64,000 nt of DNA from Peptoniphilus genitalis (GTDB taxonomy: Bacteria > Bacillota > Clostridia > Tissierellales > Peptoniphilaceae). Under the pieces are notes generated by a model. That model made no database searches. It saw nothing but the letters and a program-made list of their open reading frames with translations, and had not been told where the DNA came from. Position numbers and translations under genes: made by a program. Below are positions 1 through 64,000 of this stretch, one piece after another. The stretch spans positions 1,300,501 through 1,364,500 of the forward strand of contig NZ_CP097885.1 in NCBI RefSeq assembly GCF_023614525.1, given 5' to 3'. Each line of letters begins with the position of its first letter. Position 1 is the first letter of the stretch.

Positions 1-1521
1 AATAAAAAGAAAGATGGAGATTTTACTGTAAAATTTTCAGATTCTTTAAATTGCTTGATAGGGGGAAGAGGAACTGGCAAGAGTACTGTTCTTGAAACAA
101 TTGATTTTGTAATGACACAAAGTGTTCATGATGAGAATCTTTTAGATTTTATTTGTAAGCATGGGAATGTATATTTATTATTTCAATGTGATAGAGATGA
201 GTATATTGTTGAGTTTACAAGTCCTTATAAAGAAGATAATGATAATATTTTAAGCCGATTTGAAGAGGAACGACCTTATCAATATGGAAGAAGATATTAT
301 TTTAATAGAGACAGAATTAAAAAATATATGCTTAAAAAGTATTTGAACGTATATAAGATAACTTGTAGTAATGTTAAAGAGATGGATATTAGCAATATCG
401 AAAAAGTACGTAATAAAACAAAAGTCCTATCAGAACTTTATGATAATAGGTATTCTGTTAATGATCTTGTTAGATATGCAAGTGGAGATGAAATTAACAG
501 GTTTATTTATGATTTGATGTTTAAAAATAAAGAGTTAGAACCATTTGAAAATAAAATAAAAATTAAAGCTAAATCAGGTTTATCTAAATTTCTAAGAGAT
601 ATAGAAAGTATTTTAAAAAATAGAAGAGAAGATGTAAAAAAGGTACTAGATCCTTTTAATGAAACTCAAAAAGGAACATTAAAAATCGATTATATTCAAA
701 AGGATTTAGTGCTTGAGTACCCCATAGAAGAAATTTATAAAAGTAAATTTTCAAGTATTATTAATAGATATAATATTAAGAGAGAAAATTTAGAGGGGTT
801 TATATTTTATATAATAGATAAAAAAGGATTGATTAATTTTTTGAAATCATCAATAAATAAAGATTCTTCTTGGATAAATCCTAAAGAGTTTTTAGAATTT
901 ACAGAAGAAAGTAGTTTTAAAGTAATAGATTCCAATAAAACAATTATTAATGCTGATATTGCTAAGACATTAACATCGGATTTATTAATATATGCAACTG
1001 ACGATAAAAATATAGATACATGGATTGGATATTTTAAAAACTACTTTAGAAAACTTGAAGAATACACTATCCTATTTAATATTAATAGTAGGGAAGACAA
1101 TAAAAATCTTCAAGAGATTTATAAAGATATAAAAAACTTATCATTAGGTCAAAAAGTCGTAGCAATGTTAGACTTTATATTAGGATATGGGAAATATAAC
1201 GATGATTTCAGACCGATTGTTATTGACCAACCAGAGGATAATTTGGATAGTAGATATATTTATAAAAATCTTGTTCAGCAGCTAAGGAAAACTAAAAATG
1301 ATAGACAAGTTATAATTGCAACTCATAGTGCAACAATTGTAACTAATGCAATGTCAGATTGTGTGTTAGTAATGGATTCTGATGGAGTACATGGATGGGT
1401 GAAAAATCAAGGCTATCCTGGTGAAGTAGCTATAAAAAAAGAAATAATAAATCACATGGAAGGTGGAATAGACTCATTTAAACATAAAATTTTAATCTAT
1501 AAGGAAGCTTTGGAAAAATAA
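1..1521 (+). CDS. SMC/ABC-type AAA ATPase, TrlF-like, 5'-truncated by the window edge
   Basis: The frame is open from base 1, so the gene starts upstream; a TTG at 55 is not a credible start because it lies inside the Walker A region. Visible are Walker [10 protein letters not shown], a long charged middle, the signature-like [11 protein letters not shown], Walker [13 protein letters not shown] and an H-loop IIATHSATI. The C-terminal end ([11 protein letters not shown], then a GGIDSFKHK segment) recalls the TrlF family, whose members carry a PHP-like domain in front of the ATPase; that part would be outside the window. Substrate unknown. TrlF-like and related ATPases occur in variable regions and may be defence-linked, which is inference here. 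Confidence 0.7.
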
Positions 1522-1594
1522 AGTTAAGAAGATTTTTAACATAAATAAGAATATTGTAATGTATCTAAAGCTTTATACAAGGGAGAGCATTTCA

Positions 1595-2248
1595 TTGAAA
1601 AAGATATTAATAATTGAAGATGATAAAAATTTAAATAAGGGGCTTTCTATAGCTTTAAATAAAGACTATGAAGTTTTTTCCGTAAGCACAATTATTGAAG
1701 CTAAAAATTTTATTGATGATGCGGATTTGATTTTACTCGATATGAATTTGCCAGATGGAGATGGACTTGAAATAATAAAATTAACGAGACAAACTTCGTC
1801 AATTCCTATTATAGTTTTATCAGCGATTGATTTAGAATCATATATAATTTCAGCCATAAATTTAGGGGCAGATGACTATCTAACAAAACCTTTTTCTTTA
1901 GGGATCTTAGAAGCAAAGATAAAAAGAGCTTTTGAAAAAATAGTTTCTAGTGATTTGAATCCTTATAAGAAAGATGGTCTAGACTTTAATTTCAATGAAA
2001 ATATTTTTTATGTAGATAATAAAAATATAGATCTCACAAGGACAGAGACAAAAATTGTGTACTACCTAATAACAAACAAGTCTCAAGTTATTACTAAGGA
2101 ATTACTTTTTGATTTTGTTTGGGGAATAGATGATGAATTTATTGATCAAAATACACTTAGCGTCAACATTTCTAGAATAAGAAATAAATTAAAACCCTAT
2201 GACCCAATAGAAACAGTCTTTGGAGTTGGATATAAATGGAAATTTTAA
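1595..2248 (+). CDS. OmpR/PhoB-family response regulator
   Basis: Receiver domain with acidic pocket EDD (residues 8-10), phospho-acceptor Asp49 in LILLDMNLPDGDG and the conserved Lys in DDYLTKPF, followed by a winged-helix DNA-binding domain ending GVGYKWKF. I place the start at TTG 1595 because GGGAGAG lies 7 bases upstream and the protein then opens with the usual KKILIIEDD; the in-frame ATG at 1559 would add an unrelated 12-residue tail. The stop overlaps the kinase start by 13 bases. It very likely controls the ABC exporter downstream through the TGTAAG repeats at 3131-3159, in the manner of VanR/BceR-type systems that answer cell-envelope stress. Confidence 0.9.
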   Translation: MKKILIIEDDKNLNKGLSIALNKDYEVFSVSTIIEAKNFIDDADLILLDMNLPDGDGLEIIKLTRQTSSIPIIVLSAIDLESYIISAINLGADDYLTKPFSLGILEAKIKRAFEKIVSSDLNPYKKDGLDFNFNENIFYVDNKNIDLTRTETKIVYYLITNKSQVITKELLFDFVWGIDDEFIDQNTLSVNISRIRNKLKPYDPIETVFGVGYKWKF

Positions 2249-3108
2249 TAGGTCTTCTAGTAATTGTAATCGGAATTATTTTATATAAATATATTGTCTT
2301 GAGAAGTGAAATGAGTGAACTCTCAGCTTATATTGATAAAGCTTTGGATGGAAATTTAGAAATTACAGAATTTGATGAAAAGGAATTATCTAAAATAAAA
2401 TCAAAACTCATTAAGTTTTTGTATGCCAGTCAAGTAAAAGAAGCGAAAATAAATACAGAAAAAAGTAAAACAAAAGATTTAATAGCAGATATATCACACC
2501 AAACCAAGACACCCATTACCAACCTTTCTTTATACATTAGTCTTTTAGAAGATGATCCGAAAGATGAGTATCTTGAAATTATAAAGTATGAGCTTAATAA
2601 ACTAGAATTTTTAATTCAAAACCTAGTAAAATCTTCTAGGCTAGAATCCGATATTATTTCATTACAAAAACATCAAGCAAATTTAAAAGACATAGTAGAA
2701 GATGTTTTGAGAGAATTTAAAGTAATATTAGATGAAAAATGTATAAGAATAAATTTAAAAGGCGAAGACTTAATTTTCAATTTGGACGAAAGATGGCTTA
2801 AAGAAGCTATTCACAATCTAGTAGATAATGCTATAAAATACTCGCCAAATGGTTATACAATTAATATTTCAATCTATAAATCTTACCTAAACTATAATTT
2901 AGACATAGAAAATGAGTGCAAAGATTTATCAGAAGAAACTTTGCCAAAGATATTTGAAAGATTTTATAGAGGAAAAAATTCCGTTTCAAAGGATGGTTTG
3001 GGTTTAGGTCTTTTTATAGCCAGAGAAATTATAGAAAAGCATGGCGGAAATATAAGAGCGTCTTTGGATAATAACAGAATAAAATTTTCAGTAGACTTCC
3101 CCTTGTGA
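2236..3108 (+). CDS. Small membrane histidine kinase
   Basis: 290 residues. One N-terminal membrane helix (about 2-20), a short linker, HisKA with His88 in ADISHQTKTPI, then HATPase_c with the N box (LVDNAIKYSPNG) and a GLGLGLFIARE G2 box. There is no sizeable extracellular sensor and only one obvious membrane segment, whereas BceS-like kinases have two. Such intramembrane kinases often take their input from the partner ABC permease; here the exporter genes follow directly. Translationally coupled to the response regulator. Partner assignment rests on adjacency. Confidence 0.88.
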   Translation: MEILIGLLVIVIGIILYKYIVLRSEMSELSAYIDKALDGNLEITEFDEKELSKIKSKLIKFLYASQVKEAKINTEKSKTKDLIADISHQTKTPITNLSLYISLLEDDPKDEYLEIIKYELNKLEFLIQNLVKSSRLESDIISLQKHQANLKDIVEDVLREFKVILDEKCIRINLKGEDLIFNLDERWLKEAIHNLVDNAIKYSPNGYTINISIYKSYLNYNLDIENECKDLSEETLPKIFERFYRGKNSVSKDGLGLGLFIAREIIEKHGGNIRASLDNNRIKFSVDFPL

Positions 3109-3120
3109 GAAGTCTTTTTT

Positions 3121-3175
3121 CTTACAAAACTGTAAGAAGTCTTGTAAGTACTTTGTAAGATATGAATGTTATATT
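3121..3175 (+). promoter_or_regulatory. Response-regulator binding repeats and promoter before the ABC exporter
   Basis: CTTACA (3121-3126) and TGTAAG (3131-3136) form a perfect 6-bp inverted repeat with a 4-base spacer. TGTAAG recurs at 3143 and 3154, so three direct copies sit 12 and 11 bases apart, on one face of the helix. A TATATT -10 candidate lies at 3170-3175 with a poor -35, as expected for a promoter activated by an OmpR-type dimer bound at these repeats. Regulator identity is inferred from the adjacent two-component genes. Confidence 0.65.
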
Positions 3176-3196
3176 AAATGTAAAGAGGTGATAGAA

Positions 3197-3874
3197 ATGT
3201 TAAAAGTAGAAAATTTAAAAAGATATTATAAATCAAATGACGTGGAAGTAAGAGCTCTTGATGGAGTATCTTTCGATGTGGAAAAAGGAGAATTTATTTC
3301 TATAATTGGAGCGTCAGGATCCGGTAAATCAACCCTATTACATTTATTAGGAGGACTTGATTATCCTACAAGCGGAAAAGTTTTAATTGATGATACCGAC
3401 ATTTATGGATTAAAAGATGATGAGAGAACTATTTTTAGAAGAAGAAATATTGGTTTTGTCTTTCAAGCATATAATCTCTTGCCCATGCTAAATGTATATG
3501 AGAATATAATTATTCCCTTTGGTCTTGATGGGGACAAAGTAGATAAGAAATATGTTGATTCCGTAATAGACATTCTAGAAATAAGTGATCAAAAATATAA
3601 AATGCCTAATGAATTATCTGGTGGACAGCAACAAAGAGTTGCCATAGCAAGAGCCTTGGTTACCAAACCATCTTTAATTCTAGCTGACGAACCTACAGGA
3701 AATTTGGATTCAAAATCATCTTCTCAAGTTGTTTACTTACTAAAAAAAATTAATAAAGAGCTTGGAAACACTATTCTTATGATTACTCACGATGATGCCG
3801 TCGCTCAAGCTGCAGAAAAAACTCTAAGGATAGAAGATGGAAAGCTGGTGGGAAAAAATGAAAGTCAAAAATAA
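3197..3874 (+). CDS. ABC transporter ATP-binding protein (MacB/LolD/BceA type)
   Basis: 225 residues with Walker [10 protein letters not shown] (38-46), Q-loop [10 protein letters not shown], signature [15 protein letters not shown], Walker [14 protein letters not shown] and H-loop MITHDD. The LDS after Walker B and the overall length are typical of MacB/LolD/BceA ATPases that pair with FtsX-type permeases. The ATG at 3197 is chosen for the AGAGGTG ribosome site at 3184-3190; the GTG at 3188 is inside that site. The stop overlaps the permease start by 17 bases. Probably powers export or sensing of antimicrobial peptides or envelope-active compounds. Confidence 0.9.
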
Positions 3875-6338
3875 AGCTTATATAAGGAGGCTTGCAAAAA
3901 ACATTTTAAATGCTAATAAAAGCAGGAGAAATATACTTTTATTAGCAATTGCTTTGACTTCTATACTATTTACGAGTCTGTTTTCCGTAGCCTTAGGTTT
4001 AGGAAAAAGCATGGAAACCCAAACGATGAAAACTGTTGGAACAATCAGCCATGGTTCTTTTAAAGATATTTGTGATGAAGATGTAGAAACATTAACCCAT
4101 GATAAGGATATAAAGGATTTTTCAGTTAGAGAGAAAGTTGGGATTCTTGATGATGAAAAAGTTATGGCAGAACTATCCTACATGGATAAGAAAGGATTTG
4201 AATGGTCTCTAATAGAAAAAGTTAAGGGGGAGTTTCCAGAAAAAGATAACCAAGTATTTATAGATATAGCTACTGCAAAAAAGTTAGGTTATAAGGGTGA
4301 AATCGGAGAAGAGATAGAAGTTCCTTTTAAAATAGAAAAACCTTACACGGGAGAGATTATCGAAAAGAAAAGTGATAAATTTATTATATCTGGAACCTTT
4401 CAAAATCCTATTGACTCAAATGTTGGTGTAGGACAAATCTATTTATCAAAAGCTTATGTAGATAAATTATCCCTTCCAGAAAATAATAATGACGTGGAAG
4501 TAATGCTAAAGAATTCTTTTATGATAAGGAATAAGCTTTTAAAAATTGCAGAGAGAAATGGTTATAAAGTGGTAGATGACCCTGGAAATCTATCCGACAA
4601 AGAAATAAGAATTGGTGTTAACTTTGCTTATATTTTTTCTGGTGATTCTAGTTTTGATTTTAAAACATTTTTACCTTTCTTAGCTTTTTTAATTTTAGTA
4701 ATGGTTGCAGGATACTTAATAATAAACAATATTTTCAAAATATCAGTAAATGAAGATATTAAACTTCTGGGACTTTTAAAAACAATTGGAATGACAAAGC
4801 CACAAATCAAAAAACTCGTTCATCTAGAGTCTTTAGCAGTGGCACTTCCTTCAATAATAGTTGGAGATATAGTAGGGATTTCTATTGGAAAAGTTATTTT
4901 AAATAAAATATTTGCAAATAATGAGATACTAACGGATGTAAAATTATCTCTAGCGGTAATAATCATAATTATCTTATTTTCGACAGCCTTTACTTTGCTT
5001 ACAGTATTTCTATCAGTTATGAGACCTGCAAGGTATGCAGCAAAAGTTTCTCCAATAGATGCCAGCAAATACAACGATACCATGATAAAAAATAAATATA
5101 AAAGCGCGAATATTTCTTTAGGTAAACTTGCTAGAAGACAAGTATTTTCCAATAAATTTAGATTTATATCCATAGTTCTATCTATTAGCCTTTCTGCTGT
5201 TATTTTAAATAGTGTATTAACTTATACTGGCAATATTGATTTAGAAAAAGGAGTATCTGATGTAATTGCAACGGACTATAATATAGCAAGCCCAAAATAT
5301 TTTAGGTATATGTACTCGGGAAGTGAGGACGGTATCAAGGATAATTTCATTGATGAAATAGAAAATCAAAAGGGATTTAAAGGTGGTGGCGCCTTATATT
5401 CCTATGGTTATGAGTACGATTATCCAGATATTAAAATAGAAGATCATAAAGTCGCTCCAATCTTATTAGGAATAGATGACTATCTAATAAACAAACAAAA
5501 ATTTATAGATGGAGTGTTTGATAAAGAAAAATGGCAAACAGGAAATTATATTATAATTGGAGAATTTGGTAATAAAAAATCTGCATTTAAATCTGGCGAT
5601 AAAATAAATATTAAAGTTAATAATAAGGTCAAAGAAGTCCAAGTGATGGGCAAGGTTGAATATAATTTTTCCAATGGACTTAGATATTTCCCTGTAATTA
5701 AGGAAGATATAAACGACGAATCTAGTCCTACTTTAGGTTTGGAATATATTTATATGAAGCCGAATGAGTATAAAGAGCTCACAGGAGATAAAAGTATAAT
5801 GTCCTATGGCTTTGATGTGGAGGATAGTGAAAAAGAAAATTTTGATAAGTTATTAAAAACTTTTGAAAATGAACCAGACTTTTCCTATGACTCAAGAGAT
5901 CTTCAAATAAAGTCTTTTAAAGATTTCAAAAATCTTATAGAATTTGTGGGTTATAGTTTATCTATAGTATTGTTTTTAATTTCTGTACTGAATTTTATAA
6001 ATGTTATTGCTACTGAAATTTTGAGAAATATGGTGAACTTATCAATTCTTGAAGCAATTGGAATGACAAAGAAAAATATTAAAAAATATTTGGTGAAAAA
6101 GAATTTGATTTATTCTTTATGTGGCTTAGTATTTTCTTTCATCATCATGCTTCTTGTAGATAAATACATCTTGATAGGTTTTATGGAACAAGCTAAGTGG
6201 ACTTCCTATAAATTTGCAATCATGCCACTTATACTTGTCAACTTTGTAAATATAATCATTGGGATAATATTTACAGGTAGATTCTATGAAAAGCATAGCA
6301 ATAACAGTCTTGTAGATAGAATAAGAAGTTTAGAATAA
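3858..6338 (+). CDS. FtsX-family ABC transporter permease
   Basis: About 826 residues from ATG 3858 (GGTGGG upstream; ATG 3837 in the same frame is possible but lacks a site). An N-terminal membrane helix is followed by a large extracytoplasmic domain, a cluster of three membrane helices (around residues 270-400), a second extracytoplasmic domain and three C-terminal helices (around 690-820). The two FtsX cores share the motif EAIGMTKKNIKK / LLKTIGMTKPQIKK just after the first helix of each bundle, showing internal duplication. This layout fits export permeases that work with small MacB-like ATPases. Substrate not deducible. Confidence 0.87.
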   Translation: MKVKNKAYIRRLAKNILNANKSRRNILLLAIALTSILFTSLFSVALGLGKSMETQTMKTVGTISHGSFKDICDEDVETLTHDKDIKDFSVREKVGILDDEKVMAELSYMDKKGFEWSLIEKVKGEFPEKDNQVFIDIATAKKLGYKGEIGEEIEVPFKIEKPYTGEIIEKKSDKFIISGTFQNPIDSNVGVGQIYLSKAYVDKLSLPENNNDVEVMLKNSFMIRNKLLKIAERNGYKVVDDPGNLSDKEIRIGVNFAYIFSGDSSFDFKTFLPFLAFLILVMVAGYLIINNIFKISVNEDIKLLGLLKTIGMTKPQIKKLVHLESLAVALPSIIVGDIVGISIGKVILNKIFANNEILTDVKLSLAVIIIIILFSTAFTLLTVFLSVMRPARYAAKVSPIDASKYNDTMIKNKYKSANISLGKLARRQVFSNKFRFISIVLSISLSAVILNSVLTYTGNIDLEKGVSDVIATDYNIASPKYFRYMYSGSEDGIKDNFIDEIENQKGFKGGGALYSYGYEYDYPDIKIEDHKVAPILLGIDDYLINKQKFIDGVFDKEKWQTGNYIIIGEFGNKKSAFKSGDKINIKVNNKVKEVQVMGKVEYNFSNGLRYFPVIKEDINDESSPTLGLEYIYMKPNEYKELTGDKSIMSYGFDVEDSEKENFDKLLKTFENEPDFSYDSRDLQIKSFKDFKNLIEFVGYSLSIVLFLISVLNFINVIATEILRNMVNLSILEAIGMTKKNIKKYLVKKNLIYSLCGLVFSFIIMLLVDKYILIGFMEQAKWTSYKFAIMPLILVNFVNIIIGIIFTGRFYEKHSNNSLVDRIRSLE

Positions 6339-6364
6339 ATATGTTTTAAGTTGCTATAAATAAA

Positions 6365-6398
6365 AAAAGGATGTGAGAATTTAAACTCACATCCTTTT
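6365..6398. terminator. Bidirectional rho-independent terminator
   Basis: A perfect 13-bp stem (AAAAGGATGTGAG, 6365-6377, with its complement at 6386-6398) encloses an 8-base loop. The A-rich left and T-rich right flanks let it serve both the ABC permease gene (plus) and the GcvT-like gene (minus). Confidence 0.85.
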
Positions 6399-6456
6399 AT
6401 CGTGCCGCCCAAAGACTTTCTAATTCAGTTTTTCTAAAATCCCTAATTCAATGATT
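6399..6456 (-). repeat. Copy 1 of a dispersed repeat that runs into a terminator hairpin
   Basis: Read on the minus strand, this stretch (starting near ATTGAATTAGGG) closely matches 40726-40785 on the plus strand, and in both cases it is followed at once by a strong hairpin. About 60 bases match with few differences. It lies just downstream of the GcvT-like gene. It may be a dispersed non-coding element or debris from a shared mobile element; no product is recognised. Confidence 0.6.
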
Positions 6457-6506
6457 AAGTCTTCTTAATTTTTTACCTCTAAACTCATTTCTTTTATTCA
6501 ATCTTC

Positions 6507-7517
6507 TTATCCTCTTACTCTCTCGTTATCCTTATCATAAAATACCCTGTCGCTTAATATTGCTTCAAGGCTTCCTGCTTTTGTTTTTATTTCTACTTTT
6601 TTACCTTCTACTGCTGCTTCTTTTTCTATCATGCAGTATCCAATGAATTTTTCAAGTGTGTAGCCGTAAGTGAATTTTGTTACTCTACCAATTTTTTTGC
6701 CATCAACTAGGACTTCGTCGCCTGGTTCGACTTGACCATCTTCTAATAATTCAAAGCCAAAAAGATCTCGTGTAACATTTTCTTTTGCCTTTAGGAGGGC
6801 TTCTTTGCCAATAAAGTCACTGTCCCAAGCTATTGTCCAGCCATAACCAACTTCTAGTGGGTTTGCGCCTTCAAGGTCGCTCATAAGAACGTAGCCCTTT
6901 TCACCAGGAAGGCTGCCAATTATTACATCACTTGTGATGTTCACGAGATCAAATTCTTTTCCAGCTTCTTTAATTTTTTCTTCTAAGACGTCTTTTTTGT
7001 CTGACTGAACGTAAAGTTCGTAGCCTAGTTCACCTGTGAAGCCTGCTCTTGCTACCATTAGGTCCAAATCGCCAAGAGAATTGTCTTCGATTGTGAAGAA
7101 TTTTAAATCTGAAATGTCCTTGTCTACTATTTTATTTACAAGGTCCTTGGACTTTGGCCCTTGTATAGCAAACATTGTTAGCTTGTCTGTGATGTTTTTG
7201 TATTCAACATCAGAACCATTTTTAAATTTGTCAAACCACTCAATCATCTTGTCGATGTAGAGGGTGGAGATCAAAAATTTATCTGCTTCTAGTCTAAAGA
7301 CAATTACGTCATCAATGATTTTGCCTTCTTCATTTAGCATTGTTGTATAAAGTGCGTGGGTATCTTTCATATTTTTTATGTCATTTACAAAAACTTTGTC
7401 CAAGAAGTCGGCAGCGTCCTTGCCCTTTACATCTAGGACCTGGTGAGTAAAGTCATAATAACCAACGCCTGATCTAACAGCTTCATGTTCTCTTCTTCTT
7501 AAAGCATCATTTTTCAT
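6507..7517 (-). CDS. GcvT-like folate-binding aminomethyltransferase family protein
   Basis: 336 residues. N-terminal GCV_T domain (RSGVGYYDFT, FLDKVFVNDI, MFAIQGPKS, ARAGFTGELGYELYV) and a C-terminal barrel (GYTLEKFIGYCMIE). Start set at 7517, where GGAAAG precedes the ATG at good distance; the open frame continues 25 codons further without support. Canonical GcvT transfers the aminomethyl methylene to tetrahydrofolate in glycine cleavage, but no gcvH, gcvP or lpd gene is nearby and the protein is somewhat shorter than usual T-protein (about 360). It may therefore act in another folate-dependent demethylation or, like YgfZ, in Fe-S maintenance. Its neighbour nadA encodes an Fe-S enzyme, but this is only proximity. 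Confidence 0.75.
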   Translation of the reverse strand: MKNDALRRREHEAVRSGVGYYDFTHQVLDVKGKDAADFLDKVFVNDIKNMKDTHALYTTMLNEEGKIIDDVIVFRLEADKFLISTLYIDKMIEWFDKFKNGSDVEYKNITDKLTMFAIQGPKSKDLVNKIVDKDISDLKFFTIEDNSLGDLDLMVARAGFTGELGYELYVQSDKKDVLEEKIKEAGKEFDLVNITSDVIIGSLPGEKGYVLMSDLEGANPLEVGYGWTIAWDSDFIGKEALLKAKENVTRDLFGFELLEDGQVEPGDEVLVDGKKIGRVTKFTYGYTLEKFIGYCMIEKEAAVEGKKVEIKTKAGSLEAILSDRVFYDKDNERVRG

Positions 7518-7641
7518 AAAATCACTTTCCTTTATCGCTTTAAAACAATATCCTATATTACTATGATACCCAAGTAAGTTTTTAAATAACAAAGGGTGGT
7601 AGTCTAGTGACTTTTAACTTTTATTTTCCTAGTAAAAAATT

Positions 7642-7700
7642 AATGACTAATAAAAACTTAGTCATTGAAGATAAATAATTATAGAAATAAAACTTAGTCA
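7642..7700. repeat. Hairpin plus repeated AACTTAGTCA half-site between gcvT-like and nadA
   Basis: AATGACTAA (7642-7650) pairs perfectly with 7658-7666, and the right-arm segment AACTTAGTCA recurs at 7691-7700. Read on the minus strand the hairpin is followed by AATTTTTT, so it could terminate or attenuate transcription into the GcvT-like gene. Function not known. Confidence 0.4.
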
Positions 7701-7731
7701 AAAAAATAAACTCTTCATCCTAAACTGAACT

Positions 7732-7778
7732 AGTGTATATACACTTGACTTGTCCTGTCTACTTCTTTGTAATATAAT
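7732..7778 (+). promoter_or_regulatory. nad operon promoter with candidate NiaR operator
   Basis: A perfect 14-bp palindrome AGTGTATATACACT (7732-7745) sits directly in front of TTGTCC (7750-7755), which is 17 bases from TATAAT (7773-7778). NiaR (YrxA) represses NAD synthesis genes from palindromic sites at their promoters when nicotinate is available, and a niaR gene ends this operon. The operator assignment is inferred from position, symmetry and operon content. Confidence 0.65.
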
Positions 7779-7804
7779 TTTAAGCAAAATTTATTAGGAG
7801 ATTG

Positions 7805-8728
7805 GTGAGATTGAAAAATTTAGAAAATTTAAGTTTAGAAGAAAAAATTGAAATATTAAAGAAATTAAAGGAAGAGAGGGATGCAGTTATACTTGCACAC
7901 TTTTATGTTGATGAAGAGATCCAAGCTGTGGCTGACTACATAGGAGATTCTTTTTTCTTAGCTCAAAAGGCTACTGAACTAAAAGAAGGAACCATAGTCA
8001 TGGCAGGAGTCTACTTCATGGGAGAAAGTGTTAAGATTTTAAATCCAAGCAAGAATGTTTTGATGCCCGACCTTGAAGCGGACTGTCCCATGGCCCACAT
8101 GGTGAGCATTGAAAAAATTAAGGAGATGAGAGAAGCCTACGATGACCTAGCAGTTGTAACTTACATAAATTCTACTGCAGAGATCAAGGCCTACTCGGAT
8201 ATTTGTGTCACATCTTCCAACGCTGCAAAGATTGTAAACAAATTAGAAGAAAAGAATATATTTTTTGTGCCAGATAAAAATCTTGGGGCGTATATTAAAA
8301 AGTCCTTGCCAGATAAAAATGTAATTTTAAACGACGGCTACTGTCCTGTTCACGACGAGATAGACCTTGAAGATGTGAAGGCCTACAAGGGCAGGGTAAA
8401 AATTTTGGCTCATCCAGAATGTAGGAAAGAAGTCTTAGACCTTGCTGACTTCATAGGGTCTACAAAGGCAATTATTAATGAAGCAGGAAAGTATGATGAT
8501 GTTTTAGTTGTCACTGAAGAAGGAATTTTTACTGAGTTAAAGAAAAAATATCCAGAGGTAAACTTTAGAAAGCTTGCCAAGGGACCAATTTGCGATGACA
8601 TGAAAAAATTGACTCTTGATAAGATTATCGAGGTCTTAGAAGAAAATAAAAATCAAGTGGAAGTACCAAGAGAAATTAGGGAAAGAGCTTTGAAGCCACT
8701 AGAAAAAATGTTGGAGTTAGGTGCATAG
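7805..8728 (+). CDS. nadA: Quinolinate synthase NadA
   Basis: Condenses iminoaspartate with dihydroxyacetone phosphate to quinolinate using a [4Fe-4S] cluster. The three cluster cysteines are expected in DCPMAHM, GYCPVHDE/HPEC and GPICDDMKK; substrate-site motifs ILAHFYV, YINSTAEIKA and PDKNLG are present. About 307 residues, normal length. AGGAG ends at 7800; GTG 7805 and TTG 7811 are both possible starts (4 and 10 bases away), and I use GTG. First gene of nadA-nadB-nadC-niaR, with nadB starting one base after its stop. Confidence 0.93.
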   Translation: MRLKNLENLSLEEKIEILKKLKEERDAVILAHFYVDEEIQAVADYIGDSFFLAQKATELKEGTIVMAGVYFMGESVKILNPSKNVLMPDLEADCPMAHMVSIEKIKEMREAYDDLAVVTYINSTAEIKAYSDICVTSSNAAKIVNKLEEKNIFFVPDKNLGAYIKKSLPDKNVILNDGYCPVHDEIDLEDVKAYKGRVKILAHPECRKEVLDLADFIGSTKAIINEAGKYDDVLVVTEEGIFTELKKKYPEVNFRKLAKGPICDDMKKLTLDKIIEVLEENKNQVEVPREIRERALKPLEKMLELGA

Positions 8729-8729
8729 G

Positions 8730-9992
8730 ATGAAAAAATTTGATGTTTTAATTGTTGGGTCAGGTCTTGCTGGAGTCAGCACTGCCCTAGAACTAAGTAA
8801 AGATTATAAAATTGGTCTTGTAACGAAGAAAAATTTAGAAGATTCAAATTCTTATCTTGCCCAAGGAGGGATAAATGTATTAAGAGATGATGACGACAGA
8901 CAAGTTTTCATCGAGGACACCATGAAGGCTGGTCACTACAAAAATGATTTGAAGTCTGTTGAGACCATGGTGGACAAGTCCCAAGAGGCAATTGAGTTTT
9001 TAATGGATCTTGGAGTTGAGTTCACAAAGAAAGATGGTCAACTTGATTATGCAAGAGAGGGAGGTCACTCTGCATCAAGGGGACTTCACATTGACGATGA
9101 GATTGGCAAGGGAATCTTGGATGTCCTCTATAAAAGGCTAAGAGAAAGATCAAACATAGAAATATTTGAAGACACTCCCATACTTGACCTTATTGTAAAA
9201 GATGGCAAGTGTTACGGAGCAAAGTCTCGTGATGAAGTTTTTATTTCTACAAATGTTGTCCTTGCAACTGGTGGACTAGGTGGACTCTTTGACAAGTCTA
9301 CTAACTTCCCTCATATCTCAGGCGACGGACTTGCCATGGCAATAAAAAATGGTGTCAAGATAAAGGACATATCTTACATTCAATTTCATCCAACTTCCCT
9401 TTATGAAGAGGGAGTGGAAAGGCAACTATTAATATCTGAATCTGCTAGGGGAGAAGGTGCAGTCCTACTTAATCACGAGGACCAGAGATTCACAGATGAA
9501 ATGAAGCCGAGAGACATAGTAGCAGGTGCCATAAAAAATGAAATGGAAAGAGAAGGAGTAGACTTTGAATACTTGTCTATGAAGCCCCTTGGAGAAGAAA
9601 GAATTCCCAAGAGATTTCCAATGATTTTTGATGAGTTAAAAGCCAGGGGGATAGACCCAAGATACGAAAATATTCCAATAGTTCCCTGCCAACACTACAC
9701 CATGGGAGGAATAGAGTGCGACATTGAAGGAAAGACTAACCTAGAGGGACTCTTTGTAGTCGGCGAGGCTGGCAACGTTGGAATTCATGGTTCCAATAGA
9801 CTTGCTTGCAATTCCCTTTTAGAGTGCCTGGTCTTTGGAAGAATTTTGGCAGACTACTTAAATGAAAATAAACTTGAAGAAAAAGAAATAGACTTTACAA
9901 TTGACACAAAAGACCTTGATGGAGAAGATAAGAAAAAAATTATTTTTGAAAGGATAAGAGAAGATGAGAGAGCTAAAGCCAATCTTAATTGA
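8730..9992 (+). CDS. nadB: L-aspartate oxidase NadB, short form
   Basis: FAD-dependent oxidation of L-aspartate to iminoaspartate, passed to NadA. Motifs: GSGLAG dinucleotide fold, SYLAQGGINV, REGGHSASRGLHID, HPTSLYE, SARGEGAVL, CQHYTMGGIE and GNVGIHGSNRLACNSLLE. At 420 residues it lacks nearly all of the C-terminal helical domain of typical NadB (about 510-540 residues): the sequence runs from the FAD-binding GSNRLACNSLLE motif into a short charged tail. The 3' end overlaps nadC by 29 bases, so the short form looks natural and not broken. Start ATG 8730 follows the nadA stop. Confidence 0.9.
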   Translation: MKKFDVLIVGSGLAGVSTALELSKDYKIGLVTKKNLEDSNSYLAQGGINVLRDDDDRQVFIEDTMKAGHYKNDLKSVETMVDKSQEAIEFLMDLGVEFTKKDGQLDYAREGGHSASRGLHIDDEIGKGILDVLYKRLRERSNIEIFEDTPILDLIVKDGKCYGAKSRDEVFISTNVVLATGGLGGLFDKSTNFPHISGDGLAMAIKNGVKIKDISYIQFHPTSLYEEGVERQLLISESARGEGAVLLNHEDQRFTDEMKPRDIVAGAIKNEMEREGVDFEYLSMKPLGEERIPKRFPMIFDELKARGIDPRYENIPIVPCQHYTMGGIECDIEGKTNLEGLFVVGEAGNVGIHGSNRLACNSLLECLVFGRILADYLNENKLEEKEIDFTIDTKDLDGEDKKKIIFERIREDERAKANLN

Positions 9993-10809
9993 CAAGTATA
10001 TACTTGCAGCTCTGCAAGAAGACATGACAAGTGGAGACATTACCACTGATGCCATCTTAAAAGATGAGAGGGCAGAGGTAAATTTAAGAGCCAAGGACAA
10101 GGGAATCCTTGCAGGACTTGATGTCTTTAAGAGGGTCTTTGAAATCTTAGATGAGGATGTGAGCTTTGAATTTTATTTTTCTGATGGCGATGAGGTTAAT
10201 AATAAGGACTTAATAGGAAAAATAAGTGGAAGGGCCAAGGCAATCCTTGAGGGAGAAAGGACAGCTCTAAACTTCTTGCAAAGGATGAGCGGGATTGCAA
10301 CTTACACAAAGAAAATGCTTGATGCCCTTGACAGCGACCATGTAAAAATTCTTGACACAAGAAAGACAACACCTAACATGAGGATTTTTGAAAAGTATGC
10401 GGTGACACTTGGAGGAGCTTACAACCACAGGTACAATTTATCTGATGGAATTATGCTTAAGGACAACCACATAGATGCAGCTGGTGGAATAAGAGAGGCA
10501 GTTGAAAAAGTGAGAAGTCTCAATCCCTTTGTAAAGAAAATCGAAGTTGAAGTAGAAAATTTTGACCAAGTTAGGGAAACCTTAGAGGCAAAAGCTGATA
10601 TAATAATGTTAGACAACATGGATATAGAAGAGATAAAAGAAGCCTGCAAGATAATTAATAAGAGAGCCATCATTGAGTGCTCAGGTAACATTAGCCTTGA
10701 AAATATAAATTCTTATAGGGACCTAGACATTGATTATATTTCTTCAGGTGCAATAACTTATAGTGCAGGAGTACTTGACCTATCTATGAAAAATTTGAAA
10801 ATCTATTGA
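9964..10809 (+). CDS. nadC: Nicotinate-nucleotide pyrophosphorylase NadC
   Basis: Converts quinolinate and PRPP to nicotinate mononucleotide with loss of CO2, completing the branch begun by nadA and nadB. 281 residues, standard length, with LQRMSGIATYTK, KILDTRKTTPNMR, HRYNLSDGIMLKDNHI and the barrel end ISSGAITYS. It begins inside the nadB 3' end, indicating translational coupling. niaR follows seven bases after its stop. Confidence 0.95.
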   Translation: MRELKPILIDKYILAALQEDMTSGDITTDAILKDERAEVNLRAKDKGILAGLDVFKRVFEILDEDVSFEFYFSDGDEVNNKDLIGKISGRAKAILEGERTALNFLQRMSGIATYTKKMLDALDSDHVKILDTRKTTPNMRIFEKYAVTLGGAYNHRYNLSDGIMLKDNHIDAAGGIREAVEKVRSLNPFVKKIEVEVENFDQVRETLEAKADIIMLDNMDIEEIKEACKIINKRAIIECSGNISLENINSYRDLDIDYISSGAITYSAGVLDLSMKNLKIY

Positions 10810-10816
10810 GGGAGAT

Positions 10817-11326
10817 ATGTTAGATCCAAAATCAAGAAGAGAAGACTTGTTAAAATTTTTATACGAAAATCAAAAGCCCATGTCGGGAGAAAATCTGGCA
10901 AAAAAGTTTGATGTGACAAGACAGGTTATAGTCCAAGACATGGCAATACTCAGGGCCAGCGGCAAGGATATTGTCTCAACTAATAGGGGCTACTACTTAA
11001 ACGAAGCTAGGACCCAAAAAGTTTTTAAGGTCAAGCACAGTGACAAGGACATAAAAAAAGAACTAGAAGCCATTGTTGACCTAGGAGGACTTGTTAAGGA
11101 TGTCATTGTCCACCACAAGGTTTATGGTGAGATAAAAAAAGATTTAAATTGTTCATCAAGAAGGGACATAAAAATTTTTTTAGAGAAGATGGATGAAGAA
11201 AAATCCAAACCCCTTGACGTGCTAACAGGTGGAGTCCACTACCATACAGTAGTAGCAGAAAACGAAGAAGTCATGGAAGAAATAGAAGTTGTCTTGGGGG
11301 AAATGGGATTTTTAATAGAGGACTAA
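10817..11326 (+). CDS. niaR: NiaR/YrxA-type repressor of NAD synthesis
   Basis: 169 residues: N-terminal HTH_11 winged helix (SGENLAKKFDVTRQVIVQDMA, about residues 22-42) and a C-terminal 3H domain with the conserved histidines in VHHKVYGEI and GGVHYHTVV, which bind metal and nicotinate in this family. NiaR represses de novo NAD genes when nicotinic acid is present. Its place at the end of the nad operon implies autoregulation through the palindrome at 7732. Confidence 0.9.
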   Translation: MLDPKSRREDLLKFLYENQKPMSGENLAKKFDVTRQVIVQDMAILRASGKDIVSTNRGYYLNEARTQKVFKVKHSDKDIKKELEAIVDLGGLVKDVIVHHKVYGEIKKDLNCSSRRDIKIFLEKMDEEKSKPLDVLTGGVHYHTVVAENEEVMEEIEVVLGEMGFLIED

Positions 11327-11327
11327 G

Positions 11328-11353
11328 GAGTTAGGAAACTAACTCTTTTTTTA
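11328..11353 (+). terminator. Terminator of the nad operon
   Basis: A 7-bp stem GAGTTAG/CTAACTC closed by a GAAA tetraloop, starting two bases after the niaR stop and followed by eight T in a row. Confidence 0.85.
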
Positions 11354-11400
11354 TTGTAAAAATTTACATTACAAGAGATAAAGATTAAAAAGTAAAATAA

Positions 11401-11454
11401 TTTACACAAAATTTACAAAAGACTTCTTGGCAATTTACAAAGCAAAATTATAAT
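11401..11454 (+). promoter_or_regulatory. Pho box and promoter of the pst operon
   Basis: TTTACA occurs at 11401, 11412 and 11434, with a degenerate CTTCTT at 11423, giving four slots on an exact 11-base period; another TTTACA is at 11363. This is the layout of B. subtilis PhoP boxes (TT-A-ACA hexamers with 5-base gaps). The last slots overlap TTGGCA (11427-11432), 16 bases from TATAAT (11449-11454). The cognate regulator is probably the phoP-like gene of the same operon. Confidence 0.85.
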
Positions 11455-11500
11455 GACCATGAAATAAAAAATAAATTAAATTTTGAAAGGATGAAAATTA

Positions 11501-12403
11501 ATGAAGTTAAAAAGTTTTGGTAAGGTTGCTGTAGTTCTTGGTCTTGCTACAAGTCTTGTCGCTTGTGGAGGAAACAAAAAGGAAGAAGCCACTGCTAATG
11601 CTGGTGGAAAAGAAGAAGGAAAGACTCTTGGAAAAATTAATGTTATATCAAGGGAACAAGGCTCTGGAACAAGATCAGCCTTCACTGAACTAACTGGCGT
11701 TCTTGTTAAGGATGGAGACAAGGAAACTGACAATACTTATGCAGAAGCTGCTGTTCAATCTTCTACTGATGCAGTTCTTACTGCAGTACAAAATGACGCC
11801 GCTTCTATTGGTTATATTTCTCTTGGATCTTTAAATGATGATGTCAAGGCTTTAAAGCTTGAAGGAGTTGAAGCCACTCCAGAAAATATTAAGGCAAACA
11901 CTTATAAGCTTGCAAGACCTTTTAACCTTGCTTACAAAAAAGACCTAGATGAAAAAGCTATGGACCTTGTTAAGTTTGTAATGTCTGATGAAGGACAAAA
12001 GATTTGTGAAGATGAAGGATATGTTGGCGATGCTAAGGGAGAAACTTACGCACCGGTTGACAACGATGCAAAGTTAACTGTAGCAGGTTCAACTTCTGTC
12101 ACTCCTCTTATGGAAAAACTTGTTGAAGCCTACAAGGCAAAGAACCCTAAGGTTGAAATTGATATCCAATCTAATGGTTCATCAGCAGGTATGACTGCTG
12201 CAATGGAAGGAACTGCACAAATTGGTATGGCATCAAGAGAGCTTAAGGACGAAGAAAAGAAGGCTCTTGACTTCACAGTTATTGCAAGAGATGGTATCGC
12301 AGTTATAGTAAACAAAGAAAACCCTGCAGAAGATGTAACTATGGATAACTTAAAACAAATCTTTACTGGAGAATTAACAGATTGGTCAGAACTTGCAAAA
12401 TAA
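11501..12403 (+). CDS. pstS: Phosphate-binding lipoprotein PstS with permuted domain order
   Basis: Signal peptide with lipobox LVAC (Cys22), so anchored outside the membrane. The segment that normally lies in the second half of PstS (SREQGSGTR, residues 50-58, followed by IGYISLG and GQKICEDEGYV) comes first, and the normal N-terminal segment (LTVAGSTSVTPLME from about 192, then SNGSSAG, IGMASREL, IVNKENP, IFTGELTDW) comes last, ending the protein. All expected phosphate-contact motifs are present but in circularly permuted order; 300 residues is otherwise normal. First gene of the pst operon behind the Pho box. Confidence 0.88.
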   Translation: MKLKSFGKVAVVLGLATSLVACGGNKKEEATANAGGKEEGKTLGKINVISREQGSGTRSAFTELTGVLVKDGDKETDNTYAEAAVQSSTDAVLTAVQNDAASIGYISLGSLNDDVKALKLEGVEATPENIKANTYKLARPFNLAYKKDLDEKAMDLVKFVMSDEGQKICEDEGYVGDAKGETYAPVDNDAKLTVAGSTSVTPLMEKLVEAYKAKNPKVEIDIQSNGSSAGMTAAMEGTAQIGMASRELKDEEKKALDFTVIARDGIAVIVNKENPAEDVTMDNLKQIFTGELTDWSELAK

Positions 12404-12420
12404 AATGCAAAGGAAATAAA

Positions 12421-13329
12421 ATGGAAAATATTAATATAAAGGCCCCTCGAGATGACAAGAGGACCAGGACATTTTCGTGGGAAGAAGTATCTAAGTACTT
12501 CTTCCTACTTTGTTCTGTTCTTTCAATTTTCTTCTTACTCTTAATTTGCGTATTTATCTTCAAAGATTCAATAGAATTTTTTGGAAAGCTAGGAGTGAAG
12601 GATTTTATCTTAAATGACTCTTGGGCACCTATGAATCAACCGCCAACTTATGGAATCTTATCCATGATTCTTGGCTCAATAATTATTACAGCCCTATCAT
12701 GCTTGGGAGCAGTGCCTGTTGCCATTATGGTGGCAGCCTACTTGGCCTTTGATTGTCCCAAAAAATTTTACAAGATTTTAAAACCAGGACTTAATTTAAT
12801 GACAGGGATCCCATCAATTGTTTATGGTTTCTTTGCCCTAACAATTATTGTTCCTATTAACAAAAGTATTTTTGGTGGAAATGGAATGAATATTTTAAGT
12901 GCGGCAATTCTACTTTTAATAATGATTCTACCAACAATAATTTCTATGGCAGAAGCTTCACTTAGGACTGTGCCAAAGTCTTATTACTCAGGTTCACTTT
13001 CTCTTGGCGCAAGTCACGATGAAACTATAACAAGAGTTATGATACCTGCTGCAAGATCAGGAATCTTTGCAGGGATAATACTTGGAATTGGACGTGCTAT
13101 TGGTGAAACTATGGCAGTAATCCTCGTTGCTGGTAACCAAACAAGACTTACACTTAACCCTCTCAAGGGAATTAGAACTATGACTACAAATATTGTTTTG
13201 GAAATGGCTTATGCTGCTGGCGACCACAGACAAGCCTTAATAGCAACAGCAGGAGTCCTATTTATATTTATCTTAATAATAAATACAAGCTTCTTCATAG
13301 TTAAGAATAGGAGAGAAAAAAATGACTAA
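12421..13329 (+). CDS. pstC: Phosphate ABC transporter permease PstC
   Basis: 302 residues with six predicted membrane helices and the BPD_transp_1 EAA-type loop in SLRTVPKSYYSGSLSLGAS and RAIGETMAV. The start is ATG 12421, where AAGGAAA precedes it; the frame is open further upstream, but that part overlaps pstS. Forms the inner-membrane channel with PstA, energised by PstB. The 3' end overlaps pstA by 8 bases. Confidence 0.93.
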   Translation: MENINIKAPRDDKRTRTFSWEEVSKYFFLLCSVLSIFFLLLICVFIFKDSIEFFGKLGVKDFILNDSWAPMNQPPTYGILSMILGSIIITALSCLGAVPVAIMVAAYLAFDCPKKFYKILKPGLNLMTGIPSIVYGFFALTIIVPINKSIFGGNGMNILSAAILLLIMILPTIISMAEASLRTVPKSYYSGSLSLGASHDETITRVMIPAARSGIFAGIILGIGRAIGETMAVILVAGNQTRLTLNPLKGIRTMTTNIVLEMAYAAGDHRQALIATAGVLFIFILIINTSFFIVKNRREKND

Positions 13330-14203
13330 AATAATTGTCCTAGGTCTCTTGGCTATATTTATAATCTCAATTCTTGGACTTCACTTTGTTGGGAAGATGT
13401 CCTTTTATAAAATAACTACAAGACTATTTTCTGCAATGACTCTTGGAGTCCTAGTCTTTATAGTTTTATTTGTTGTAGTAAAGGGAGCCATGTCCTTTAA
13501 ACCAAGCATGCTATCCCTTAAGTATTCAACAGAAAATCTCTCCATGGGTCCTGCCATTGTAACAACACTTTTAACAGTTGTCCTTTCAATTTTATTGGCA
13601 TCACCTATAGGAATCTTTACTGCCATCTTCCTAGTTGAGTACACTAGGGTGGAAAATAAACTCGTAAGGGCAATTAGGCTTGCAACAGAAACTCTTGCAG
13701 GCATACCTTCCATTGTATATGGACTTTTTGGGATGTTGTTCTTTGGACTAAAATTAAAAATGGGATTCTCAGTAATTTCTGGTGTCCTAACAGTTTCTAT
13801 TATGATTCTGCCAATTATTATTAGGGCAACAGAGGAAGCTTTAAAGTCAGTCCACCCATCAGTAAGGCAAGGTTCACTTGCCCTTGGTGCTGGTAAGCTT
13901 AGGACAATCTTCAAGGTTGTGCTACCAATAGCAATCCCAGGGATCTTATCAGGTATAATTTTATCTGTAGGCCGTGTAGTTGGAGAAACTGCTGCCCTTA
14001 TGTACACACTGGGAACAGCAACATCTCTTCCAACTTCTCTTAAATCATCTTCAAGGACTCTTGCCCTTCACATGTATGTACTTTCATCTGAGGGTAAGCA
14101 CGTTGGAGAAGCCTATGCAAGTGGTATGGTCCTCTTGATTTTAGTTTTAATAATTAACTGGTCTTCCACAAAACTTGCAAACAAACTTAGTGAGGTTGAA
14201 TAA
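13322..14203 (+). CDS. pstA: Phosphate ABC transporter permease PstA
   Basis: 293 residues; membrane helices throughout and the permease loop motifs [20 protein letters not shown] and [13 protein letters not shown]. Second channel subunit with PstC. The stop and the pstB start share bases (TAATG), so translation is coupled. Confidence 0.93.
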
Positions 14204-14958
14204 TGAATACAAAAATGAGCGTTAAGGACTTGAATCTTTACTACGGAGACTTTCAAGCCCTTCACAATATAAATTTAGACATAAAAGAAAAGGAAATTCT
14301 TTCCTTTATTGGACCATCAGGTTGCGGCAAGTCTACCCTATTAAAATGCTTAAATAGGATGAACGACCTAGTCCTTGGCTGCACGATTGATGGAGAAATA
14401 AAACTTGATGGCGACGACATCTACGCCAAGAATTATGATGTAAATAAACTTAGAAAAAGAGTGGGAATGGTATTCCAACAACCTAACCCCTTTCCAATGA
14501 GCATCTACGAAAATATTGCCTATGGACCAAAGACTCATGGGATAAAAAACAAGGCTGAGCTTGATGAAATTGTTGAATCATCACTTAAGCAAGCTGCAAT
14601 TTGGGATGAAGTAAAAAATGATTTAAAGAAGTCTGCCCTTTCCATATCAGGAGGCCAACAACAAAGGCTTTGTATAGCAAGAGCTCTTGCAGTTAATCCA
14701 GAAGTAATTCTAATGGACGAACCAACATCTGCCCTTGACCCAATTTCTACAGGAAAGATTGAGGACCTTGCCCAAGATCTAAAGGACAAGTACACAATTG
14801 TAATGGTAACTCACAACATGCAACAGGCATCAAGAATATCTGATCAAACTGCCTTCTTCTTAAATGGAGTTATTGTTGAGAAGGGAAAGACTGTGGATAT
14901 CTTTACAAATCCAAGGGAAGAAAAAACGGAATTATATGTAACAGGAAGGTTCGGCTAA
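14203..14958 (+). CDS. pstB: Phosphate ABC transporter ATPase PstB
   Basis: 251 residues with Walker [10 protein letters not shown], the family mark LKCLNRMND after it, Q-loop VFQQPNPFP, signature [17 protein letters not shown] and Walker [14 protein letters not shown]. The C-terminal [13 protein letters not shown] and YVTGRFG end are diagnostic for PstB. Overlaps both pstA and phoU by one base or more, TAATG style. Confidence 0.96.
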
Positions 14959-15596
14959 TGAGAAAAAGATTTGATGATGAATTAAGGCACTTAAATGACT
15001 TGGTTTTAGAGATGGCAAGTCTAAATGAGTCAGCCATTAAAAAGGCAATTTCACTTTTAGATGAAAAGAATAAAAATATTGCAGAAGATGTCATCCATGA
15101 TGAAGAGAGGACAGACCAATACGAAAAGACTATCCAAAACCAATGCCTTAAAATTTTTGTAGAGCAACAACCAGCAGCAAGTGACCTTAGGAGGGTCTCT
15201 TCTGCCTTAAAGATGATTACAGACTTAGAAAGGATTGGAGACAATGCAAGAGACATTGCAGAAATTTGCATGGGCCTCCCAGATGACTGTGACACAACAA
15301 GCCTCCCTCTTATAAAAGAAATGGCTGAGGCCACAGTAAATTTATTAAATAGGTCCATTGATTCCTTTGTAAATCTAGATTTAGAACTTGCAAAAAAAAT
15401 TGATGACGAAGACGACGTAGTTGACAATTATTTTCTAATGATAAGAGACCAATTAATTGATATAATTAAGGCAGATTTTGACCCAGGGGCTGCCATTGAC
15501 TTTATAATGATTGCCAAGTATCTGGAAAGAATTTCTGATCATGGAGTAAACATTGCTGACTGGGTAATCTTTACTGTAGAAGGTTCAAGAACTTAA
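14958..15596 (+). CDS. phoU: PhoU phosphate signalling regulator
   Basis: 212 residues, all helical, with two PhoU repeats that each carry the acidic metal-binding motif (RRVSSALKMITDLERIGDNARDI and YLERISDHGVNIADW; conserved E/D-R-x-D/G-x). PhoU couples Pst transport state to the PhoR kinase and keeps Pho genes off when phosphate is ample. Here phoP and phoR follow immediately. Confidence 0.95.
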   Translation: MRKRFDDELRHLNDLVLEMASLNESAIKKAISLLDEKNKNIAEDVIHDEERTDQYEKTIQNQCLKIFVEQQPAASDLRRVSSALKMITDLERIGDNARDIAEICMGLPDDCDTTSLPLIKEMAEATVNLLNRSIDSFVNLDLELAKKIDDEDDVVDNYFLMIRDQLIDIIKADFDPGAAIDFIMIAKYLERISDHGVNIADWVIFTVEGSRT

Positions 15597-15626
15597 TAAG
15601 AAATCAAAATTTATAAGGATGATTTT

Positions 15627-16307
15627 ATGCTAATTTATCTCGTTGAAGATGATACATCGATTTTAAAATTAATTGAATACTCCCTAAAGACTAAGGGCTA
15701 TGAGGTCAGGGCCTTTGAAAGGGGCAAGGACTTTTTTAAAGTTCTTGAAGAAAGAAAAGCTGACCTCGTCCTCCTTGACATAATGCTGCCCGACATGGAC
15801 GGGATTGAAATTTTAAAAAGACTTAGGGAGAGAGAAGACACAAGGGATACTTGGGTCATAATGATAACTGCCAAGACCTCAGAATACGATGTGATCTCTG
15901 CCCTTGACGAAGGAGCAGACGACTACATCAAGAAGCCCTTCTCTGTCATGGAACTTTTATCAAGAGTTGGGGCAGTGGAAAGACGTGCTGGCAAAAAAGT
16001 TGTGGACACAGGAGTCCTTGACTACAATGGAATTGTTATTAAGGACAAGAACAGGTCCGTTACTATTGATGGAGTCCAAGTTGACTTTAGTTTAAAAGAA
16101 TATGAAGTTTTAAAATACTTAATTTTAAATAAGGACATAGTTATATCTCGTGAGAAACTCTTAACAGAAATTTGGGGTTACGATTATGAGGGAGAAACTA
16201 GGACTGTTGACATGCACATAAAGTTAATAAGGGACAAGCTTGGCGACAAGAGAAATTCCATCAAGACCATTAGGGGTATTGGTTACATGATGACCAAGGA
16301 GGAATAA
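15627..16307 (+). CDS. phoP: PhoP/PhoB-like response regulator
   Basis: 226 residues: receiver with acidic EDD, Asp in DLVLLDIMLPDMDG and Lys in DDYIKKPFS, then an OmpR-type winged helix ending RGIGYMMTKEE. An AAGGATG site precedes ATG 15627. Being between phoU and a PAS-containing kinase and behind a Pho-box promoter, it is the probable PhoP, autoregulating the whole operon. The symbol rests on context. Confidence 0.87.
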   Translation: MLIYLVEDDTSILKLIEYSLKTKGYEVRAFERGKDFFKVLEERKADLVLLDIMLPDMDGIEILKRLREREDTRDTWVIMITAKTSEYDVISALDEGADDYIKKPFSVMELLSRVGAVERRAGKKVVDTGVLDYNGIVIKDKNRSVTIDGVQVDFSLKEYEVLKYLILNKDIVISREKLLTEIWGYDYEGETRTVDMHIKLIRDKLGDKRNSIKTIRGIGYMMTKEE

Positions 16308-16308
16308 G

Positions 16309-17982
16309 ATGAAGAAAAGATTTTTCAGATACCTCCTTGGCATTGCCCTCTTGACCTTATTTTTATCAACTGTGGCATCCATGTTTATTTTTTATTCTGG
16401 ATATGCCAAGAGGTCTAACGAAGACTTGAGAAATATCGTCATGGCCATGGGAGAAAGTCTCAACAAGGATGAAGATGACATAGCTTACTTGGAAGGACTT
16501 GCAAATAAAAAATTGGATTTCAGGATAACTTTGATAAGAGATGACGGCGAAGTTCTTTATGATTCAAAAAAGGATGTAAAGCTCTTGGCATCTCACAAGG
16601 ATAGGCCAGAATTCATTGAAGCAAAACGACTTGGCTATGCCCAAGTGGAAAGATATTCTAACACACTTTCCAAGGACCTCTACTATGTCAGCCTAAGGCT
16701 TGATGATGGAAATATGATTAGGATTTCTAGAGAGATGGACAACTTAATCGGTGCCTTCACAAAGGTCCTTCCCCTTGACATCTTAATGTCTATAGTGATT
16801 TTTATAGTGGCAGCTCTCGTTTCAAAGACCTTAACTAAGAAGACCTTTGAGCCACTTAACAGTCTTGAAGAAGACCTACTTAGTCTCGACACAAATATTT
16901 TTCCAGAGCTAAGTCCCTTCATCAATAGGATAAAAAAACAAAAGATAACTATAGATGAGAGCTACAGGGAGATTGAAAGAGAGAGGGACACAATTAATAC
17001 AATCCTAAAAAACATGAGGGAGTCCCTTATTATTGTTGATGAAAATAAAAACCTCTTGGCAGTGAATGACTCTGCAAGAGAAATTTTTAAGTCTAAGAGA
17101 GAAATCCTTGGAGAAAATATAATCAACCTAATAAGAGATGAAGAAATTTTAAAAATGACTGACGAGGCCCTTATGGGAAAGAGCATCGAAGCCATAACAA
17201 GAATTGGCGACAGAGACTACAAGTACTATGTAAATCCAGTCTATGAAGACAAGAGGGTGAGGGGACTTTTGATCCTCTTCATTGATGAGACAGAAGAGAT
17301 TAGGGCCCTAAGACTTCGTGAAGAATTTTCATCAAATGTCAGTCACGAGTTAAAGACTCCCTTGACATCAATTTCTGGTTTTTCAGAACTTCTTGTCAAT
17401 AACTTAGTAGAAGACAAGGACAAGGAAGGATTTTACAAATTAATTTATGATGATTCCAAGAGGCTCCTAAGTCTTGTGGAAGACATTATGAAAATTTCTG
17501 GACTTGAAAATGCAGGAGACTACGACAAGGAAGAAGTAGATTTAAGAGAAATTATTTCTGAAGTCCTAAAGGGATATGAAAATTTGATTGAAGAAAAAAA
17601 TCTTGAAGTTAAGCTTGAAGGACAAGGCACTGTCTTTGAAAACAGGACCATGATCTGGGAACTCTTCTCCAACTTAATTAACAATGGACTTAAGTACAAC
17701 AAGGAGGGGGGAAGGCTAGATATAAAAATTTCTGAAGAAGAAAGAGCCTACAAGATTATAATTGCCGACACAGGAATTGGAATCCCCCAAGAAGACCTTG
17801 CAAGGATCTTTGAAAGATTTTACAGGGTGGACAAGTCTAGGTCACGCAAAGTCGGTGGAACAGGTCTTGGCCTCTCAATAGTAAAACACATCTTGCAAAA
17901 GATTGGTGGCAAGGTAAAAATTTCTTCACAACTAGGTCAGGGAACGACCTTTGAATTACTTTTAAACAAAGAAAATAAATAA
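16309..17982 (+). CDS. phoR: PhoR-like sensor histidine kinase
   Basis: 557 residues: membrane helix 1 (about 8-30), extracytoplasmic segment, membrane helix 2 (about 153-172), PAS domain (about 225-330), HisKA with His346 in SSNVSHELKTPLTSI, and HATPase with NLINNGLKYNKEGG, DTGIGIPQED and GGTGLGLSIVKHI. The order and length match PhoR of Gram-positive bacteria. Starts one base after the phoP stop. Confidence 0.9.
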   Translation: MKKRFFRYLLGIALLTLFLSTVASMFIFYSGYAKRSNEDLRNIVMAMGESLNKDEDDIAYLEGLANKKLDFRITLIRDDGEVLYDSKKDVKLLASHKDRPEFIEAKRLGYAQVERYSNTLSKDLYYVSLRLDDGNMIRISREMDNLIGAFTKVLPLDILMSIVIFIVAALVSKTLTKKTFEPLNSLEEDLLSLDTNIFPELSPFINRIKKQKITIDESYREIERERDTINTILKNMRESLIIVDENKNLLAVNDSAREIFKSKREILGENIINLIRDEEILKMTDEALMGKSIEAITRIGDRDYKYYVNPVYEDKRVRGLLILFIDETEEIRALRLREEFSSNVSHELKTPLTSISGFSELLVNNLVEDKDKEGFYKLIYDDSKRLLSLVEDIMKISGLENAGDYDKEEVDLREIISEVLKGYENLIEEKNLEVKLEGQGTVFENRTMIWELFSNLINNGLKYNKEGGRLDIKISEEERAYKIIIADTGIGIPQEDLARIFERFYRVDKSRSRKVGGTGLGLSIVKHILQKIGGKVKISSQLGQGTTFELLLNKENK

Positions 17983-18022
17983 ATTTTCAAAAAGCTTTAA
18001 TAAAAGAAAGTAAACTTAAATG

Positions 18023-18066
18023 ACCTATAGGGGTTGGACTTAAAAATCAACCCTTATAGGTTTTTC
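18023..18066 (+). terminator. Terminator of the pst-pho operon
   Basis: Arms ACCTATAGGGGTTG (18023-18036) and 18048-18061 pair with one mismatch position around an 11-base loop; TTTTT follows. Confidence 0.85.
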
Positions 18067-18385
18067 TTGTATGTAAACTTTCTATACAATAAAAACTCCT
18101 TAAATCAATTTAATAGGGCTTAAAGGGATACAAGGTTTGGGATACTATAAGATTTTCAAAATTGAAATCAAAAATCAATTTATGTTATATTAGCTATTGA
18201 TGATAAATGTAATCAAAATTAAAGTAGGAATCATTAACAATATTAAGATTTATTTCAAGTAGCCATAAATTAGTAAATAATTGATTTTAAATATCATTGT
18301 ATTATTGAAAAATTATTTTAAAATTTTGCTTAATTAGGAAATTTTTTAAAAAAATGATTGTAATTTATAGATTATTGGGTATAAT
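18067..18385 (+). promoter_or_regulatory. AT-rich gap with a promoter for the small membrane protein and P-type ATPase
   Basis: No gene is visible in this stretch. A good promoter ends it: TTGTAA (18358-18363), 16 bases, TATAAT (18380-18385), about 35 bases before the ATG at 18420. A weaker TTGAAA (18162) / TATATT (18186) pair with an 18-base gap lies further upstream and could give a longer leader. I see no convincing riboswitch. Confidence 0.6.
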
Positions 18386-18419
18386 GAAGGCAAAGAAAAA
18401 ATTTAGGAGGTTTTTTATA

Positions 18420-18731
18420 ATGAATAAGAGATTAATTAATTTAGGATTAGGTTTAGTAGTAGGTGCCCTTGGTGGAAAAATTCTTTCATCAGATACTGCA
18501 AAAAAATTAGCAGTTAATACTGTTGCTGGTGGTTTAAAAATCAAAGAAGGCATCGACAAGAATCTTGAAAATGTAAAAGTTACTAGCGAAGATATTCTTG
18601 CTGAAGCAAAAATTAAAAAAGCTGAAGACGAAAAGAAGGAAGCTGAAAGAAAGGCTCAAGTAGACATAGAAAAAGTTGCTGATGCAGAAGTTGTTGAAGA
18701 AGAAGTTGTTGAAGAAGAAGTAGAAGACTAA
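18420..18731 (+). CDS. Small single-pass membrane protein, DUF6110-like
   Basis: 103 residues. An N-terminal glycine-rich membrane helix (LGLGLVVGALGGKIL, near residues 7-21) is followed by an amphipathic, Lys/Glu-rich helix and an acidic tail of VVEEEV repeats. A strong AGGAGG precedes ATG 18420; the open frame extends upstream but without support. It resembles the DUF6110 family, found beside metal P-type ATPases in Gram-positive anaerobes, and here the ATPase starts 2 bases after its stop. A role as an ATPase partner or metal-handling accessory is inference. Confidence 0.65.
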   Translation: MNKRLINLGLGLVVGALGGKILSSDTAKKLAVNTVAGGLKIKEGIDKNLENVKVTSEDILAEAKIKKAEDEKKEAERKAQVDIEKVADAEVVEEEVVEEEVED

Positions 18732-18732
18732 G

Positions 18733-20808
18733 ATGATTGCTTCTATTGCTAGCAGGACTCTGGGGAGAGCTCGTTTCACTTACGAAGGGAGCCTTCCAGA
18801 TTCCAATGTAAATAAATTAAAATATAAAATTGAAGAGCTTGAGGGAGTTAAGTTTTGCAAAATTTCTCCCCTTGCCAATTCAATAACTGTAACTTATGAA
18901 GAGAAATTTCTTCCTAAGATTGCAAGATTTATCTTGGACTTTGACTTAAGTGACTTAGATGACTTTGAAATCGATGATCCAGACTTTGTACCACAAAATA
19001 ATAGGGAAGTATTTCACATCTTGCGTGACGCCATGTACAGGAGGATTTTCTTTACAAAAATTATGCCAATGCCTTTGAGACCAATTGGCGTAATTATAAA
19101 ATCCATCCCTTACATCAAGGCTGGTTTAAGGAGCCTTAAGAATAGAAGGCTTGACGTGAGCCTACTTGATGCAACAGCAATTGGTGTATCTATACTTGAT
19201 GGAGAGTTTGGCGACGCAGGTAGCATTATGTTCTTGCTAGGACTTGGCGAAGAACTAGAAGAGTACACACTAAAGAAGTCTAAGGATGACCTAGCTCAGT
19301 CCTTAAAATTAAATGTTGACAAGGTCTTTGTAGTTGAGGGAGATAAGAAGTATTTAAAGAAACTTGAAGAAGTAGAAATTGGCGAACTTGTTGAAGTCAA
19401 CATGGGTTCAACTATTCCTGTTGATGGAGAAATAATTAGGGGTTACGGCATGGTCAACGAGGCCTCCCTAACTGGTGAGTCCCTTCCTGTTAAAAAGACT
19501 GAAGGCAAGACTGTATTTGCAGGCACTGTCTTAGAAGAAGGAGCTCTCTTAGTAAAGACTGCCAAAAAATATGACGACTCAAGAATCAACCACATAATAG
19601 AATTAATTGGAGAAAGTGAAAAGAATAAGTCTCTTGCAGAAAAGAGGGCAGAATCTCTTGCAGATTCAATTGTAAAATATTCCTTCCTTGGAGCAGGACT
19701 AACTTATCTTTTGACAAGGAACTTTATCAAGGCCAAGTCCTTCTTAATGGTGGACTTCTCTTGCGCCCTAAAACTAACAATGCCAATTGCAACAATGAAG
19801 GCAATCTCATCGGCATCAGAAAGAGAAATTCTTGTAAAGGGTGGAAGGTATCTTGAAAAGTTAGCCCACGCTGACTCCATAGTTTTTGACAAGACAGGAA
19901 CTCTTACAAAGTCAGAACCAAAGGTTGAGAAGGTAATTGCCTTCTACGACCATGATGAAGATGAATGTCTAAGGATTGCAGCTTGTCTTGAAGAACACTT
20001 TCCATACTCAATTGCCAATGCAGTTGTAAAGGCTGCTAAGGACAAGGACCTTAAGCACGAAGAAATGCACTCAAAGCCAGAGTACATTGTGGCTCATGGA
20101 ATAAAATCAACTATTGAAGGAAAACCTGCCTTAATAGGATCTGCCCACTTCATACTTGAAGATGAAAAGATTCAAATAGACAAGGATCAAGAAGATAAGA
20201 TTGAAGAGTTAAAAGAAGACTATTCACTTTTATATCTTGCTTTTGATGAAAAACTAATTGCAGTAATTTGCATCAAGGACCCAGTTCGTGAAGATGCAAA
20301 ATTCACTATTGATGCCCTAAGAGAACTTGGCTTCACAAGAATTGCAATGCTAACTGGCGACGCAGAAAATTCTGCAAGAGCTGTAGCAAAAGAACTTGAG
20401 CTTGATTATTACGAGTCTCAAGTCTTACCAGAAGACAAGAAAAATTATGTAGATAGGGAAAAGGAAGCAGGCAGAACTGTAGTTATGATTGGAGACGGCA
20501 TCAACGACTCCATTGCTCTTTCATCAGCAGATGTTGGCATCTCAATGCATGAAGGTGCAGACATTGCAAAGGAAATTGCAGACATATCTATTAAGTCTGA
20601 CTCCCTAAAGGAACTCATCGACGTAATAAAAATTGCAAGAGCTCTCGAAGGAAGAATTCACAGAAATTACAGGGAAATTATTTCCTTTAACGGAGCCCTA
20701 ATTATTCTTGGAGTCTTAGGCTATGTGACAAACACTCGCTCAGCCTTCCTACACAATGCATCAACAGTTGCCATTGCCGGAAGAAATATGAGGGACTACG
20801 CAATATAA
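18733..20808 (+). CDS. Heavy-metal (P1B-like) P-type ATPase with SCA membrane motif
   Basis: 691 residues. N-terminal HMA-like ferredoxin fold without CxxC (only one Cys, GVKFCKISP), membrane helices, A-domain NEASLTGESLPV, phosphorylation motif VFDKTGTLTKS and hinge GDGINDSIALSSADVGISM. The metal-site helix reads DFSCALKLTMP in place of canonical CPC, so metal specificity differs from Cu pumps; Mn, Zn or Fe are possible but not shown. Forms a unit with the small membrane protein upstream. Confidence 0.83.
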   Translation: MIASIASRTLGRARFTYEGSLPDSNVNKLKYKIEELEGVKFCKISPLANSITVTYEEKFLPKIARFILDFDLSDLDDFEIDDPDFVPQNNREVFHILRDAMYRRIFFTKIMPMPLRPIGVIIKSIPYIKAGLRSLKNRRLDVSLLDATAIGVSILDGEFGDAGSIMFLLGLGEELEEYTLKKSKDDLAQSLKLNVDKVFVVEGDKKYLKKLEEVEIGELVEVNMGSTIPVDGEIIRGYGMVNEASLTGESLPVKKTEGKTVFAGTVLEEGALLVKTAKKYDDSRINHIIELIGESEKNKSLAEKRAESLADSIVKYSFLGAGLTYLLTRNFIKAKSFLMVDFSCALKLTMPIATMKAISSASEREILVKGGRYLEKLAHADSIVFDKTGTLTKSEPKVEKVIAFYDHDEDECLRIAACLEEHFPYSIANAVVKAAKDKDLKHEEMHSKPEYIVAHGIKSTIEGKPALIGSAHFILEDEKIQIDKDQEDKIEELKEDYSLLYLAFDEKLIAVICIKDPVREDAKFTIDALRELGFTRIAMLTGDAENSARAVAKELELDYYESQVLPEDKKNYVDREKEAGRTVVMIGDGINDSIALSSADVGISMHEGADIAKEIADISIKSDSLKELIDVIKIARALEGRIHRNYREIISFNGALIILGVLGYVTNTRSAFLHNASTVAIAGRNMRDYAI

Positions 20809-20867
20809 ATAACTTATGATAAGGTAAAATAGTAAAATAAAAATATATTCTTAGAAAAACTCTAACA

Positions 20868-20892
20868 AAAAAGGACCGACCTGGTCCTTTTT
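20868..20892. terminator. Bidirectional terminator
   Basis: A 10-bp stem AAAAAGGACC/GGTCCTTTTT with a 5-base loop lies between the convergent P-type ATPase and DUF4364 genes; each strand ends in T. Confidence 0.88.
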
Positions 20893-20899
20893 CTTTTGC

Positions 20900-21424
20900 T
20901 TATTTATTTTCTTCTTCTGTCAAGATTTTTAAAATCTCTGAATAAATTTCTTCTGGATTTTTTTTGAAGTTAGCAGAAATTTTCTTCGCCATAGTGGCGT
21001 CTGAAGTTTCAATTTTTAAATTTAATACTTCGATCTCGTCGTCTCTAATTTTTAGTTGAGCGTAGTGGCTCCCATCTCTTTCCATGACTTCTGCTGAGAC
21101 AGAATTTTTTAAAAGTAATTCGTGGTGGTAGGCTTCCATCTTCTCGTCCAAAAATTTTATATTTTCTTCAGGTATTTGCTCGTAGAAAATATTTAAGGTC
21201 TTGACTCCATCCTCTGATAGATAATATTTTTTGTCATTGTCAAAGAGGACAAGGCCCGTTGACTCTAGCTCCTTTAAATATTGTTTGAAGTAAAAATAAT
21301 TAAAGAGCTCAATATCCAATACAAAATAAGACAGGTCATTCTCCTTTAGTCTGTGGTTGAAGTTGTCTATTATGTAGAGGATCAATAATTTATTCAATGC
21401 AAGTTCAAAAGAACTTTTTTTCAT
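20900..21424 (-). CDS. DUF4364 family winged-helix protein
   Basis: 174 residues. N-terminal winged-helix-like region (LNKLLILYIIDNF, YLKELESTGLVLFDNDKKYYLSEDG) followed by a helical region and a C-terminal beta/alpha part. Matches the DUF4364 family of Firmicutes, presumed transcription regulators of unknown target. Divergent from hpt, sharing the 97-base gap. Confidence 0.78.
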   Translation of the reverse strand: MKKSSFELALNKLLILYIIDNFNHRLKENDLSYFVLDIELFNYFYFKQYLKELESTGLVLFDNDKKYYLSEDGVKTLNIFYEQIPEENIKFLDEKMEAYHHELLLKNSVSAEVMERDGSHYAQLKIRDDEIEVLNLKIETSDATMAKKISANFKKNPEEIYSEILKILTEEENK

Positions 21425-21521
21425 AAGATCACCTTCTAGGGTATTATACCAAAGCTAGGTTCATAATGGCAATTAAAGATGAATTTTTACAAGTTTTTGA
21501 TATAATGTACTTGGAGGAATT

Positions 21522-22049
21522 ATGGAAAAAGAAATTTTATTTTCTCGTGAAGAGATACAAGAAAAAGTTGTAAGCCTGGGCAAGATGATTGAAAAAGACT
21601 TCGAAGATGATTTCGTAGTTATTTCTCTTTTAAGGGGAAGTTTTATCTTTGCAGCAGACTTAGTTAGAGAGATAGATAGATTAGTTGAAATAGATTTTTT
21701 AACAACGTCAAGTTACGGCCACAGCGAAAGCTCCAGTGGAGAGGTTAGGTTCTTGACAGACCTTCGCACAAACATTGAGGGAAGAAATGTCCTAATAGTT
21801 GACGACATATTGGACACAGGTAATACCCTTTATGCTGTGAAGGAAAAGTTAATGACTTATAAACCTAAGTCCATAAAGACTTGCGTATTGTTAGATAAAC
21901 CTTCAAGGAGAGAGGCAGATGTAAGCGCCGACTATGTTGGCTTTGAAATTGAGGACCTCTTTATAGTTGGTTACGGTCTAAACTATGGCGACCACTACAG
22001 GAATGTCCCTTACATCTACACTTATAAAGAAAAAAATGAAAAACTTTAA
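21522..22049 (+). CDS. hpt: Hypoxanthine phosphoribosyltransferase
   Basis: 175 residues; purine salvage of hypoxanthine/guanine with PRPP. PRPP loop VLIVDDILDTGNTL and RGSFIFAADLVREI are clear. TATAAT at 21501-21506 and GGAGG before ATG 21522 mark the promoter and start. It leads a run of five tightly spaced genes (hpt, CPBP protease, sir2, methyltransferase, hslO). Confidence 0.93.
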   Translation: MEKEILFSREEIQEKVVSLGKMIEKDFEDDFVVISLLRGSFIFAADLVREIDRLVEIDFLTTSSYGHSESSSGEVRFLTDLRTNIEGRNVLIVDDILDTGNTLYAVKEKLMTYKPKSIKTCVLLDKPSRREADVSADYVGFEIEDLFIVGYGLNYGDHYRNVPYIYTYKEKNEKL

Positions 22050-22950
22050 GAAGAAAAATTTAAATGTAATGAGTGTCAACTCCTTGACTCTCGTTCTTGC
22101 AATTATATTTCTGACAATTGGCTTTAATATTCAGGAACGTTTTAGTTTTTGGGGGACCCTAATAACAGAAGTGGTCATTGTTTTGATTCCAGCCCTACTT
22201 ATTTCTTCTACAGGAAGAATTAAAGAGGTCCTAAAGGTCAAAAAGGTCCCAATGAAGAGCTTGGGACTTACAATAATCCTTGTGGTATTAATTTATCCTG
22301 TGATTTTGCTTCTTAACGGAGTATTTTTGTCCCTTCTTTCAAACTTTATTGAATACAAAAATTTTCCCATGGAGTTAATGCTACAAAATGTTCCGATTTT
22401 TAATTATTTAATCTTCATGTGCCTTGTGCCGGCAATTTGTGAAGAAGTTTTCTTTAGGGGAACCCTCACCAATGCCTATAATGTCTATGGAGAGAGGTTT
22501 GCCATAGTGGTGTCGGCTCTTGTCTTTGCCCTCTTCCACTTTGACATCCAAAATTTTATAGCTCCCTTCTTGTTGGGACTTTTATTTGCAAGTTTAATTG
22601 AAGTTACAGGCTCAATTCTGCCTGCAATCTTGGGTCACTTTGTCAATAACGTCCTTGCAGTTTTATCTGCCAGGTATGTAAATGAAAGAGTATTTAACTT
22701 TTTGAGGCAGACAAAATTTTCTCGTGAGATTGGATCTCTTGAGCTTTCAATAATTATAATTTTAGTTGTCCTTTCTATTTTCTCAATAGTCTTTAGCAGG
22801 CTTATTTTGAAAAATCTAAAGAAGGAAAATCAGGCTGAAGGTCAAGTTAAGATTAGGTATAGGGACGTAGAGGCTATTGACTTGTTCAACTTTGTGCCCC
22901 TTATTGCCCTTGTGATTTTGTATTTCATCTATCACTATATTGTTTTTTAA
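22036..22950 (+). CDS. CPBP-family intramembrane metalloprotease
   Basis: About 304 residues with eight or so membrane helices. The Abi/CPBP motifs are complete: EEVFFRGTL (EExxxR), ALFHFDIQNF (FxxxH) and GHFVNN (HxxxN), so it should be an active membrane protease of the CAAX/Rce1 fold. The start is uncertain: ATG 22036 overlaps hpt by 14 bases, ATG 22069 is an alternative. Function in this operon is not known; family members process bacteriocin leaders or confer immunity in some species. Confidence 0.85.
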   Translation: MKNFKKKNLNVMSVNSLTLVLAIIFLTIGFNIQERFSFWGTLITEVVIVLIPALLISSTGRIKEVLKVKKVPMKSLGLTIILVVLIYPVILLLNGVFLSLLSNFIEYKNFPMELMLQNVPIFNYLIFMCLVPAICEEVFFRGTLTNAYNVYGERFAIVVSALVFALFHFDIQNFIAPFLLGLLFASLIEVTGSILPAILGHFVNNVLAVLSARYVNERVFNFLRQTKFSREIGSLELSIIIILVVLSIFSIVFSRLILKNLKKENQAEGQVKIRYRDVEAIDLFNFVPLIALVILYFIYHYIVF

Positions 22951-22961
22951 GGAGATAGGAT

Positions 22962-23699
22962 ATGGATAAGATTAGAGAAGCAGCAGATTTAATTTTAAAA
23001 TCAAAGAAGGTTTTTGCCCTAACTGGTGCAGGTATTTCTACAGATTCAGGTATTCCTGACTTCAGGTCATCATCTGGCTATTATTCCAAGATGGACCCAG
23101 CCCTTGCCCTTTCTAAGGACAGACTTTTAAACCATCCAGAAATTTTTTATAAGGAGGGCTACAAGATTTTAGAAGACCTAAATGACCAAGAACCCAACGG
23201 AGGCCACAAGGCACTTGCCATGATGGAAGAGGAGGGTTATCTTGCTGGCATAATAACACAAAACATTGACAACCTTCATGCTAAGGCTGGTTCCAAAAAC
23301 ATCTACGAAGTTCATGGCGAAACTCGTGGAACTCACTGCATGAAGTGTGGAAAGGAATATCCCTTTGCTCTAATGAGAAAAAAGGTTGAGGCTGGAGAAA
23401 TTCCACCAAAGTGCGATGCTTGTGGCGGAGTAATAAGGCCTAACGTTGTAATGTTTGGCGACATGATGCCAGACGACTTCGAGAGGGGAGCAAGGGAACT
23501 TGATTCCACTGACACCCTAATAGTTGTTGGCTCATCCCTTACTGTTTCGCCAGTAAACTTCTTGCCAAACTACGTGGACCACTTGATTATAATTAACAAT
23601 GACCCAACACCAATGGATAGGCGTGCCGATGTAGTAATCCACGAAAACTCCACTAGGGTCTTAGAAGAAATTTTAAAGGAGCTTGAAGTTAGATCATGA
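22962..23699 (+). CDS. cobB: Sir2-family NAD-dependent protein deacylase
   Basis: 245 residues: NAD site GAGISTDSGIPDFRS, TQNIDNLH, catalytic His in EVHGETRG, and a zinc site formed by CMKC and CDAC, then VVMFGDMMPD and GSSLTVSPVN. Removes acyl groups from lysines with NAD as co-substrate. AAGGAGATAGG precedes the ATG. Overlaps the methyltransferase by 4 bases. Confidence 0.93.
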   Translation: MDKIREAADLILKSKKVFALTGAGISTDSGIPDFRSSSGYYSKMDPALALSKDRLLNHPEIFYKEGYKILEDLNDQEPNGGHKALAMMEEEGYLAGIITQNIDNLHAKAGSKNIYEVHGETRGTHCMKCGKEYPFALMRKKVEAGEIPPKCDACGGVIRPNVVMFGDMMPDDFERGARELDSTDTLIVVGSSLTVSPVNFLPNYVDHLIIINNDPTPMDRRADVVIHENSTRVLEEILKELEVRS

Positions 23700-24421
23700 T
23701 GTACGGAGATTTTGCTTATTTTTACGACAAGCTCATGTACGACCTTGACTACGAAAAAATTTATAAATTTATAGGAGAGCTTCTAGGGAAAAAATCTCTA
23801 GAAGCTGACTTAATTTTAGAAATGGCTTGTGGGACAGGAGGTCTCACAGAAAAGTTGGTGAAGGACTACAAGGTCCATGCCTTTGACCTATCAGAGGACA
23901 TGTTGGCAGTCTGCGAAAATAAGATTAGGAGTAGAAATTTAAGACTTTTTAAGCAAAACATGGCAGGTTTTTCTGCCCCAGGGACTTATGACGCCATAGT
24001 CTCAGTTGGCGATAGCTTAAATTATTTAATAGAGAGGGAAGACTTTGAGGCAGCCTTGAGGTCAGCCTATGACCACCTAAGAGATGGTGGGATCTTTATC
24101 TTTGACCTCAATACAGAGTACAAGTTCAAAAACATTGACCCCGTAACTGTGGACGAAGTTGAAGACGTCTTTTACATCTGGGAAAATATTTTTGATGGGG
24201 AGTCAAAGCTCAACACCTATGGAGTTAATTTTTTTAGAAACACTGAAGACAACAATTATAAGAGATTTTATGAAGAGCACCTAGAGAGGGCCTACGACCT
24301 TTCTTATGTGAAAAATATTTTAGAAGAGATTGGATTTTGTGACATAGAAGTTTATGACGACTACGACTTTAAAGAAGCAAGTGATAAAACTTCGAGATAC
24401 ACAATAATCGCAAGGAGGTAA
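23696..24421 (+). CDS. Class I SAM-dependent methyltransferase
   Basis: 241 residues. Motif I LILEMACGTGGLTEKL, motif II VHAFDLSEDML, DAIVSVGDSLNYL and GGIFIFDLNTEYKF indicate the Methyltransf_25 type close to YqeM/BchM-like proteins. Two ATG codons in a row (23696, 23699); the former overlaps the sir2 stop. Substrate unknown. Confidence 0.82.
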   Translation: MMYGDFAYFYDKLMYDLDYEKIYKFIGELLGKKSLEADLILEMACGTGGLTEKLVKDYKVHAFDLSEDMLAVCENKIRSRNLRLFKQNMAGFSAPGTYDAIVSVGDSLNYLIEREDFEAALRSAYDHLRDGGIFIFDLNTEYKFKNIDPVTVDEVEDVFYIWENIFDGESKLNTYGVNFFRNTEDNNYKRFYEEHLERAYDLSYVKNILEEIGFCDIEVYDDYDFKEASDKTSRYTIIARR

Positions 24422-24423
24422 AT

Positions 24424-25344
24424 TTGGGATATATTTTAAGAGCAATAGATGAAACAGAAACAATAAAAATTTCTGCTGCCATAACAACTGATGTAGTTGA
24501 AGAGGCAGCAAAGATTCACAATCTATCAAAGACAACTGCAGCAGCCCTTGGCAGGGTTTTAACTGCAACAGCAATTATTGGATCATGGCAAAAAAATGAA
24601 AAGGACTCAATAACTCTTTCCATTAACGGAAATGGACCAGCAGGTCCCATTGTTGCAACTTGTAAAAACGACGGCTATGTAAAGGGTTACGTTGCAAGAC
24701 CTGGGGCTGACCTTCCAATAAGAAAGTCCGACGGCAAGATTGACGTTGCTGGAGCAGTGGGCCAAGGAACCCTTACTGTGACAATGGACGTTGGAATGAA
24801 GAAGCCTTACACAGGGACAGTCAACCTAACAAGTGGAGAAATCGCAGAAGACCTTGCAGTTTACTTCTTGCAATCAGATCAAGTTCCATCAGCAGTTGGA
24901 CTTGGAGTCCTAGTTGATGTTGACTATTCAATAAAGGCAGCAGGTGGCTTCATAGTTCAACTAATGCCAGACTGCAGGGAAGAAGAAATTGCAAAGCTGG
25001 AAGAAAACTTGAAGAAGTTAAAGAATGTAACTTCAGTAATTGATGAGTACCACGACGCAGAAAAGTTAATTGAAATTTTAATGGAAGGCATGAACTACAA
25101 GGTCCTTGAAAAGAGAGATATTGAGTACAAGTGCAACTGCTCTCGTGAAAAAGTTGAAGATGCCATAGTGTCAGTTGGCCCAAAAGAAATTAGAGAAATT
25201 TTAGAAGAAGACAAGAAGGCAGAAGTAAATTGCTATTTCTGCAACTCTGTTTACAATTTCGATGAAAAAGACCTTGAGAGAATGCTAAAGAAGGCAGAGG
25301 ACATAAATAAAAATAGGGAAATAATAATCCAAGATAATTTTTAA
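24424..25344 (+). CDS. hslO: Redox-regulated chaperone Hsp33
   Basis: 306 residues. TTG start at 24424 supported by AGGAGG five bases upstream. The C-terminal redox switch is intact: CNC (near residue 238) and CYFC (near 271) bind zinc in the reduced form and form disulfides under oxidative stress, which activates holdase function. N-terminal domain features LGRVLTATAIIG and the GNGPAGPI motif. Confidence 0.94.
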   Translation: MGYILRAIDETETIKISAAITTDVVEEAAKIHNLSKTTAAALGRVLTATAIIGSWQKNEKDSITLSINGNGPAGPIVATCKNDGYVKGYVARPGADLPIRKSDGKIDVAGAVGQGTLTVTMDVGMKKPYTGTVNLTSGEIAEDLAVYFLQSDQVPSAVGLGVLVDVDYSIKAAGGFIVQLMPDCREEEIAKLEENLKKLKNVTSVIDEYHDAEKLIEILMEGMNYKVLEKRDIEYKCNCSREKVEDAIVSVGPKEIREILEEDKKAEVNCYFCNSVYNFDEKDLERMLKKAEDINKNREIIIQDNF

Positions 25345-25359
25345 AACTTTATAAAAAAG

Positions 25360-25393
25360 AAAGATAGCTAGAAAATTTAATCTAGCTATCTTT
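25360..25393. terminator. Bidirectional terminator
   Basis: Perfect 13-bp stem AAAGATAGCTAGA (25360-25372) with 25381-25393, 8-base loop, T-run after; separates convergent hslO and the ECF gene. Confidence 0.88.
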
Positions 25394-25394
25394 T

Positions 25395-25901
25395 TTATTT
25401 TATGCTATTAAAAACTTTTTCCATGGGTTTTAATATCACAAGGACGATGATGGATGATACTCCAATTTGAATTAGGTTGCCTGGTATTGATGCAAGGGGT
25501 GCAGCAAAGGAAGACAAGATAAAAATTTCTCCTATGTAATAAACAACAACTTTTACAAGGGCAACAAGAATGAAGGACAAGATTAAACTTTTAAGAGTGT
25601 ACTTCTTGTAGTTCATCTTGTTAAGTATGTAGCCCATAATAAGTGCTGAGATCACAGTCATTGGTGACCAAAGGATCCATCCACTTGTGAGGTCGAAGAG
25701 TCCCATGCCCAAGGCTCCTGCTGTCATGCCAACTCTCTTGTCAAAAAATATGGCTGCCAAGAAGAAGGGTACATTGCCCAAGTGAATTAAGCCTCCGTTG
25801 GGAGAGAAGGGAAGTTGAATTTTTACAACCCAAGTGAATACATATACAAGTGCAATAAATAGTGAAGTGACGACAAGGTCTCTGACCTTAAAATTTTTCA
25901 T
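25395..25901 (-). CDS. ECF transporter S component
   Basis: 168 residues, six membrane helices, with GGLIHLGNVPFFLAAIFF and a conserved MGLFDLTSGW that match substrate-binding S proteins of energy-coupling factor vitamin transporters (PF07155-like). GGAG lies five bases before ATG 25901. The vitamin cannot be told from sequence alone; the shared EcfAAT module is not in the window. Confidence 0.8.
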   Translation of the reverse strand: MKNFKVRDLVVTSLFIALVYVFTWVVKIQLPFSPNGGLIHLGNVPFFLAAIFFDKRVGMTAGALGMGLFDLTSGWILWSPMTVISALIMGYILNKMNYKKYTLKSLILSFILVALVKVVVYYIGEIFILSSFAAPLASIPGNLIQIGVSSIIVLVILKPMEKVFNSIK

Positions 25902-25969
25902 GTGAGCTCCTTTCACGTTTTTAAAAATATTTTAAAACTATTTTATCAGAAATTGTCATATAAATAAAG

Positions 25970-25995
25970 AACAAGGTCGACAATCCGACCTTGTT
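25970..25995. terminator. Terminator at the end of the threonine operon
   Basis: 10-bp stem AACAAGGTCG/CGACCTTGTT with a 6-base loop. The plus side is followed by TTTAAAAA, the minus side by CTTTATTTA. Confidence 0.75.
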
Positions 25996-26036
25996 TTTAA
26001 AAATTTTATTTCATAAGTTTCTGTAAAGTCAAAATT

Positions 26037-28331
26037 TTAAATTATGAAGGCTCCCTTTTTATCAAGGTCAAGTGCCACAACTTCATAAGAATTTGCGAGT
26101 TTGTCTAAGTTATTTTTTATTTCCTCTTCTGAAGTCTTGTCCTTGGCCTTTAAGACTAGCATTATTGTTGAGCCGGCACCACTTAGGTAGTGACCAAGGG
26201 CATCGCTATCATAAATAATTTTTTCAATCTCATGAATTTCTGGAATTAGTTTTAACCTGTAGGGCTCGTGAATCTTGTCATCAAGGGCAACTTTTAAGTT
26301 TTCTTGGTCGCCAGAGATTAGGAACAAGATGACCATGGAAAGCCTTGATAGGTTAAAGACAACATCTTCCTTTGAGTAAGTCTTTGGCAAGACATCCCTT
26401 GCTTCCTTTGTAGGTAGTTTGAAGTCAGGAATTATTGCCAAGAATTTAAAATTATTTGAAATTTCAAATTTTTCTACATAGACTTGGTCATCTTTTAAGA
26501 TTGAAGCCACAGCATTTCCAAAAATTGCTGGAGCCACATTGTCTGGATGGCCTTCCATCTTTGTTGCAATTTTTAAAATCTCCTTCTTATCAAAGTCTCT
26601 CTTCATGACCTCGAAGGCTGCCATAATGCCCATGACAATGCAGGCAGCTGATGATCCAAGACCACGTGAAAGGGGAATGTTTGCGTCAAGGTCAAAGTCA
26701 ACAGGAAGGACTTCTTTATCGTAGAAGTCGAAGGCATACTTGTAGGCCTTGTAGATTAAATTTGTTTTTAAATTATTTTCAAATTCCTCTTTATTATCAG
26801 TCAATTTAAATTCACAAGTGTTGGCAAGGTCAAGGGCAAGTCCAAGTACGTCAAAGCCAGGTCCTAGGTTGGCAGAAGTTGCTGGGACAGAAATTCTCTT
26901 GCCACGTTTTGCAAATTTTAAAACTTCTTCTTCGATTTCATTTTTTTGAATTTTTGTCTTGTGAAGAATTTTTTTATTTTTCAATTTTTTAATTTCAGAT
27001 GGAATCTTCACTCCAGTTTTTTCGTGAAGAATATTTATGTTTTCAAACTCGTCATCTGAAAGATTTTCTCCAAGGGCCTCAAGGACTGTTGAAGAAAACT
27101 TGTAGGGACTTGCAGTTGACAAAATCACAGTCTTTTCAAATCCAAGCTTGTCTACAATATTTTTTGCCACCCCTGTGTGAGGGTCAATTAAATAATTTTC
27201 TTCTTCAAAGACCTTCTTAATAGTTTTCCTTGTCTCGTCTTCATTGGCATAGCCACACAAGAATTCATTGAAGTCTCCCTCGAAGTCAAAGACTCCCTTG
27301 TCCCTTAGGTCATCCATCTTTTCTTTAACAACAGCATCTGATGACTTGTGGAAGATTAGTCTCTCAAGATTTGATGAAACTAAGATGTCCATGGAAGGAG
27401 AAATTGTCTTTACAAGGTCTCTGTTGGCATCGTAAGTCCCAGTAGTGAAGAAGTCTGTCAAAACATTGTTGTCATTTGATGCAATTACAAGTTTGTCAAC
27501 TGGCAGACCCATTTCCTTGGCGTAATAACCTGCCAAGATGTCTCCAAAGTTACCAGTTGGGACGCAGAAGGAAATTTTTTCGCCAGCATCTATTTTTTTA
27601 TTTTTAACTAGGTCTGCATAGGAATAAAAATAATAAACAATTTGGGGAAGGAGTCTGCCAATGTTTATGGAGTTGGCAGAAGAAAGATAAATATTTTCTT
27701 TATTAAGCTCTTCCTTTATAGCTACATCGTTAAATATTTTTTTCACAGCAGATTGAGCATCGTCAAAGTTTCCATCAATGGAAATAACTTTTGAATTTAA
27801 AGATCCTGTTGTATCCATTTGAGCCTTTTGGATGGAGCTCACACCTTCTGTTGGATATAGGACCAAGATGTCAATGTCCTCTGTGTTGTAAAAACCTTCA
27901 AGGGCAGCCTTACCAGTGTCGCCAGATGTTGCAGTAAGGATTAATGTCTTGTCCTTGATGCCCAGAGATTTTTTTGCATAAGCCAAGAGGTTTGGAAGAA
28001 GGCAAAGGGCAAAGTCCTTAAAGGCAGAAGTCCTGCCATGATAAAGTTCTAGGTAAAAATCCTTTTGGTAAGAAATATTTACAATTTCATCTTCAAAGGA
28101 TGCGTAGGATTTTTCTATAATTTTTAACAAGTCATCCTTGTCAAAGTCTGTCAAATATAAGGAAAGAATCTTGTGGGCCAAGTCTGTGTATGATAGGTCC
28201 AAATTTTCCATTATGTCGAAGCTAGGGAAGGATTCTGGGACAAAGAGTCCGCCATCTTCAGAGATTCCCTTAACAATGGCTTCTCTGCCAGAAATTTTTA
28301 AATTTGAATTTCTTGTTGATAAAAATTTCAT
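26037..28331 (-). CDS. thrC-thrB: Fused threonine synthase - homoserine kinase
   Basis: 764 residues in one frame. Residues 1 to about 450 are threonine synthase (ThrC): DGGLFVPESFP, PLP lysine 105 in GRTSAFKDFAL, TATSGDTGKAAL, SSANSINIGRLLPQ and PTGNFGDILAGYYA. A short Lys/Glu linker (about 450-475) leads into homoserine kinase (ThrB): SVPATSANLGPGFDVLGLAL from residue 481, the GHMP loop LSRGLGSSAA (554-563) and GAGSTIML near the end. The two last steps of threonine synthesis are thus on one chain, though the kinase acts before the synthase. Its ATG overlaps the hom stop by 4 bases. Confidence 0.93.
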   Translation of the reverse strand: MKFLSTRNSNLKISGREAIVKGISEDGGLFVPESFPSFDIMENLDLSYTDLAHKILSLYLTDFDKDDLLKIIEKSYASFEDEIVNISYQKDFYLELYHGRTSAFKDFALCLLPNLLAYAKKSLGIKDKTLILTATSGDTGKAALEGFYNTEDIDILVLYPTEGVSSIQKAQMDTTGSLNSKVISIDGNFDDAQSAVKKIFNDVAIKEELNKENIYLSSANSINIGRLLPQIVYYFYSYADLVKNKKIDAGEKISFCVPTGNFGDILAGYYAKEMGLPVDKLVIASNDNNVLTDFFTTGTYDANRDLVKTISPSMDILVSSNLERLIFHKSSDAVVKEKMDDLRDKGVFDFEGDFNEFLCGYANEDETRKTIKKVFEEENYLIDPHTGVAKNIVDKLGFEKTVILSTASPYKFSSTVLEALGENLSDDEFENINILHEKTGVKIPSEIKKLKNKKILHKTKIQKNEIEEEVLKFAKRGKRISVPATSANLGPGFDVLGLALDLANTCEFKLTDNKEEFENNLKTNLIYKAYKYAFDFYDKEVLPVDFDLDANIPLSRGLGSSAACIVMGIMAAFEVMKRDFDKKEILKIATKMEGHPDNVAPAIFGNAVASILKDDQVYVEKFEISNNFKFLAIIPDFKLPTKEARDVLPKTYSKEDVVFNLSRLSMVILFLISGDQENLKVALDDKIHEPYRLKLIPEIHEIEKIIYDSDALGHYLSGAGSTIMLVLKAKDKTSEEEIKNNLDKLANSYEVVALDLDKKGAFII

Positions 28332-29509
28332 AGGTCCTCCTCAATTTCTGCCAAGAAAACTTGTGAAAGGTCGCCTAGGGCATCTCTCAAGTCATCAAGG
28401 GAAACTTTCTTTGTAATAATTAAGTGTTGGTCGTCTAGGACTTTTTCTTCTTCTATCAGGTCTTTTAATTTTTCTGAAACTTCACTAGTCCTTACATAAA
28501 ATTTATTTTTCAAATTATTTTCGACTTCATAAGAATTTCCCGCGTCATAAAAAGTCTTGATTTCTCTTCTTGCAAGAACTCTCAAGAGGTCACGCATAAC
28601 TGCATCGGCAGTTTCAAGCTTGCCTGCACCAGGTCCCTTTAGCTCGTAGGCAGAGAAATTTTCTCCCCAGACCTTTACTCCATTAGTTCCACCAAAAGTC
28701 TTTGCAAAGAAATTATCCTTTATAAATGTAGGTACTACAGAAATATTTATTTTATCCTTTGCGAGCTCTGACTTTGCAAGAAGTCTAATGGAATAGCCTT
28801 TTTCCTTTGCGAAATCAAAATCAGATTTATTTACATTTTGAATGCCAAAAGTAAAAATTTCTTCTTCATTTATTTTTGCATTGTAGATGAGAGAAGATAA
28901 AATTCTAATCTTTCTCATGGCATCAAAGCCGCCAACATCAGCAGTAGGATCTGCCTCGGCATATCCAAGTTCTTGTGCTTCCCTTAGGACCTCGTCATAG
29001 GAGGACCCTTCCACTTCCATCTTTGAAAGGATGTAGTTGGAAGTTCCGTTTAAAATCCCTTGGACCTTATGCATGTCGCTGAAGAAGGCCTCTTCCATGA
29101 TGGGGTGGATTACTGGAATTGCACCAGCAACTGCAGCCTCATAGGAGAAATAAATATTCTTTTCTCTAGCAAGCTCATTTAATTCTTCAAAATATTTTGA
29201 AACCACAGCCTTGTTGGCAGTGACAATATTTTTGCCATCCTTCATTAGGTCTACAATTCTTTCGTAAGTTTCTTCAAGACTTGATGTCACATCAATAACT
29301 GTGTCCACATCAGAATTTAAAATTTCATCAAAATCATCTGTGAAAGCGAGGTCGCCAGCCAAGGGAGACCTTTTTTTATTTTTATTTCTAATTAAAACTT
29401 TTTCAATTTTTATATCAAAATGATTTTTTAAAAGGGCATCTCTTTTTTTGTATAGAATTTCTTCGACACCTGTTCCCACAGTGCCAAAGCCCATTATTGC
29501 AATTTTCAA
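28328..29509 (-). CDS. hom: Homoserine dehydrogenase
   Basis: 393 residues from TTG 29509, placed there by GGAGG just upstream and by the expected opening KIAIMGFGTVGTGV; an open frame extends into asd. NAD(P) fold, TANKAVVSKYF, SYEAAVAGAIPVI and NGTSNYILSKM catalytic motifs. C-terminal 80 residues look like a reduced ACT-type regulatory domain (usual length about 430). Reduces aspartate semialdehyde to homoserine. Confidence 0.93.
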   Translation of the reverse strand: MKIAIMGFGTVGTGVEEILYKKRDALLKNHFDIKIEKVLIRNKNKKRSPLAGDLAFTDDFDEILNSDVDTVIDVTSSLEETYERIVDLMKDGKNIVTANKAVVSKYFEELNELAREKNIYFSYEAAVAGAIPVIHPIMEEAFFSDMHKVQGILNGTSNYILSKMEVEGSSYDEVLREAQELGYAEADPTADVGGFDAMRKIRILSSLIYNAKINEEEIFTFGIQNVNKSDFDFAKEKGYSIRLLAKSELAKDKINISVVPTFIKDNFFAKTFGGTNGVKVWGENFSAYELKGPGAGKLETADAVMRDLLRVLARREIKTFYDAGNSYEVENNLKNKFYVRTSEVSEKLKDLIEEEKVLDDQHLIITKKVSLDDLRDALGDLSQVFLAEIEEDL

Positions 29510-29510
29510 C

Positions 29511-30488
29511 TTAAACCTCCAAGACTTTTTCCGCAATTTGCACTGCGTTAGTTGCAGCTCCCTTCCTAATGTTGTCGGCACAAGACCATAGGTTTAGACC
29601 ATTTTCTACAGTGAAGTCACGTCTAATTCTGCCAACAAAAACTTCATTCTTGTCGGCTGCCATTAGGGGCATTGGATAAACTTCATTGGCAAGATCATCT
29701 TGAAGTACCATGCCAGGGTAGTCGCCGATGATTTTTTTTACATCTTCCACTTCAAAAGGTCTTTCCACTTCAACATTAATGGAAATTGAGTGGGAGAACT
29801 TAACTGGCACACGAACTGTTGTGGCAGTAACAAGGATAGAGTCGTCGTGAAGAATTTTTTTAGTTTCGTTAATCATCTTCATTTCTTCCTTGGAGTAGCC
29901 ATTGTCTAAGAAGACATCAATTTGTGGGATGCAGTTATTCTTAATTGGATACTTGTAAGCAAGTTGTGTTCCTTCTTCCAAGTCAGAAATTCCCTTTATG
30001 CCAGATCCAGAAACTGATTGGTAAGTAGAATAAATTACCCTCTTGATCTTGTACTTGTCGTGAATTGGCTTAAGTGGAAGTACAGATTGGATAGTTGAAC
30101 AATTTGGGTTTGCAATAATTCCCTTGTTCATTTTAATATCTTCAGGATTGATTTCTGGAACAACTAGGGGAACCTCTGGGTCCATCCTAAAGGCAGAGGA
30201 GTTATCAACAACAGTTACTCCGGCCTTAGCAGCTATAGGAGCGAACTTTTCACTAACAGCACCTCCAGCAGAGAAGAGGGCGATCTTAATGTCTCTTCCT
30301 TCAAAGGAATCTTCCTTTAATTCCTCAACAGTGTATTCCTTTCCACAATATTCAATTTTTTTGCCAGCTGATTTCTTGGAGCTAAACAAGTATAAATTGT
30401 CTATTGGGAAATTTTCTTCACTTAAAACCTTTAACATCATGCTTCCAACAAGTCCAGTTGCACCTACAACTGCTACATTAACCTTCAT
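29511..30488 (-). CDS. asd: Aspartate-semialdehyde dehydrogenase
   Basis: 325 residues: AVVGATGLVGSMML nucleotide fold, active-site Cys in ANPNCSTIQSV, SVSGSGIKGI and substrate His/Arg near VKFSHSISIN. Feeds both homoserine and, if present elsewhere, lysine synthesis. Spaced 2 bases after lysC and 1 base before hom. Confidence 0.95.
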   Translation of the reverse strand: MKVNVAVVGATGLVGSMMLKVLSEENFPIDNLYLFSSKKSAGKKIEYCGKEYTVEELKEDSFEGRDIKIALFSAGGAVSEKFAPIAAKAGVTVVDNSSAFRMDPEVPLVVPEINPEDIKMNKGIIANPNCSTIQSVLPLKPIHDKYKIKRVIYSTYQSVSGSGIKGISDLEEGTQLAYKYPIKNNCIPQIDVFLDNGYSKEEMKMINETKKILHDDSILVTATTVRVPVKFSHSISINVEVERPFEVEDVKKIIGDYPGMVLQDDLANEVYPMPLMAADKNEVFVGRIRRDFTVENGLNLWSCADNIRKGAATNAVQIAEKVLEV

Positions 30489-30490
30489 CT

Positions 30491-31801
30491 TTAGTCCTCC
30501 TTATAAAATTCTCTATAAATTGCGCGAATTGCTTTTTCAAAATCCTGAGTTTCCACACCAATAATAATATTGATTTCGCTGGAACCCTGACTAATCATCT
30601 TAATATTAATTCCTTCTCTGGCAAGGGCAGTGAAAGTCCTAGAAGACACACCCTTTTCATTGATCATGCCACGTCCAACAACGGCAATTAGGGAGATGTC
30701 CCTTTCCCAAGAAATATTGTCCACGTTTAAATAAATCTTTAGCTCTTCAAGAACCTTGTTTAGCTTTGGTGTGATGTAAGAATCTGCAACAAGGACAGAA
30801 ACTGAATCAATACTTGAAGGCATGTGCTCAATGGAAATATCATTAGACTCGAAAACTGTAGTGAGCTTCCTGAAAAAGTCCTTTTCGCTATTCATATTTA
30901 CCTTCTCAAGATTTATAACAGTGAAATCTTTTTTGCCAGAGATACCAGTTAAAATATTTTTATTTTTTATGTCACATTGAGAAAGAATCAAAGTCCCTTC
31001 TTCATGAGGGGCGTTAGTATTTTTAATATTGATTGGAATGTTCTTGTCCCTAAGGGGGAAGATTGCCTCTTCGTGAAGGACCTTGGCTCCCATGTAGGAA
31101 AGCTCCCTCAATTCCTTGTAGGTGATAGTTCCAATAGGGGATGGGTTCTTGACGATTTTGGGGTCGGCAACTAAGAAGCCAGACACATCAGTGAAGTTTT
31201 CATACATCTCTGCATCAAGGGCAGAGGCAATGACAGAACCTGTCACATCAGATCCACCACGAGAAAAAGTTTTGACCTTGCCGTCTTCCTTTTCTCCATA
31301 GAAGCCAGGGACAACAGCCTTTTCATGTTGAGTTAGAAGATTTCTAATCTTTTCCTCTGACTTCGGAAGGTCCAAGACCCCATTGGTAAAGGCAATCAAG
31401 TCTCTTGCATCTACAAAGTCAAAGCCAAGATAGGCTGCAAGGACTTGGGCACTTATAAACTCGCCACGGCTTATGACGAAGTCGTAGCTTGCTCCATTAG
31501 TGATCTCATCCTTGACTTCGGCAAGAATCTTATCAATGTCTATATCCAAAACAAGATCATCAACAATATTCTTATAAACATTCTCGATGATCTTGTAAAC
31601 TTCATTAAAATTCAATTCGTGCGCACTTAGCTCGTGGCACATTGCTAGAAGGTCAGTGACCTTGTGATTGTTGTTAACTCCTTTTCCAGGCGCAGAAACT
31701 ACTATGTACTTTCTAGCTTCATCTTCCAGTACAATATCCTTAACTTTTTTCAGCTGACGAGCATCGGCAAGTGAACTGCCACCAAATTTTGCGACTTTCA
31801 T
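30491..31801 (-). CDS. lysC: Aspartate kinase (monofunctional)
   Basis: 436 residues. KFGGSSLAD at the N-terminus, SRGEFISAQVLAAYLG, FSRGGSDVTGS substrate loop, then two ACT domains (INLEKVNMNSEKDFF and IAVVGRGMINEKGVSSR) for amino-acid feedback. First gene of lysC-asd-hom-thrC/B; threonine or lysine inhibition is likely but not readable here. Confidence 0.94.
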   Translation of the reverse strand: MKVAKFGGSSLADARQLKKVKDIVLEDEARKYIVVSAPGKGVNNNHKVTDLLAMCHELSAHELNFNEVYKIIENVYKNIVDDLVLDIDIDKILAEVKDEITNGASYDFVISRGEFISAQVLAAYLGFDFVDARDLIAFTNGVLDLPKSEEKIRNLLTQHEKAVVPGFYGEKEDGKVKTFSRGGSDVTGSVIASALDAEMYENFTDVSGFLVADPKIVKNPSPIGTITYKELRELSYMGAKVLHEEAIFPLRDKNIPINIKNTNAPHEEGTLILSQCDIKNKNILTGISGKKDFTVINLEKVNMNSEKDFFRKLTTVFESNDISIEHMPSSIDSVSVLVADSYITPKLNKVLEELKIYLNVDNISWERDISLIAVVGRGMINEKGVSSRTFTALAREGINIKMISQGSSEINIIIGVETQDFEKAIRAIYREFYKED

Positions 31802-31999
31802 CTCTTTCTCCTTTTTGTAAAATTAAGAAAAACTTTTAACACAATAAAAATTTTTGAGTTAATAAAAATTATTTAATCAAAACTACTTAATAATAAAATT
31901 TTGAATTGAAAAATAAATTTATAGAACAAGCTTATAAATATAAGTAAAAATGTTAAAAGTAATTTTTTCGATTATACAATTATTTAGCCCAGTTGTCAA
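31802..31999 (-). promoter_or_regulatory. Consensus promoter and 160-base leader of the threonine operon
   Basis: On the minus strand TTGACA (31999-31994) and TATAAT (31976-31971) are separated by 17 bases, a perfect sigma-A promoter. The leader to lysC is very AT-rich, with one short hairpin (31931-31944). I do not see a T-box, a lysine riboswitch core or a Thr/Ile-rich leader peptide. Confidence 0.8.
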
Positions 32000-32094
32000 T
32001 TGAAAGGGACTTATAAGAAAGGAAGAAGAGGGATATCATAATAAATTTAAAACAAGCGAGAGAGAACAAAAATTTAAAATTTGAAAAATAAAAA

Positions 32095-32114
32095 AGGCCG
32101 AGTTAACTCGACCT
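32095..32114 (-). terminator. Terminator of the Mg ATPase gene
   Basis: On the minus strand AGGTCGAG / CTCGGCCT pair (one G-U) around TTAA and run into TTTTTTATTTTT. The stretch 32000-32094 holds nothing recognisable. Confidence 0.82.
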
Positions 32115-32151
32115 AAATTTTTCTAAGCTATTAAGATTGTTTTCTTTAAAT

Positions 32152-34683
32152 TTATTTTCTTGAAAAGGAGTTGCGTTTATAAAATTCTTTTTTCAACGCT
32201 TCTGCCACCAAAGCATAGACGAAGGAAATTAAAAACATGGCAAGTAGGACCTTGATAGGAAGGTCAACTAAACCAAGATAGGAGTTAATTGGGCTGTAAA
32301 TTATTCCAACTAAGAGGATGCTGACACAAACTATAGCTAGGATTAATTTTTTGGAAGGTTTGCTTTTAAAAATTGGTCTTGCAGTCCTAACGATTAACAT
32401 AACCACCATAGCTGAGATAACAGACTCTAACATCCAACCTGTTTGGAAATAGCTTTCCTTTGCCTTGAAAATATAAATTAAAACAAAGAAGGTCACATAG
32501 TCAAATAGGGAGGATATAATTCCAAAAACAACCATAAACCTCTTAATAAATTTCATGTCCCACTTAACAGGATTCTTCAACCAGTCCTCATCAACAGAGT
32601 CCGATGCAATTTGCAAAGAAGGGAAGTCAGTTAACAAGTTTGTAAGAAGAATTTGCTTAGGCAAGAGGGGCAAAAACTTCAAGAAAAGACTTGCGCCTGC
32701 CATAGAAAACATATTTCCAAAGTTGGCACTTGTAGCGACAAAGATATACTTCAAGGTGTTGATGAAGGTCCTTCTTCCTTCCTTAATGCCAGACAAGAGG
32801 ACAGTGAGACTGTTTTGCAAAAGAACAATCGAAGCTGCATCCTTTGCTGTGTCAGCAGCAGTGTCAACAGATATGCCAACGTCAGCTACCTTTATGGCAG
32901 GAGCATCATTGATGCCATCTCCCATGTAGCCAACAATTTCTCCAGCTTCCTTATAAGACCTAATGATTTTTTCCTTTTGATTAGGACTTATTTCAGCAAA
33001 TATATCAATATCTAAAACTTTTTTGTTAAGTTGACTTATGGAGTAAGAACTTAGATCTTCTCCAAGCAAAATTTTTTCGGGATTAAGTCCAATTTGACTG
33101 CCAATATTTTTTGCAATCTCTTGGTTGTCCCCAGTTATCATCTTTAAGGCAACGCCAAGCTTATTCATATGGCTAACAACGTCCCTTATGTCTTCCTTTA
33201 AAGGGTCAATGAAGAGCAAGAAACCCTTGAAGATCATATCTTGGGCAGCTTCTTTTTCAGGGTCGCAAGAGTCATCTAAAAATTTGTAGGAAAGACCTAA
33301 GACCCTATAGCCTTGACTTGAATACTTATTGAAAGAATTTTTTAAACTAGAGACCACATCATCAATTGGACCAATAGAACCATCACTTCCTTCGTAAGTC
33401 TTGCAAATCTTTAAGATGCTTTCAAAGGCCCCCTTGGTGACCATTAAATTTTTATTTGAAAAATCATCATTGGTTTTCACAATGACACTCAAGAGTTTAT
33501 TTTCAAAAGAGTAGGGGATTTCAAAAAGTTTTTTGTAGGCAGAAAAATCTTCTGACTTGTCACTTAAGATAGCCTCATCAATTGGATTTGCATAGCCCTC
33601 TTGAAAGTATGAATTAAGACCTGCAAATTTTCTTAATTTTTCAGAATTTTCTCCAGCAAAGTTGAGGCTAGAGTGGAGCTTAACCTTACCTTGAGTGATA
33701 GTTCCAGTTTTGTCAGAACACATAACTGTCATGGAACCAAAGTTTTCGATGGAGTTTAATTTTTTCACAATAACGCCTTGCTCAGACATCTTCTTGGCAC
33801 CCTGTGACAAGTTGACGCTAATAATAGCTGGCAACATTTGTGGAGTTAGACCAACAGATAGGGCAAGGGCAAACATGAAGGATTCCAAAAAAGACTTATT
33901 TAAAACAATATTAAACAAGAAAATTAAACCAATTAAGAGGGTTGTAACGTGCAAGATTAAATTTCCAAAATTTTTAATGCCCTTTTCGAAGTCAGTATCC
34001 GAATCTCTTTGACTAAGAGAATTTGTAATTTTTCCAAACTCAGTATCCTTTGCCAAGTTGACAATTAGAGCCTTGCCAGACCCACTAATAAGATGAGTCC
34101 CCATCCAAAGAGAATTTTTTCTAGCAGAAAGACCTGTGCTTGCATCTAATTTTCCGCATGACTTTTCAACAGGGAAGGTCTCCCCAGTCAAGCTTGACTC
34201 ATCAGTTGTAAGAGAGTTACTTTCAATAAGCAAACAATCAGCAGGGATCATGTCGCCAGTTTTAACCTTAATTATGTCACCAAGAGTTAGATCAGCATTG
34301 TCTAACTCTTTAAAACTTCCATCTCTTAAAACTGATGACGTAACACTAACAGAAGAAAGGAGTTTCTTCACAGCGTCCTTTGCCTTGCTCTCATGAAGAT
34401 AACTCAAGAGAGAAGAAATCAAAATTATAATTAAAATAATGAAGCCATCAGAATAATCCTTCAAAAAAATTGACAAGATAGCAGCAAAGATAAGAATCAA
34501 AGTAATAGGACTTTTGAATTGAGATAAAAATATCATGAAGTTAGAAGAAGCCTTCTTCTCATCAAAAACATTCTTACCATAAGTTTCAATCCTCTCGGCA
34601 GCCTCTTGACTAGTTAAACCATCACGGCCAGATTTTAATTCCTTCAACGCATCATCTATGTCATAAGACCAAAAATTTTTCAT
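32152..34683 (-). CDS. mgtA: Magnesium-importing P-type ATPase (MgtA/MgtB)
   Basis: 843 residues from ATG 34683 (AGGAGG upstream). Cation_ATPase_N region (DALKELKSGRDGLTSQEA), TDESSLTGETFPVEKS, phosphorylation site MCSDKTGTITQGKV, MGDGINDAPAIKVADVGISV hinge and ten membrane helices. The P3-type features (GVIVKKLNSIENFGSM, FMFALALSVGLTPQMLPAI) match MgtA/B rather than Ca pumps. Upstream lies the G+C-rich structured block, which could form part of its leader. Confidence 0.9.
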   Translation of the reverse strand: MKNFWSYDIDDALKELKSGRDGLTSQEAAERIETYGKNVFDEKKASSNFMIFLSQFKSPITLILIFAAILSIFLKDYSDGFIILIIILISSLLSYLHESKAKDAVKKLLSSVSVTSSVLRDGSFKELDNADLTLGDIIKVKTGDMIPADCLLIESNSLTTDESSLTGETFPVEKSCGKLDASTGLSARKNSLWMGTHLISGSGKALIVNLAKDTEFGKITNSLSQRDSDTDFEKGIKNFGNLILHVTTLLIGLIFLFNIVLNKSFLESFMFALALSVGLTPQMLPAIISVNLSQGAKKMSEQGVIVKKLNSIENFGSMTVMCSDKTGTITQGKVKLHSSLNFAGENSEKLRKFAGLNSYFQEGYANPIDEAILSDKSEDFSAYKKLFEIPYSFENKLLSVIVKTNDDFSNKNLMVTKGAFESILKICKTYEGSDGSIGPIDDVVSSLKNSFNKYSSQGYRVLGLSYKFLDDSCDPEKEAAQDMIFKGFLLFIDPLKEDIRDVVSHMNKLGVALKMITGDNQEIAKNIGSQIGLNPEKILLGEDLSSYSISQLNKKVLDIDIFAEISPNQKEKIIRSYKEAGEIVGYMGDGINDAPAIKVADVGISVDTAADTAKDAASIVLLQNSLTVLLSGIKEGRRTFINTLKYIFVATSANFGNMFSMAGASLFLKFLPLLPKQILLTNLLTDFPSLQIASDSVDEDWLKNPVKWDMKFIKRFMVVFGIISSLFDYVTFFVLIYIFKAKESYFQTGWMLESVISAMVVMLIVRTARPIFKSKPSKKLILAIVCVSILLVGIIYSPINSYLGLVDLPIKVLLAMFLISFVYALVAEALKKEFYKRNSFSRK

Positions 34684-34772
34684 AATACCTCCTAGATAGG
34701 TCAAATATATATCTAACAATAATAAAACACAAGAGATTTACAAAAATAAAAATATGTAAGTAAAATAAAAAA

Positions 34773-34884
34773 AGACCGAAGGCTCCTCGCCAGAGGGCTG
34801 TGATTTTCCGCAGTCATGGTCTGTTCCAAATCAAAAAGAGGACGCTACGCTTCCCCTGCACTGGCTGCCGCCAGCTACCCTTTG
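34773..34884 (-). ncRNA. G+C-rich structured block upstream of mgtA, candidate ncRNA or mobile-element end
   Basis: A hand count over 111 bases gives about 58% G+C against about 31% around it. On the minus strand it contains CTGGC-GGCA-GCCAG, a GGGGA/TCCTC pair, CCTC-TGGC-GAGG and an outer GACC/GGTC pair, and ends in seven T, as an intrinsic terminator would. It starts beside a divergent MarR promoter and ends about 90 bases before mgtA. It is not coding in any convincing frame. Either a structured leader/sRNA or a foreign element end; I cannot decide. Confidence 0.45.
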
Positions 34885-34964
34885 AAAGGAAAAATTTATA
34901 GAAACAGTATTTACTACGAAATTCACCACTAAAATATTATTTTAAGAGATATAAACTTAAAAAC

Positions 34965-35000
34965 AAATTAGTTGACGCATCAACTAATTTGTGGTATACT
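34965..35000 (+). promoter_or_regulatory. Promoter with perfect MarR-type operator
   Basis: TTGACG (34972-34977), 17 bases, TATACT (34995-35000). An inverted repeat with 11-bp perfect arms (AAATTAGTTGA at 34965-34975, complement at 34980-34990, 4-base spacer) covers the -35 box and spacer. Most likely the autoregulatory site of the marR gene two genes on. Confidence 0.8.
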
Positions 35001-35030
35001 TCACTTATTATGAAAAGTGATGTAAGAGTA

Positions 35031-35450
35031 ATGAAATATAAACGTTATATTTTCCCTATATTGATGGGGAGCACAATGAGTTGCATTATGTCTCAGATGA
35101 ATACTGGAAAAATTGTTTTTCCGTCTATACTTTTAATGATATTATTGCAATCTATAGTTGCAAGTATAGCATCTTTGATTTTTCCGGCTGGACTTATAGG
35201 TGCAAAAGTAACAGAGAAACTATATACTGGAAAATCATATATTGTTTTTTTAGTTCTTTCATCAATAATTCCAGCGATATATTTTACTACAATTATGTCT
35301 GTAAGCGGATTGTTAAGAATGAAGGGATATGATGAGAATTTCTGGAAAATATATTTTTCCTCATTTCCTATTAATGTTGTATTAGGATATTTTTCGAGTA
35401 TTTTTTGGAATGTGATATTGGACAAAGTTTTAAGAAGAAAAGAGGCATAA
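35031..35450 (+). CDS. DUF2798-like four-helix membrane protein
   Basis: About 139 residues; start ATG 35031 (weak TAAGAG site) or ATG 35010, which would be almost leaderless given the promoter. Four membrane helices in two similar halves, each with PILMGSTMSCIMSQ / FSSFPINVVLGYF-like turns, as in DUF2798. Cotranscribed with marR from the operator-bearing promoter, so probably the regulated target. Function unknown. Confidence 0.65.
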   Translation: MKYKRYIFPILMGSTMSCIMSQMNTGKIVFPSILLMILLQSIVASIASLIFPAGLIGAKVTEKLYTGKSYIVFLVLSSIIPAIYFTTIMSVSGLLRMKGYDENFWKIYFSSFPINVVLGYFSSIFWNVILDKVLRRKEA

Positions 35451-35451
35451 A

Positions 35452-35877
35452 GTGGAGAAAAGTATCGGAAAACTTATAACTTATTTATCGAGATGTATTC
35501 AGCAAGAATTAAAAAATGTAGTTGTTCCATTTGACATAAGTGTCGGAGAAGAGCCTTATTACATGGCACTTACAAAACAGGATGGATTGACTCAGGATCA
35601 ATTAACAAAGCTTGTGAAAGTAGATAAGGCTGGTACGGCTCGAATGGTTAAATCATTAGAGCAAAAAGGATATATCACACGAGAAACAGACCCTAAAGAT
35701 AAAAGAAACAAAAAAATACATCTTACAGAAAGAGGACGATTAAAATATGAACCTTTAAGTAGAGCATTAAAAGAATTTAATCAGAAGTTGACATCAGAAT
35801 GGACAGATGAACAATATGAAATCGTTTATCAAAGTCTGGAAATGCTAAAAAAAAATTTTGAGATTGATAATAAATAA
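35452..35877 (+). CDS. MarR-family transcriptional regulator
   Basis: 141 residues from GTG 35452 (AGAGG six bases upstream, one base after the preceding stop). Winged helix with GLTQDQLTKLVKVDKAGTAR, LEQKGYITRETDPKDKR beta-wing and dimerisation helices at both ends. Presumably binds the perfect inverted repeat at 34965 and is released by a small ligand. Confidence 0.9.
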   Translation: MEKSIGKLITYLSRCIQQELKNVVVPFDISVGEEPYYMALTKQDGLTQDQLTKLVKVDKAGTARMVKSLEQKGYITRETDPKDKRNKKIHLTERGRLKYEPLSRALKEFNQKLTSEWTDEQYEIVYQSLEMLKKNFEIDNK

Positions 35878-36036
35878 CTTTCAATTTATTGCCCCTCTAC
35901 ACATCGGGTCAACTTGCCTCGAACTTTTACACCTTGGATTGTCAACACTTATTTGTACAATTTAAAATCGAACGCACTAATTTAAGATTAAATGATAATT
36001 ACTAGTTAATCTTGATTGTCTATATTTAACTGGGGG

Positions 36037-36091
36037 CTGTAAATAATTTTGTGTATCAACCTAAATCCTGACATAAGGGTAAGGGTTGATA
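36037..36091. repeat. Solo terminal sequence of an IS256-like element
   Basis: Fifty-five bases beginning CTGTAAATAATTTTGTG match 40818-40872 with a single difference. At the second locus the sequence is the left end of a decayed IS256-like element; here only the end remains. The surrounding region 35878-36207 holds no gene. Confidence 0.7.
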
Positions 36092-36207
36092 CATTTTTTG
36101 CATTTAAATATCTATACACTCCTATAGAAATAGAGCATATCGTAGTATTATAAAACTTTAATTATTGAACTAGAAGTTTAAATATTATCATAATTTCTAC
36201 ATTTTTT

Positions 36208-36440
36208 CATTCCCTCCTTAATAATAGTGAATGCACATCCCACAACTCCTTGGATATTTTCTCTATTTTTTCTCTCATATAATCTATATCTTTCTTATAA
36301 ATGACTCCCGTTGTATTAGTTGCTTTTACGGTCTGGTTTATATTATTTGTTGCATTTGAAAGTGACCATTGTAAATCTCTAAATTGTTCTAGGTCTATAA
36401 TATAAATTTCTTTTTCTTCATATGTTGAGTATATTTTTAG
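36208..36440 (-). pseudogene. Remnant of a MobC-like mobilization protein (copy 1)
   Basis: Minus-strand translation gives a readable C-terminal part (DLEQFRDLQWSLSNATNN, then VKATNTTGVIYKKDIDYM and ISKELWDVHSLLLRRE, stop at 36208) with no start or N-terminal half. It closely resembles 41815-41993, where the same part stands directly before a relaxase fragment. Such proteins help relaxases nick oriT in mobilizable elements. Confidence 0.65.
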
Positions 36441-36504
36441 TTGATTTTTTAAATTTATTTTATACTAGATGTCGCTTTTAATTGTACAACCTATCAAATA
36501 AAAA

Positions 36505-36590
36505 AGACCATAACACTTAAGTTATGATCTAATTTTTTGTCCAAATGTAAACCACTTGGAACTATTATTTAGTTTATTCTTTTTAGCTTC
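36505..36590. repeat. Element-end repeat beside att copy 1 (hairpin plus conserved tract)
   Basis: An imperfect terminator hairpin AGACCATAAC/GTTATGATCT is followed by a tract including TTTTGTCCAAATGTAAACC that is nearly identical to 42064-42118. In both places this unit lies about 80 bases from an att core, so it is probably the end of an integrated element and may hold recombinase arm sites. Confidence 0.65.
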
Positions 36591-36660
36591 CAGTACCATA
36601 TCAGTACCAGTAGCCATTTTTCATTCTCTATATAGCTTGTAATCAAACCATTTCAGAAAA

Positions 36661-36681
36661 TTTTGCGATTATTCCCATTCT
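36661..36681. repeat. Distal attachment site (copy of guaA 3' end)
   Basis: Twenty-one bases starting TTTTGCGATTATTCC are identical to 42196-42216, which spans the last codons and stop of guaA. Beyond the repeat the sequences diverge, so this is not a second guaA gene but the attR of an island inserted at the guaA 3' end. Confidence 0.8.
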
Positions 36682-37129
36682 TCTTTTCCAAAGGTACGAT
36701 ATATCTCAAATCATTCAAAATACTAGATTTTATTTTTCTAGTATCACTAAATCCACCTAATTATAGGACATTTTCAGATTTTTAGTCTCGTCCCAGTCCC
36801 AGTACCGGAGAAATATTGTTTTAATATAATATCTATTTTTGTCTTCTAAGCTCTTAAAAGTAAAAAATAAGTAAAGAGTCAAGATAAAGATAAAAAGTCT
36901 ATATTAGGGCAAATAAAAAACTTTAAAACAGATGATAAAGCCAAGTCAAATAAGAAAGGCCATTGCAAAGGTGCAGAGAGATAAATATCGGCAATCTTCG
37001 GACTGCCTTTATTTTTTTGCTAAGTTTAACGCAGTAAATTATATTATTGAAAGGAATCTGTATTATATGCTCTCATTAGATAGTTAATCTATACATTTAG
37101 AAAGGTAAAATATAGAATTGGAGAATGAT
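36682..37129 (+). terminator. Gene-poor island end with a UUCG-loop terminator
   Basis: Within this 448-base stretch the only clear element is a plus-strand terminator at 36990-37018: GGCAATC, TTCG loop, GACTGCC (one mismatch) and a T-rich tail. Weak coding-like Lys-rich sequence before it may be the end of a lost gene. No other feature is visible. Confidence 0.7.
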
Positions 37130-37357
37130 ATGGGATTTTCATATAACAAATTATGGAAGTTATTAATAGATAAAAATATGAAAAAAACAGACTTACAATG
37201 TGCAATCGCAACAACACCCAAGACAATAGCAAAAATGGGAAGAAACGAAAATGTAAGTCTAGAAACATTAGGAAAGATTTGTGAGTATTTTCAATGTGAT
37301 ATTGGAGATATTATTGAATATAAGTCAATGGAAATCAAGTATGATAACGGAATTTGA
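37130..37357 (+). CDS. XRE-family helix-turn-helix regulator
   Basis: 75 residues from ATG 37130 with GGAG six bases upstream. The HTH spans LWKLLIDKNM, TDLQCAIATTPKTIAK and NVSLETLGKICEYFQC, followed by DIGDIIEYK, the compact Cro/CI-like type common on mobile elements and beside restriction or defence genes. It directly precedes the ATPase remnant. Confidence 0.85.
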   Translation: MGFSYNKLWKLLIDKNMKKTDLQCAIATTPKTIAKMGRNENVSLETLGKICEYFQCDIGDIIEYKSMEIKYDNGI

Positions 37358-37733
37358 TAGTATTCCATATTCCAATGCTGGTAGAGGGCTACAATGCTTA
37401 TTAAAAACTGAGCTTGCTTTAAATAATATTAATACAAATAAAGATAAAATAATTTTAATTGAATAGCCAGAAAACCATTTGTCATATTCTAACATGAATA
37501 ATTTAATTTATATTCTACAAGAAATTAGTAATAAGGAATCTAGTCAAATAATTATTTCAACCCATAGCAGTTTTGTTTTAAATAAATTAGGCTTAGAAAA
37601 TTTAATACTTTTATCAAACAAAAAAAGCTCTAAAATTACAAATTTAAGTAGTGATACAGAAAAATATTTTAAAGCTATTTCAGGATACGACACATGTGGA
37701 GACGGTGGTGTTATTGTCAAGAAAATAGAATAA
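37343..37733 (+). pseudogene. Broken OLD-family (AAA_21) ATPase, C-terminal ATPase part only
   Basis: One frame reads SIPYSNAGRGLQCLLKTE, IILIE, then an in-frame TAG at 37464-37466, then PENHLSYSNMNNL and QIIISTHSSFVL. The expected Walker B is IEEPENHLS, so the TAG replaces the second Glu. The signature and D-loop/H-loop regions remain but Walker A and any TOPRIM domain are missing. OLD-family ATPases act in phage defence (for example Gabija GajA); the intact ancestor's role is inferred. Confidence 0.75.
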
Positions 37734-37800
37734 CAAGATATAAAAGTTTTGAAATAGGTGCTTTTAGGATTTTAAAAGAAATCAGTTCTATAATAAATTA

Positions 37801-37847
37801 AAAATCGTGTTGGTAGAAAAATCGTCTACTTCTACCAACACGATTTT
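37801..37847. terminator. Strong bidirectional terminator
   Basis: A 17-bp perfect stem starting AAAATCGTGTTGGTAGA (complement at 37831-37847) with a 13-base loop, between the ATPase remnant and the 3' end of copB. Confidence 0.85.
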
Positions 37848-37938
37848 ACAAAGAGCCAGTACTTACATCTCTTTTTCTCCTGTAAAACTATTGTATCTTG
37901 ATACTTTAAGGAGTTTCAATTATTCTATATGTTAATTG

Positions 37939-40035
37939 TCATTTTTTCGGATCTAATCTTAATAAAATAGCATTAATGGCGACTATGACTGTTGACACAG
38001 ACATTAGGATTGCTCCTAATGCAGGGCTTAATGTGATACCAATAGGAGCCAAAATTCCTGCAGCTAGAGGAATAGCTATAAAGTTATAACCAGCTCCCCA
38101 AAAGAGATTTTGTTTCATTTTACGAGTTGTTTTGTGTGCTAATTCAATGAATGATTCAATATCTCCTGGGTCAGATTGAGTCAAGATGACATCAGCTGAA
38201 TCCAATGCCACTTGAGTTCCTGCACCGATCGCTATTCCAACATCTGCCAAGGCAAGAGAAGGAGCATCATTGACACCGTCACCTACCATGATAACTTTTT
38301 TCCCTTCTTCTTTAAGTGTTTTTACTAACTCATATTTGTCTTGTGGAGATTGATTTGATCTATATTCAATCCCTAAATCTTCCGCCGCTCCTTGAGCCGC
38401 TTTTTCATTATCACCTGTTGCCATAATTGGCTCTATATTGTTATTTTTAAGAGCTTCTATTAACTCTTTACTCGTTGGCTTTAATTCGTCTCCTAAAGCT
38501 ACAGCACCAATGGCATCATCGTTTTCTACTAAGACACTGAGAGTTGCTCCTTTTGGAATATCCATATCTAGATTACGTCCGTATGCTTTTTGACTGATTA
38601 ATTGGTATTGGTGCCCATTGGCTTTACCTTCTACGCCAGCACCGGAAATTACATCAATAGAATCAAAGGATACTGGACTTATACCTTCTTGGTTGGCGAA
38701 GCTTATAATTGATTGAGCAATTGGGTGGCTAGATCCTCCTTCAATACCTGCCAGTAAGGCAATGATTTCCTCTTTTGTATATTTGTCATTAAGAAGTTTT
38801 ACATCTAATACTTTAAACTCACCAGTTGTTAAAGTACCCGTTTTATCTAAAATCATCACATCTGCATCTTGAGCTATTTCTAAAGATTCTCGGTCTTTTA
38901 CTAGTAAGCCACGGCTAGCTCCTAAGCTTGTGCTACGGGCGGTTACCAATGGAATAGCCAGACCCAATGCGTGCGGACAAGCAATAACTAATGTAGTAAT
39001 AGTAAATATAACTGCCGTTGGCAAATCTTCTATAACCATCCATGTTACAAAAGCAATTAGCGCGACAATAACAGCAATATAGAAGAGCCATCCTGCAACC
39101 TTTTGCGCAATATTTTCTGCTCTGGAAGGCTGACTTTGAGCTTGGCTGATTAAATTCTGAACTTGAGAGATGAAGGATTGATCACCTGTCTCGTTCACTT
39201 TAATATAAAGAACTCCTTCTCCATTTGTTGAGCCTCCGATTACTTCATCGCCAGGACCTTTTTTAACTGCTTTTGATTCTCCAGTCAAAAGAGCTTCATT
39301 TACACGTGATTCGCCACGCTCGATAGTTCCGTCTGCTGGCACATTTTCTCCAGCTTGAACTCGAATTAAATCACCTACCTTTAAGTCAGCAACTGGTCGT
39401 GTTTCTATTGAATCGTCATCTAATACTACATGAGCATCTTTTGGTACTAGCTTAGCCAGTTCTTCTTGTGCATCTCCTGCTTCTCCAATAGCTTTCATCT
39501 CAATCCAGTGACCTAATAACATGATTAATAGTAATGAAGCAAATTCAAAGAAAAAATCCATAATTTGTTCACCTGTTACGTAGCTTGCTATTACAGTATA
39601 AATACTATATAAATATGAAACACTTAAACCTAAAGAAACGAGAGCCATCATTCCGGGTTCTTTTTGTTTAAATTCGTCAACTGCCCCTTGATAGAATGGA
39701 CGTCCACCATAAATAATTAATATAGTAGATAAAATAGCTACTACAATATCAGAATATGGAAAAGTAAACTGGAATGGTAGGTCAAACCCAGCCATAGGGG
39801 ATAAGAGCATAATAATGATTCCTAGTGGCAATGATTTTAAGAAAAGTTCCTTAAAGTTACCGTGATGATGGTGGTCATGCCCTCCGTGCCCACTGTGGTC
39901 ATGACCAGCATGATGGTCGTGATGTTGATTCTTATGGTCTCCATGTTCTTCCGTGCTTACGTGCTCATGTTTTGAATGATCCATGTCGCCATGATTATGG
40001 TGACTGTGGGATAAATGTTTGTTGTTATTGTTCAT
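37939..40035 (-). CDS. copB: Copper-exporting P-type ATPase, CopB type
   Basis: 698 residues from ATG 40035 (AAGGAGG upstream). A His-rich N-terminus (HSHHNHGDMDH, HHDHHAGHDHSGHGGHDHHH) replaces CxxC domains, the membrane metal motif is CPH (ACPHALGLAIPLV), phosphorylation site ILDKTGTLTTGEF and hinge MVGDGVNDAPSLA. CPH with a His-rich tail defines CopB-like P1B-3 pumps, which expel copper or silver. Codons and base use differ from the host core, in keeping with transfer on the island. Follows copY by 19 bases. Confidence 0.92.
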   Translation of the reverse strand: MNNNNKHLSHSHHNHGDMDHSKHEHVSTEEHGDHKNQHHDHHAGHDHSGHGGHDHHHHGNFKELFLKSLPLGIIIMLLSPMAGFDLPFQFTFPYSDIVVAILSTILIIYGGRPFYQGAVDEFKQKEPGMMALVSLGLSVSYLYSIYTVIASYVTGEQIMDFFFEFASLLLIMLLGHWIEMKAIGEAGDAQEELAKLVPKDAHVVLDDDSIETRPVADLKVGDLIRVQAGENVPADGTIERGESRVNEALLTGESKAVKKGPGDEVIGGSTNGEGVLYIKVNETGDQSFISQVQNLISQAQSQPSRAENIAQKVAGWLFYIAVIVALIAFVTWMVIEDLPTAVIFTITTLVIACPHALGLAIPLVTARSTSLGASRGLLVKDRESLEIAQDADVMILDKTGTLTTGEFKVLDVKLLNDKYTKEEIIALLAGIEGGSSHPIAQSIISFANQEGISPVSFDSIDVISGAGVEGKANGHQYQLISQKAYGRNLDMDIPKGATLSVLVENDDAIGAVALGDELKPTSKELIEALKNNNIEPIMATGDNEKAAQGAAEDLGIEYRSNQSPQDKYELVKTLKEEGKKVIMVGDGVNDAPSLALADVGIAIGAGTQVALDSADVILTQSDPGDIESFIELAHKTTRKMKQNLFWGAGYNFIAIPLAAGILAPIGITLSPALGAILMSVSTVIVAINAILLRLDPKK

Positions 40036-40054
40036 TTTAAATTCCTCCTTATTC

Positions 40055-40504
40055 TTAATGATGATGTAAATGACATTTGCATTGTCCTTCTGGACAATTG
40101 CAATCCACATCTTCTACTGCGAAAGATTTTTTCATCTCTAATATTTTTTCTAGTCGATCTATATCATCGAAGCTTAAAACATGATCTTCAATGATGCTTC
40201 CTATTACATTTCCGACTTTCTTATTGCAAATACGGTTAAAAATATCTTCTGCATAATCCATTACGGCTTCTGTCTCTTCAATATTGGCTGTGTAAATAAA
40301 CTTTCTACCTTCTTGCTCAGTATTTAGTACGCCTTTTTCAACTAATCGACCTAAGATCGTTTTGATAGTGGATTGTGTCCAGTCCATTTTTTCTTGCAAT
40401 ACGGAAATGACTTTTTTACTAGTTACTCGATCATTTGCCCAAACTACACGCATGACTTCCCATTCTGCATCTGTGATATAAGTATTAAGTTCTATTGTGC
40501 TCAT
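40055..40504 (-). CDS. copY: CopY/TcrY-family copper-responsive repressor
   Basis: 149 residues from ATG 40504 (GGAAGG upstream). BlaI/MecI-type winged helix (ITDAEWEVMRVVWAND, TQSTIKTILGRLVEKG) and the C-terminal metal switch CNCPEGQCKC (CxC-x4-CxC) plus HLHHH tail. Zn-bound CopY represses; Cu(I) displaces Zn and frees the operator. Two cop boxes lie just upstream. Confidence 0.94.
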   Translation of the reverse strand: MSTIELNTYITDAEWEVMRVVWANDRVTSKKVISVLQEKMDWTQSTIKTILGRLVEKGVLNTEQEGRKFIYTANIEETEAVMDYAEDIFNRICNKKVGNVIGSIIEDHVLSFDDIDRLEKILEMKKSFAVEDVDCNCPEGQCKCHLHHH

Positions 40505-40523
40505 TTTCCTTCCCACCTCGTCG

Positions 40524-40583
40524 TTTACAGATGTAAACAAATATGCTCAAAATAAGTTTACTATTGTAAACGAATTATGTCAA
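40524..40583 (-). promoter_or_regulatory. copYB promoter with two cop boxes
   Basis: Box 1 is TACAGATGTA (40526-40535), an exact match to the TACANNTGTA cop-box consensus, within a longer TTTACA/TGTAAA palindrome. Box 2 is GTTTAC-TATT-GTAAAC (40556-40571). On the minus strand TTGACA (40583-40578) is 17 bases from TAAACT (40560-40555), so box 2 covers the spacer and -10. Confidence 0.88.
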
Positions 40584-40619
40584 GTCTTTTTAATAAATGT
40601 AAGCAACGCTTATAGCTTT

Positions 40620-40723
40620 TTATCTCTCCACTTCTATCCCATAATAATTTTCATAGTTTTTTCTATACTGAACAAGGTCGGAAAATTGTTCTTTATTTAA
40701 AGAATACTCTTGCATAAAGGCTC
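40620..40723 (-). pseudogene. Relaxase C-terminal fragment (copy 1)
   Basis: Minus-strand frame reads LMQEYSLNKEQFSDLV, QYRKNYENYYGIEVER and stop. It is a near copy of 41443-41542, where the fragment follows a relaxase N-terminus. Only debris is left here. Confidence 0.6.
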
Positions 40724-40725
40724 AT

Positions 40726-40815
40726 TGAATTAGGGATTTTAGAAAACTGATTTAGAGAGTCTTTAGGTGGCAAGTAGAAAGGCTATGAGTTTAATGCTCA
40801 TAGCCGTTTTTGCGG
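40726..40815 (+). repeat. Copy 2 of the dispersed repeat with terminator hairpin
   Basis: Starts ATTGAATTAGGGATTTTAG and matches the minus strand of 6399-6456. Ends in a hairpin GGCTATGAG/CTCATAGCC followed by GTTTTTG, analogous to the hairpin at 6365. The stem sequences differ between copies while both stay paired, which suggests the fold is kept. Confidence 0.6.
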
Positions 40816-41216
40816 GTCTGTAAATAATTTTGTGTATCAACCTAAATCCTGATATAAGGGTAAGGGTTGATAATTGGGATAAGATTTGATCCCAGCCTCG
40901 TATTCTATATTTCCATATGATGATCTAACTGTTTTTTTACTAGGACCATTTCTTGTATTTAATGATAGTGGTTTTTCTCCATATTCATAGTGTAAATGCT
41001 AATCTAATTCTGCTTTTAAAAGTTCTTCCATTGTATCGCCTAGAAGGTCTTTTAGAGCTTCTTGAATATCTTGTGCACTTTGAGGCTGATATTCTTCAAT
41101 TAACATTTTTGCTTCTTTTTGTTTCTGGTCTTTTTTTTGGCATAAAAATTCCTCCTGATTAGTTTTTACTTACCCTAATCAGGAGGTTTCTATACACAAA
41201 ATTTTACACAGTCTCC
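40814..41216 (-). mobile_element. Miniature, decayed IS256-family element
   Basis: Left end GGGTCTGTAAATAATTTTG and right end (reverse complement GAGACTGTGTAAAATTTTG) form an imperfect terminal inverted repeat. Inside, the minus strand carries the start of an IS256/mutator-type transposase: ATG at 41143, then after a frameshift MLIEEYQPQSAQDIQEAL and KDLLGDTMEELLKAELD, a TAG, and HLHYEYGEKPLSL. About 400 bases remain of the usual 1.3 kb; the catalytic part is deleted. Confidence 0.78.
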
Positions 41217-41442
41217 GCCATGGTCATTTTTTTCTTTATTTATATTCTCTTTTGTTCATTGAACAACAATCTAATCTTTCATTTCCAAAAGATTTTTTAT
41301 TTTCATTTGCTAGATTTTTCAAGAATTTTTTCCATCTATTTTTTATTGATTCAAAGATTTTCATATTTTACCTCCTCGGGTAATTATTTGTAAATTTTCT
41401 ACAATAATATTTATAACAGAAAAAAATTATTTTTTCAATTTT

Positions 41443-41813
41443 TTATCTCTCCACTTCCTTCCCATAATAATTTTCATAGTTTTTCCTATACTGAACAAGG
41501 TCAGAAAATTGTTCTTTATTCAAAGAATACTCTTGCATAAGGGTGTTCTTTTTTTTCATAATTCCATTCCAATTTCGTGAGCTTTTATAGGATCAACCTC
41601 TCCTGGTAGAAAAGATTGGATTAAATGTCTAGCCAAAATTGTACCCTTAGTATCATTGTCTTCTCGTGTTTTCATAAATTTAATATTGGCAGTAGATGGA
41701 TGACATTTAAATGAAGATACTAAGATTTTTTCATCAGTTTTTTCACTCTTAGTTATATAGTCTATTGCCAAATTTAGAGTTGATTTTATAGGATGTATTT
41801 TTGTAATTGCCAT
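41443..41813 (-). pseudogene. Internally deleted relaxase (MobA-like)
   Basis: ATG 41813 opens MAITKIHPIKSTLNLAIDY, with SSFKCHPSTANIKF and GTILARHLIQSF, the N-terminus of relaxase/mobilization nucleases; the frame ends near 41556 after HEIGMEL. The next segment, in another frame, is the C-terminal end (QYRKNYENYYGKEVER). The catalytic middle, including the histidine triad, is missing, leaving about 120 of some 400 or more residues. Confidence 0.75.
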
Positions 41814-41814
41814 A

Positions 41815-41993
41815 TTAATCACCAGAACTTTCTTTTGATTTATTAAGAATCAGGGAATATATATCCCATATTTCTTTTTATAATTTTTCTATTCTTTCTC
41901 TAATATAATCAATATCTTTCTTGTAAATAACACCACTTGTATTAGTTGCTTTTACAATCTTGTTTATGTTATTTGTAGCATTTGAAAGTAACC
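41815..41993 (-). pseudogene. Remnant of a MobC-like mobilization protein (copy 2)
   Basis: Reads NNINKIVKATNTSGVIYK, KDIDYIRERIEKL, an in-frame TAA, then KEIWDIYSLILNKSKE and stop two bases before the relaxase ATG. Homologous to 36208-36375. The mobC-mobA order is that of mobilizable elements. Confidence 0.65.
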
Positions 41994-42039
41994 ATTTGAG
42001 ATGTCAAAATAAATTAATCCTCATAATATGTACGCAAAA

Positions 42040-42118
42040 AGACCGTAGCTTGAAACTACGGTCTAATATTTTGTCCAAATGTAAACCACTTGGAACTATT
42101 ATTCAATTTATTCTTTTT
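42040..42118. repeat. Element-end repeat beside att copy 2, with terminator
   Basis: Perfect 9-bp stem AGACCGTAG (42040-42048) with 42056-42064, followed by the tract shared with 36530-36588. The hairpin can terminate guaA transcription on the minus strand. Confidence 0.7.
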
Positions 42119-42195
42119 TACAAATGTTCCTATTTTAATCCCAGTTACAATTTTTAATCTTCTGTAACCATTGATTTTACAAAGTTTTTTGTTTT

Positions 42196-42216
42196 TTTTG
42201 CGATTATTCCCATTCT
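42196..42216. repeat. Attachment site at the guaA 3' end
   Basis: Proximal copy of the 21-bp direct repeat; it includes the guaA stop (TTA at 42204-42206 on the plus strand) and its last four codons. Confidence 0.8.
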
Positions 42217-43724
42217 ATTGTTGCTGGGGGTTTGGATGTTATATCATATACAATCCTATTTATATGGTCTACTTCGTTTACTATTCTATTTGACACCTTA
42301 TCTAAGATTTCCCAAGGGATTCTTGTGAAGTCGGCTGTCATGAAGTCTGTTGTTGATACTGCACGAAGGGCTAGTGTGTAGTCGTAGGTTCTAAAGTCGC
42401 CCATTACTCCTACTGTTCTGTTGTTTGTTAGGACTGCGAAGTATTGGTTGATATCTTTGAGTTTTGCTTTTTCTAATTCGTCTCTAAAGATTTTGTCTGC
42501 ATCACGAAGTATGTCGAGTTTTTCTTTTGTGATTTCGCCCATTACTCTTATGGCAAGTCCTGGTCCTGGGAAGGGTTGTCTGTCTACTAGGTAGTCGGCA
42601 AGTCCTAGCTCTCTTCCAAGGTCACGTACTTCGTCTTTAAATAGCATGCGGAGTGGTTCAATGATTTCTTTGAAGTCTACGAAGTCAGGTAGCCCGCCAA
42701 CGTTGTGGTGGGATTTTATTACTGCTGAGTCGCCTAGTCCTGATTCAATTACGTCTGGGTAAATTGTTCCTTGTGCTAGGAAGTCTACTGCTTTTATTTT
42801 TTGTCCTTCTTCTTCAAAGACTCTTATGAATTCTTCGCCGATGATTTTTCTTTTTCTTTCTGGGTCTGTTACGCCTGCTAGTTTATTTAAAAATCTTTCT
42901 TCTGCATCCACTCTTATGAAGTGCATGCCTGAGTCTTTAAAAGCTTCTTCTACTTCGTCACCTTCGTTCTTTCTCATTAGGCCGTGGTCTACGAAGATAC
43001 ATGTTAGTTTTTCACCAACTGCTTTTGATAGTAGGGCTGCTGTTACTGATGAGTCAACTCCACCTGATAGGGCAAGGAGGACTTTTCCATCGCCAACTTT
43101 TTCTTTTATTTCTTGGATGGATTTTTTCGCATAGTTTTCCATTGTCCAATCTTTTTTTGCTCCACAGATTTCTACTGCAAAGTTTTCTAACATTTCTTTG
43201 CCATGAACTGAGTGGTTTACTTCTGGATGGAATTGTAGGGCATAAAGTTTTTTGTCTACATTTGTCATGCCTGCTATTGGACAGTTTTTACTTTTTGCTA
43301 TTACTTCAAAGCCTTCTGGCACTTGGCTCACTCTATCTACGTGACTCATCCAAACTGTTTCTTCTTTTGATAGGTTTTTAAAGATAAGTGATTCTTTTGT
43401 TTCGATTTCTGTTTTTCCAAATTCTCTTTCATTTGGTGCTTTTATTACTTCGCCACCAAGTGTGTGTGCCATGATTTGCATTCCGTAGCAAAGTCCAAGT
43501 ACTGGTATGCCCTTGTCGAAGATTTCTTTTTCTATTTGTGGTGCGCCTTCTTCATAGACTGAGTTAGGTCCACCTGTAAATATTATTCCTTCTACATTGT
43601 TTCTATTTTCTAATTCTTTTAAGGCCTTGTTGTAGGGTACAACTTCGCAGTAAATGTTAAGATCTCTTATTCGTCTTGCTATTAACTGGTTGTATTGGCC
43701 GCCAAAGTCAACTACTAGTATCAT
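42204..43724 (-). CDS. guaA: GMP synthase (glutamine-hydrolysing)
   Basis: 506 residues. Class I glutamine amidotransferase domain with catalytic Cys in [13 protein letters not shown] and His/Glu in [13 protein letters not shown] pyrophosphatase P-loop [17 protein letters not shown]-terminal dimer domain ending KPPATIEWE. Converts XMP to GMP. GGAGG precedes the ATG. Its 3' end is the island's target; the coding sequence is intact because the repeat rebuilds the C-terminus. Confidence 0.97.
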
Positions 43725-43940
43725 ATTAACCTCCTCTTCATTTAGTCCATTTTATAATAAATTTTTAATTTTGTATAGTTTCAGCTGAAGGGATTTGATT
43801 TAAATTAAGTAATTAGCCTATTTATATTGACATTAAATAATAGTAACAATATAATTTATAGAGATATATTGAACGGGATTTTTATTGTAAAATATGCCAT
43901 TTAATGATAGAATAATACGTCAGGTAAAAGGAGTGGTAAA

Positions 43941-46679
43941 ATGGGTTTAATGGAAAAGATTTTTGGTACCTACAGCGATAGGGAACTGAAAAAGATCGAG
44001 CCCCTAGTTAATAAAGTTATGAGTCTCGAAGGCGAGATGGAAAAACTTTCTGATAATGAGCTTAAAGAAAAAACTGAAGAATTTAAAAATAGAATTAAGA
44101 ATGGTGAAACAACTGATGACTTACTTCCAGAAGCTTTTGCTGTTGTAAGAGAAGCTGCTTGGAGAGTCCTAGGCATGAAGCATTTTAGGGTTCAAGTTAT
44201 TGGTGGTATTATTCTTCACCAAGGTAGAATCGCAGAAATGAAAACTGGTGAAGGTAAGACACTTGTTGCTACACTACCAGCTTACTTAAATGCCCTTGAA
44301 GGTAAGGGTACTCATGTTGTTACTGTCAACGACTACTTGGCTAGTCGTGATAGGGACTGGATGGGTAAGGTTTATGAATTCCTAGGTCTTAGTGTTGGAT
44401 GTATTATCCACGACATGGATCAAGAGGAAAGACAAGCTGCTTACAATTCTGATATCACCTATGGTACTAACAACGAATTTGGTTTCGACTACCTAAGAGA
44501 TAACATGGTTATATATAAGGAAGAAATGGTTCAAAGAGGACTTCACTTCTGTATAGTCGACGAAGTTGACTCTATCTTAATTGATGAAGCGAGAACACCT
44601 CTTATTATTTCTGGTCAAGGGGATGAATCTATTGACTTATATGTTAGAGCAAGAGATTTTGTTAACACTCTTAGCCACAGAATTAAGTCTCAAGATGAAA
44701 TTGATCTTGAAAGATTTAACAGGGAATTCGAAGAAGAAACTGTTGACTATGTAATAGATGAAAAAGATAAGACTGCAACTCTTACTGATAAGGGTATTAC
44801 TAAGGCTGAAAAATATTTTGGCATTGAAAACTTATCTGATGCAGCAAATATGGAATTATCTCACCACATTAACCAAGCTCTTAAGGCAGCAGGTACAATG
44901 CACAGAGACATTGACTATGTTGTAAAAGATGGCGAAGTTATTATTGTTGATGAATTTACAGGCCGTCTAATGTACGGTAGAAGATACTCTGAAGGTCTAC
45001 ACCAAGCTATTGAAGCAAAAGAAGGACTAGAAGTAAGAGCTGAATCTAAAACTCTTGCAACAATTACCTTCCAAAACTACTTCAGAATGTATGACAAGCT
45101 TTCTGGTATGACAGGTACTGCCATGACAGAAGAAGGCGAATTTAGAGATATTTATAATATTGACGTTGTTGAAATCCCAACAAATAAACCTGTACAAAGG
45201 GAAGACGACAATGACCACATCTATATAAATGAAGATGCAAAGTTCAAGGCAGTTACAAGAGAAATTGCTGAAGCACATGAAAAGGGACAACCAGTCCTAG
45301 TTGGTACTGTATCAATTGACAAGTCTGAAGCACTTTCTAAATATTTAAAACGTGCAGGCATTAAGCACAACGTCTTAAACGCCAAAAATCACGAACAAGA
45401 GTCTGAAATAGTTGCTCAAGCAGGTCGTTTTGGTCAAGTTACTATTGCCACAAACATGGCTGGTCGTGGTACCGACATTGTACTTGGTGGTAACCCAGAA
45501 TATCTTGCAAAGAAAGAACTTAAGAAACAAGGCATGGAAGAAGAAATGCTTGAATACGCAGATTCATACTTCAAGACTGATGATCCAGAAATCATAAAGG
45601 CAAGAGAAGACTATCAAGCTCTTGTTAAAAAGTTTAAAGTTGAAACTGACAAGGAAGCTGAAGAAGTTAAAAAAGTTGGCGGACTTAGAATCATTGGTAC
45701 AGAAAGACATGAGTCAAGACGTATCGACAACCAATTACGTGGTCGTTCAGGTCGTCAAGGAGACCCAGGTTCTTCAAGATTCTACATCTCAGCTGATGAT
45801 GACTTAATCAGACTATTCGCTGGGGACAGATTCAAGGATACAATGCTTAAACTTGATCCAGCAGAAGATGAACCAATTGAACACAAAATTCTTACAAGAC
45901 TAATCGAGTCAGCTCAAAGAAAAGTAGAAGGTAACAACTTTAGTATTCGTAAGAACGTCCTAAAATATGACGACGTTATGAATAAGCAAAGGGAAGTAAT
46001 CTATGCAGAAAGAAGAAGAGTTCTTGAAGGCGAAAACCTAAGAGACGACATCATAGCAATGAGAAATGATGTAATCGACAAGACAATTGACTTCTACAAC
46101 AAGCTAGATGACAACAACAAGAACTATCTTGACTTTGAATCAATAAGAAACTTTGGTGTAACTACTTTTGACTTCGAAGAAGACTTCTTAAAGAAGCTTG
46201 AAAATCCTACAGTGGATTCATTAAAGGCATACTTCAAAGAACTTGCTGATGCAAAATACCTTGAAAAAGAAGAAGAATTTGGCGAAGAAAAATTCAGAGA
46301 AATCGAAAGAGTTGCCCTTCTTCAAAATGTTGACCAAAAGTGGATGGACCACATCGATGCAATGGATCAACTAAGAAAGGGAATTGGACTTCGTGCAGTT
46401 GGTCAAACTGACCCAGTAAGAGCCTACGCAGAAGAAGGCTTTGACATGTTCGAAGCAATGAACGAGTCAATAAAAGAAGACACAGTTAAGATGCTTTACC
46501 ACGTAGTTAACCCTGAAAGAGTACAAAGAGTTAGAGTGGCAAAGGAAGTTGAAACTGTAAATCCTGATGACGGAAAACAAAAACCTTTCGTTAGAAAAGA
46601 AAAAAAGGTTGGAAGAAATGATCCATGTCCATGCGGAAGTGGAAAAAAATATAAAAACTGTCACGGAAAATTTGAATAA
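43941..46679 (+). CDS. secA: Protein translocase ATPase SecA
   Basis: 912 residues. Walker [34 protein letters not shown], helicase motifs [14 protein letters not shown] and [16 protein letters not shown], and a C-terminal SEC-C zinc site [17 protein letters not shown]. Motor of the general secretion channel. AAAGGAG precedes ATG 43941. Divergent from guaA across a 216-base AT-rich gap that must hold both promoters. Confidence 0.98.
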
Positions 46680-46690
46680 GATTTAATATA

Positions 46691-46721
46691 AACTCTGGTA
46701 GAGATGCCAGAGTTTTTTTAT
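46691..46721 (+). terminator. secA terminator
   Basis: 8-bp stem AACTCTGG/CCAGAGTT (46691-46698, 46707-46714), 8-base loop, followed by T-rich sequence. Confidence 0.85.
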
Positions 46722-46748
46722 TTGTCTTTATAAGAATATGAAAGTTCT

Positions 46749-46918
46749 ATTGTTTAATAAGTATTAAGATAAATTAAAAAAATAAAGAGGCATTGATTAA
46801 TAAGTCTTAAGACAGATAAAAAAATAAAGGGCGATTGATTAATAAGCTTAAAGACAAATTAAAAATTAAATTTCGATTGATTATAAAGTCTTAGGACATA
46901 TTAAAAAATTAAAAATCT
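46749..46918. repeat. Four imperfect 42-bp tandem repeats
   Basis: Units begin at ATTG 46749, 46792, 46834 and 46876 (periods 43, 42, 42). The shared core is ATTGATTAATAAGTCTTAAG, an AT-rich tract and a short A/G-rich end. It lies between the secA terminator and the next promoter and is non-coding. The rest of 46722-46964 shows nothing else. Confidence 0.7.
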
Positions 46919-46964
46919 TATACAAAAAAAATTTAAATTTTTCAAACTTCAACGCGTTATCATA

Positions 46965-47105
46965 TTGACAAAATTTGCGAATGATAGTAAAATGTTTTCA
47001 CAAATATATATTAACTGCTTCATTTTGCATGAGCTATTACAGTAGATCAAAAAGCTTTATGAGACCCAGTAAATAAATACTTTTTATTTTGCTGGGTTTT
47101 TTTAT
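46965..47105 (+). ncRNA. Promoter plus early terminator: leader attenuator or small RNA before the epimerase
   Basis: TTGACA (46965-46970), 17 bases, TAAAAT (46988-46993). About 70 bases downstream an intrinsic terminator forms from ACCCAG (47065-47070) and CTGGGT (47093-47098), with added AT pairs inside and a T-run after. A 15-codon open frame starts at 47029 and ends within the terminator but has no ribosome site. The result is either a short RNA of about 100 nt or an attenuator for the operon at 47153. Confidence 0.5.
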
Positions 47106-47152
47106 ATTGTTTTTTAGTTTTGTTATTTGAAGTTAGGAGAAGGAGGTAAAAA

Positions 47153-48247
47153 ATGAAAATTACAGATGTAAAATTAGGAATTTTATCTGTTCCCTTGAGG
47201 GTGCCCTTCAAGACAGCCTTGAGGTCCGTTAACAGCGTAGAAGACATAATAGTGGAGATCCATACCGACACAGGTCATATTGGTTATGGTGAAGCACCAC
47301 CAACAGGAGCAGTAACAGGAGAGACACAATACTCAATCATAGGAGCCTTCAAAGACCACATAATAAAAACAATTCTTGGTAGAGACGTAGATGATTTCGA
47401 AAATCTAATGATGGCTCTAAACTCTTGCATAGTTAAAAACACAAGTGCAAAAGCAGCATGCGACATGGCCCTTTGGGACTTATACGGTCAGCTACATAAA
47501 ATTCCTGTCCACAAACTAATGGGAGGCTCAAGGAAGAAGATCACTACAGACATAACAATATCTGTAAACGATCCAGAAGAAATGGCAAGAGATGCCATAG
47601 ACGCAATAAAAAGAAAATACGACACCTTAAAAGTAAAAGTAGGAATAGATCCTAGCTTAGACGTAGCAAGACTAGATGCCATAAGAAAAGCAGTGGGACC
47701 AGACGTAAGAATAAGAATCGACGCCAACCAAGCTTGGACACCAAAAGAAGCAGTGAGAATCTTAGACTCCATGCAAGAAAAACTACTTGACATAGAATTA
47801 GTAGAACAACCAGTAAAAGCTCACGACTATGAAGGCCTAAAATATGTAACAGACCATTCAATAGTCCCAGTCCTTGCAGACGAAAGTGTATTCTCAGCAG
47901 AAGACGCCATGACAATCCTAAACATGAAGGCAGCAGACCTAATCAACATAAAACTAATGAAGTGCGGCGGCCTTTACAATGCTCTAAAGATAACAAGCAT
48001 GGCAGAGCTATGTGGAGTAGAATGCATGATAGGTTGCATGCTAGAAGCAAAAATATCAGTAAACGCAGCAGTCCACCTAGCATGTGCAAAACAAATCATC
48101 ACAAAGATAGACCTAGATGGACCGGTCCTATGTTCTGAAGACCCAATAGAAGGCGGAGCAGTCTTCAATGAAAAAGAAATTACTGTAAATGATGACTATG
48201 GACTAGGAATAAAATCAGTAAGAGGAATAAAATACCTAGACATATAA
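47153..48247 (+). CDS. Dipeptide epimerase (enolase superfamily)
   Basis: 364 residues. Catalytic KxK (LKVKVG, near residue 162-164), metal ligands in RIDANQAW, VEQPV and ADESVFS, and the second lysine in INIKLMKCGG, as in L-Ala-D/L-Glu epimerases (YkfB/AEE). AGGAGG precedes the ATG. Likely epimerises murein-derived or other dipeptides; specificity not readable. First gene of a run with a DUF819 protein and a beta-lactamase-fold hydrolase. Confidence 0.87.
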   Translation: MKITDVKLGILSVPLRVPFKTALRSVNSVEDIIVEIHTDTGHIGYGEAPPTGAVTGETQYSIIGAFKDHIIKTILGRDVDDFENLMMALNSCIVKNTSAKAACDMALWDLYGQLHKIPVHKLMGGSRKKITTDITISVNDPEEMARDAIDAIKRKYDTLKVKVGIDPSLDVARLDAIRKAVGPDVRIRIDANQAWTPKEAVRILDSMQEKLLDIELVEQPVKAHDYEGLKYVTDHSIVPVLADESVFSAEDAMTILNMKAADLINIKLMKCGGLYNALKITSMAELCGVECMIGCMLEAKISVNAAVHLACAKQIITKIDLDGPVLCSEDPIEGGAVFNEKEITVNDDYGLGIKSVRGIKYLDI

Positions 48248-48299
48248 AGAGAAATCATAAAAATAAAAAGTAAAAATAATAAAAAGAAAGGAGTAAATT

Positions 48300-49481
48300 A
48301 TGGTTATCACAAATGGATTTACTTATATAGCATTCTTAATGTTTATAGCAGGAGCACTACTTGCCCTAGAAAAATACACAAAATGGAAAATATTTAATGT
48401 AGTACCACCACTAGTATTCATATATGTATTAAACATGGTATTCTGTACAATGGGTTTATACGCATCAGATGCATGCTCAGACACATACTCAGCCCTAAAG
48501 AACAACCTACTATACGCAATGATCTTTGTAATGTTACTACGTTGTGACTTTAAAAAACTTGCAAAACTTGGTGGAAGAATGGTAGCAATCTTCCTAGGAT
48601 GTTCACTAACACTATTCATAGGCTTCCTAATAGGATATCCAATATTCAAACATGCCCTAGGAACAGACACATGGGCAGCAGTGGCAGCCCTATTCGCATC
48701 ATGGGTTGGAGGATCAGCCAACATGGCAGCAATGCAAGCAGCCCTACCAGTAGATGCAGGAGCTTACTCATGTGCCCTAGCACTTGACACAGTATGTTAC
48801 TCACTATGGATAGCCCTACTATTACTAGCAGTAAGATACGCACCAAAGTGGAACAAGGCAACAAAAGCAGACACATCAAAACTTCAAGCAGTAGCAGACG
48901 CTGCAGCAGCAGAAGTTGCAAAAGAAAAAAGAAGTGCAGACTCAGCAGATTGGATATTCCTAATTGGTCTATCACTAATAGTATCAGCATTATCACAATT
49001 TGTCGGAGCAAAACTATCAGAAACATTAACAAACGCAGGCTTAGCAGTATTTGATAAGGGAACAATAACAACCCTATTTGTAACAGTACTTGGACTAATC
49101 TGTGCATTAACAAAAATTGGTAAACTTCCAGCAGTAGAAGAACTATCCAACGTATACCTATACGCAGTAGTGTCCCTACTAGCATCAACAGCATCAGTAG
49201 TAGACCTAATCTCTGCACCAATGTGGGTAGTATATGGAGTATTTATCCTAGTAGTACACGTAGTCTTAATGTACCTACTATCAAAAATCTTCCACTGGGA
49301 TCTTTGCATGGTATCAACAGCATCCCTTGCAAACATAGGTGGATCAGCATCAGCGCCAATAGTAGCCTCTGCTTATGACGCATCCTATGCAGGTATAGGA
49401 GTCCTAATGGGAGTATTAGGAGCAGCAGTTGGTAACTTCTTTGGTATTGGAATGGGACAAATCCTCAAGCTATTGAGCTAG
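48300..49481 (+). CDS. DUF819 family integral membrane protein
   Basis: 393 residues with about ten to twelve membrane helices, motif AALFASWVGGSANMAAMQAA and a second half SLANIGGSASAPIVASAY showing an internal repeat like those of secondary transporters. Matches DUF819 (YjcL). Next to a dipeptide epimerase, it may import peptides or amino acids; that is inference. Codons are strongly A-ending (CTA, GCA, GTA, ACA), unlike the hydrolase gene after it. Confidence 0.82.
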   Translation: MVITNGFTYIAFLMFIAGALLALEKYTKWKIFNVVPPLVFIYVLNMVFCTMGLYASDACSDTYSALKNNLLYAMIFVMLLRCDFKKLAKLGGRMVAIFLGCSLTLFIGFLIGYPIFKHALGTDTWAAVAALFASWVGGSANMAAMQAALPVDAGAYSCALALDTVCYSLWIALLLLAVRYAPKWNKATKADTSKLQAVADAAAAEVAKEKRSADSADWIFLIGLSLIVSALSQFVGAKLSETLTNAGLAVFDKGTITTLFVTVLGLICALTKIGKLPAVEELSNVYLYAVVSLLASTASVVDLISAPMWVVYGVFILVVHVVLMYLLSKIFHWDLCMVSTASLANIGGSASAPIVASAYDASYAGIGVLMGVLGAAVGNFFGIGMGQILKLLS

Positions 49482-49506
49482 AGATAATAGAAAAGAAAGT
49501 ATTCAT

Positions 49507-50295
49507 ATGATAAACTATAAGGGATTACAAAATAAAATAGAAAATATAGTTGAAGAGAGTTCTGCAAATATTTCTGTATCCTTTTACGACTTAGACCTTG
49601 GAGAAGGATTTTCCATAAATGGAGACAAACAAGTTCCTTCAGCAAGTATGATAAAGCTTTTAATCTTGTTAAAGGCCTTTGATGAATGTGCTAAGGGAAA
49701 ACTTAATCTTGAAGACACCATAGGTCTTGATGATTATGAAAGAGTTGATGGATCAGGGATATTAAAGGAACTTTATAGGAACCACAAATTTTCTATAAGA
49801 GAGCTCTTGACTCTTATGATAATTGTAAGTGACAACACAGCCACAAATATTTTAATAGATCTTCTTGGAAGAGAAGAAATAAATAAAATTGGTCATGAAC
49901 TTGGACTTGAGAAGACAATTCTTCAGAGGAAGATGATGGATTCTCTTGCAAAGGAAAGGGGCCTAGACAACTTCACTTCTTCAAATGAAATTTTAAAACT
50001 TTTAAAAATGATTTATGAGAAGAATTTTATTAATGAAGACTACTCTGAGCTTGCTCTTGATATTCTTTTGAGGCAGCAGGAGAGAGATAGGCTTCAAAGA
50101 TACCTTCCAGAAGATTTAAAAATTGCAAATAAGAGTGGCGACTTGGATAATTTGGAAAACGACGGTGGAATATTTTTTACAAAAAATAAAAATTACATCC
50201 TAGTTGTTTTAGTAAACCAAGCAGAGTCCAATGTCCTTGCAAAAGAGATTATAGGAGAGATTTCTCTAAAAATCTATAAGGAAATTGGAGAATAA
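49507..50295 (+). CDS. Class A beta-lactamase-fold serine hydrolase
   Basis: 262 residues. SxxK in PSASMIKLL, SDN in IIVSDNTATN and KSG in IANKSGDLDN complete the active-site triad of the penicillin-recognising fold. There is no signal peptide, so it probably acts in the cytoplasm on peptides and is not an exported resistance enzyme. Overlaps the next frame; its partners suggest a peptide catabolic role. Confidence 0.82.
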   Translation: MINYKGLQNKIENIVEESSANISVSFYDLDLGEGFSINGDKQVPSASMIKLLILLKAFDECAKGKLNLEDTIGLDDYERVDGSGILKELYRNHKFSIRELLTLMIIVSDNTATNILIDLLGREEINKIGHELGLEKTILQRKMMDSLAKERGLDNFTSSNEILKLLKMIYEKNFINEDYSELALDILLRQQERDRLQRYLPEDLKIANKSGDLDNLENDGGIFFTKNKNYILVVLVNQAESNVLAKEIIGEISLKIYKEIGE

Positions 50296-50296
50296 G

Positions 50297-50599
50297 ATGA
50301 AGAATACTTTATATCTCACAGGAGAAGCTAGGACAAGTTCAGACAATGCCATCACAAAAATTTATGGAGTCTTTTACTTGGCCTTCGAAGTGGATGAAGA
50401 TGGGAAAATTATTGATTCCGACAGCAATGCAACCCTTGAACTAACTCGGAAGTTTATAAAGGATATTTTTGCTGGCAAAAACATCAAGGACCAGGAGATA
50501 ATCACCGACGAAATCCAAAGAAGATACAATGCTTCTTCTACTAAGGCAATAATCTCTGCTTACAAAGATGCCTTACAGAGATATAAAAATTTAAAATAA
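50297..50599 (+). CDS. DUF3870 domain protein
   Basis: 100 residues from ATG 50297 (GGAG nine bases upstream, one base after the hydrolase stop). TLYLTGEARTSSDNAITK and FVxDIFAGKNIKD-like segment match DUF3870, a small alpha/beta family of unknown function found beside amino-acid or peptide metabolic genes in anaerobes. Confidence 0.8.
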   Translation: MKNTLYLTGEARTSSDNAITKIYGVFYLAFEVDEDGKIIDSDSNATLELTRKFIKDIFAGKNIKDQEIITDEIQRRYNASSTKAIISAYKDALQRYKNLK

Positions 50600-50604
50600 G
50601 ATCT

Positions 50605-50637
50605 AACTACCCTTTCATTAGAGAGGGTAGTTTTTTA
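50605..50637 (+). terminator. Terminator of the epimerase operon
   Basis: Stem AACTACCCT/AGGGTAGTT (50605-50613, 50624-50632), followed by six T. Confidence 0.85.
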
Positions 50638-50775
50638 TGTCCCATTGAAAGATAAAAGTTTTAAGTCAAAAGAAATTTGAAATAAATTTTAAAAAGTACA
50701 AACTCATTAATGGTTAGAAAATAAAATTAAAGAGACTTAACAAATATACTTGCTAATAAAAAAATTCAACAAAAA

Positions 50776-50796
50776 AAAGAGGGACGAGCCCTCTTT
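50776..50796 (-). terminator. Terminator of the PepSY lipoprotein gene
   Basis: AAAGAGGG/CCCTCTTT with a 5-base loop; on the minus strand a T-run follows. Between 50638 and 50775 nothing is visible. Confidence 0.82.
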
Positions 50797-50813
50797 AAAA
50801 TTTAAAACTTATC

Positions 50814-51437
50814 TTACATATCTTTTTCTATAAGCTTACCTGTTTCATAGTCGTAAGTGTAAGAGATATCTTTAGTTCCGTTAACGACTTCAACTGTTAC
50901 TACATACTTGCCGTCTTCGAATTCAACTTCGTATTCTCCAGCTTCAAAGCCTTGTCCAGCTTCCTTTAAAGCTTCGTCCATATACTTGTCAACTGCTTCA
51001 ATCATATTTAATTGAATGTCAGCTGTCTTAGCTGAAGTGTTTTCTGCTTCGAACTCATCCTTCACAATGTCACCAGTCACTGCGTCCACTGTAACTTCGT
51101 ATTCTTTTTCAGCGTCGTAGCCGCTAACCTTGTAGTAAGCTTTTCCGTTTTCAACTTCAAGTTGGAAAGATTCAACCTTTGCGTCAGCATGAAGTTTTTT
51201 GAAACCGTCAAAAGCTATTCCTCTATCTAAGTTTGCAACTGCACCCTTATTAATAGCTGTTTCTTCCTTTGTTTGAGCGTCAGCAGCCTTCTTGTTTGCA
51301 TTTTTATTTGCGTTTGCTTCAACAGCTGCATTATTTTTTGCATTAGGATTATCTGCTTTTTCATTCTTTGGACCACAAGCAGTAAGTGTTAGTGCAAGTC
51401 CTAGTCCAAGTGTTGTCATTAAAATTTTCTTATTCAT
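50814..51437 (-). CDS. PepSY-domain lipoprotein
   Basis: 207 residues from ATG 51437 (GGAGG upstream). Signal peptide with lipobox LTAC, an Asn/Ala/Lys-rich spacer, then two PepSY-like repeats (EVENGKAYYKVSGYDAEKEY and EFEDGKYVVTVEVVNG, each ending in D-x-x-TG-x). PepSY proteins bind or restrain extracellular proteases or polymers; the precise role here is unknown. Divergent from the GntR gene. Confidence 0.82.
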   Translation of the reverse strand: MNKKILMTTLGLGLALTLTACGPKNEKADNPNAKNNAAVEANANKNANKKAADAQTKEETAINKGAVANLDRGIAFDGFKKLHADAKVESFQLEVENGKAYYKVSGYDAEKEYEVTVDAVTGDIVKDEFEAENTSAKTADIQLNMIEAVDKYMDEALKEAGQGFEAGEYEVEFEDGKYVVTVEVVNGTKDISYTYDYETGKLIEKDM

Positions 51438-51631
51438 TATATTCCTCCAATTAAAGTGTGTTTTAATTTTGCCTACAATTATGTTACCCGAAATGGCAAG
51501 GTATAAACATTTGGAAAAGCATGAAATATTGAAAATAAACGTATAGCAAACTACCAACTTTATGGTATAATGAAAAAAGAAAATTTCCTAGACTGAAGGA
51601 AAACATTTTTAGGATGTAGGAGGTGAGATTT

Positions 51632-52300
51632 TTGGATGTAAAAGCTAATAAAAAGTCTCTTAGCAATATGGTCTATAGGGATTTAAAAGAAAAAATATTG
51701 AAGAACAAATTACTTCCAGGGGATAAGCTTATTGAGATGGAAATCGCTTCTAAACTCGACGTTTCTAGGACACCAGTAAGAGAAGCCTTGAAAAAGTTGG
51801 AGAAGGATGGTCTTGTTACAAGTTTTCCAAGAAAATCTTATATTGTTTCAAAAATTTCTGTCAAGGAAGCCAAGAATCTTTATATAGTTAGAAAATCTTT
51901 AGAACCTCTTTGTGTTGAACTTTTAGCAGAGAAGGGATTGACAGATAAAACAAAGTACTTCGAAGAAGTCAACGAAGATCTTAGGATCGCCATTGAAAAT
52001 GGTGAAGAAGAACTTGCTCAAAATCTTATTATTGAATGGAACATGGCCCTTGTAAGGTCACTTAACAATGAAATTCTTATTGAGGTAATGACTATGGTCA
52101 ATAAGAGACTTTACAGGTTTGGTAATTTTATTTTCAGAGACAAGAAAAATTACAAGAGACACTACGACAACTTGCAAAAAATTTATAAATTAATCGAAGA
52201 GAAAAAACCTAAAGAAGCTAGGAAGGCTAGCGAGAGAACAATTGAAGTAATTTACGAGATGTTTGAAGAGCAAGCTGACTATAGAATGTTTAGAAAATAA
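51632..52300 (+). CDS. GntR-family regulator with FCD domain
   Basis: 222 residues from TTG 51632, eight bases after AGGAGG; the GTG at 51623 lies inside that site. GntR winged helix (MVYRDLKEKILKNKLLPGD, VSRTPVREALKKLEKDGLV) plus an all-helical FCD ligand domain. TATAAT at 51566-51571 is a -10 candidate. Might regulate the neighbouring epimerase operon or the lipoprotein; no operator proven. Confidence 0.87.
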   Translation: MDVKANKKSLSNMVYRDLKEKILKNKLLPGDKLIEMEIASKLDVSRTPVREALKKLEKDGLVTSFPRKSYIVSKISVKEAKNLYIVRKSLEPLCVELLAEKGLTDKTKYFEEVNEDLRIAIENGEEELAQNLIIEWNMALVRSLNNEILIEVMTMVNKRLYRFGNFIFRDKKNYKRHYDNLQKIYKLIEEKKPKEARKASERTIEVIYEMFEEQADYRMFRK

Positions 52301-52305
52301 TTAAA

Positions 52306-52342
52306 AAAAACACTTGACAGGAGTGTTTTTTTTAATTATAAT
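52306..52342 (+). promoter_or_regulatory. Overlapping GntR terminator and tRNA-Lys promoter
   Basis: The hairpin AAAAACACT (52306-52314)/AGTGTTTTT (52322-52330) ends the gntR transcript. Its loop contains TTGACA (52314-52319), which with TATAAT (52337-52342) at 17 bases makes a perfect promoter for the tRNA 42 bases on. The T-run thus forms the promoter spacer. Confidence 0.78.
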
Positions 52343-52383
52343 TATTTTTGTTGTACTGATGGTACACACAAGTTAATACTCAT

Positions 52384-52459
52384 GCACCTTTAGCTCAGTT
52401 GGTAGAGCAACTGACTCTTAATCAGTGGGCCTACGGTTCGAGTCCGTAAAGGTGCACCA
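52384..52459 (+). tRNA. tRNA-Lys (anticodon CTT)
   Basis: Acceptor GCACCTT/AAGGTGC, D-arm GCTCAGTTGGTAGAGC, anticodon stem CTGAC/GTCAG-type with loop containing CTT, T-arm TACGG-TTCGAGT-CCGTA and encoded CCA. Reads codon AAG. Its 3' end is the likely phage attachment site. Confidence 0.95.
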
Positions 52460-52462
52460 CTT

Positions 52463-52497
52463 AAAAGCTTGTAATCTCAATGGTTACAAGCTTTTTT
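52463..52497 (+). terminator. tRNA-Lys terminator
   Basis: 12-bp stem AAAAGCTTGTAA/TTACAAGCTTTT with a 9-base loop and T-rich tail. Confidence 0.88.
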
Positions 52498-52518
52498 ATT
52501 TGCTTTCTAAAATATCAA

Positions 52519-52583
52519 GAATTCGCCTGAATTCGCTTGAATTTTTATAGATAACGCACAAATAACGCACAAATAACGCACAA
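52519..52583. repeat. Direct repeats, probable integrase arm-type sites
   Basis: ATAACGCACAA occurs three times at 52551, 52562 and 52573 with an exact 11-base period, and GAATTCGC twice at 52519 and 52529. They lie between the tRNA and the integrase stop, where tyrosine recombinases bind arm sites. Confidence 0.7.
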
Positions 52584-52584
52584 A

Positions 52585-53598
52585 TTATTTTGCTAGTTGT
52601 TGCATTTCTTTTTGAAGTGCTTCTGTTAGATCTCCTATATAATATTTTTCTGTTGTTTTAAAATCTTCGTGTCCCATAATTTTTTGTAAAGTGACCATAT
52701 CCATTCCCATTTTTTGAAATTCTGTTGCTCCAGTCTTCCTACATTTGTGAGGGGTTAGTTTTTGAAGTCCTAATTCTTCTATTACTTCATAGTGCCTATC
52801 TAAGTAATATCTGTAACTTACTTTTTTTCCTTCCATAGACACTAAATATTCTGATCCTTGTGTTGCCATAAGTTGTTTTATGAAAGGCTTAATTTTGTAG
52901 TAGATTGGAATGTATCTATCTGTTCCTGCTTCTGTTTTTCCACCTGCTATGATGTAGTTTTCGTCAAGATGTACATTAAATTTTGTGACATTTAATAGTT
53001 CACTTGGTCTCATACAAGTATAAATCATTACTACCATTACTTTTGCCCAGTAATTATTCTTTGCACTTTCAAATAGTTTATTTATTTCAAATTCACTAAA
53101 AGTTGCATTGTTAGGTTTTGGTTTGTCAGGTAAAATGATAAATTGAGCATAATTTTTGCTTATTAAGTCATCTTGCATGGCTATTTTATATAGTTGTGAA
53201 GCTAATACTTTTACTTTGTGGACTGAAGAGTAGCTTTTACCTTCGTCTAAAAGATTATCAACTATATCTTGTATGTGTCTTGACTTGATTGTGTCTATGG
53301 GCTCATCTTCTAAGTCTTCAAAGTAATTCCAAGTTGTATAGTACATATCTTGTGTTTTTTGTGCTTTATGTCTTTTTGTGATCATAAAGCTTTCAAATAT
53401 TTCTGATAGTGGTGGTTTACTGTCTTGAGGTTCACTTTGATTGTAATCAGATAGCATAGTAAGGCCCTCTGATTTTGTTTTTGCATATCCCACTGTCTTT
53501 TGGTTGCCGAACTTATCGGCAGGAGCTAATATCCTCCATGGTTTTCTTCTATTGCCAGAAAGTTTATATACACTTCCATAGCCATTGGGTAATCTCAT
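52585..53598 (-). CDS. int: Phage tyrosine integrase
   Basis: 337 residues: arm-binding N-terminus (NGYGSVYKLSGNRRKPW), SAM-like core-binding domain, and the catalytic domain with Arg in TCMRPSELLN, HKCRKTGATEF (HxxR), His in IMGHEDFKTT and Tyr in TEKYYIGD. Points toward tRNA-Lys, the usual orientation at attL. The ribosome site sits in a perfect palindrome. Confidence 0.95.
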   Translation of the reverse strand: MRLPNGYGSVYKLSGNRRKPWRILAPADKFGNQKTVGYAKTKSEGLTMLSDYNQSEPQDSKPPLSEIFESFMITKRHKAQKTQDMYYTTWNYFEDLEDEPIDTIKSRHIQDIVDNLLDEGKSYSSVHKVKVLASQLYKIAMQDDLISKNYAQFIILPDKPKPNNATFSEFEINKLFESAKNNYWAKVMVVMIYTCMRPSELLNVTKFNVHLDENYIIAGGKTEAGTDRYIPIYYKIKPFIKQLMATQGSEYLVSMEGKKVSYRYYLDRHYEVIEELGLQKLTPHKCRKTGATEFQKMGMDMVTLQKIMGHEDFKTTEKYYIGDLTEALQKEMQQLAK

Positions 53599-53608
53599 AA
53601 TCTTCCTC

Positions 53609-53705
53609 CTAGTTATTAACTAGGCTATGTGATATAATTATTTTAGGTTATAGCGGTAATCTCATAGCCTTCCCTTATTCTATGGCAGTAGAATAGGGGA
53701 TTTTT
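53609..53705. promoter_or_regulatory. Integrase leader: palindrome over the ribosome site and a hairpin
   Basis: CTAGTTATTAACTAG (53609-53623, 7-bp arms about a single T) abuts the AGGAGGA of int. Further out, 53672-53699 forms an 11-bp hairpin CCCTTATTCTA with one wobble, followed on the plus strand by ATTTTTT. The int opening ATGAGATTACC is also repeated near 53656-53665. The first could be an Xis or repressor site, or block ribosome access. Confidence 0.5.
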
Positions 53706-53732
53706 TATTCATTTTATTCTTTTTTTTCTCAC

Positions 53733-54671
53733 TCATATTAAGTCTTCATCAAGCAATAAATTTATCAATTCTTTATTATCTGTTATATAGTCTAAATTTT
53801 TTCTTATTATATCTTCCTTAAGATCTAAATTACTTTTTGTTATAGAATCGATGGTTGGGTTAATATTATTTGTAATTAATCTATCAATTAATTCAGTTTT
53901 CTTACCCGATAATTTTAAGTTGTTTTCTCTTAATAAGTTCTTTAATTCATCAACTTTTAATGACTCAAAGCAAAGATAATCATATAAATTAGCGGTTGGT
54001 AATTCTAAGCAATACTCATAGATATTATCTAAATTCTCAACAATACGATCTCTATAAGAAAAACGAGCATTATTACTATTATGACAATTTAACCAAGAGT
54101 CTTCGAAATACAGTTTTCCACCTTTGCCTTTTGAAAAACAGAACTTTTTGAAGTCGTCGAATGCTAAAATACTTTTTACTGTGTCTTCTATAAAATTACT
54201 CTCCATAAAAGCGTAAATTAAATTTTCGTATTTTTCTATTTCATTCTTATATTTAAAGAAGAAATTAAAGTCTAGTTCTTTCTCACTTTCTGTTCGATGA
54301 AATTTTGGATTATAAGATCTATCCGTTTCTTTTTCTGGAGATTTTTTCGTATATGTTTCTGGAAGGTTATTATTTTTATATGGAGTATCAGTGCCTGATT
54401 TTATTTTATTTATATTCTCCATAGCTTTAGCTTCTTTTAATTCAGCTTTCTTATTATAATAATCGGGATCAACTTTTAGTTTCTTATCTTTCTCTTTTTT
54501 AGATGCCCATAGACCAATTTTTATCAATAAAATGGAGGGTACCAAAAAGATCATTGTTCCGATAACATATTGTGCAAATTGAGTAGCTGCTTTAGCTGTT
54601 ACTAAAAAACTAATTGCAAATAATAAAGAGAATATGAAGCATAGGACTTTTAATATTGTGTATCTGTTCAT
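53733..54671 (-). CDS. Membrane protein with SAP domain, lysogeny module
   Basis: 312 residues. Two N-terminal membrane helices (about 7-28 and 33-52), a charged Lys/Glu/Asn-rich linker, a helical middle and a SAP motif near 236-270 (LKVDELKNLLRENNLKLSG, KKTELIDRL). SAP motifs usually bind DNA, so joining one to a membrane anchor is odd. Lies between int and the ImmA-like protease on the prophage strand that is active in lysogens, so a superinfection or host-effect role is possible, but nothing is proven. Confidence 0.72.
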   Translation of the reverse strand: MNRYTILKVLCFIFSLLFAISFLVTAKAATQFAQYVIGTMIFLVPSILLIKIGLWASKKEKDKKLKVDPDYYNKKAELKEAKAMENINKIKSGTDTPYKNNNLPETYTKKSPEKETDRSYNPKFHRTESEKELDFNFFFKYKNEIEKYENLIYAFMESNFIEDTVKSILAFDDFKKFCFSKGKGGKLYFEDSWLNCHNSNNARFSYRDRIVENLDNIYEYCLELPTANLYDYLCFESLKVDELKNLLRENNLKLSGKKTELIDRLITNNINPTIDSITKSNLDLKEDIIRKNLDYITDNKELINLLLDEDLI

Positions 54672-54683
54672 TTTGACTCCTTT

Positions 54684-55253
54684 CTAACAAGAATTCTTTA
54701 AAATCAGAGAGTGTTTTGAGTACTGAATAACATCATTTATTGACATTACTTTATTTTCTTCTATTATTCTGCTGAAATTCTCCATCTCATCTAAAAACCT
54801 CTTTCTTTGCTCGTAAGCACTGTAGCTAACTCCATATAAGTCCAGGACATAATTTGGCGGGAATTTTGCAGTCTTATACATAATTTCTCTAGGCATTAAG
54901 AGTTCTCCTGCAAAGGCATCTGCAGATTTTTCTTTTACATAATCACTTAGATATTTATACTTTGTGTGATGCTGCAGGAAGATGTGACCTAACTCGTGGG
55001 CCAAGGTAAATCTTTGACGGGATAAGTCATAATTTACATCATCAAGTGCTATAAGATATCTTTTTGTCTTGGCATTATAGATACTATAACCATCTAAACC
55101 TAAGAGATCTTCTTTTTTTATCTTAATATCTTTTCTATATTTAATAATATCTTCCACATTTATAGGTAGTAACTGTTCTTCATATGTAATTTTCTTGTGA
55201 ACACAGTGTGCCATGCTAACTGCATAGCGTATGTTATAGTTTAAATTATTCAT
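54684..55253 (-). CDS. ImmA/IrrE-family metallopeptidase
   Basis: 189 residues with zinc motif TLAHELGHIFLQHH (HExxH) and the downstream Glu in KSADAFAGELLMP. ImmA proteases cut the phage repressor to induce mobile elements; here the CI-like gene lies just upstream on the same strand, as in ICEBs1 immR-immA. Confidence 0.9.
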   Translation of the reverse strand: MNNLNYNIRYAVSMAHCVHKKITYEEQLLPINVEDIIKYRKDIKIKKEDLLGLDGYSIYNAKTKRYLIALDDVNYDLSRQRFTLAHELGHIFLQHHTKYKYLSDYVKEKSADAFAGELLMPREIMYKTAKFPPNYVLDLYGVSYSAYEQRKRFLDEMENFSRIIEENKVMSINDVIQYSKHSLILKNSC

Positions 55254-55331
55254 ATTACAAACCTTAGTTCTTTTTTAGATAAAAAATATATAGGGATTTT
55301 CTCCCTTATATATTTCTAAACTTATTAAAAT

Positions 55332-55700
55332 TTATTTTTCATCATCTTCAAAAAAAGTTGCTTTTATCATTCTTAGCATGACTTCTTTTTGCTCTGGTGT
55401 GAGGTTTTGGTTGGCTCTATAAAGCACAGAAATCCCCTCTGGAAATTCTTCTTCTAATTCTGAAACTTTAGAGTTTTCTTTAGAAACATTATATTTATTA
55501 GGTCTTCCAAGAAGGTAATCGAGAGAAACATTAAAATAATCTGCTATAAGAATTTTTATATCATCACTGGGAACTCTAACATCACTTTCATATTGAGATA
55601 GTGTAGAGTTTGCAATGTTTAATATCTTAGCTAATTCCTTTTGAGATAGATTATTTTTCTCTCTTAAATATTTTATTTTATTACCTAAAGTAGCAGCCAT
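55332..55700 (-). CDS. CI/ImmR-like phage repressor (XRE family)
   Basis: 122 residues: HTH in LREKNNLSQKELAKILNIAN and STLSQYESDVRVPSDD, then a short C-terminal helix region that fits ImmA-sensitive repressors. GAGGTG upstream of ATG 55700. Faces the Cro-like gene across the operator region and should maintain lysogeny. Confidence 0.9.
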   Translation of the reverse strand: MAATLGNKIKYLREKNNLSQKELAKILNIANSTLSQYESDVRVPSDDIKILIADYFNVSLDYLLGRPNKYNVSKENSKVSELEEEFPEGISVLYRANQNLTPEQKEVMLRMIKATFFEDDEK

Positions 55701-55713
55701 TTGTCACACCTCT

Positions 55714-55816
55714 TTCACTCTTTGTGAATATTATATAGTATAATTTGCAAAATGAAAATATTATTTCACAAAAAGTGAAAATAAGTATTGACTTTTGCTA
55801 ATTGTGAATATATAAT
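55714..55816. promoter_or_regulatory. Lysogeny switch: divergent promoters with TTCAC-N5-GTGAA operators
   Basis: Perfect sites TTCAC-N5-GTGAA at 55714-55728 and 55765-55779, and weaker TTTGC-N5 sites at 55744 and 55794. The rightward promoter is TTGACT (55788-55793), 17 bases, TATAAT (55811-55816), whose spacer is filled by the fourth site. A leftward TTTTCA/TATAAT pair (55758-55753, 55735-55730) overlaps the first two. Confidence 0.82.
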
Positions 55817-55859
55817 TAAATCAAAGTTCACATAGAGCAAACTGTTTGGAGGTGGTTTA

Positions 55860-56069
55860 GTGAAAAAAACATTAGCAGAAATAAGAGATGAAAGAAGAAT
55901 GTCTCAAAAAGATATGGCTGACATCCTTGGAATCGCTGTATCTACTTACTGTCAGTATGAAACAGGGAAAAGAAATGTTCCTGCAGAAACAGTGGATAAT
56001 ATAGCACAAATATTGAATATAAATAAAGATGATATTTTTTTACCAACAAAGTTCACGGTTAGCAAATAA
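55860..56069 (+). CDS. Cro-like XRE regulator
   Basis: 69 residues from GTG 55860 (GGAGG upstream). HTH EIRDERRMSQKDMADILGIA, VSTYCQYETGKRNVP, then a short dimer tail. First rightward gene under PR, so the likely lytic-side repressor. Confidence 0.88.
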   Translation: MKKTLAEIRDERRMSQKDMADILGIAVSTYCQYETGKRNVPAETVDNIAQILNINKDDIFLPTKFTVSK

Positions 56070-56095
56070 CAAGGCTTAGAGAAAGGAGTTTTCTT

Positions 56096-56296
56096 ATGTT
56101 AAATGATCTTACTTTAACTATAAAAGAGGCCGCTAAAATTCTTGGAAAGCCTGAGCAAACTATAAGGCTTGGGTTGCAGCAAGGGGTTTTACCCTTTGGA
56201 GCTGCAATCCTCAATGAGAAGCAGTACTCTTACATTATTTTTAAAAAGAAGTTGGAAGATTATGTAGGAAATGTTGAAAGTTATTTAGGAGGTTAA
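56096..56296 (+). CDS. Small HTH protein, excisionase/MerR-like
   Basis: 66 residues; LTIKEAAKILGKPEQTIR reads as a helix-turn-helix of the excisionase/MerR type, followed by LGLQQGVLPFGAAI. GAAAGGAG precedes the ATG. Could be Xis or an early regulator. Confidence 0.7.
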   Translation: MLNDLTLTIKEAAKILGKPEQTIRLGLQQGVLPFGAAILNEKQYSYIIFKKKLEDYVGNVESYLGG

Positions 56297-56297
56297 G

Positions 56298-56477
56298 ATG
56301 AAAGCTTTAAGTGTTAGTTGGTACAAGATACCAGTTGGAATAAGAAGATTTTTAGGAATTTTAATTCTCGTTATGCTTGCATATTGGACTTTCACTTTTA
56401 GTGTTAAGTTAATTTGTTATCTCTTGTATGCAGGCACAAAAATTATAGACGGATTTTTTAAGTTTTTAGTAGGTTGA
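56298..56477 (+). CDS. Small phage membrane protein
   Basis: 59 residues, one membrane helix (FLGILILVMLAYWTFTF, about 18-34) and a second hydrophobic stretch at the C-terminus. AGGAGG before ATG 56298. Conserved position in early phage operons; no known function. Confidence 0.6.
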   Translation: MKALSVSWYKIPVGIRRFLGILILVMLAYWTFTFSVKLICYLLYAGTKIIDGFFKFLVG

Positions 56478-56486
56478 GGTGGAAAA

Positions 56487-56672
56487 ATGAAATTAACAGA
56501 TTTACATGAATTATTAGGTAAGGAAATAGAAAAATTAGCAGATGACACTGAAAAGAATGCTTTTGACATTGATAAGGCAAATGCTATTTCTAATATGGCT
56601 AAGCAAATAATAAACAATGCTCAAGTAATAATTAGGGCTGAAAAACAAAATGTTAAAACCGAAATTATATAG
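56487..56672 (+). CDS. Small phage protein, unknown
   Basis: 61 residues, helical (LHELLGKEIEKLADDTEK, NAISNMAKQIINNAQVII), resembling short coiled-coil early proteins often annotated beside HNH or replication genes. GAGGTGG upstream. Its end overlaps the next frame. Confidence 0.6.
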   Translation: MKLTDLHELLGKEIEKLADDTEKNAFDIDKANAISNMAKQIINNAQVIIRAEKQNVKTEII

Positions 56673-57399
56673 CTTAGTTTTTGTTAGTCCAGAGGATAGA
56701 AAAGAGTTTATTCTTAAGAACTTTAATAAACTTTCAGGACGAGAAATGGCAAGAAGATTAGATATGGGAAGTACCCGAGTATCAAAAATATTAAGAGAAA
56801 ATGGAATCTACGCAGATGATTATATAAATGGAGTTAAAAAGTCAGATATTAAAAAAATAATGAACGATTATTCTGGCAAAGTGACCAAGATTGAACTTAT
56901 GACAATTATAAAAGATAGATTAGGTCTAGATTTATCTTATTCAAGTATTAAGCTTTGGGGAAGAAGATTTGGATTTAAAACTATTAATCAAAAAGGGAAA
57001 GATGCTGAAACCAGATTCTTTATTGATGGAAACAAAGATAATTTGGCAGTAGATAACATATTAATGTTACCAAGCAATATTGGTTGTCATTTGCTCGGGA
57101 GAAACTTAACCGGCGACAGCTTGATGACTATGGCAAAGGCCTTAGAGTTACAAAGATTAACATACGATTTATTAGAATCTTGGATTGCAGTAAATATTGA
57201 AACTGGGGCTAAGGTAGAAACAAAGACCTTAAAAGAATTATCTGAAATTTGTGGATTTGCTTGTTCAAATGTTCATAAAAATAAAAGAGATTTTAATAGG
57301 TCTGTAGTCACAAAAGGTTGGATAGTCAGTAAACAATTTGGAAATTTAGAAGAAAAGGCAAATGAAAAAAGCCCTGCAGCGACTAAACAACAGGACTAA
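56650..57399 (+). CDS. Phage HTH protein with HNH-homing-like middle
   Basis: 249 residues. N-terminal HTH-like segment (KLSGREMARRLDMGSTRVSK), a second helical part, then IDGNKDNLAVDNILMLPSN, which looks like the metal/His-loop of HNH homing-type nucleases though the full HNH triad is not clear, and a C-terminal HTH-like LKELSEICGFACSNVHK. No good ribosome site at ATG 56650, so coupled translation from the previous gene is likely. Function tentative. Confidence 0.55.
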   Translation: MLKPKLYSLVFVSPEDRKEFILKNFNKLSGREMARRLDMGSTRVSKILRENGIYADDYINGVKKSDIKKIMNDYSGKVTKIELMTIIKDRLGLDLSYSSIKLWGRRFGFKTINQKGKDAETRFFIDGNKDNLAVDNILMLPSNIGCHLLGRNLTGDSLMTMAKALELQRLTYDLLESWIAVNIETGAKVETKTLKELSEICGFACSNVHKNKRDFNRSVVTKGWIVSKQFGNLEEKANEKSPAATKQQD

Positions 57400-57457
57400 A
57401 TAAATTATAAAGAAATATTTTATTTGCCTTTATTATACCACAAATAAGGGGGAAATT

Positions 57458-57673
57458 ATGAAATTTAAAATAGAATTTGAACTTGATTTTACTAATAAAG
57501 AGATTTTAGACATGTTACTTGAAACTCATACTGTTGATGAGCTTACACAAAATGGTTACTGCTACACAGTTGATAAGATACTAAATAATTTTAACATAAA
57601 CGGAACGCAGGAAGTAAGCAATATCAAGGTTAAGAGAATTACTGAAGACAATAAAGAAATTGCAGTGGCATAA
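57458..57673 (+). CDS. Hypothetical phage protein
   Basis: 71 residues, acidic, no family recognised. GGGGG precedes ATG 57458 and the gene sits in the tight early cluster before the Gam/Gp157-like gene. Confidence 0.6.
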   Translation: MKFKIEFELDFTNKEILDMLLETHTVDELTQNGYCYTVDKILNNFNINGTQEVSNIKVKRITEDNKEIAVA

Positions 57674-57683
57674 AGGAGATCTT

Positions 57684-58223
57684 ATGGAAAATTTAAAATT
57701 GATTGATGAAATTAAAGATGTAGAAGAAGTTGAAGAGAAAAGGGAAGTCTTTGAAATTAATTCTCTTTCAGGTGCTGACTGGTGCTTTGAAAGACTTAAG
57801 GGCATCAAGTCAAATCTTGAGGAAAGAAAGGCCTATGCTGAAGAAGAGATTAAGAAGTATAAGGAATATATTGAGGCTGAAGAAAAGAAAGCTGCAGATG
57901 ATATTGCATACTTCGAAGGACTTTTAAGGATCTATACAGATAAAAGACTGGAAGAAGATAAGGACTTTAAGTTAAAGACTGCAAAAGGTTCTGCATCTTA
58001 TGGCAAGGTTCAAAAGAAGTGGAATTATGACGAGGAAGTCCTTTTAAAAGACTTGGAAGATAAGCACTTAGAGGACTACATCAAGGTTAAGAAGTCCATT
58101 GATAAGACTAAGTTAAAGGAAGATTTGAATTTAGTAGCAGATAATATTGTAGTTGATGGCAATGGAGAAGTTGTTGAAGGTATTACAATTACTGAATTCA
58201 GAAACTTCAATGTTAAATATTAA
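57684..58223 (+). CDS. Gam/Gp157-like host-nuclease inhibitor family protein
   Basis: 179 residues from ATG 57684 (AAAGGAG upstream). Long coiled coil (ERKAYAEEEIKKYKEYIE) followed by a beta/alpha end FKLKTAKGSASYG, WNYDEEVLLKDLEDK and DYIKVKKSIDKTKLKEDL. This is the layout of Gam (RecBCD inhibitor) and Siphovirus Gp157 families, which I cannot tell apart here. Directly before the bet-like gene, consistent with recombination. Confidence 0.75.
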   Translation: MENLKLIDEIKDVEEVEEKREVFEINSLSGADWCFERLKGIKSNLEERKAYAEEEIKKYKEYIEAEEKKAADDIAYFEGLLRIYTDKRLEEDKDFKLKTAKGSASYGKVQKKWNYDEEVLLKDLEDKHLEDYIKVKKSIDKTKLKEDLNLVADNIVVDGNGEVVEGITITEFRNFNVKY

Positions 58224-58234
58224 GGGGAGTAATT

Positions 58235-59095
58235 ATGAATAATGAATTAATGGTTAAGTACGAAGCAGGTGGCCAAGAAATACAACTTACTCAAAGTGAT
58301 GTTAAGAATTTTTTGGTTACTGGAGATGCTGAAAAGGTTACAGATAAAGAATTTAAACTATTCTTGGAACTTTGTAAGGCTCAAAAGTTAAATCCCTTTT
58401 TAAGGGAAGCCTACCTTATCAAGTTTGGCAATGATGCAAATATTATAACTAGCAAGGATGTCTTTCTAAAGAGGGCAAGGGCAAATGAAAGCTTTAGAGG
58501 ATTTAAGGCAGGGATTATAGTCCAAAGTGAAAAAGAAATTGAAAAAAGAGAAGGTACTTTCTACCTAAAGGGCCAAGAAAACTTAGTAGGTGGTTGGGCA
58601 TCAATTTATATTAAGGATTGGGATGTTCCATTTGACCACACAGTAGCACTAACTGAATTTAATAAGGGAACTGCAACATGGAAGAACATGCCTGCAATTA
58701 TGATAAGGAAGGTTGCACTGGTGCAAGCTTTAAGAGAGGCCTTTCCTGATGATTTATCACAACTTTACGCAGCTGAAGAAATGGGAAGTGATCCATCAAT
58801 TGAAGATACCATTGTTTTAGAAAATAAAGATGAATTTATTGGAAATTGCGACAGAAAGAAAATATTTGACCTAGCTGACGGAAAGGCAGAGGTTGTTAAG
58901 GCAGTTTTAAGTAAGTACGGATATGAAAGTACTAGGAATATAAAAAAAGATGATTTTGATGGTATCTGTGAAGATATTACAAAGCTTTTAAGTCTATCTA
59001 AGACAGAAGAAGATGAAATCATTGAAGATGCAGAAGTTGTTGAAGAAGTTGAAGAAGAGGAAGATTTTTTAAAGGGTACTCCTTTTGAAGGTTAA
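58235..59095 (+). CDS. bet: Phage single-strand annealing protein Bet/RecT family
   Basis: 286 residues. FLELCKAQKLNPFLREAYLI, ITSKDVFLKRAR, GGWASIYIKDWDVPF and IRKVALVQALREAFPDDL are the core motifs of Bet-type annealases. C-terminal tail is acidic (EVVEEVEEEED). Promotes strand annealing in phage replication or recombination; partner exonuclease is not evident. Confidence 0.9.
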   Translation: MNNELMVKYEAGGQEIQLTQSDVKNFLVTGDAEKVTDKEFKLFLELCKAQKLNPFLREAYLIKFGNDANIITSKDVFLKRARANESFRGFKAGIIVQSEKEIEKREGTFYLKGQENLVGGWASIYIKDWDVPFDHTVALTEFNKGTATWKNMPAIMIRKVALVQALREAFPDDLSQLYAAEEMGSDPSIEDTIVLENKDEFIGNCDRKKIFDLADGKAEVVKAVLSKYGYESTRNIKKDDFDGICEDITKLLSLSKTEEDEIIEDAEVVEEVEEEEDFLKGTPFEG

Positions 59096-59173
59096 TCCTA
59101 ATAAAAACAAACAAAATTTGGGTGCTAGCTGCTGACTTATGTCGGGGCTAGCAACTTGAAAGGAGTTTTTAAC

Positions 59174-60025
59174 ATGGCAAGACCTTTAAGTAGAGGGATA
59201 GAGTATTATCCTTTAGATGTGGATTTCATGAATGATATTAAAATTAGAAAAATTATGAAATCTTGTGGGCCAAATAGTATTGCGATAATTATACTGCTGC
59301 TCGGAAATATTTACAAAGATGAAGGGTATTTCATGAAGTGGGATGAAGATATATGCTTTTTAGTTGCTGACGAAGTTGGGGCTAAGGAAGTGTATGTAAA
59401 AGAAGTTTTAAAAAAGTGCTTGCAAATAGATCTATTTTCTAATGAATTATTTGAGAAATTTAAAATTATAACTTCTAAAGGAATACAAAAAAGATTCTTT
59501 GAAATAACAAAAAGAAGAAAGAGAGACAACTTAATAAATGAATATTTATTAGTTAATGTAACAGAAACTGGGGTTAATGTAACAGAAACTATAGTTACTG
59601 AAGCAGAAACTGGGGTTATTGTTAGCAAAAGTACACAAAGTAAAGTAAAGGAAAGTAAAGTAAAGAAAAGTATAGAGGGTGATATAAATAATAAGCTTAT
59701 ATCCAAGCTAAATTCTTTGCTTAAAATTCCTGTATACCCTAACTTCCTCACAAAAATCAATTCAAACATTGATGTTGAGAAGCTAATTGAAGAGCTTTCT
59801 AAGAGCAAGTGGGTTTGTGAAAATCATAACTTAAACAAAGCTAATAACTCTTTTCTTGTAAAACTTTGTAACGGCGATTATAGGGATTATAAGAGACCTA
59901 GTTCCAATAAATTCAATAACTTTAAGGGAATTACTGACTCTTTTTCTGCTGAAGAGCTTGAAGATGTTGCTATGAAAAAGCAGAAAGAGGGATTTGAGAA
60001 GTTAGGAGTTAATGTAGATGTATAA
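59174..60025 (+). CDS. Phage replication protein with Lin1244/Lin1753 N-terminal domain
   Basis: 283 residues from ATG 59174 (AAAGGAG). N-terminal winged-helix-like domain YYPLDVDFMNDIKIRKIM, GPNSIAIIILLLGNIYKD fits DUF4373/Lin1244. The middle is a repetitive linker (VTETGVNVTET, SKVKESKVKKS) and the C-terminus looks DnaD-like helical. Probably the replication initiator or helicase loader component. Upstream 59096-59173 holds a small GCTAGC-based hairpin. Confidence 0.75.
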   Translation: MARPLSRGIEYYPLDVDFMNDIKIRKIMKSCGPNSIAIIILLLGNIYKDEGYFMKWDEDICFLVADEVGAKEVYVKEVLKKCLQIDLFSNELFEKFKIITSKGIQKRFFEITKRRKRDNLINEYLLVNVTETGVNVTETIVTEAETGVIVSKSTQSKVKESKVKKSIEGDINNKLISKLNSLLKIPVYPNFLTKINSNIDVEKLIEELSKSKWVCENHNLNKANNSFLVKLCNGDYRDYKRPSSNKFNNFKGITDSFSAEELEDVAMKKQKEGFEKLGVNVDV

Positions 60026-60362
60026 GAAACCTAGTAAATACAGGGCAATTAAGACTGTTATTGACGGAGTGACTTTTGACAGTAGGAAAGAGGGCAGGAG
60101 GTATAGGGAATTAAGACTTCTAGAGAAAGCAGGAGTTATTAAAGATCTATGCCTGCAGCCTCACTTTCTGCTACAAGAGGCTTATTCTAAAAACGGAAGG
60201 GCAGTTAGGAAGATTGAGTATATAGCTGACTTCTCTTACTACGACCTTGAGAGAAAGAAGTTTGTAGTGGAAGATGTGAAAGGCTTAAAGACTGATGTTT
60301 ACAAACTCAAAAGGAAAATTTTTGAATACAAATATCCTGATTTGGAAATTAGTGAAATTTAG
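60018..60362 (+). CDS. DUF1064 phage protein
   Basis: 114 residues: KYRAIKTVIDGVTFDSRKEG, YIADFSYYD and VVEDVKGLKTDVYKLKRK carry the D...E-x-K pattern of the PD-(D/E)XK nuclease fold, so a resolvase/endonuclease role is likely. Overlaps the replication gene by 8 bases. Confidence 0.85.
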   Translation: MYKKPSKYRAIKTVIDGVTFDSRKEGRRYRELRLLEKAGVIKDLCLQPHFLLQEAYSKNGRAVRKIEYIADFSYYDLERKKFVVEDVKGLKTDVYKLKRKIFEYKYPDLEISEI

Positions 60363-60405
60363 AAAATGTTAAGAAATGTTAATGTTTTAACGCATAGGAG
60401 CGACA

Positions 60406-60639
60406 ATGATTAAAGTTATTTTGATATATCAAGACGGAGACAATACGCAGGAATATTGTGAACCCTCATATAAAATTATTTTTGTAAAAAATGAAGAAGA
60501 GTTTTGGAAAAAATATAACTTAAACAATGAATATATTAAGTGCGAAGATGAACTTGCAGGTACATTTAGAGTCTATTTAAAGAAAGATAAAATTATAGAA
60601 ATTAGGATTGAAAAATTTAAAGGAGAAAAGAAAAAATGA
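60406..60639 (+). CDS. Hypothetical phage protein
   Basis: 77 residues, no family recognised; alpha/beta and acidic. Overlaps the next gene (ATGA). Confidence 0.6.
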   Translation: MIKVILIYQDGDNTQEYCEPSYKIIFVKNEEEFWKKYNLNNEYIKCEDELAGTFRVYLKKDKIIEIRIEKFKGEKKK

Positions 60640-60791
60640 AAACTTATAGATTTGAAGTTTCTGCCTATGAAGAAATCGACATTGAAGCAGAAACAAAGGA
60701 AGAAGCTGAAGAAAAAGCTAAGGAATATTGGGATGAAAAATTCCCGACAATGTTTGGCGGTGTTGAGTTTATTAAAGAGGTGGAAGAATGA
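60636..60791 (+). CDS. Hypothetical phage protein
   Basis: 51 residues with YRFEVSAYEEIDIEAETKEE, the DpnD/PcfM-like short beta-alpha pattern (DIEAETKEEAEEKAKEYW). Starts 4 bases inside the previous gene after AAAGGAG. Confidence 0.6.
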   Translation: MKTYRFEVSAYEEIDIEAETKEEAEEKAKEYWDEKFPTMFGGVEFIKEVEE

Positions 60792-60964
60792 AAGTTGGAG
60801 ATTTAATTGAAGAATTAAAGTTATATAACCCTGAACAAGAAATTTATGGGGTACTTGCAGAAGATGAAAGCAGTGAACAATATTTATTAGAAACCTCTGA
60901 AGGTACTTTTATTGAGTGGAAAGATGGAATACCAAGAATTTGTTTCTTTTGTCACTATTATTAA
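60788..60964 (+). CDS. Hypothetical phage protein
   Basis: 58 residues, starts with MKVGDLIEELKLYNPEQEI, a motif shared by many small phage proteins, ending ICFFCHYY. GAGGTGG upstream; overlaps by 4 bases. Confidence 0.6.
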   Translation: MKVGDLIEELKLYNPEQEIYGVLAEDESSEQYLLETSEGTFIEWKDGIPRICFFCHYY

Positions 60965-60977
60965 ATGAGGTGGAAGA

Positions 60978-61190
60978 ATGAAAAAGTTAGAAACCATTGT
61001 TACTTTAATTCAGAAACCTACTGAGGTTGAATTTGCTTGTCCTTACTGTAAAGCAGATGTTTCTGAAGACTTTGAAGAATTTTTAGATGACCAAGGCTTA
61101 TCTTGGAGTGACTTTTCTGATTGGAAATATGAAAAAATAAAGTGTCCTTTTTGTGGAGTAGAAATTGAGCCAGAATATGAATTTGATTGA
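60978..61190 (+). CDS. Small zinc-ribbon phage protein
   Basis: 70 residues with two CxxC pairs (ACPYCKAD and KCPFCGVE) about 36 residues apart, a likely zinc ribbon. GAGGTGG before the ATG, like its neighbours. Confidence 0.68.
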   Translation: MKKLETIVTLIQKPTEVEFACPYCKADVSEDFEEFLDDQGLSWSDFSDWKYEKIKCPFCGVEIEPEYEFD

Positions 61191-61199
61191 GGTGGAGGA

Positions 61200-61442
61200 A
61201 TGAAGACAATAGCACTTAGTGATTTTGAATTAAATTTAATTCATGGGCTTTTAGCTGATGAAGAAATAAGGTTAAAGAAAGTCTATAAGATTCTTTCAGG
61301 TCATGAAGATAAATTTGAAAATACAAAAAAATATATAGAAGAAGTAAATAAACTAAGAAAGAAATTTACAAAAATAGACGATACAGAAGATTATTTTAAA
61401 GTTGCTGACAGAATTGAAGATTACAACTTAGATAATAAATAA
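61200..61442 (+). CDS. Hypothetical phage protein
   Basis: 80 residues, helical (ELNLIHGLLADEEIRLKK), no family recognised. GAGGTGG upstream. Confidence 0.6.
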   Translation: MKTIALSDFELNLIHGLLADEEIRLKKVYKILSGHEDKFENTKKYIEEVNKLRKKFTKIDDTEDYFKVADRIEDYNLDNK

Positions 61443-61456
61443 ATTGAGGTGGAATA

Positions 61457-61771
61457 ATGAGAGCGTGGATATTGAGTTCAGAAGAAAGTCCAGAAACCTG
61501 CAGTAGTCTTGTATGGGCTGAAACAAGAGGTAGAGCAAAAGCACAAGCTAACTACGATAGCCCTTATATGTATCAATGCGACTTAGGAGCAGATGACTTT
61601 ACAAGTATAAGAGCAATTAGAGCCAAGAATTTGGATAACTGTGAGGAATTTTCAGAAAAAGAGATTTGCTTGAGACTTATGAAAAACTATGGGTGGATTT
61701 TCTACTTAGGGAATGAAACCTATGACGAAGATAACATTAAAGAATTTGAAAAACTTTTTGAGGTGGAATAA
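61457..61771 (+). CDS. Hypothetical phage protein
   Basis: 104 residues, AWILSSEESPETCSSLVWAE and RGRAKAQANYDSPY; similar proteins occur in Firmicute phages but no function is known. GAGGTGG upstream. The stop overlaps the mazG ATG. Confidence 0.65.
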   Translation: MRAWILSSEESPETCSSLVWAETRGRAKAQANYDSPYMYQCDLGADDFTSIRAIRAKNLDNCEEFSEKEICLRLMKNYGWIFYLGNETYDEDNIKEFEKLFEVE

Positions 61772-62109
61772 TGTTTGAAAAATTAAGTAAAAAGATTATT
61801 AAATGGGCAAAGGATAGAGATTTGCTCCATAGGAAAAATGCTCCTAAGCAATTCATGAAATTTATAGAAGAGGTCTTTGAGTTTAAGGCTGAGATGGACC
61901 AAGTTGAGAGGATAGACCACGAGAAACTAAAGGAAATCTACACAGATAGGATGAAGCTTGAAATGGGAGATATCTTTGTTACTCTAATTATTCTTTGTGA
62001 GCAACTTGGAATTGATTTGTTTGACTGCTTAAACAAAGCTTATAAAAAAATTTCCATAAGAACTGGAAAAACAATCAATGGAACCTTTATAAAATCTGAG
62101 GATTTATGA
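61771..62109 (+). CDS. MazG-like nucleotide pyrophosphohydrolase
   Basis: 112 residues with the MazG metal site KFIEEVFEFKAEM (ExxE) and EMGDIFVTLIILCEQLG (ExxD). Phage MazG proteins change nucleotide or alarmone pools. Confidence 0.88.
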   Translation: MFEKLSKKIIKWAKDRDLLHRKNAPKQFMKFIEEVFEFKAEMDQVERIDHEKLKEIYTDRMKLEMGDIFVTLIILCEQLGIDLFDCLNKAYKKISIRTGKTINGTFIKSEDL

Positions 62110-62112
62110 TGA

Positions 62113-62241
62113 ATGCAAAGGTGCTTATTAATTCCTTATAAAACTTTTAGGGATAGAATCAGAATTGTAAATTATTATGAAAGAAGAGGCTACTATATAG
62201 AAGTTTGGGAAGGCTATATTTATTGTTATAGGGGGAAATAA
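62113..62241 (+). CDS. Very small basic phage protein
   Basis: 42 residues (begins MQRCLLIPYKTFRDRI, ends YCYRGK), basic and Tyr-rich. It fills the gap between mazG and the late activator exactly: starts 3 bases after one stop and its TAA shares a base with the next ATG. Coding status is inferred from this fit. Confidence 0.5.
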   Translation: MQRCLLIPYKTFRDRIRIVNYYERRGYYIEVWEGYIYCYRGK

Positions 62242-62645
62242 TGACTAAGGAGCAGTTAGGGCAATACAAATGCCTATGTCTTGAAATCAAAGAACTAGAG
62301 AATAGACTTAACAATTTAAAAAGGCAAGAAGTAACTGACAAGGTCCTTGCATCTGCTTCTGATTTTCCTTATAACCAATATGAGCTTAAAATCAAAGGCT
62401 ATGAAGATGATAAGTACATAGAGAAGATAAGGGTAAGACTCACTCGCAGAATTAGAAGATGCAAGAAGCTTAGGCTTGAGATAGAGGAATTCATTGAAGG
62501 GATAGAAGACTCAAGGATCAGATTAATATTTGAGTTAAGATATATTCATTGTAAAAGCTGGGTATATATATCTAATAAACTAGGTAGCTGCAATGAGAGT
62601 TATGCTAGAAAAAGTCATGATAGATATATTGCTCGAGGTGAATAA
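62241..62645 (+). CDS. Phage late-gene activator, RinA/ArpU/DUF1492-like
   Basis: 134 residues. N-terminal coiled coil and a sigma-70 region 4-like HTH at the end (RLIFELRYIHCKSW, YISNKLGSCNESYARKSHD). Position just before the terminase block is typical of late-operon activators. GGGGG before ATG 62241. Confidence 0.75.
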   Translation: MTKEQLGQYKCLCLEIKELENRLNNLKRQEVTDKVLASASDFPYNQYELKIKGYEDDKYIEKIRVRLTRRIRRCKKLRLEIEEFIEGIEDSRIRLIFELRYIHCKSWVYISNKLGSCNESYARKSHDRYIARGE

Positions 62646-62647
62646 AA

Positions 62648-63757
62648 ATGAATTGTATGTATTGTGGGAAGGATTCTTCAAGCTCTAAAAATCAAGAACA
62701 TATTATATCGGCTTTCTTGGGTGGTAAGTCAAAATTGCCCTTGGGTTATGTTTGTGATGAATGTAATAACAATTTTTCGAAAATAGAACTATCTGTTTCT
62801 AGAGAAGGTTTAATAGGAATGATGAGAAGCTTTGAAGGACCAGGTAAGAGGGGAAGTATATCAGATAGCAAAAAATTTATTGGCAATATTGGAAAAACAA
62901 AAGATGTTTATGGGCGTACTAATTTTATTTATATGTCCAAGGGTAAACCCTATGTTATCAACAGTATAAGTATTGAATATTATGAATTTTTGAAAAATGA
63001 AAGGATTCATGGACACATAAAAGATGAAGATACATATAATGATTTTTTCAATAATCTAATAAAAATTGATGAAAATAACCTTAAAATGGAAAAAAGGAAC
63101 TATGATATAGGGGATAATGAGATAATTTTTTATTATGATTATCCTCACGCTAACAGACAAAAAATAAAAAATTTCAATAAAAAATATTATAAGGTAATTT
63201 ATGGAAAATGTATTGAACAAAGTGAAGTTAAAGAAGTGTTTAGTAAACTCAAAAATCCAAAATCATCTGTTAGGTATAACATTTCTGAGAATACTCAGGA
63301 GAAACCTATAGTTGATTTTAGTTGTACTATAGATGTCAAAGCCTTGGATAAATTTGCAATAAAAACTATGCTGAACACATTGGCATATTTTGAGGGAAAA
63401 GAAATTCTTGATGAAGATAGCTTCTATAAATATAAAAAACATATTTTAAATGAAAATTCTAAAAACATGTATTGTCATGGCACAAATAACGGCATTTGTT
63501 CTGTTTTTAAATCAAAATATATTCCACAAAAAATGGAGTTTAATCATTTTTGTTTTTATCAGTATAATCATCTTCTAAAAAAGATATTTTTAGTCTTAAA
63601 TTTATACAATTGTTTAGAATTTGGACTATATATACCTTATTGTGGAGAACTAAAATGTAATGAAAATGGAATTTTTGTAAACTTTAAAGAACAAATAGAT
63701 TATTCATATTATGATTTTATTTTAGGTAATTTTAAGCCAGAATATCCCAATTTATAG
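62648..63757 (+). CDS. HNH endonuclease-like protein
   Basis: 369 residues. CMYC (3-6), QEHIISAFLGG (17-27) and VCDECNNNFSKIE (33-45) form an HNH_5 motif. The remaining 300 residues have no recognised domain. HNH genes often sit beside terminase and aid packaging, but they are usually about 100-150 residues; this long form may be a morón or defence gene. AT content is higher than neighbours. Confidence 0.75.
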   Translation: MNCMYCGKDSSSSKNQEHIISAFLGGKSKLPLGYVCDECNNNFSKIELSVSREGLIGMMRSFEGPGKRGSISDSKKFIGNIGKTKDVYGRTNFIYMSKGKPYVINSISIEYYEFLKNERIHGHIKDEDTYNDFFNNLIKIDENNLKMEKRNYDIGDNEIIFYYDYPHANRQKIKNFNKKYYKVIYGKCIEQSEVKEVFSKLKNPKSSVRYNISENTQEKPIVDFSCTIDVKALDKFAIKTMLNTLAYFEGKEILDEDSFYKYKKHILNENSKNMYCHGTNNGICSVFKSKYIPQKMEFNHFCFYQYNHLLKKIFLVLNLYNCLEFGLYIPYCGELKCNENGIFVNFKEQIDYSYYDFILGNFKPEYPNL

Positions 63758-63758
63758 A

Positions 63759-63890
63759 TTGTCCGTTTTGTCCGATTTTTGTGTGTTAGTATATATTATG
63801 AAAGAATGTAATAGTTAGTGGGTTCATAATATGAGGATTTCAATCAATTTTAACGCTCCCCAAGAGGCCTCTAAGCAGGTCTCTTTTATT
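63759..63890 (+). promoter_or_regulatory. Late promoter and terminator before terminase
   Basis: TTGTCC occurs at 63759 and 63768; the second is 18 bases from TATATT (63792-63797), a candidate late promoter that the activator could use. The hairpin AAGAGGCC/GGTCTCTT (63862-63869, 63878-63885), followed by TTATT, is a terminator or processing site 27 bases before the terminase ATG. Confidence 0.55.
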
Positions 63891-63911
63891 ATGCAAAGAA
63901 AGGTGGTAATA

Positions 63912-64000
63912 ATGGCATTAACAATTAAACAAAAGCAAGTTGCTGATGATTTTATTATCACTGGCAACAGGACAGAAAGTTACTTAAAATTTTATAAAAA
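63912..64000 (+). CDS. terS: Terminase small subunit, 3'-truncated
   Basis: 29 codons to the window end from ATG 63912 (AAAGGTGG upstream): LTIKQKQVADDFIITGNRTE matches the N-terminal HTH of phage terminase small subunits, which select DNA for packaging. Confidence 0.75.
   Translation, partial: MALTIKQKQVADDFIITGNRTESYLKFYK

What the first reader, a model, noticed from the sequence alone, without database searches (positions are those of the whole stretch)
11501..12403. Naturally circularly permuted PstS
The phosphate-binding motifs are all present but the half that normally comes second (SREQGSGTR near residue 50 to GQKICEDEG) is placed right after the lipobox, and the normal first half (AGSTSVTPLM at about 195 to IFTGELTDW) ends the protein. 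This is a circular permutation relative to known PstS proteins, in a single intact frame with normal length and in a normal pst operon. Duplication followed by loss of outer halves is a plausible origin.
Basis: partly seen in the sequence, partly recalled or inferred. Interest (0 to 1): 0.75.

Follow-up and report, generated by a model that had tools for sequence, protein, structure and literature searches.

The report
Phosphate-catching protein with swapped halves
This gene encodes a protein of the phosphate-binding PstS family whose two halves stand in swapped order compared with the textbook version; many related bacteria and one solved structure share that order, and the protein likely still captures phosphate for the cell.

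The parts
11501..12403 (+). permuted pstS gene (order: signal/lipobox - B half - linker - A half)
11501..11566 (+). predicted lipoprotein signal peptide; lipobox SLVAC ending at Cys22
   Evidence: read from the sequence; Cys22 invariant in 32 aligned proteins, own included; signal processing not tested
11633..12025 (+). B half (residues 45-175), normally the second half of PstS, with SREQGSGTR and EGQKI motifs
   Evidence: half-HMM boundaries
12026..12067 (+). linker joining old C-terminus to old N-terminus (residues 176-189, 14 aa)
   Evidence: B-A gap median 14 aa (13-30) in 144 B-A rows
12068..12400 (+). A half (residues 190-300), normally the first half of PstS, with AGSTSVTPLM and IFTGELTDW motifs
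   Evidence: half-HMM boundaries
11401..11439 (+). PhoP-box-like hexamers TTTACA at 11401, 11412 and 11434 (11-bp phase)
   Evidence: only TTTACA-N5-TTTACA in the window, expected 0.03; same trio with 11/22 spacing in 12 of 12 loci examined; PhoP binding is inferred, box consensus recalled
12421..13329 (+). pstC (permease)
   Evidence: TIGR02138 265.2 bits, cut-off 196.45; ATG start read
13322..14203 (+). pstA (permease)
   Evidence: TIGR00974 241.9 bits, cut-off 193.45
14203..14958 (+). pstB (ATPase)
   Evidence: TIGR00972 417.9 bits, cut-off 343.2
14958..15596 (+). phoU
   Evidence: TIGR02135 184.5 bits, cut-off 130.25
15627..16307 (+). PhoB/PhoP-like response regulator
   Evidence: best model PhoB TIGR02154, 200.3 bits, below its cut-off of 296.2
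16309..17982 (+). PnpS/PhoR-like sensor kinase
   Evidence: best model PnpS NF046044, 310.5 bits, below its cut-off of 400

Best explanation
The gene encodes a predicted lipoprotein of the PstS family whose two sequence halves stand in swapped order (B then A), the order also seen in pneumococcal PstS2 (PDB 4h1x), and it likely binds phosphate outside the cell and hands it to the PstCAB transporter encoded just downstream. The order is shown by sequence; the fold is predicted with high confidence and matches a solved structure. The swap leaves the phosphate-loop residues of both halves in place. By inference from the PstS fold, the old termini, both on lobe I, are joined by a short linker of about 14 residues, and the new termini lie at the A/B boundary in lobe II, so the lipid anchor would sit on the other lobe. 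The likely history is one circular permutation in a Firmicutes-like ancestor, by in-frame tandem duplication (A-B-A-B) and loss of the outer halves, followed by vertical descent and some transfer to other phyla; the duplication route is inferred, not shown.
Against: L118 and L112 fall among A-B rows on long branches, and holding all 40 B-A rows together costs 26.7 log-likelihood units (AU p 0.057), so one origin is not shown. With those two left out the 38 others are one side of a branch, but with only 69/20 support. Every A-B-A (9 of 9) and B-A-B (4 of 4) protein mixes A-B-type and B-A-type halves (near ties: B of P0139 and P0142, first A of P0341, A of P0260), so none looks like an ancestral intermediate, and all halves of the A-B-A-B proteins are A-B-type (20 of 20, by only 3-7 bits for the B halves of P0258 and P0259), so those duplications lie in other lineages. 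The curated PstS model cut-off is not reached (191.9 of 206.6 bits). In pneumococcus the single pst2 deletion alone did not lower uptake at 1 mM phosphate; only the double mutant did. Phosphate binding by this protein and the position of the anchor were not tested.
Confidence: 0.88

Rival explanations
1. The permutation is real but arose two or more times; divergent B-A proteins such as L118 and L112 are separate events at the same hinge.
For: L118 and L112 sit among A-B rows in the free tree; L118 has a 30-residue linker against a median of 14; AU for one clade p 0.057.
Against: Neither alone is rejected from the B-A group (L118 p 0.144, L112 p 0.365); both are flagged as the long branches of the tree; the best matches of L118 in its family and in the class sample are B-A proteins, the top six in the family at 39-43% identity along the whole length, though a collinear query favours these.
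Confidence: 0.2
2. The permuted order arose by fission and re-fusion: the halves became separate genes and were rejoined in the other order.
For: One genome has A and B on two overlapping ORFs (L105), so halves can at least become separate.
Against: Tandem whole-gene duplications in one frame are seen repeatedly (20 A-B-A-B, 2 A-B-A-B-A-B of 356 listed proteins) and neighbouring duplicate genes too (L114-L116); L105 may be a plain frameshift, with an intact A-B gene elsewhere in that genome (L106).
Confidence: 0.15
3. The protein binds another oxyanion or small ligand rather than phosphate.
For: No ligand data here; the PBP fold is shared by many specificities.
Against: Phosphate-loop residues conserved, full pst operon with phoU and a PnpS/PhoR-like kinase, PhoP-like boxes upstream, homologous Pst2 system implicated in phosphate uptake (PMC4913102, passages).
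Confidence: 0.06
4. Assembly or frame artefact that shuffled a normal pstS gene.
For: None found.
Against: Single-contig genome, one intact frame, same order in all 14 genomes of the genus sampled, own included, and in 93 of 120 of the family, and in 79 of 80 named loci.
Confidence: 0.01

Closest known systems
Streptococcus pneumoniae PstS2 (SP_2084), PDB 4h1x
   Different: Pneumococcus has it beside a second, normal-order PstS1 (4exl aligns in two swapped stretches with our protein); in the window's genome it is the only PstS found.
Canonical PstS (E. coli type; C. perfringens 4q8r, 4gd5, V. cholerae 1twy)
   Same: Both halves and most loop residues; PstS of this type is the binding protein of Pst operons (general knowledge).
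   Different: A-B order instead of B-A; only half aligns at a time.
TpMglB-2 of Treponema pallidum, 'Type Ic / Cluster Bc' (PMC4990184, passages read)
   Same: Naturally circularly permuted, tethered solute-binding lipoprotein, with relatives in Gram-positives; ligand binding retained.
   Different: Glucose-binding type I fold with permuted N-lobe strands; here a PstS of the phosphate family.
Tandem PstS proteins (A-B-A-B, e.g. P0240 of a Clostridium sp.)
   Same: Contain the same B-A junction inside a longer chain.
   Different: Two complete copies, all halves of A-B type.

Membership tests
B-A (PstS2-type, 4h1x) PstS | B half precedes A half in one chain, collinear with 4h1x | tested here: met
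   one stretch, 41-298; 44-299 on 35-291
B-A (PstS2-type, 4h1x) PstS | Same three-dimensional fold along the whole chain | tested here: met
B-A (PstS2-type, 4h1x) PstS | Encoded in a pst operon | tested here: met
   pstC, pstA, pstB, phoU all above curated cut-offs
B-A (PstS2-type, 4h1x) PstS | Binds phosphate | not testable with these tools
   loop residues conserved, binding itself not measured
Canonical PstS (TIGR02136) | Profile matched in its own order, A then B | tested here: not met
   two stretches in swapped order
Canonical PstS (TIGR02136) | Whole-protein score over the curated cut-off | tested here: not met
   191.9 against 206.6 bits; two other B-A proteins 190.6 and 190.8, an A-B protein 243.4
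Canonical PstS (TIGR02136) | Both halves homologous to PstS | tested here: met
TpMglB-2 type permuted solute-binding proteins (Type Ic) | Circularly permuted solute-binding lipoprotein | tested here: met
   order; lipobox read from sequence
TpMglB-2 type permuted solute-binding proteins (Type Ic) | Type I sugar-binding fold | tested here: inconclusive
   no TpMglB-2 or other MglB title among the 50 rows; all seven Pfam hits are to PBP-superfamily, extracellular solute-binding or LysR-substrate models

The most novel reading that the evidence does not exclude
A single ancient circular permutation created a second, unrecognised class of PstS (a permuted type II solute-binding protein) that became the main or only PstS in a large part of the Clostridia and in pneumococcal Pst2; it moved the lipid anchor to the opposite lobe and thereby changed how PstS docks on PstCA and how PhoU reads the transporter, which would help explain why the two pneumococcal systems (normal PstS1, permuted PstS2) are wired differently.
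Probability: 0.3. Interest if true: 0.7.

Novelty: new variant of a known kind. Interest (0 to 1): 0.5.

Why it matters
Natural circular permutations are hard to trace because intermediates vanish. Here one family shows the normal order, whole tandem duplications, triple repeats, recombinant 1.5-copy forms and a widespread permuted order, so the duplication route can be tested directly. It also has a practical side: the three B-A proteins scored here fall below the PstS model's cut-off (191.9, 190.6 and 190.8 bits against 206.6), and several listed B-A proteins carry only the name 'substrate-binding domain-containing protein', while others are named PstS, so automatic annotation can miss PstS in these genomes.

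Tried and rejected
Artefact of frame or assembly: rejected. A-B-A and B-A-B proteins as ancestral intermediates: first taken as such from P0079 and P0117, then rejected, because type-specific half models show every one to be a mosaic of A-B-type and B-A-type halves (near ties told in the Against line). All 13 come from sources tagged only 'ena', 12 of them as clusters of one sequence, and no full A-B-A frame was seen among the 80 named genome loci, so some may be assembly chimeras; this was not resolved. A second independent permutation for L118: not supported, not excluded. Tree rows dropped before the careful tree: L108, L109 and L110 (A-B matches of low score in longer proteins), L111 and L113 (very long branch), L033_215 (fragment); B-A rows thinned at 70% identity (144 to 41), A-B at 85% (49 to 46); the per-half trees also leave out L118 and L112.

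Literature: no description of a permuted PstS found by the searches (open-access library only; subscription papers and the PDB entry's own notes unseen; most hits seen as listings only). [quoted passage not shown] PstS not mentioned). A paper on pst evolution in Firmicutes, looked up by a DOI recalled from memory, is not held, so a mention there cannot be excluded. The title of PDB 9l8j speaks of an 'evolutionary hotspot'; no paper on it was found. Absent's 50 rows: 4h1x; absent's 50 rows: E. coli PstS. These absences are told only here.

Full report
What is there. The ORF at 11501-12403 (+) is 300 residues long with an ATG start, a lipobox ending at Cys22 and no internal stop. I call the half that normally comes first in PstS 'A' (AGSTSVTPLM to IFTGELTDW) and the half that normally comes second 'B' (SREQGSGTR to EGQKI). 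The protein reads signal - B (45-175) - 14-residue linker - A (190-300). TIGR02136 and Pfam PBP_like_2 match in two stretches each, the first part of the profile lying at the C-terminus. The curated PstS score is missed (191.9 of 206.6 bits), as in two other B-A proteins (190.6, 190.8), while an A-B protein reaches 243.4.

Surroundings. Downstream lie pstC, pstA, pstB and phoU, all above curated cut-offs, then a PhoB-like regulator and a PnpS/PhoR-like kinase, both below the cut-offs of their best models. Upstream, TTTACA-N5-TTTACA at 11401-11417 is the only such pair in 64 kb (expected 0.03), with a third hexamer at 11434. The same trio with 11- and 22-base steps stands before the gene in 12 of 12 loci examined (own, ten of the same genus, one of another genus of the family). 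That these are PhoP boxes is inference from a recalled Bacillus consensus. No other PstS was found in the genome: the second hit is 33% identical over residues 2-133 only and has no match to the half models.

How common. In samples of whole genomes I counted, from the listings, a single full-length collinear (B-A) match in 93 of 120 genomes of the family (108 have any match), in at least 38 of 196 of the class (121 have any match) and in 14 of 398 of the phylum at E <= 1e-30 (29 have any match); own genome included each time. The tallies are and add up to 139 different genomes. They include Lachnospiraceae, Acetivibrio, Acidaminococcaceae and the actinobacterium Parvibacter caecicola; a Treponema saccharophilum plasmid also has it in one piece. 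Named protein hits include Peptoniphilus and Carnobacterium.

One event or several. After putting all rows in A-B order, 37 of 40 B-A rows form one cluster (99/93), and a 38th joins it with weak support (69/20). L112 and L118 lie among A-B rows on long branches. Holding all 40 together is not rejected (AU p 0.057), nor is adding L118 (0.144) or L112 (0.365) singly. Trees of each half alone, without those two, separate B-A from A-B on one branch (SH-aLRT 87 and 85, quick method, few columns), so both halves seem to share one history. A-B is the order in E. coli PstS and in the solved PstS structures matched end to end by the control, so B-A is taken as derived (inference).

Route. Whole in-frame duplications exist: 20 A-B-A-B and two A-B-A-B-A-B among 356 listed proteins (the lists are the best 120 of three searches), one in a single-contig 3.8-Mb genome and one in a congener. 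The middle of such a protein is a B-A unit with a 7-residue joint (two proteins). Nine A-B-A and four B-A-B proteins looked like the missing stage, but half models show A-B-A to begin with an A-B-type A (9 of 9, one by only 3 bits) and to end with a B-A-type A (9 of 9); their B half is clearly B-A-type in seven and a near tie in two. B-A-B proteins are B-A-type, B-A-type (one A by only 6 bits), then A-B-type (4 of 4). They are recombinants, or assembly chimeras, of modern A-B and B-A genes. All halves of all 20 A-B-A-B proteins are A-B-type, in P0258 and P0259 by small margins. So the duplication step is shown to occur in the family, but not in the ancestor of the B-A clade.

How it likely works. 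G196, S197, S199, S227, S245, D264 and R51, E52, G54, S55, G56, T57 are identical in 140 of 140 B-A rows (rows of L033, L112 and L118 left out), so the phosphate loops of both halves appear intact. That they bind phosphate is inferred from homology (the E. coli ligand residues are recalled) and from the operon. In pneumococcus, loss of both Pst1 and Pst2, not of either alone, lowers phosphate uptake by about 50% at 1 mM phosphate, which implicates the system with the permuted PstS2 (PMC4913102, passages). From the known domain division of PstS (recalled) the cut lies in lobe II and the joint in lobe I; the lipid anchor would then sit on lobe II. The consequence for docking is untested.

What is known. 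A naturally permuted, tethered solute-binding protein is described for glucose (TpMglB-2; 'Type Ic'; PMC4990184, passages), with a suggestion that tethering may favour such topologies. Nine searches of the open-access library found no description of a permuted PstS. I therefore file the protein with the PstS2 (4h1x) type, not as a canonical TIGR02136 member, and rate it a new variant of a known kind: a known protein and structure whose permuted, clade-wide nature seems undescribed.

Noticed in passing
L103:1632-3224(-), L104:1850-3481(-): PstS lipoproteins made of two complete copies in one frame (A-B-A-B) in two species of one genus; 20 such proteins and two triple ones (P0243, P0244, 836 aa) among the 356 listed hits.
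   Followed up: partly
P0117, P0121, P0123, P0125, P0139, P0142, P0158, P0288, P0341 (A-B-A); P0079, P0168, P0250, P0260 (B-A-B); P0122 (B-A-B-A): 1.5-copy and double forms from sources tagged 'ena'; the 13 1.5-copy forms mix halves of the A-B and B-A types, as if recombined between paralogous genes (or assembled wrongly).
   Followed up: partly
11363-11439: PhoP-box-like TTTACA hexamers before pstS; three of them in 11-bp phase, conserved in 12 of 12 loci examined.
   Followed up: partly
L114:1227-3220, L115:792-2812, L116:880-2761: Two permuted pstS genes side by side in several genomes of the family; in L114 and L115 one copy is much diverged.
   Followed up: no
L105:796-1679(-): A and B halves on two overlapping ORFs (frameshift or natural split); an intact A-B gene is elsewhere in the same genome (L106).
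   Followed up: no
L118:1139-2119(+): Strongly diverged B-A protein with a 30-residue joint, followed by a pstC-like permease gene (read by eye); possible second permutation or fast-evolving member.
   Followed up: partly
window 11501-12403 and B-A relatives: Three of three B-A proteins scored fall just under the TIGR02136 cut-off; databases name several of them only 'substrate-binding domain-containing protein'.
   Followed up: partly
window 7802-10809: nadA, nadB and nadC NAD-synthesis genes directly upstream, followed by a helix-turn-helix-like gene (10817-11326, read by eye) without an NCBIfam hit at E <= 1e-20.
   Followed up: no
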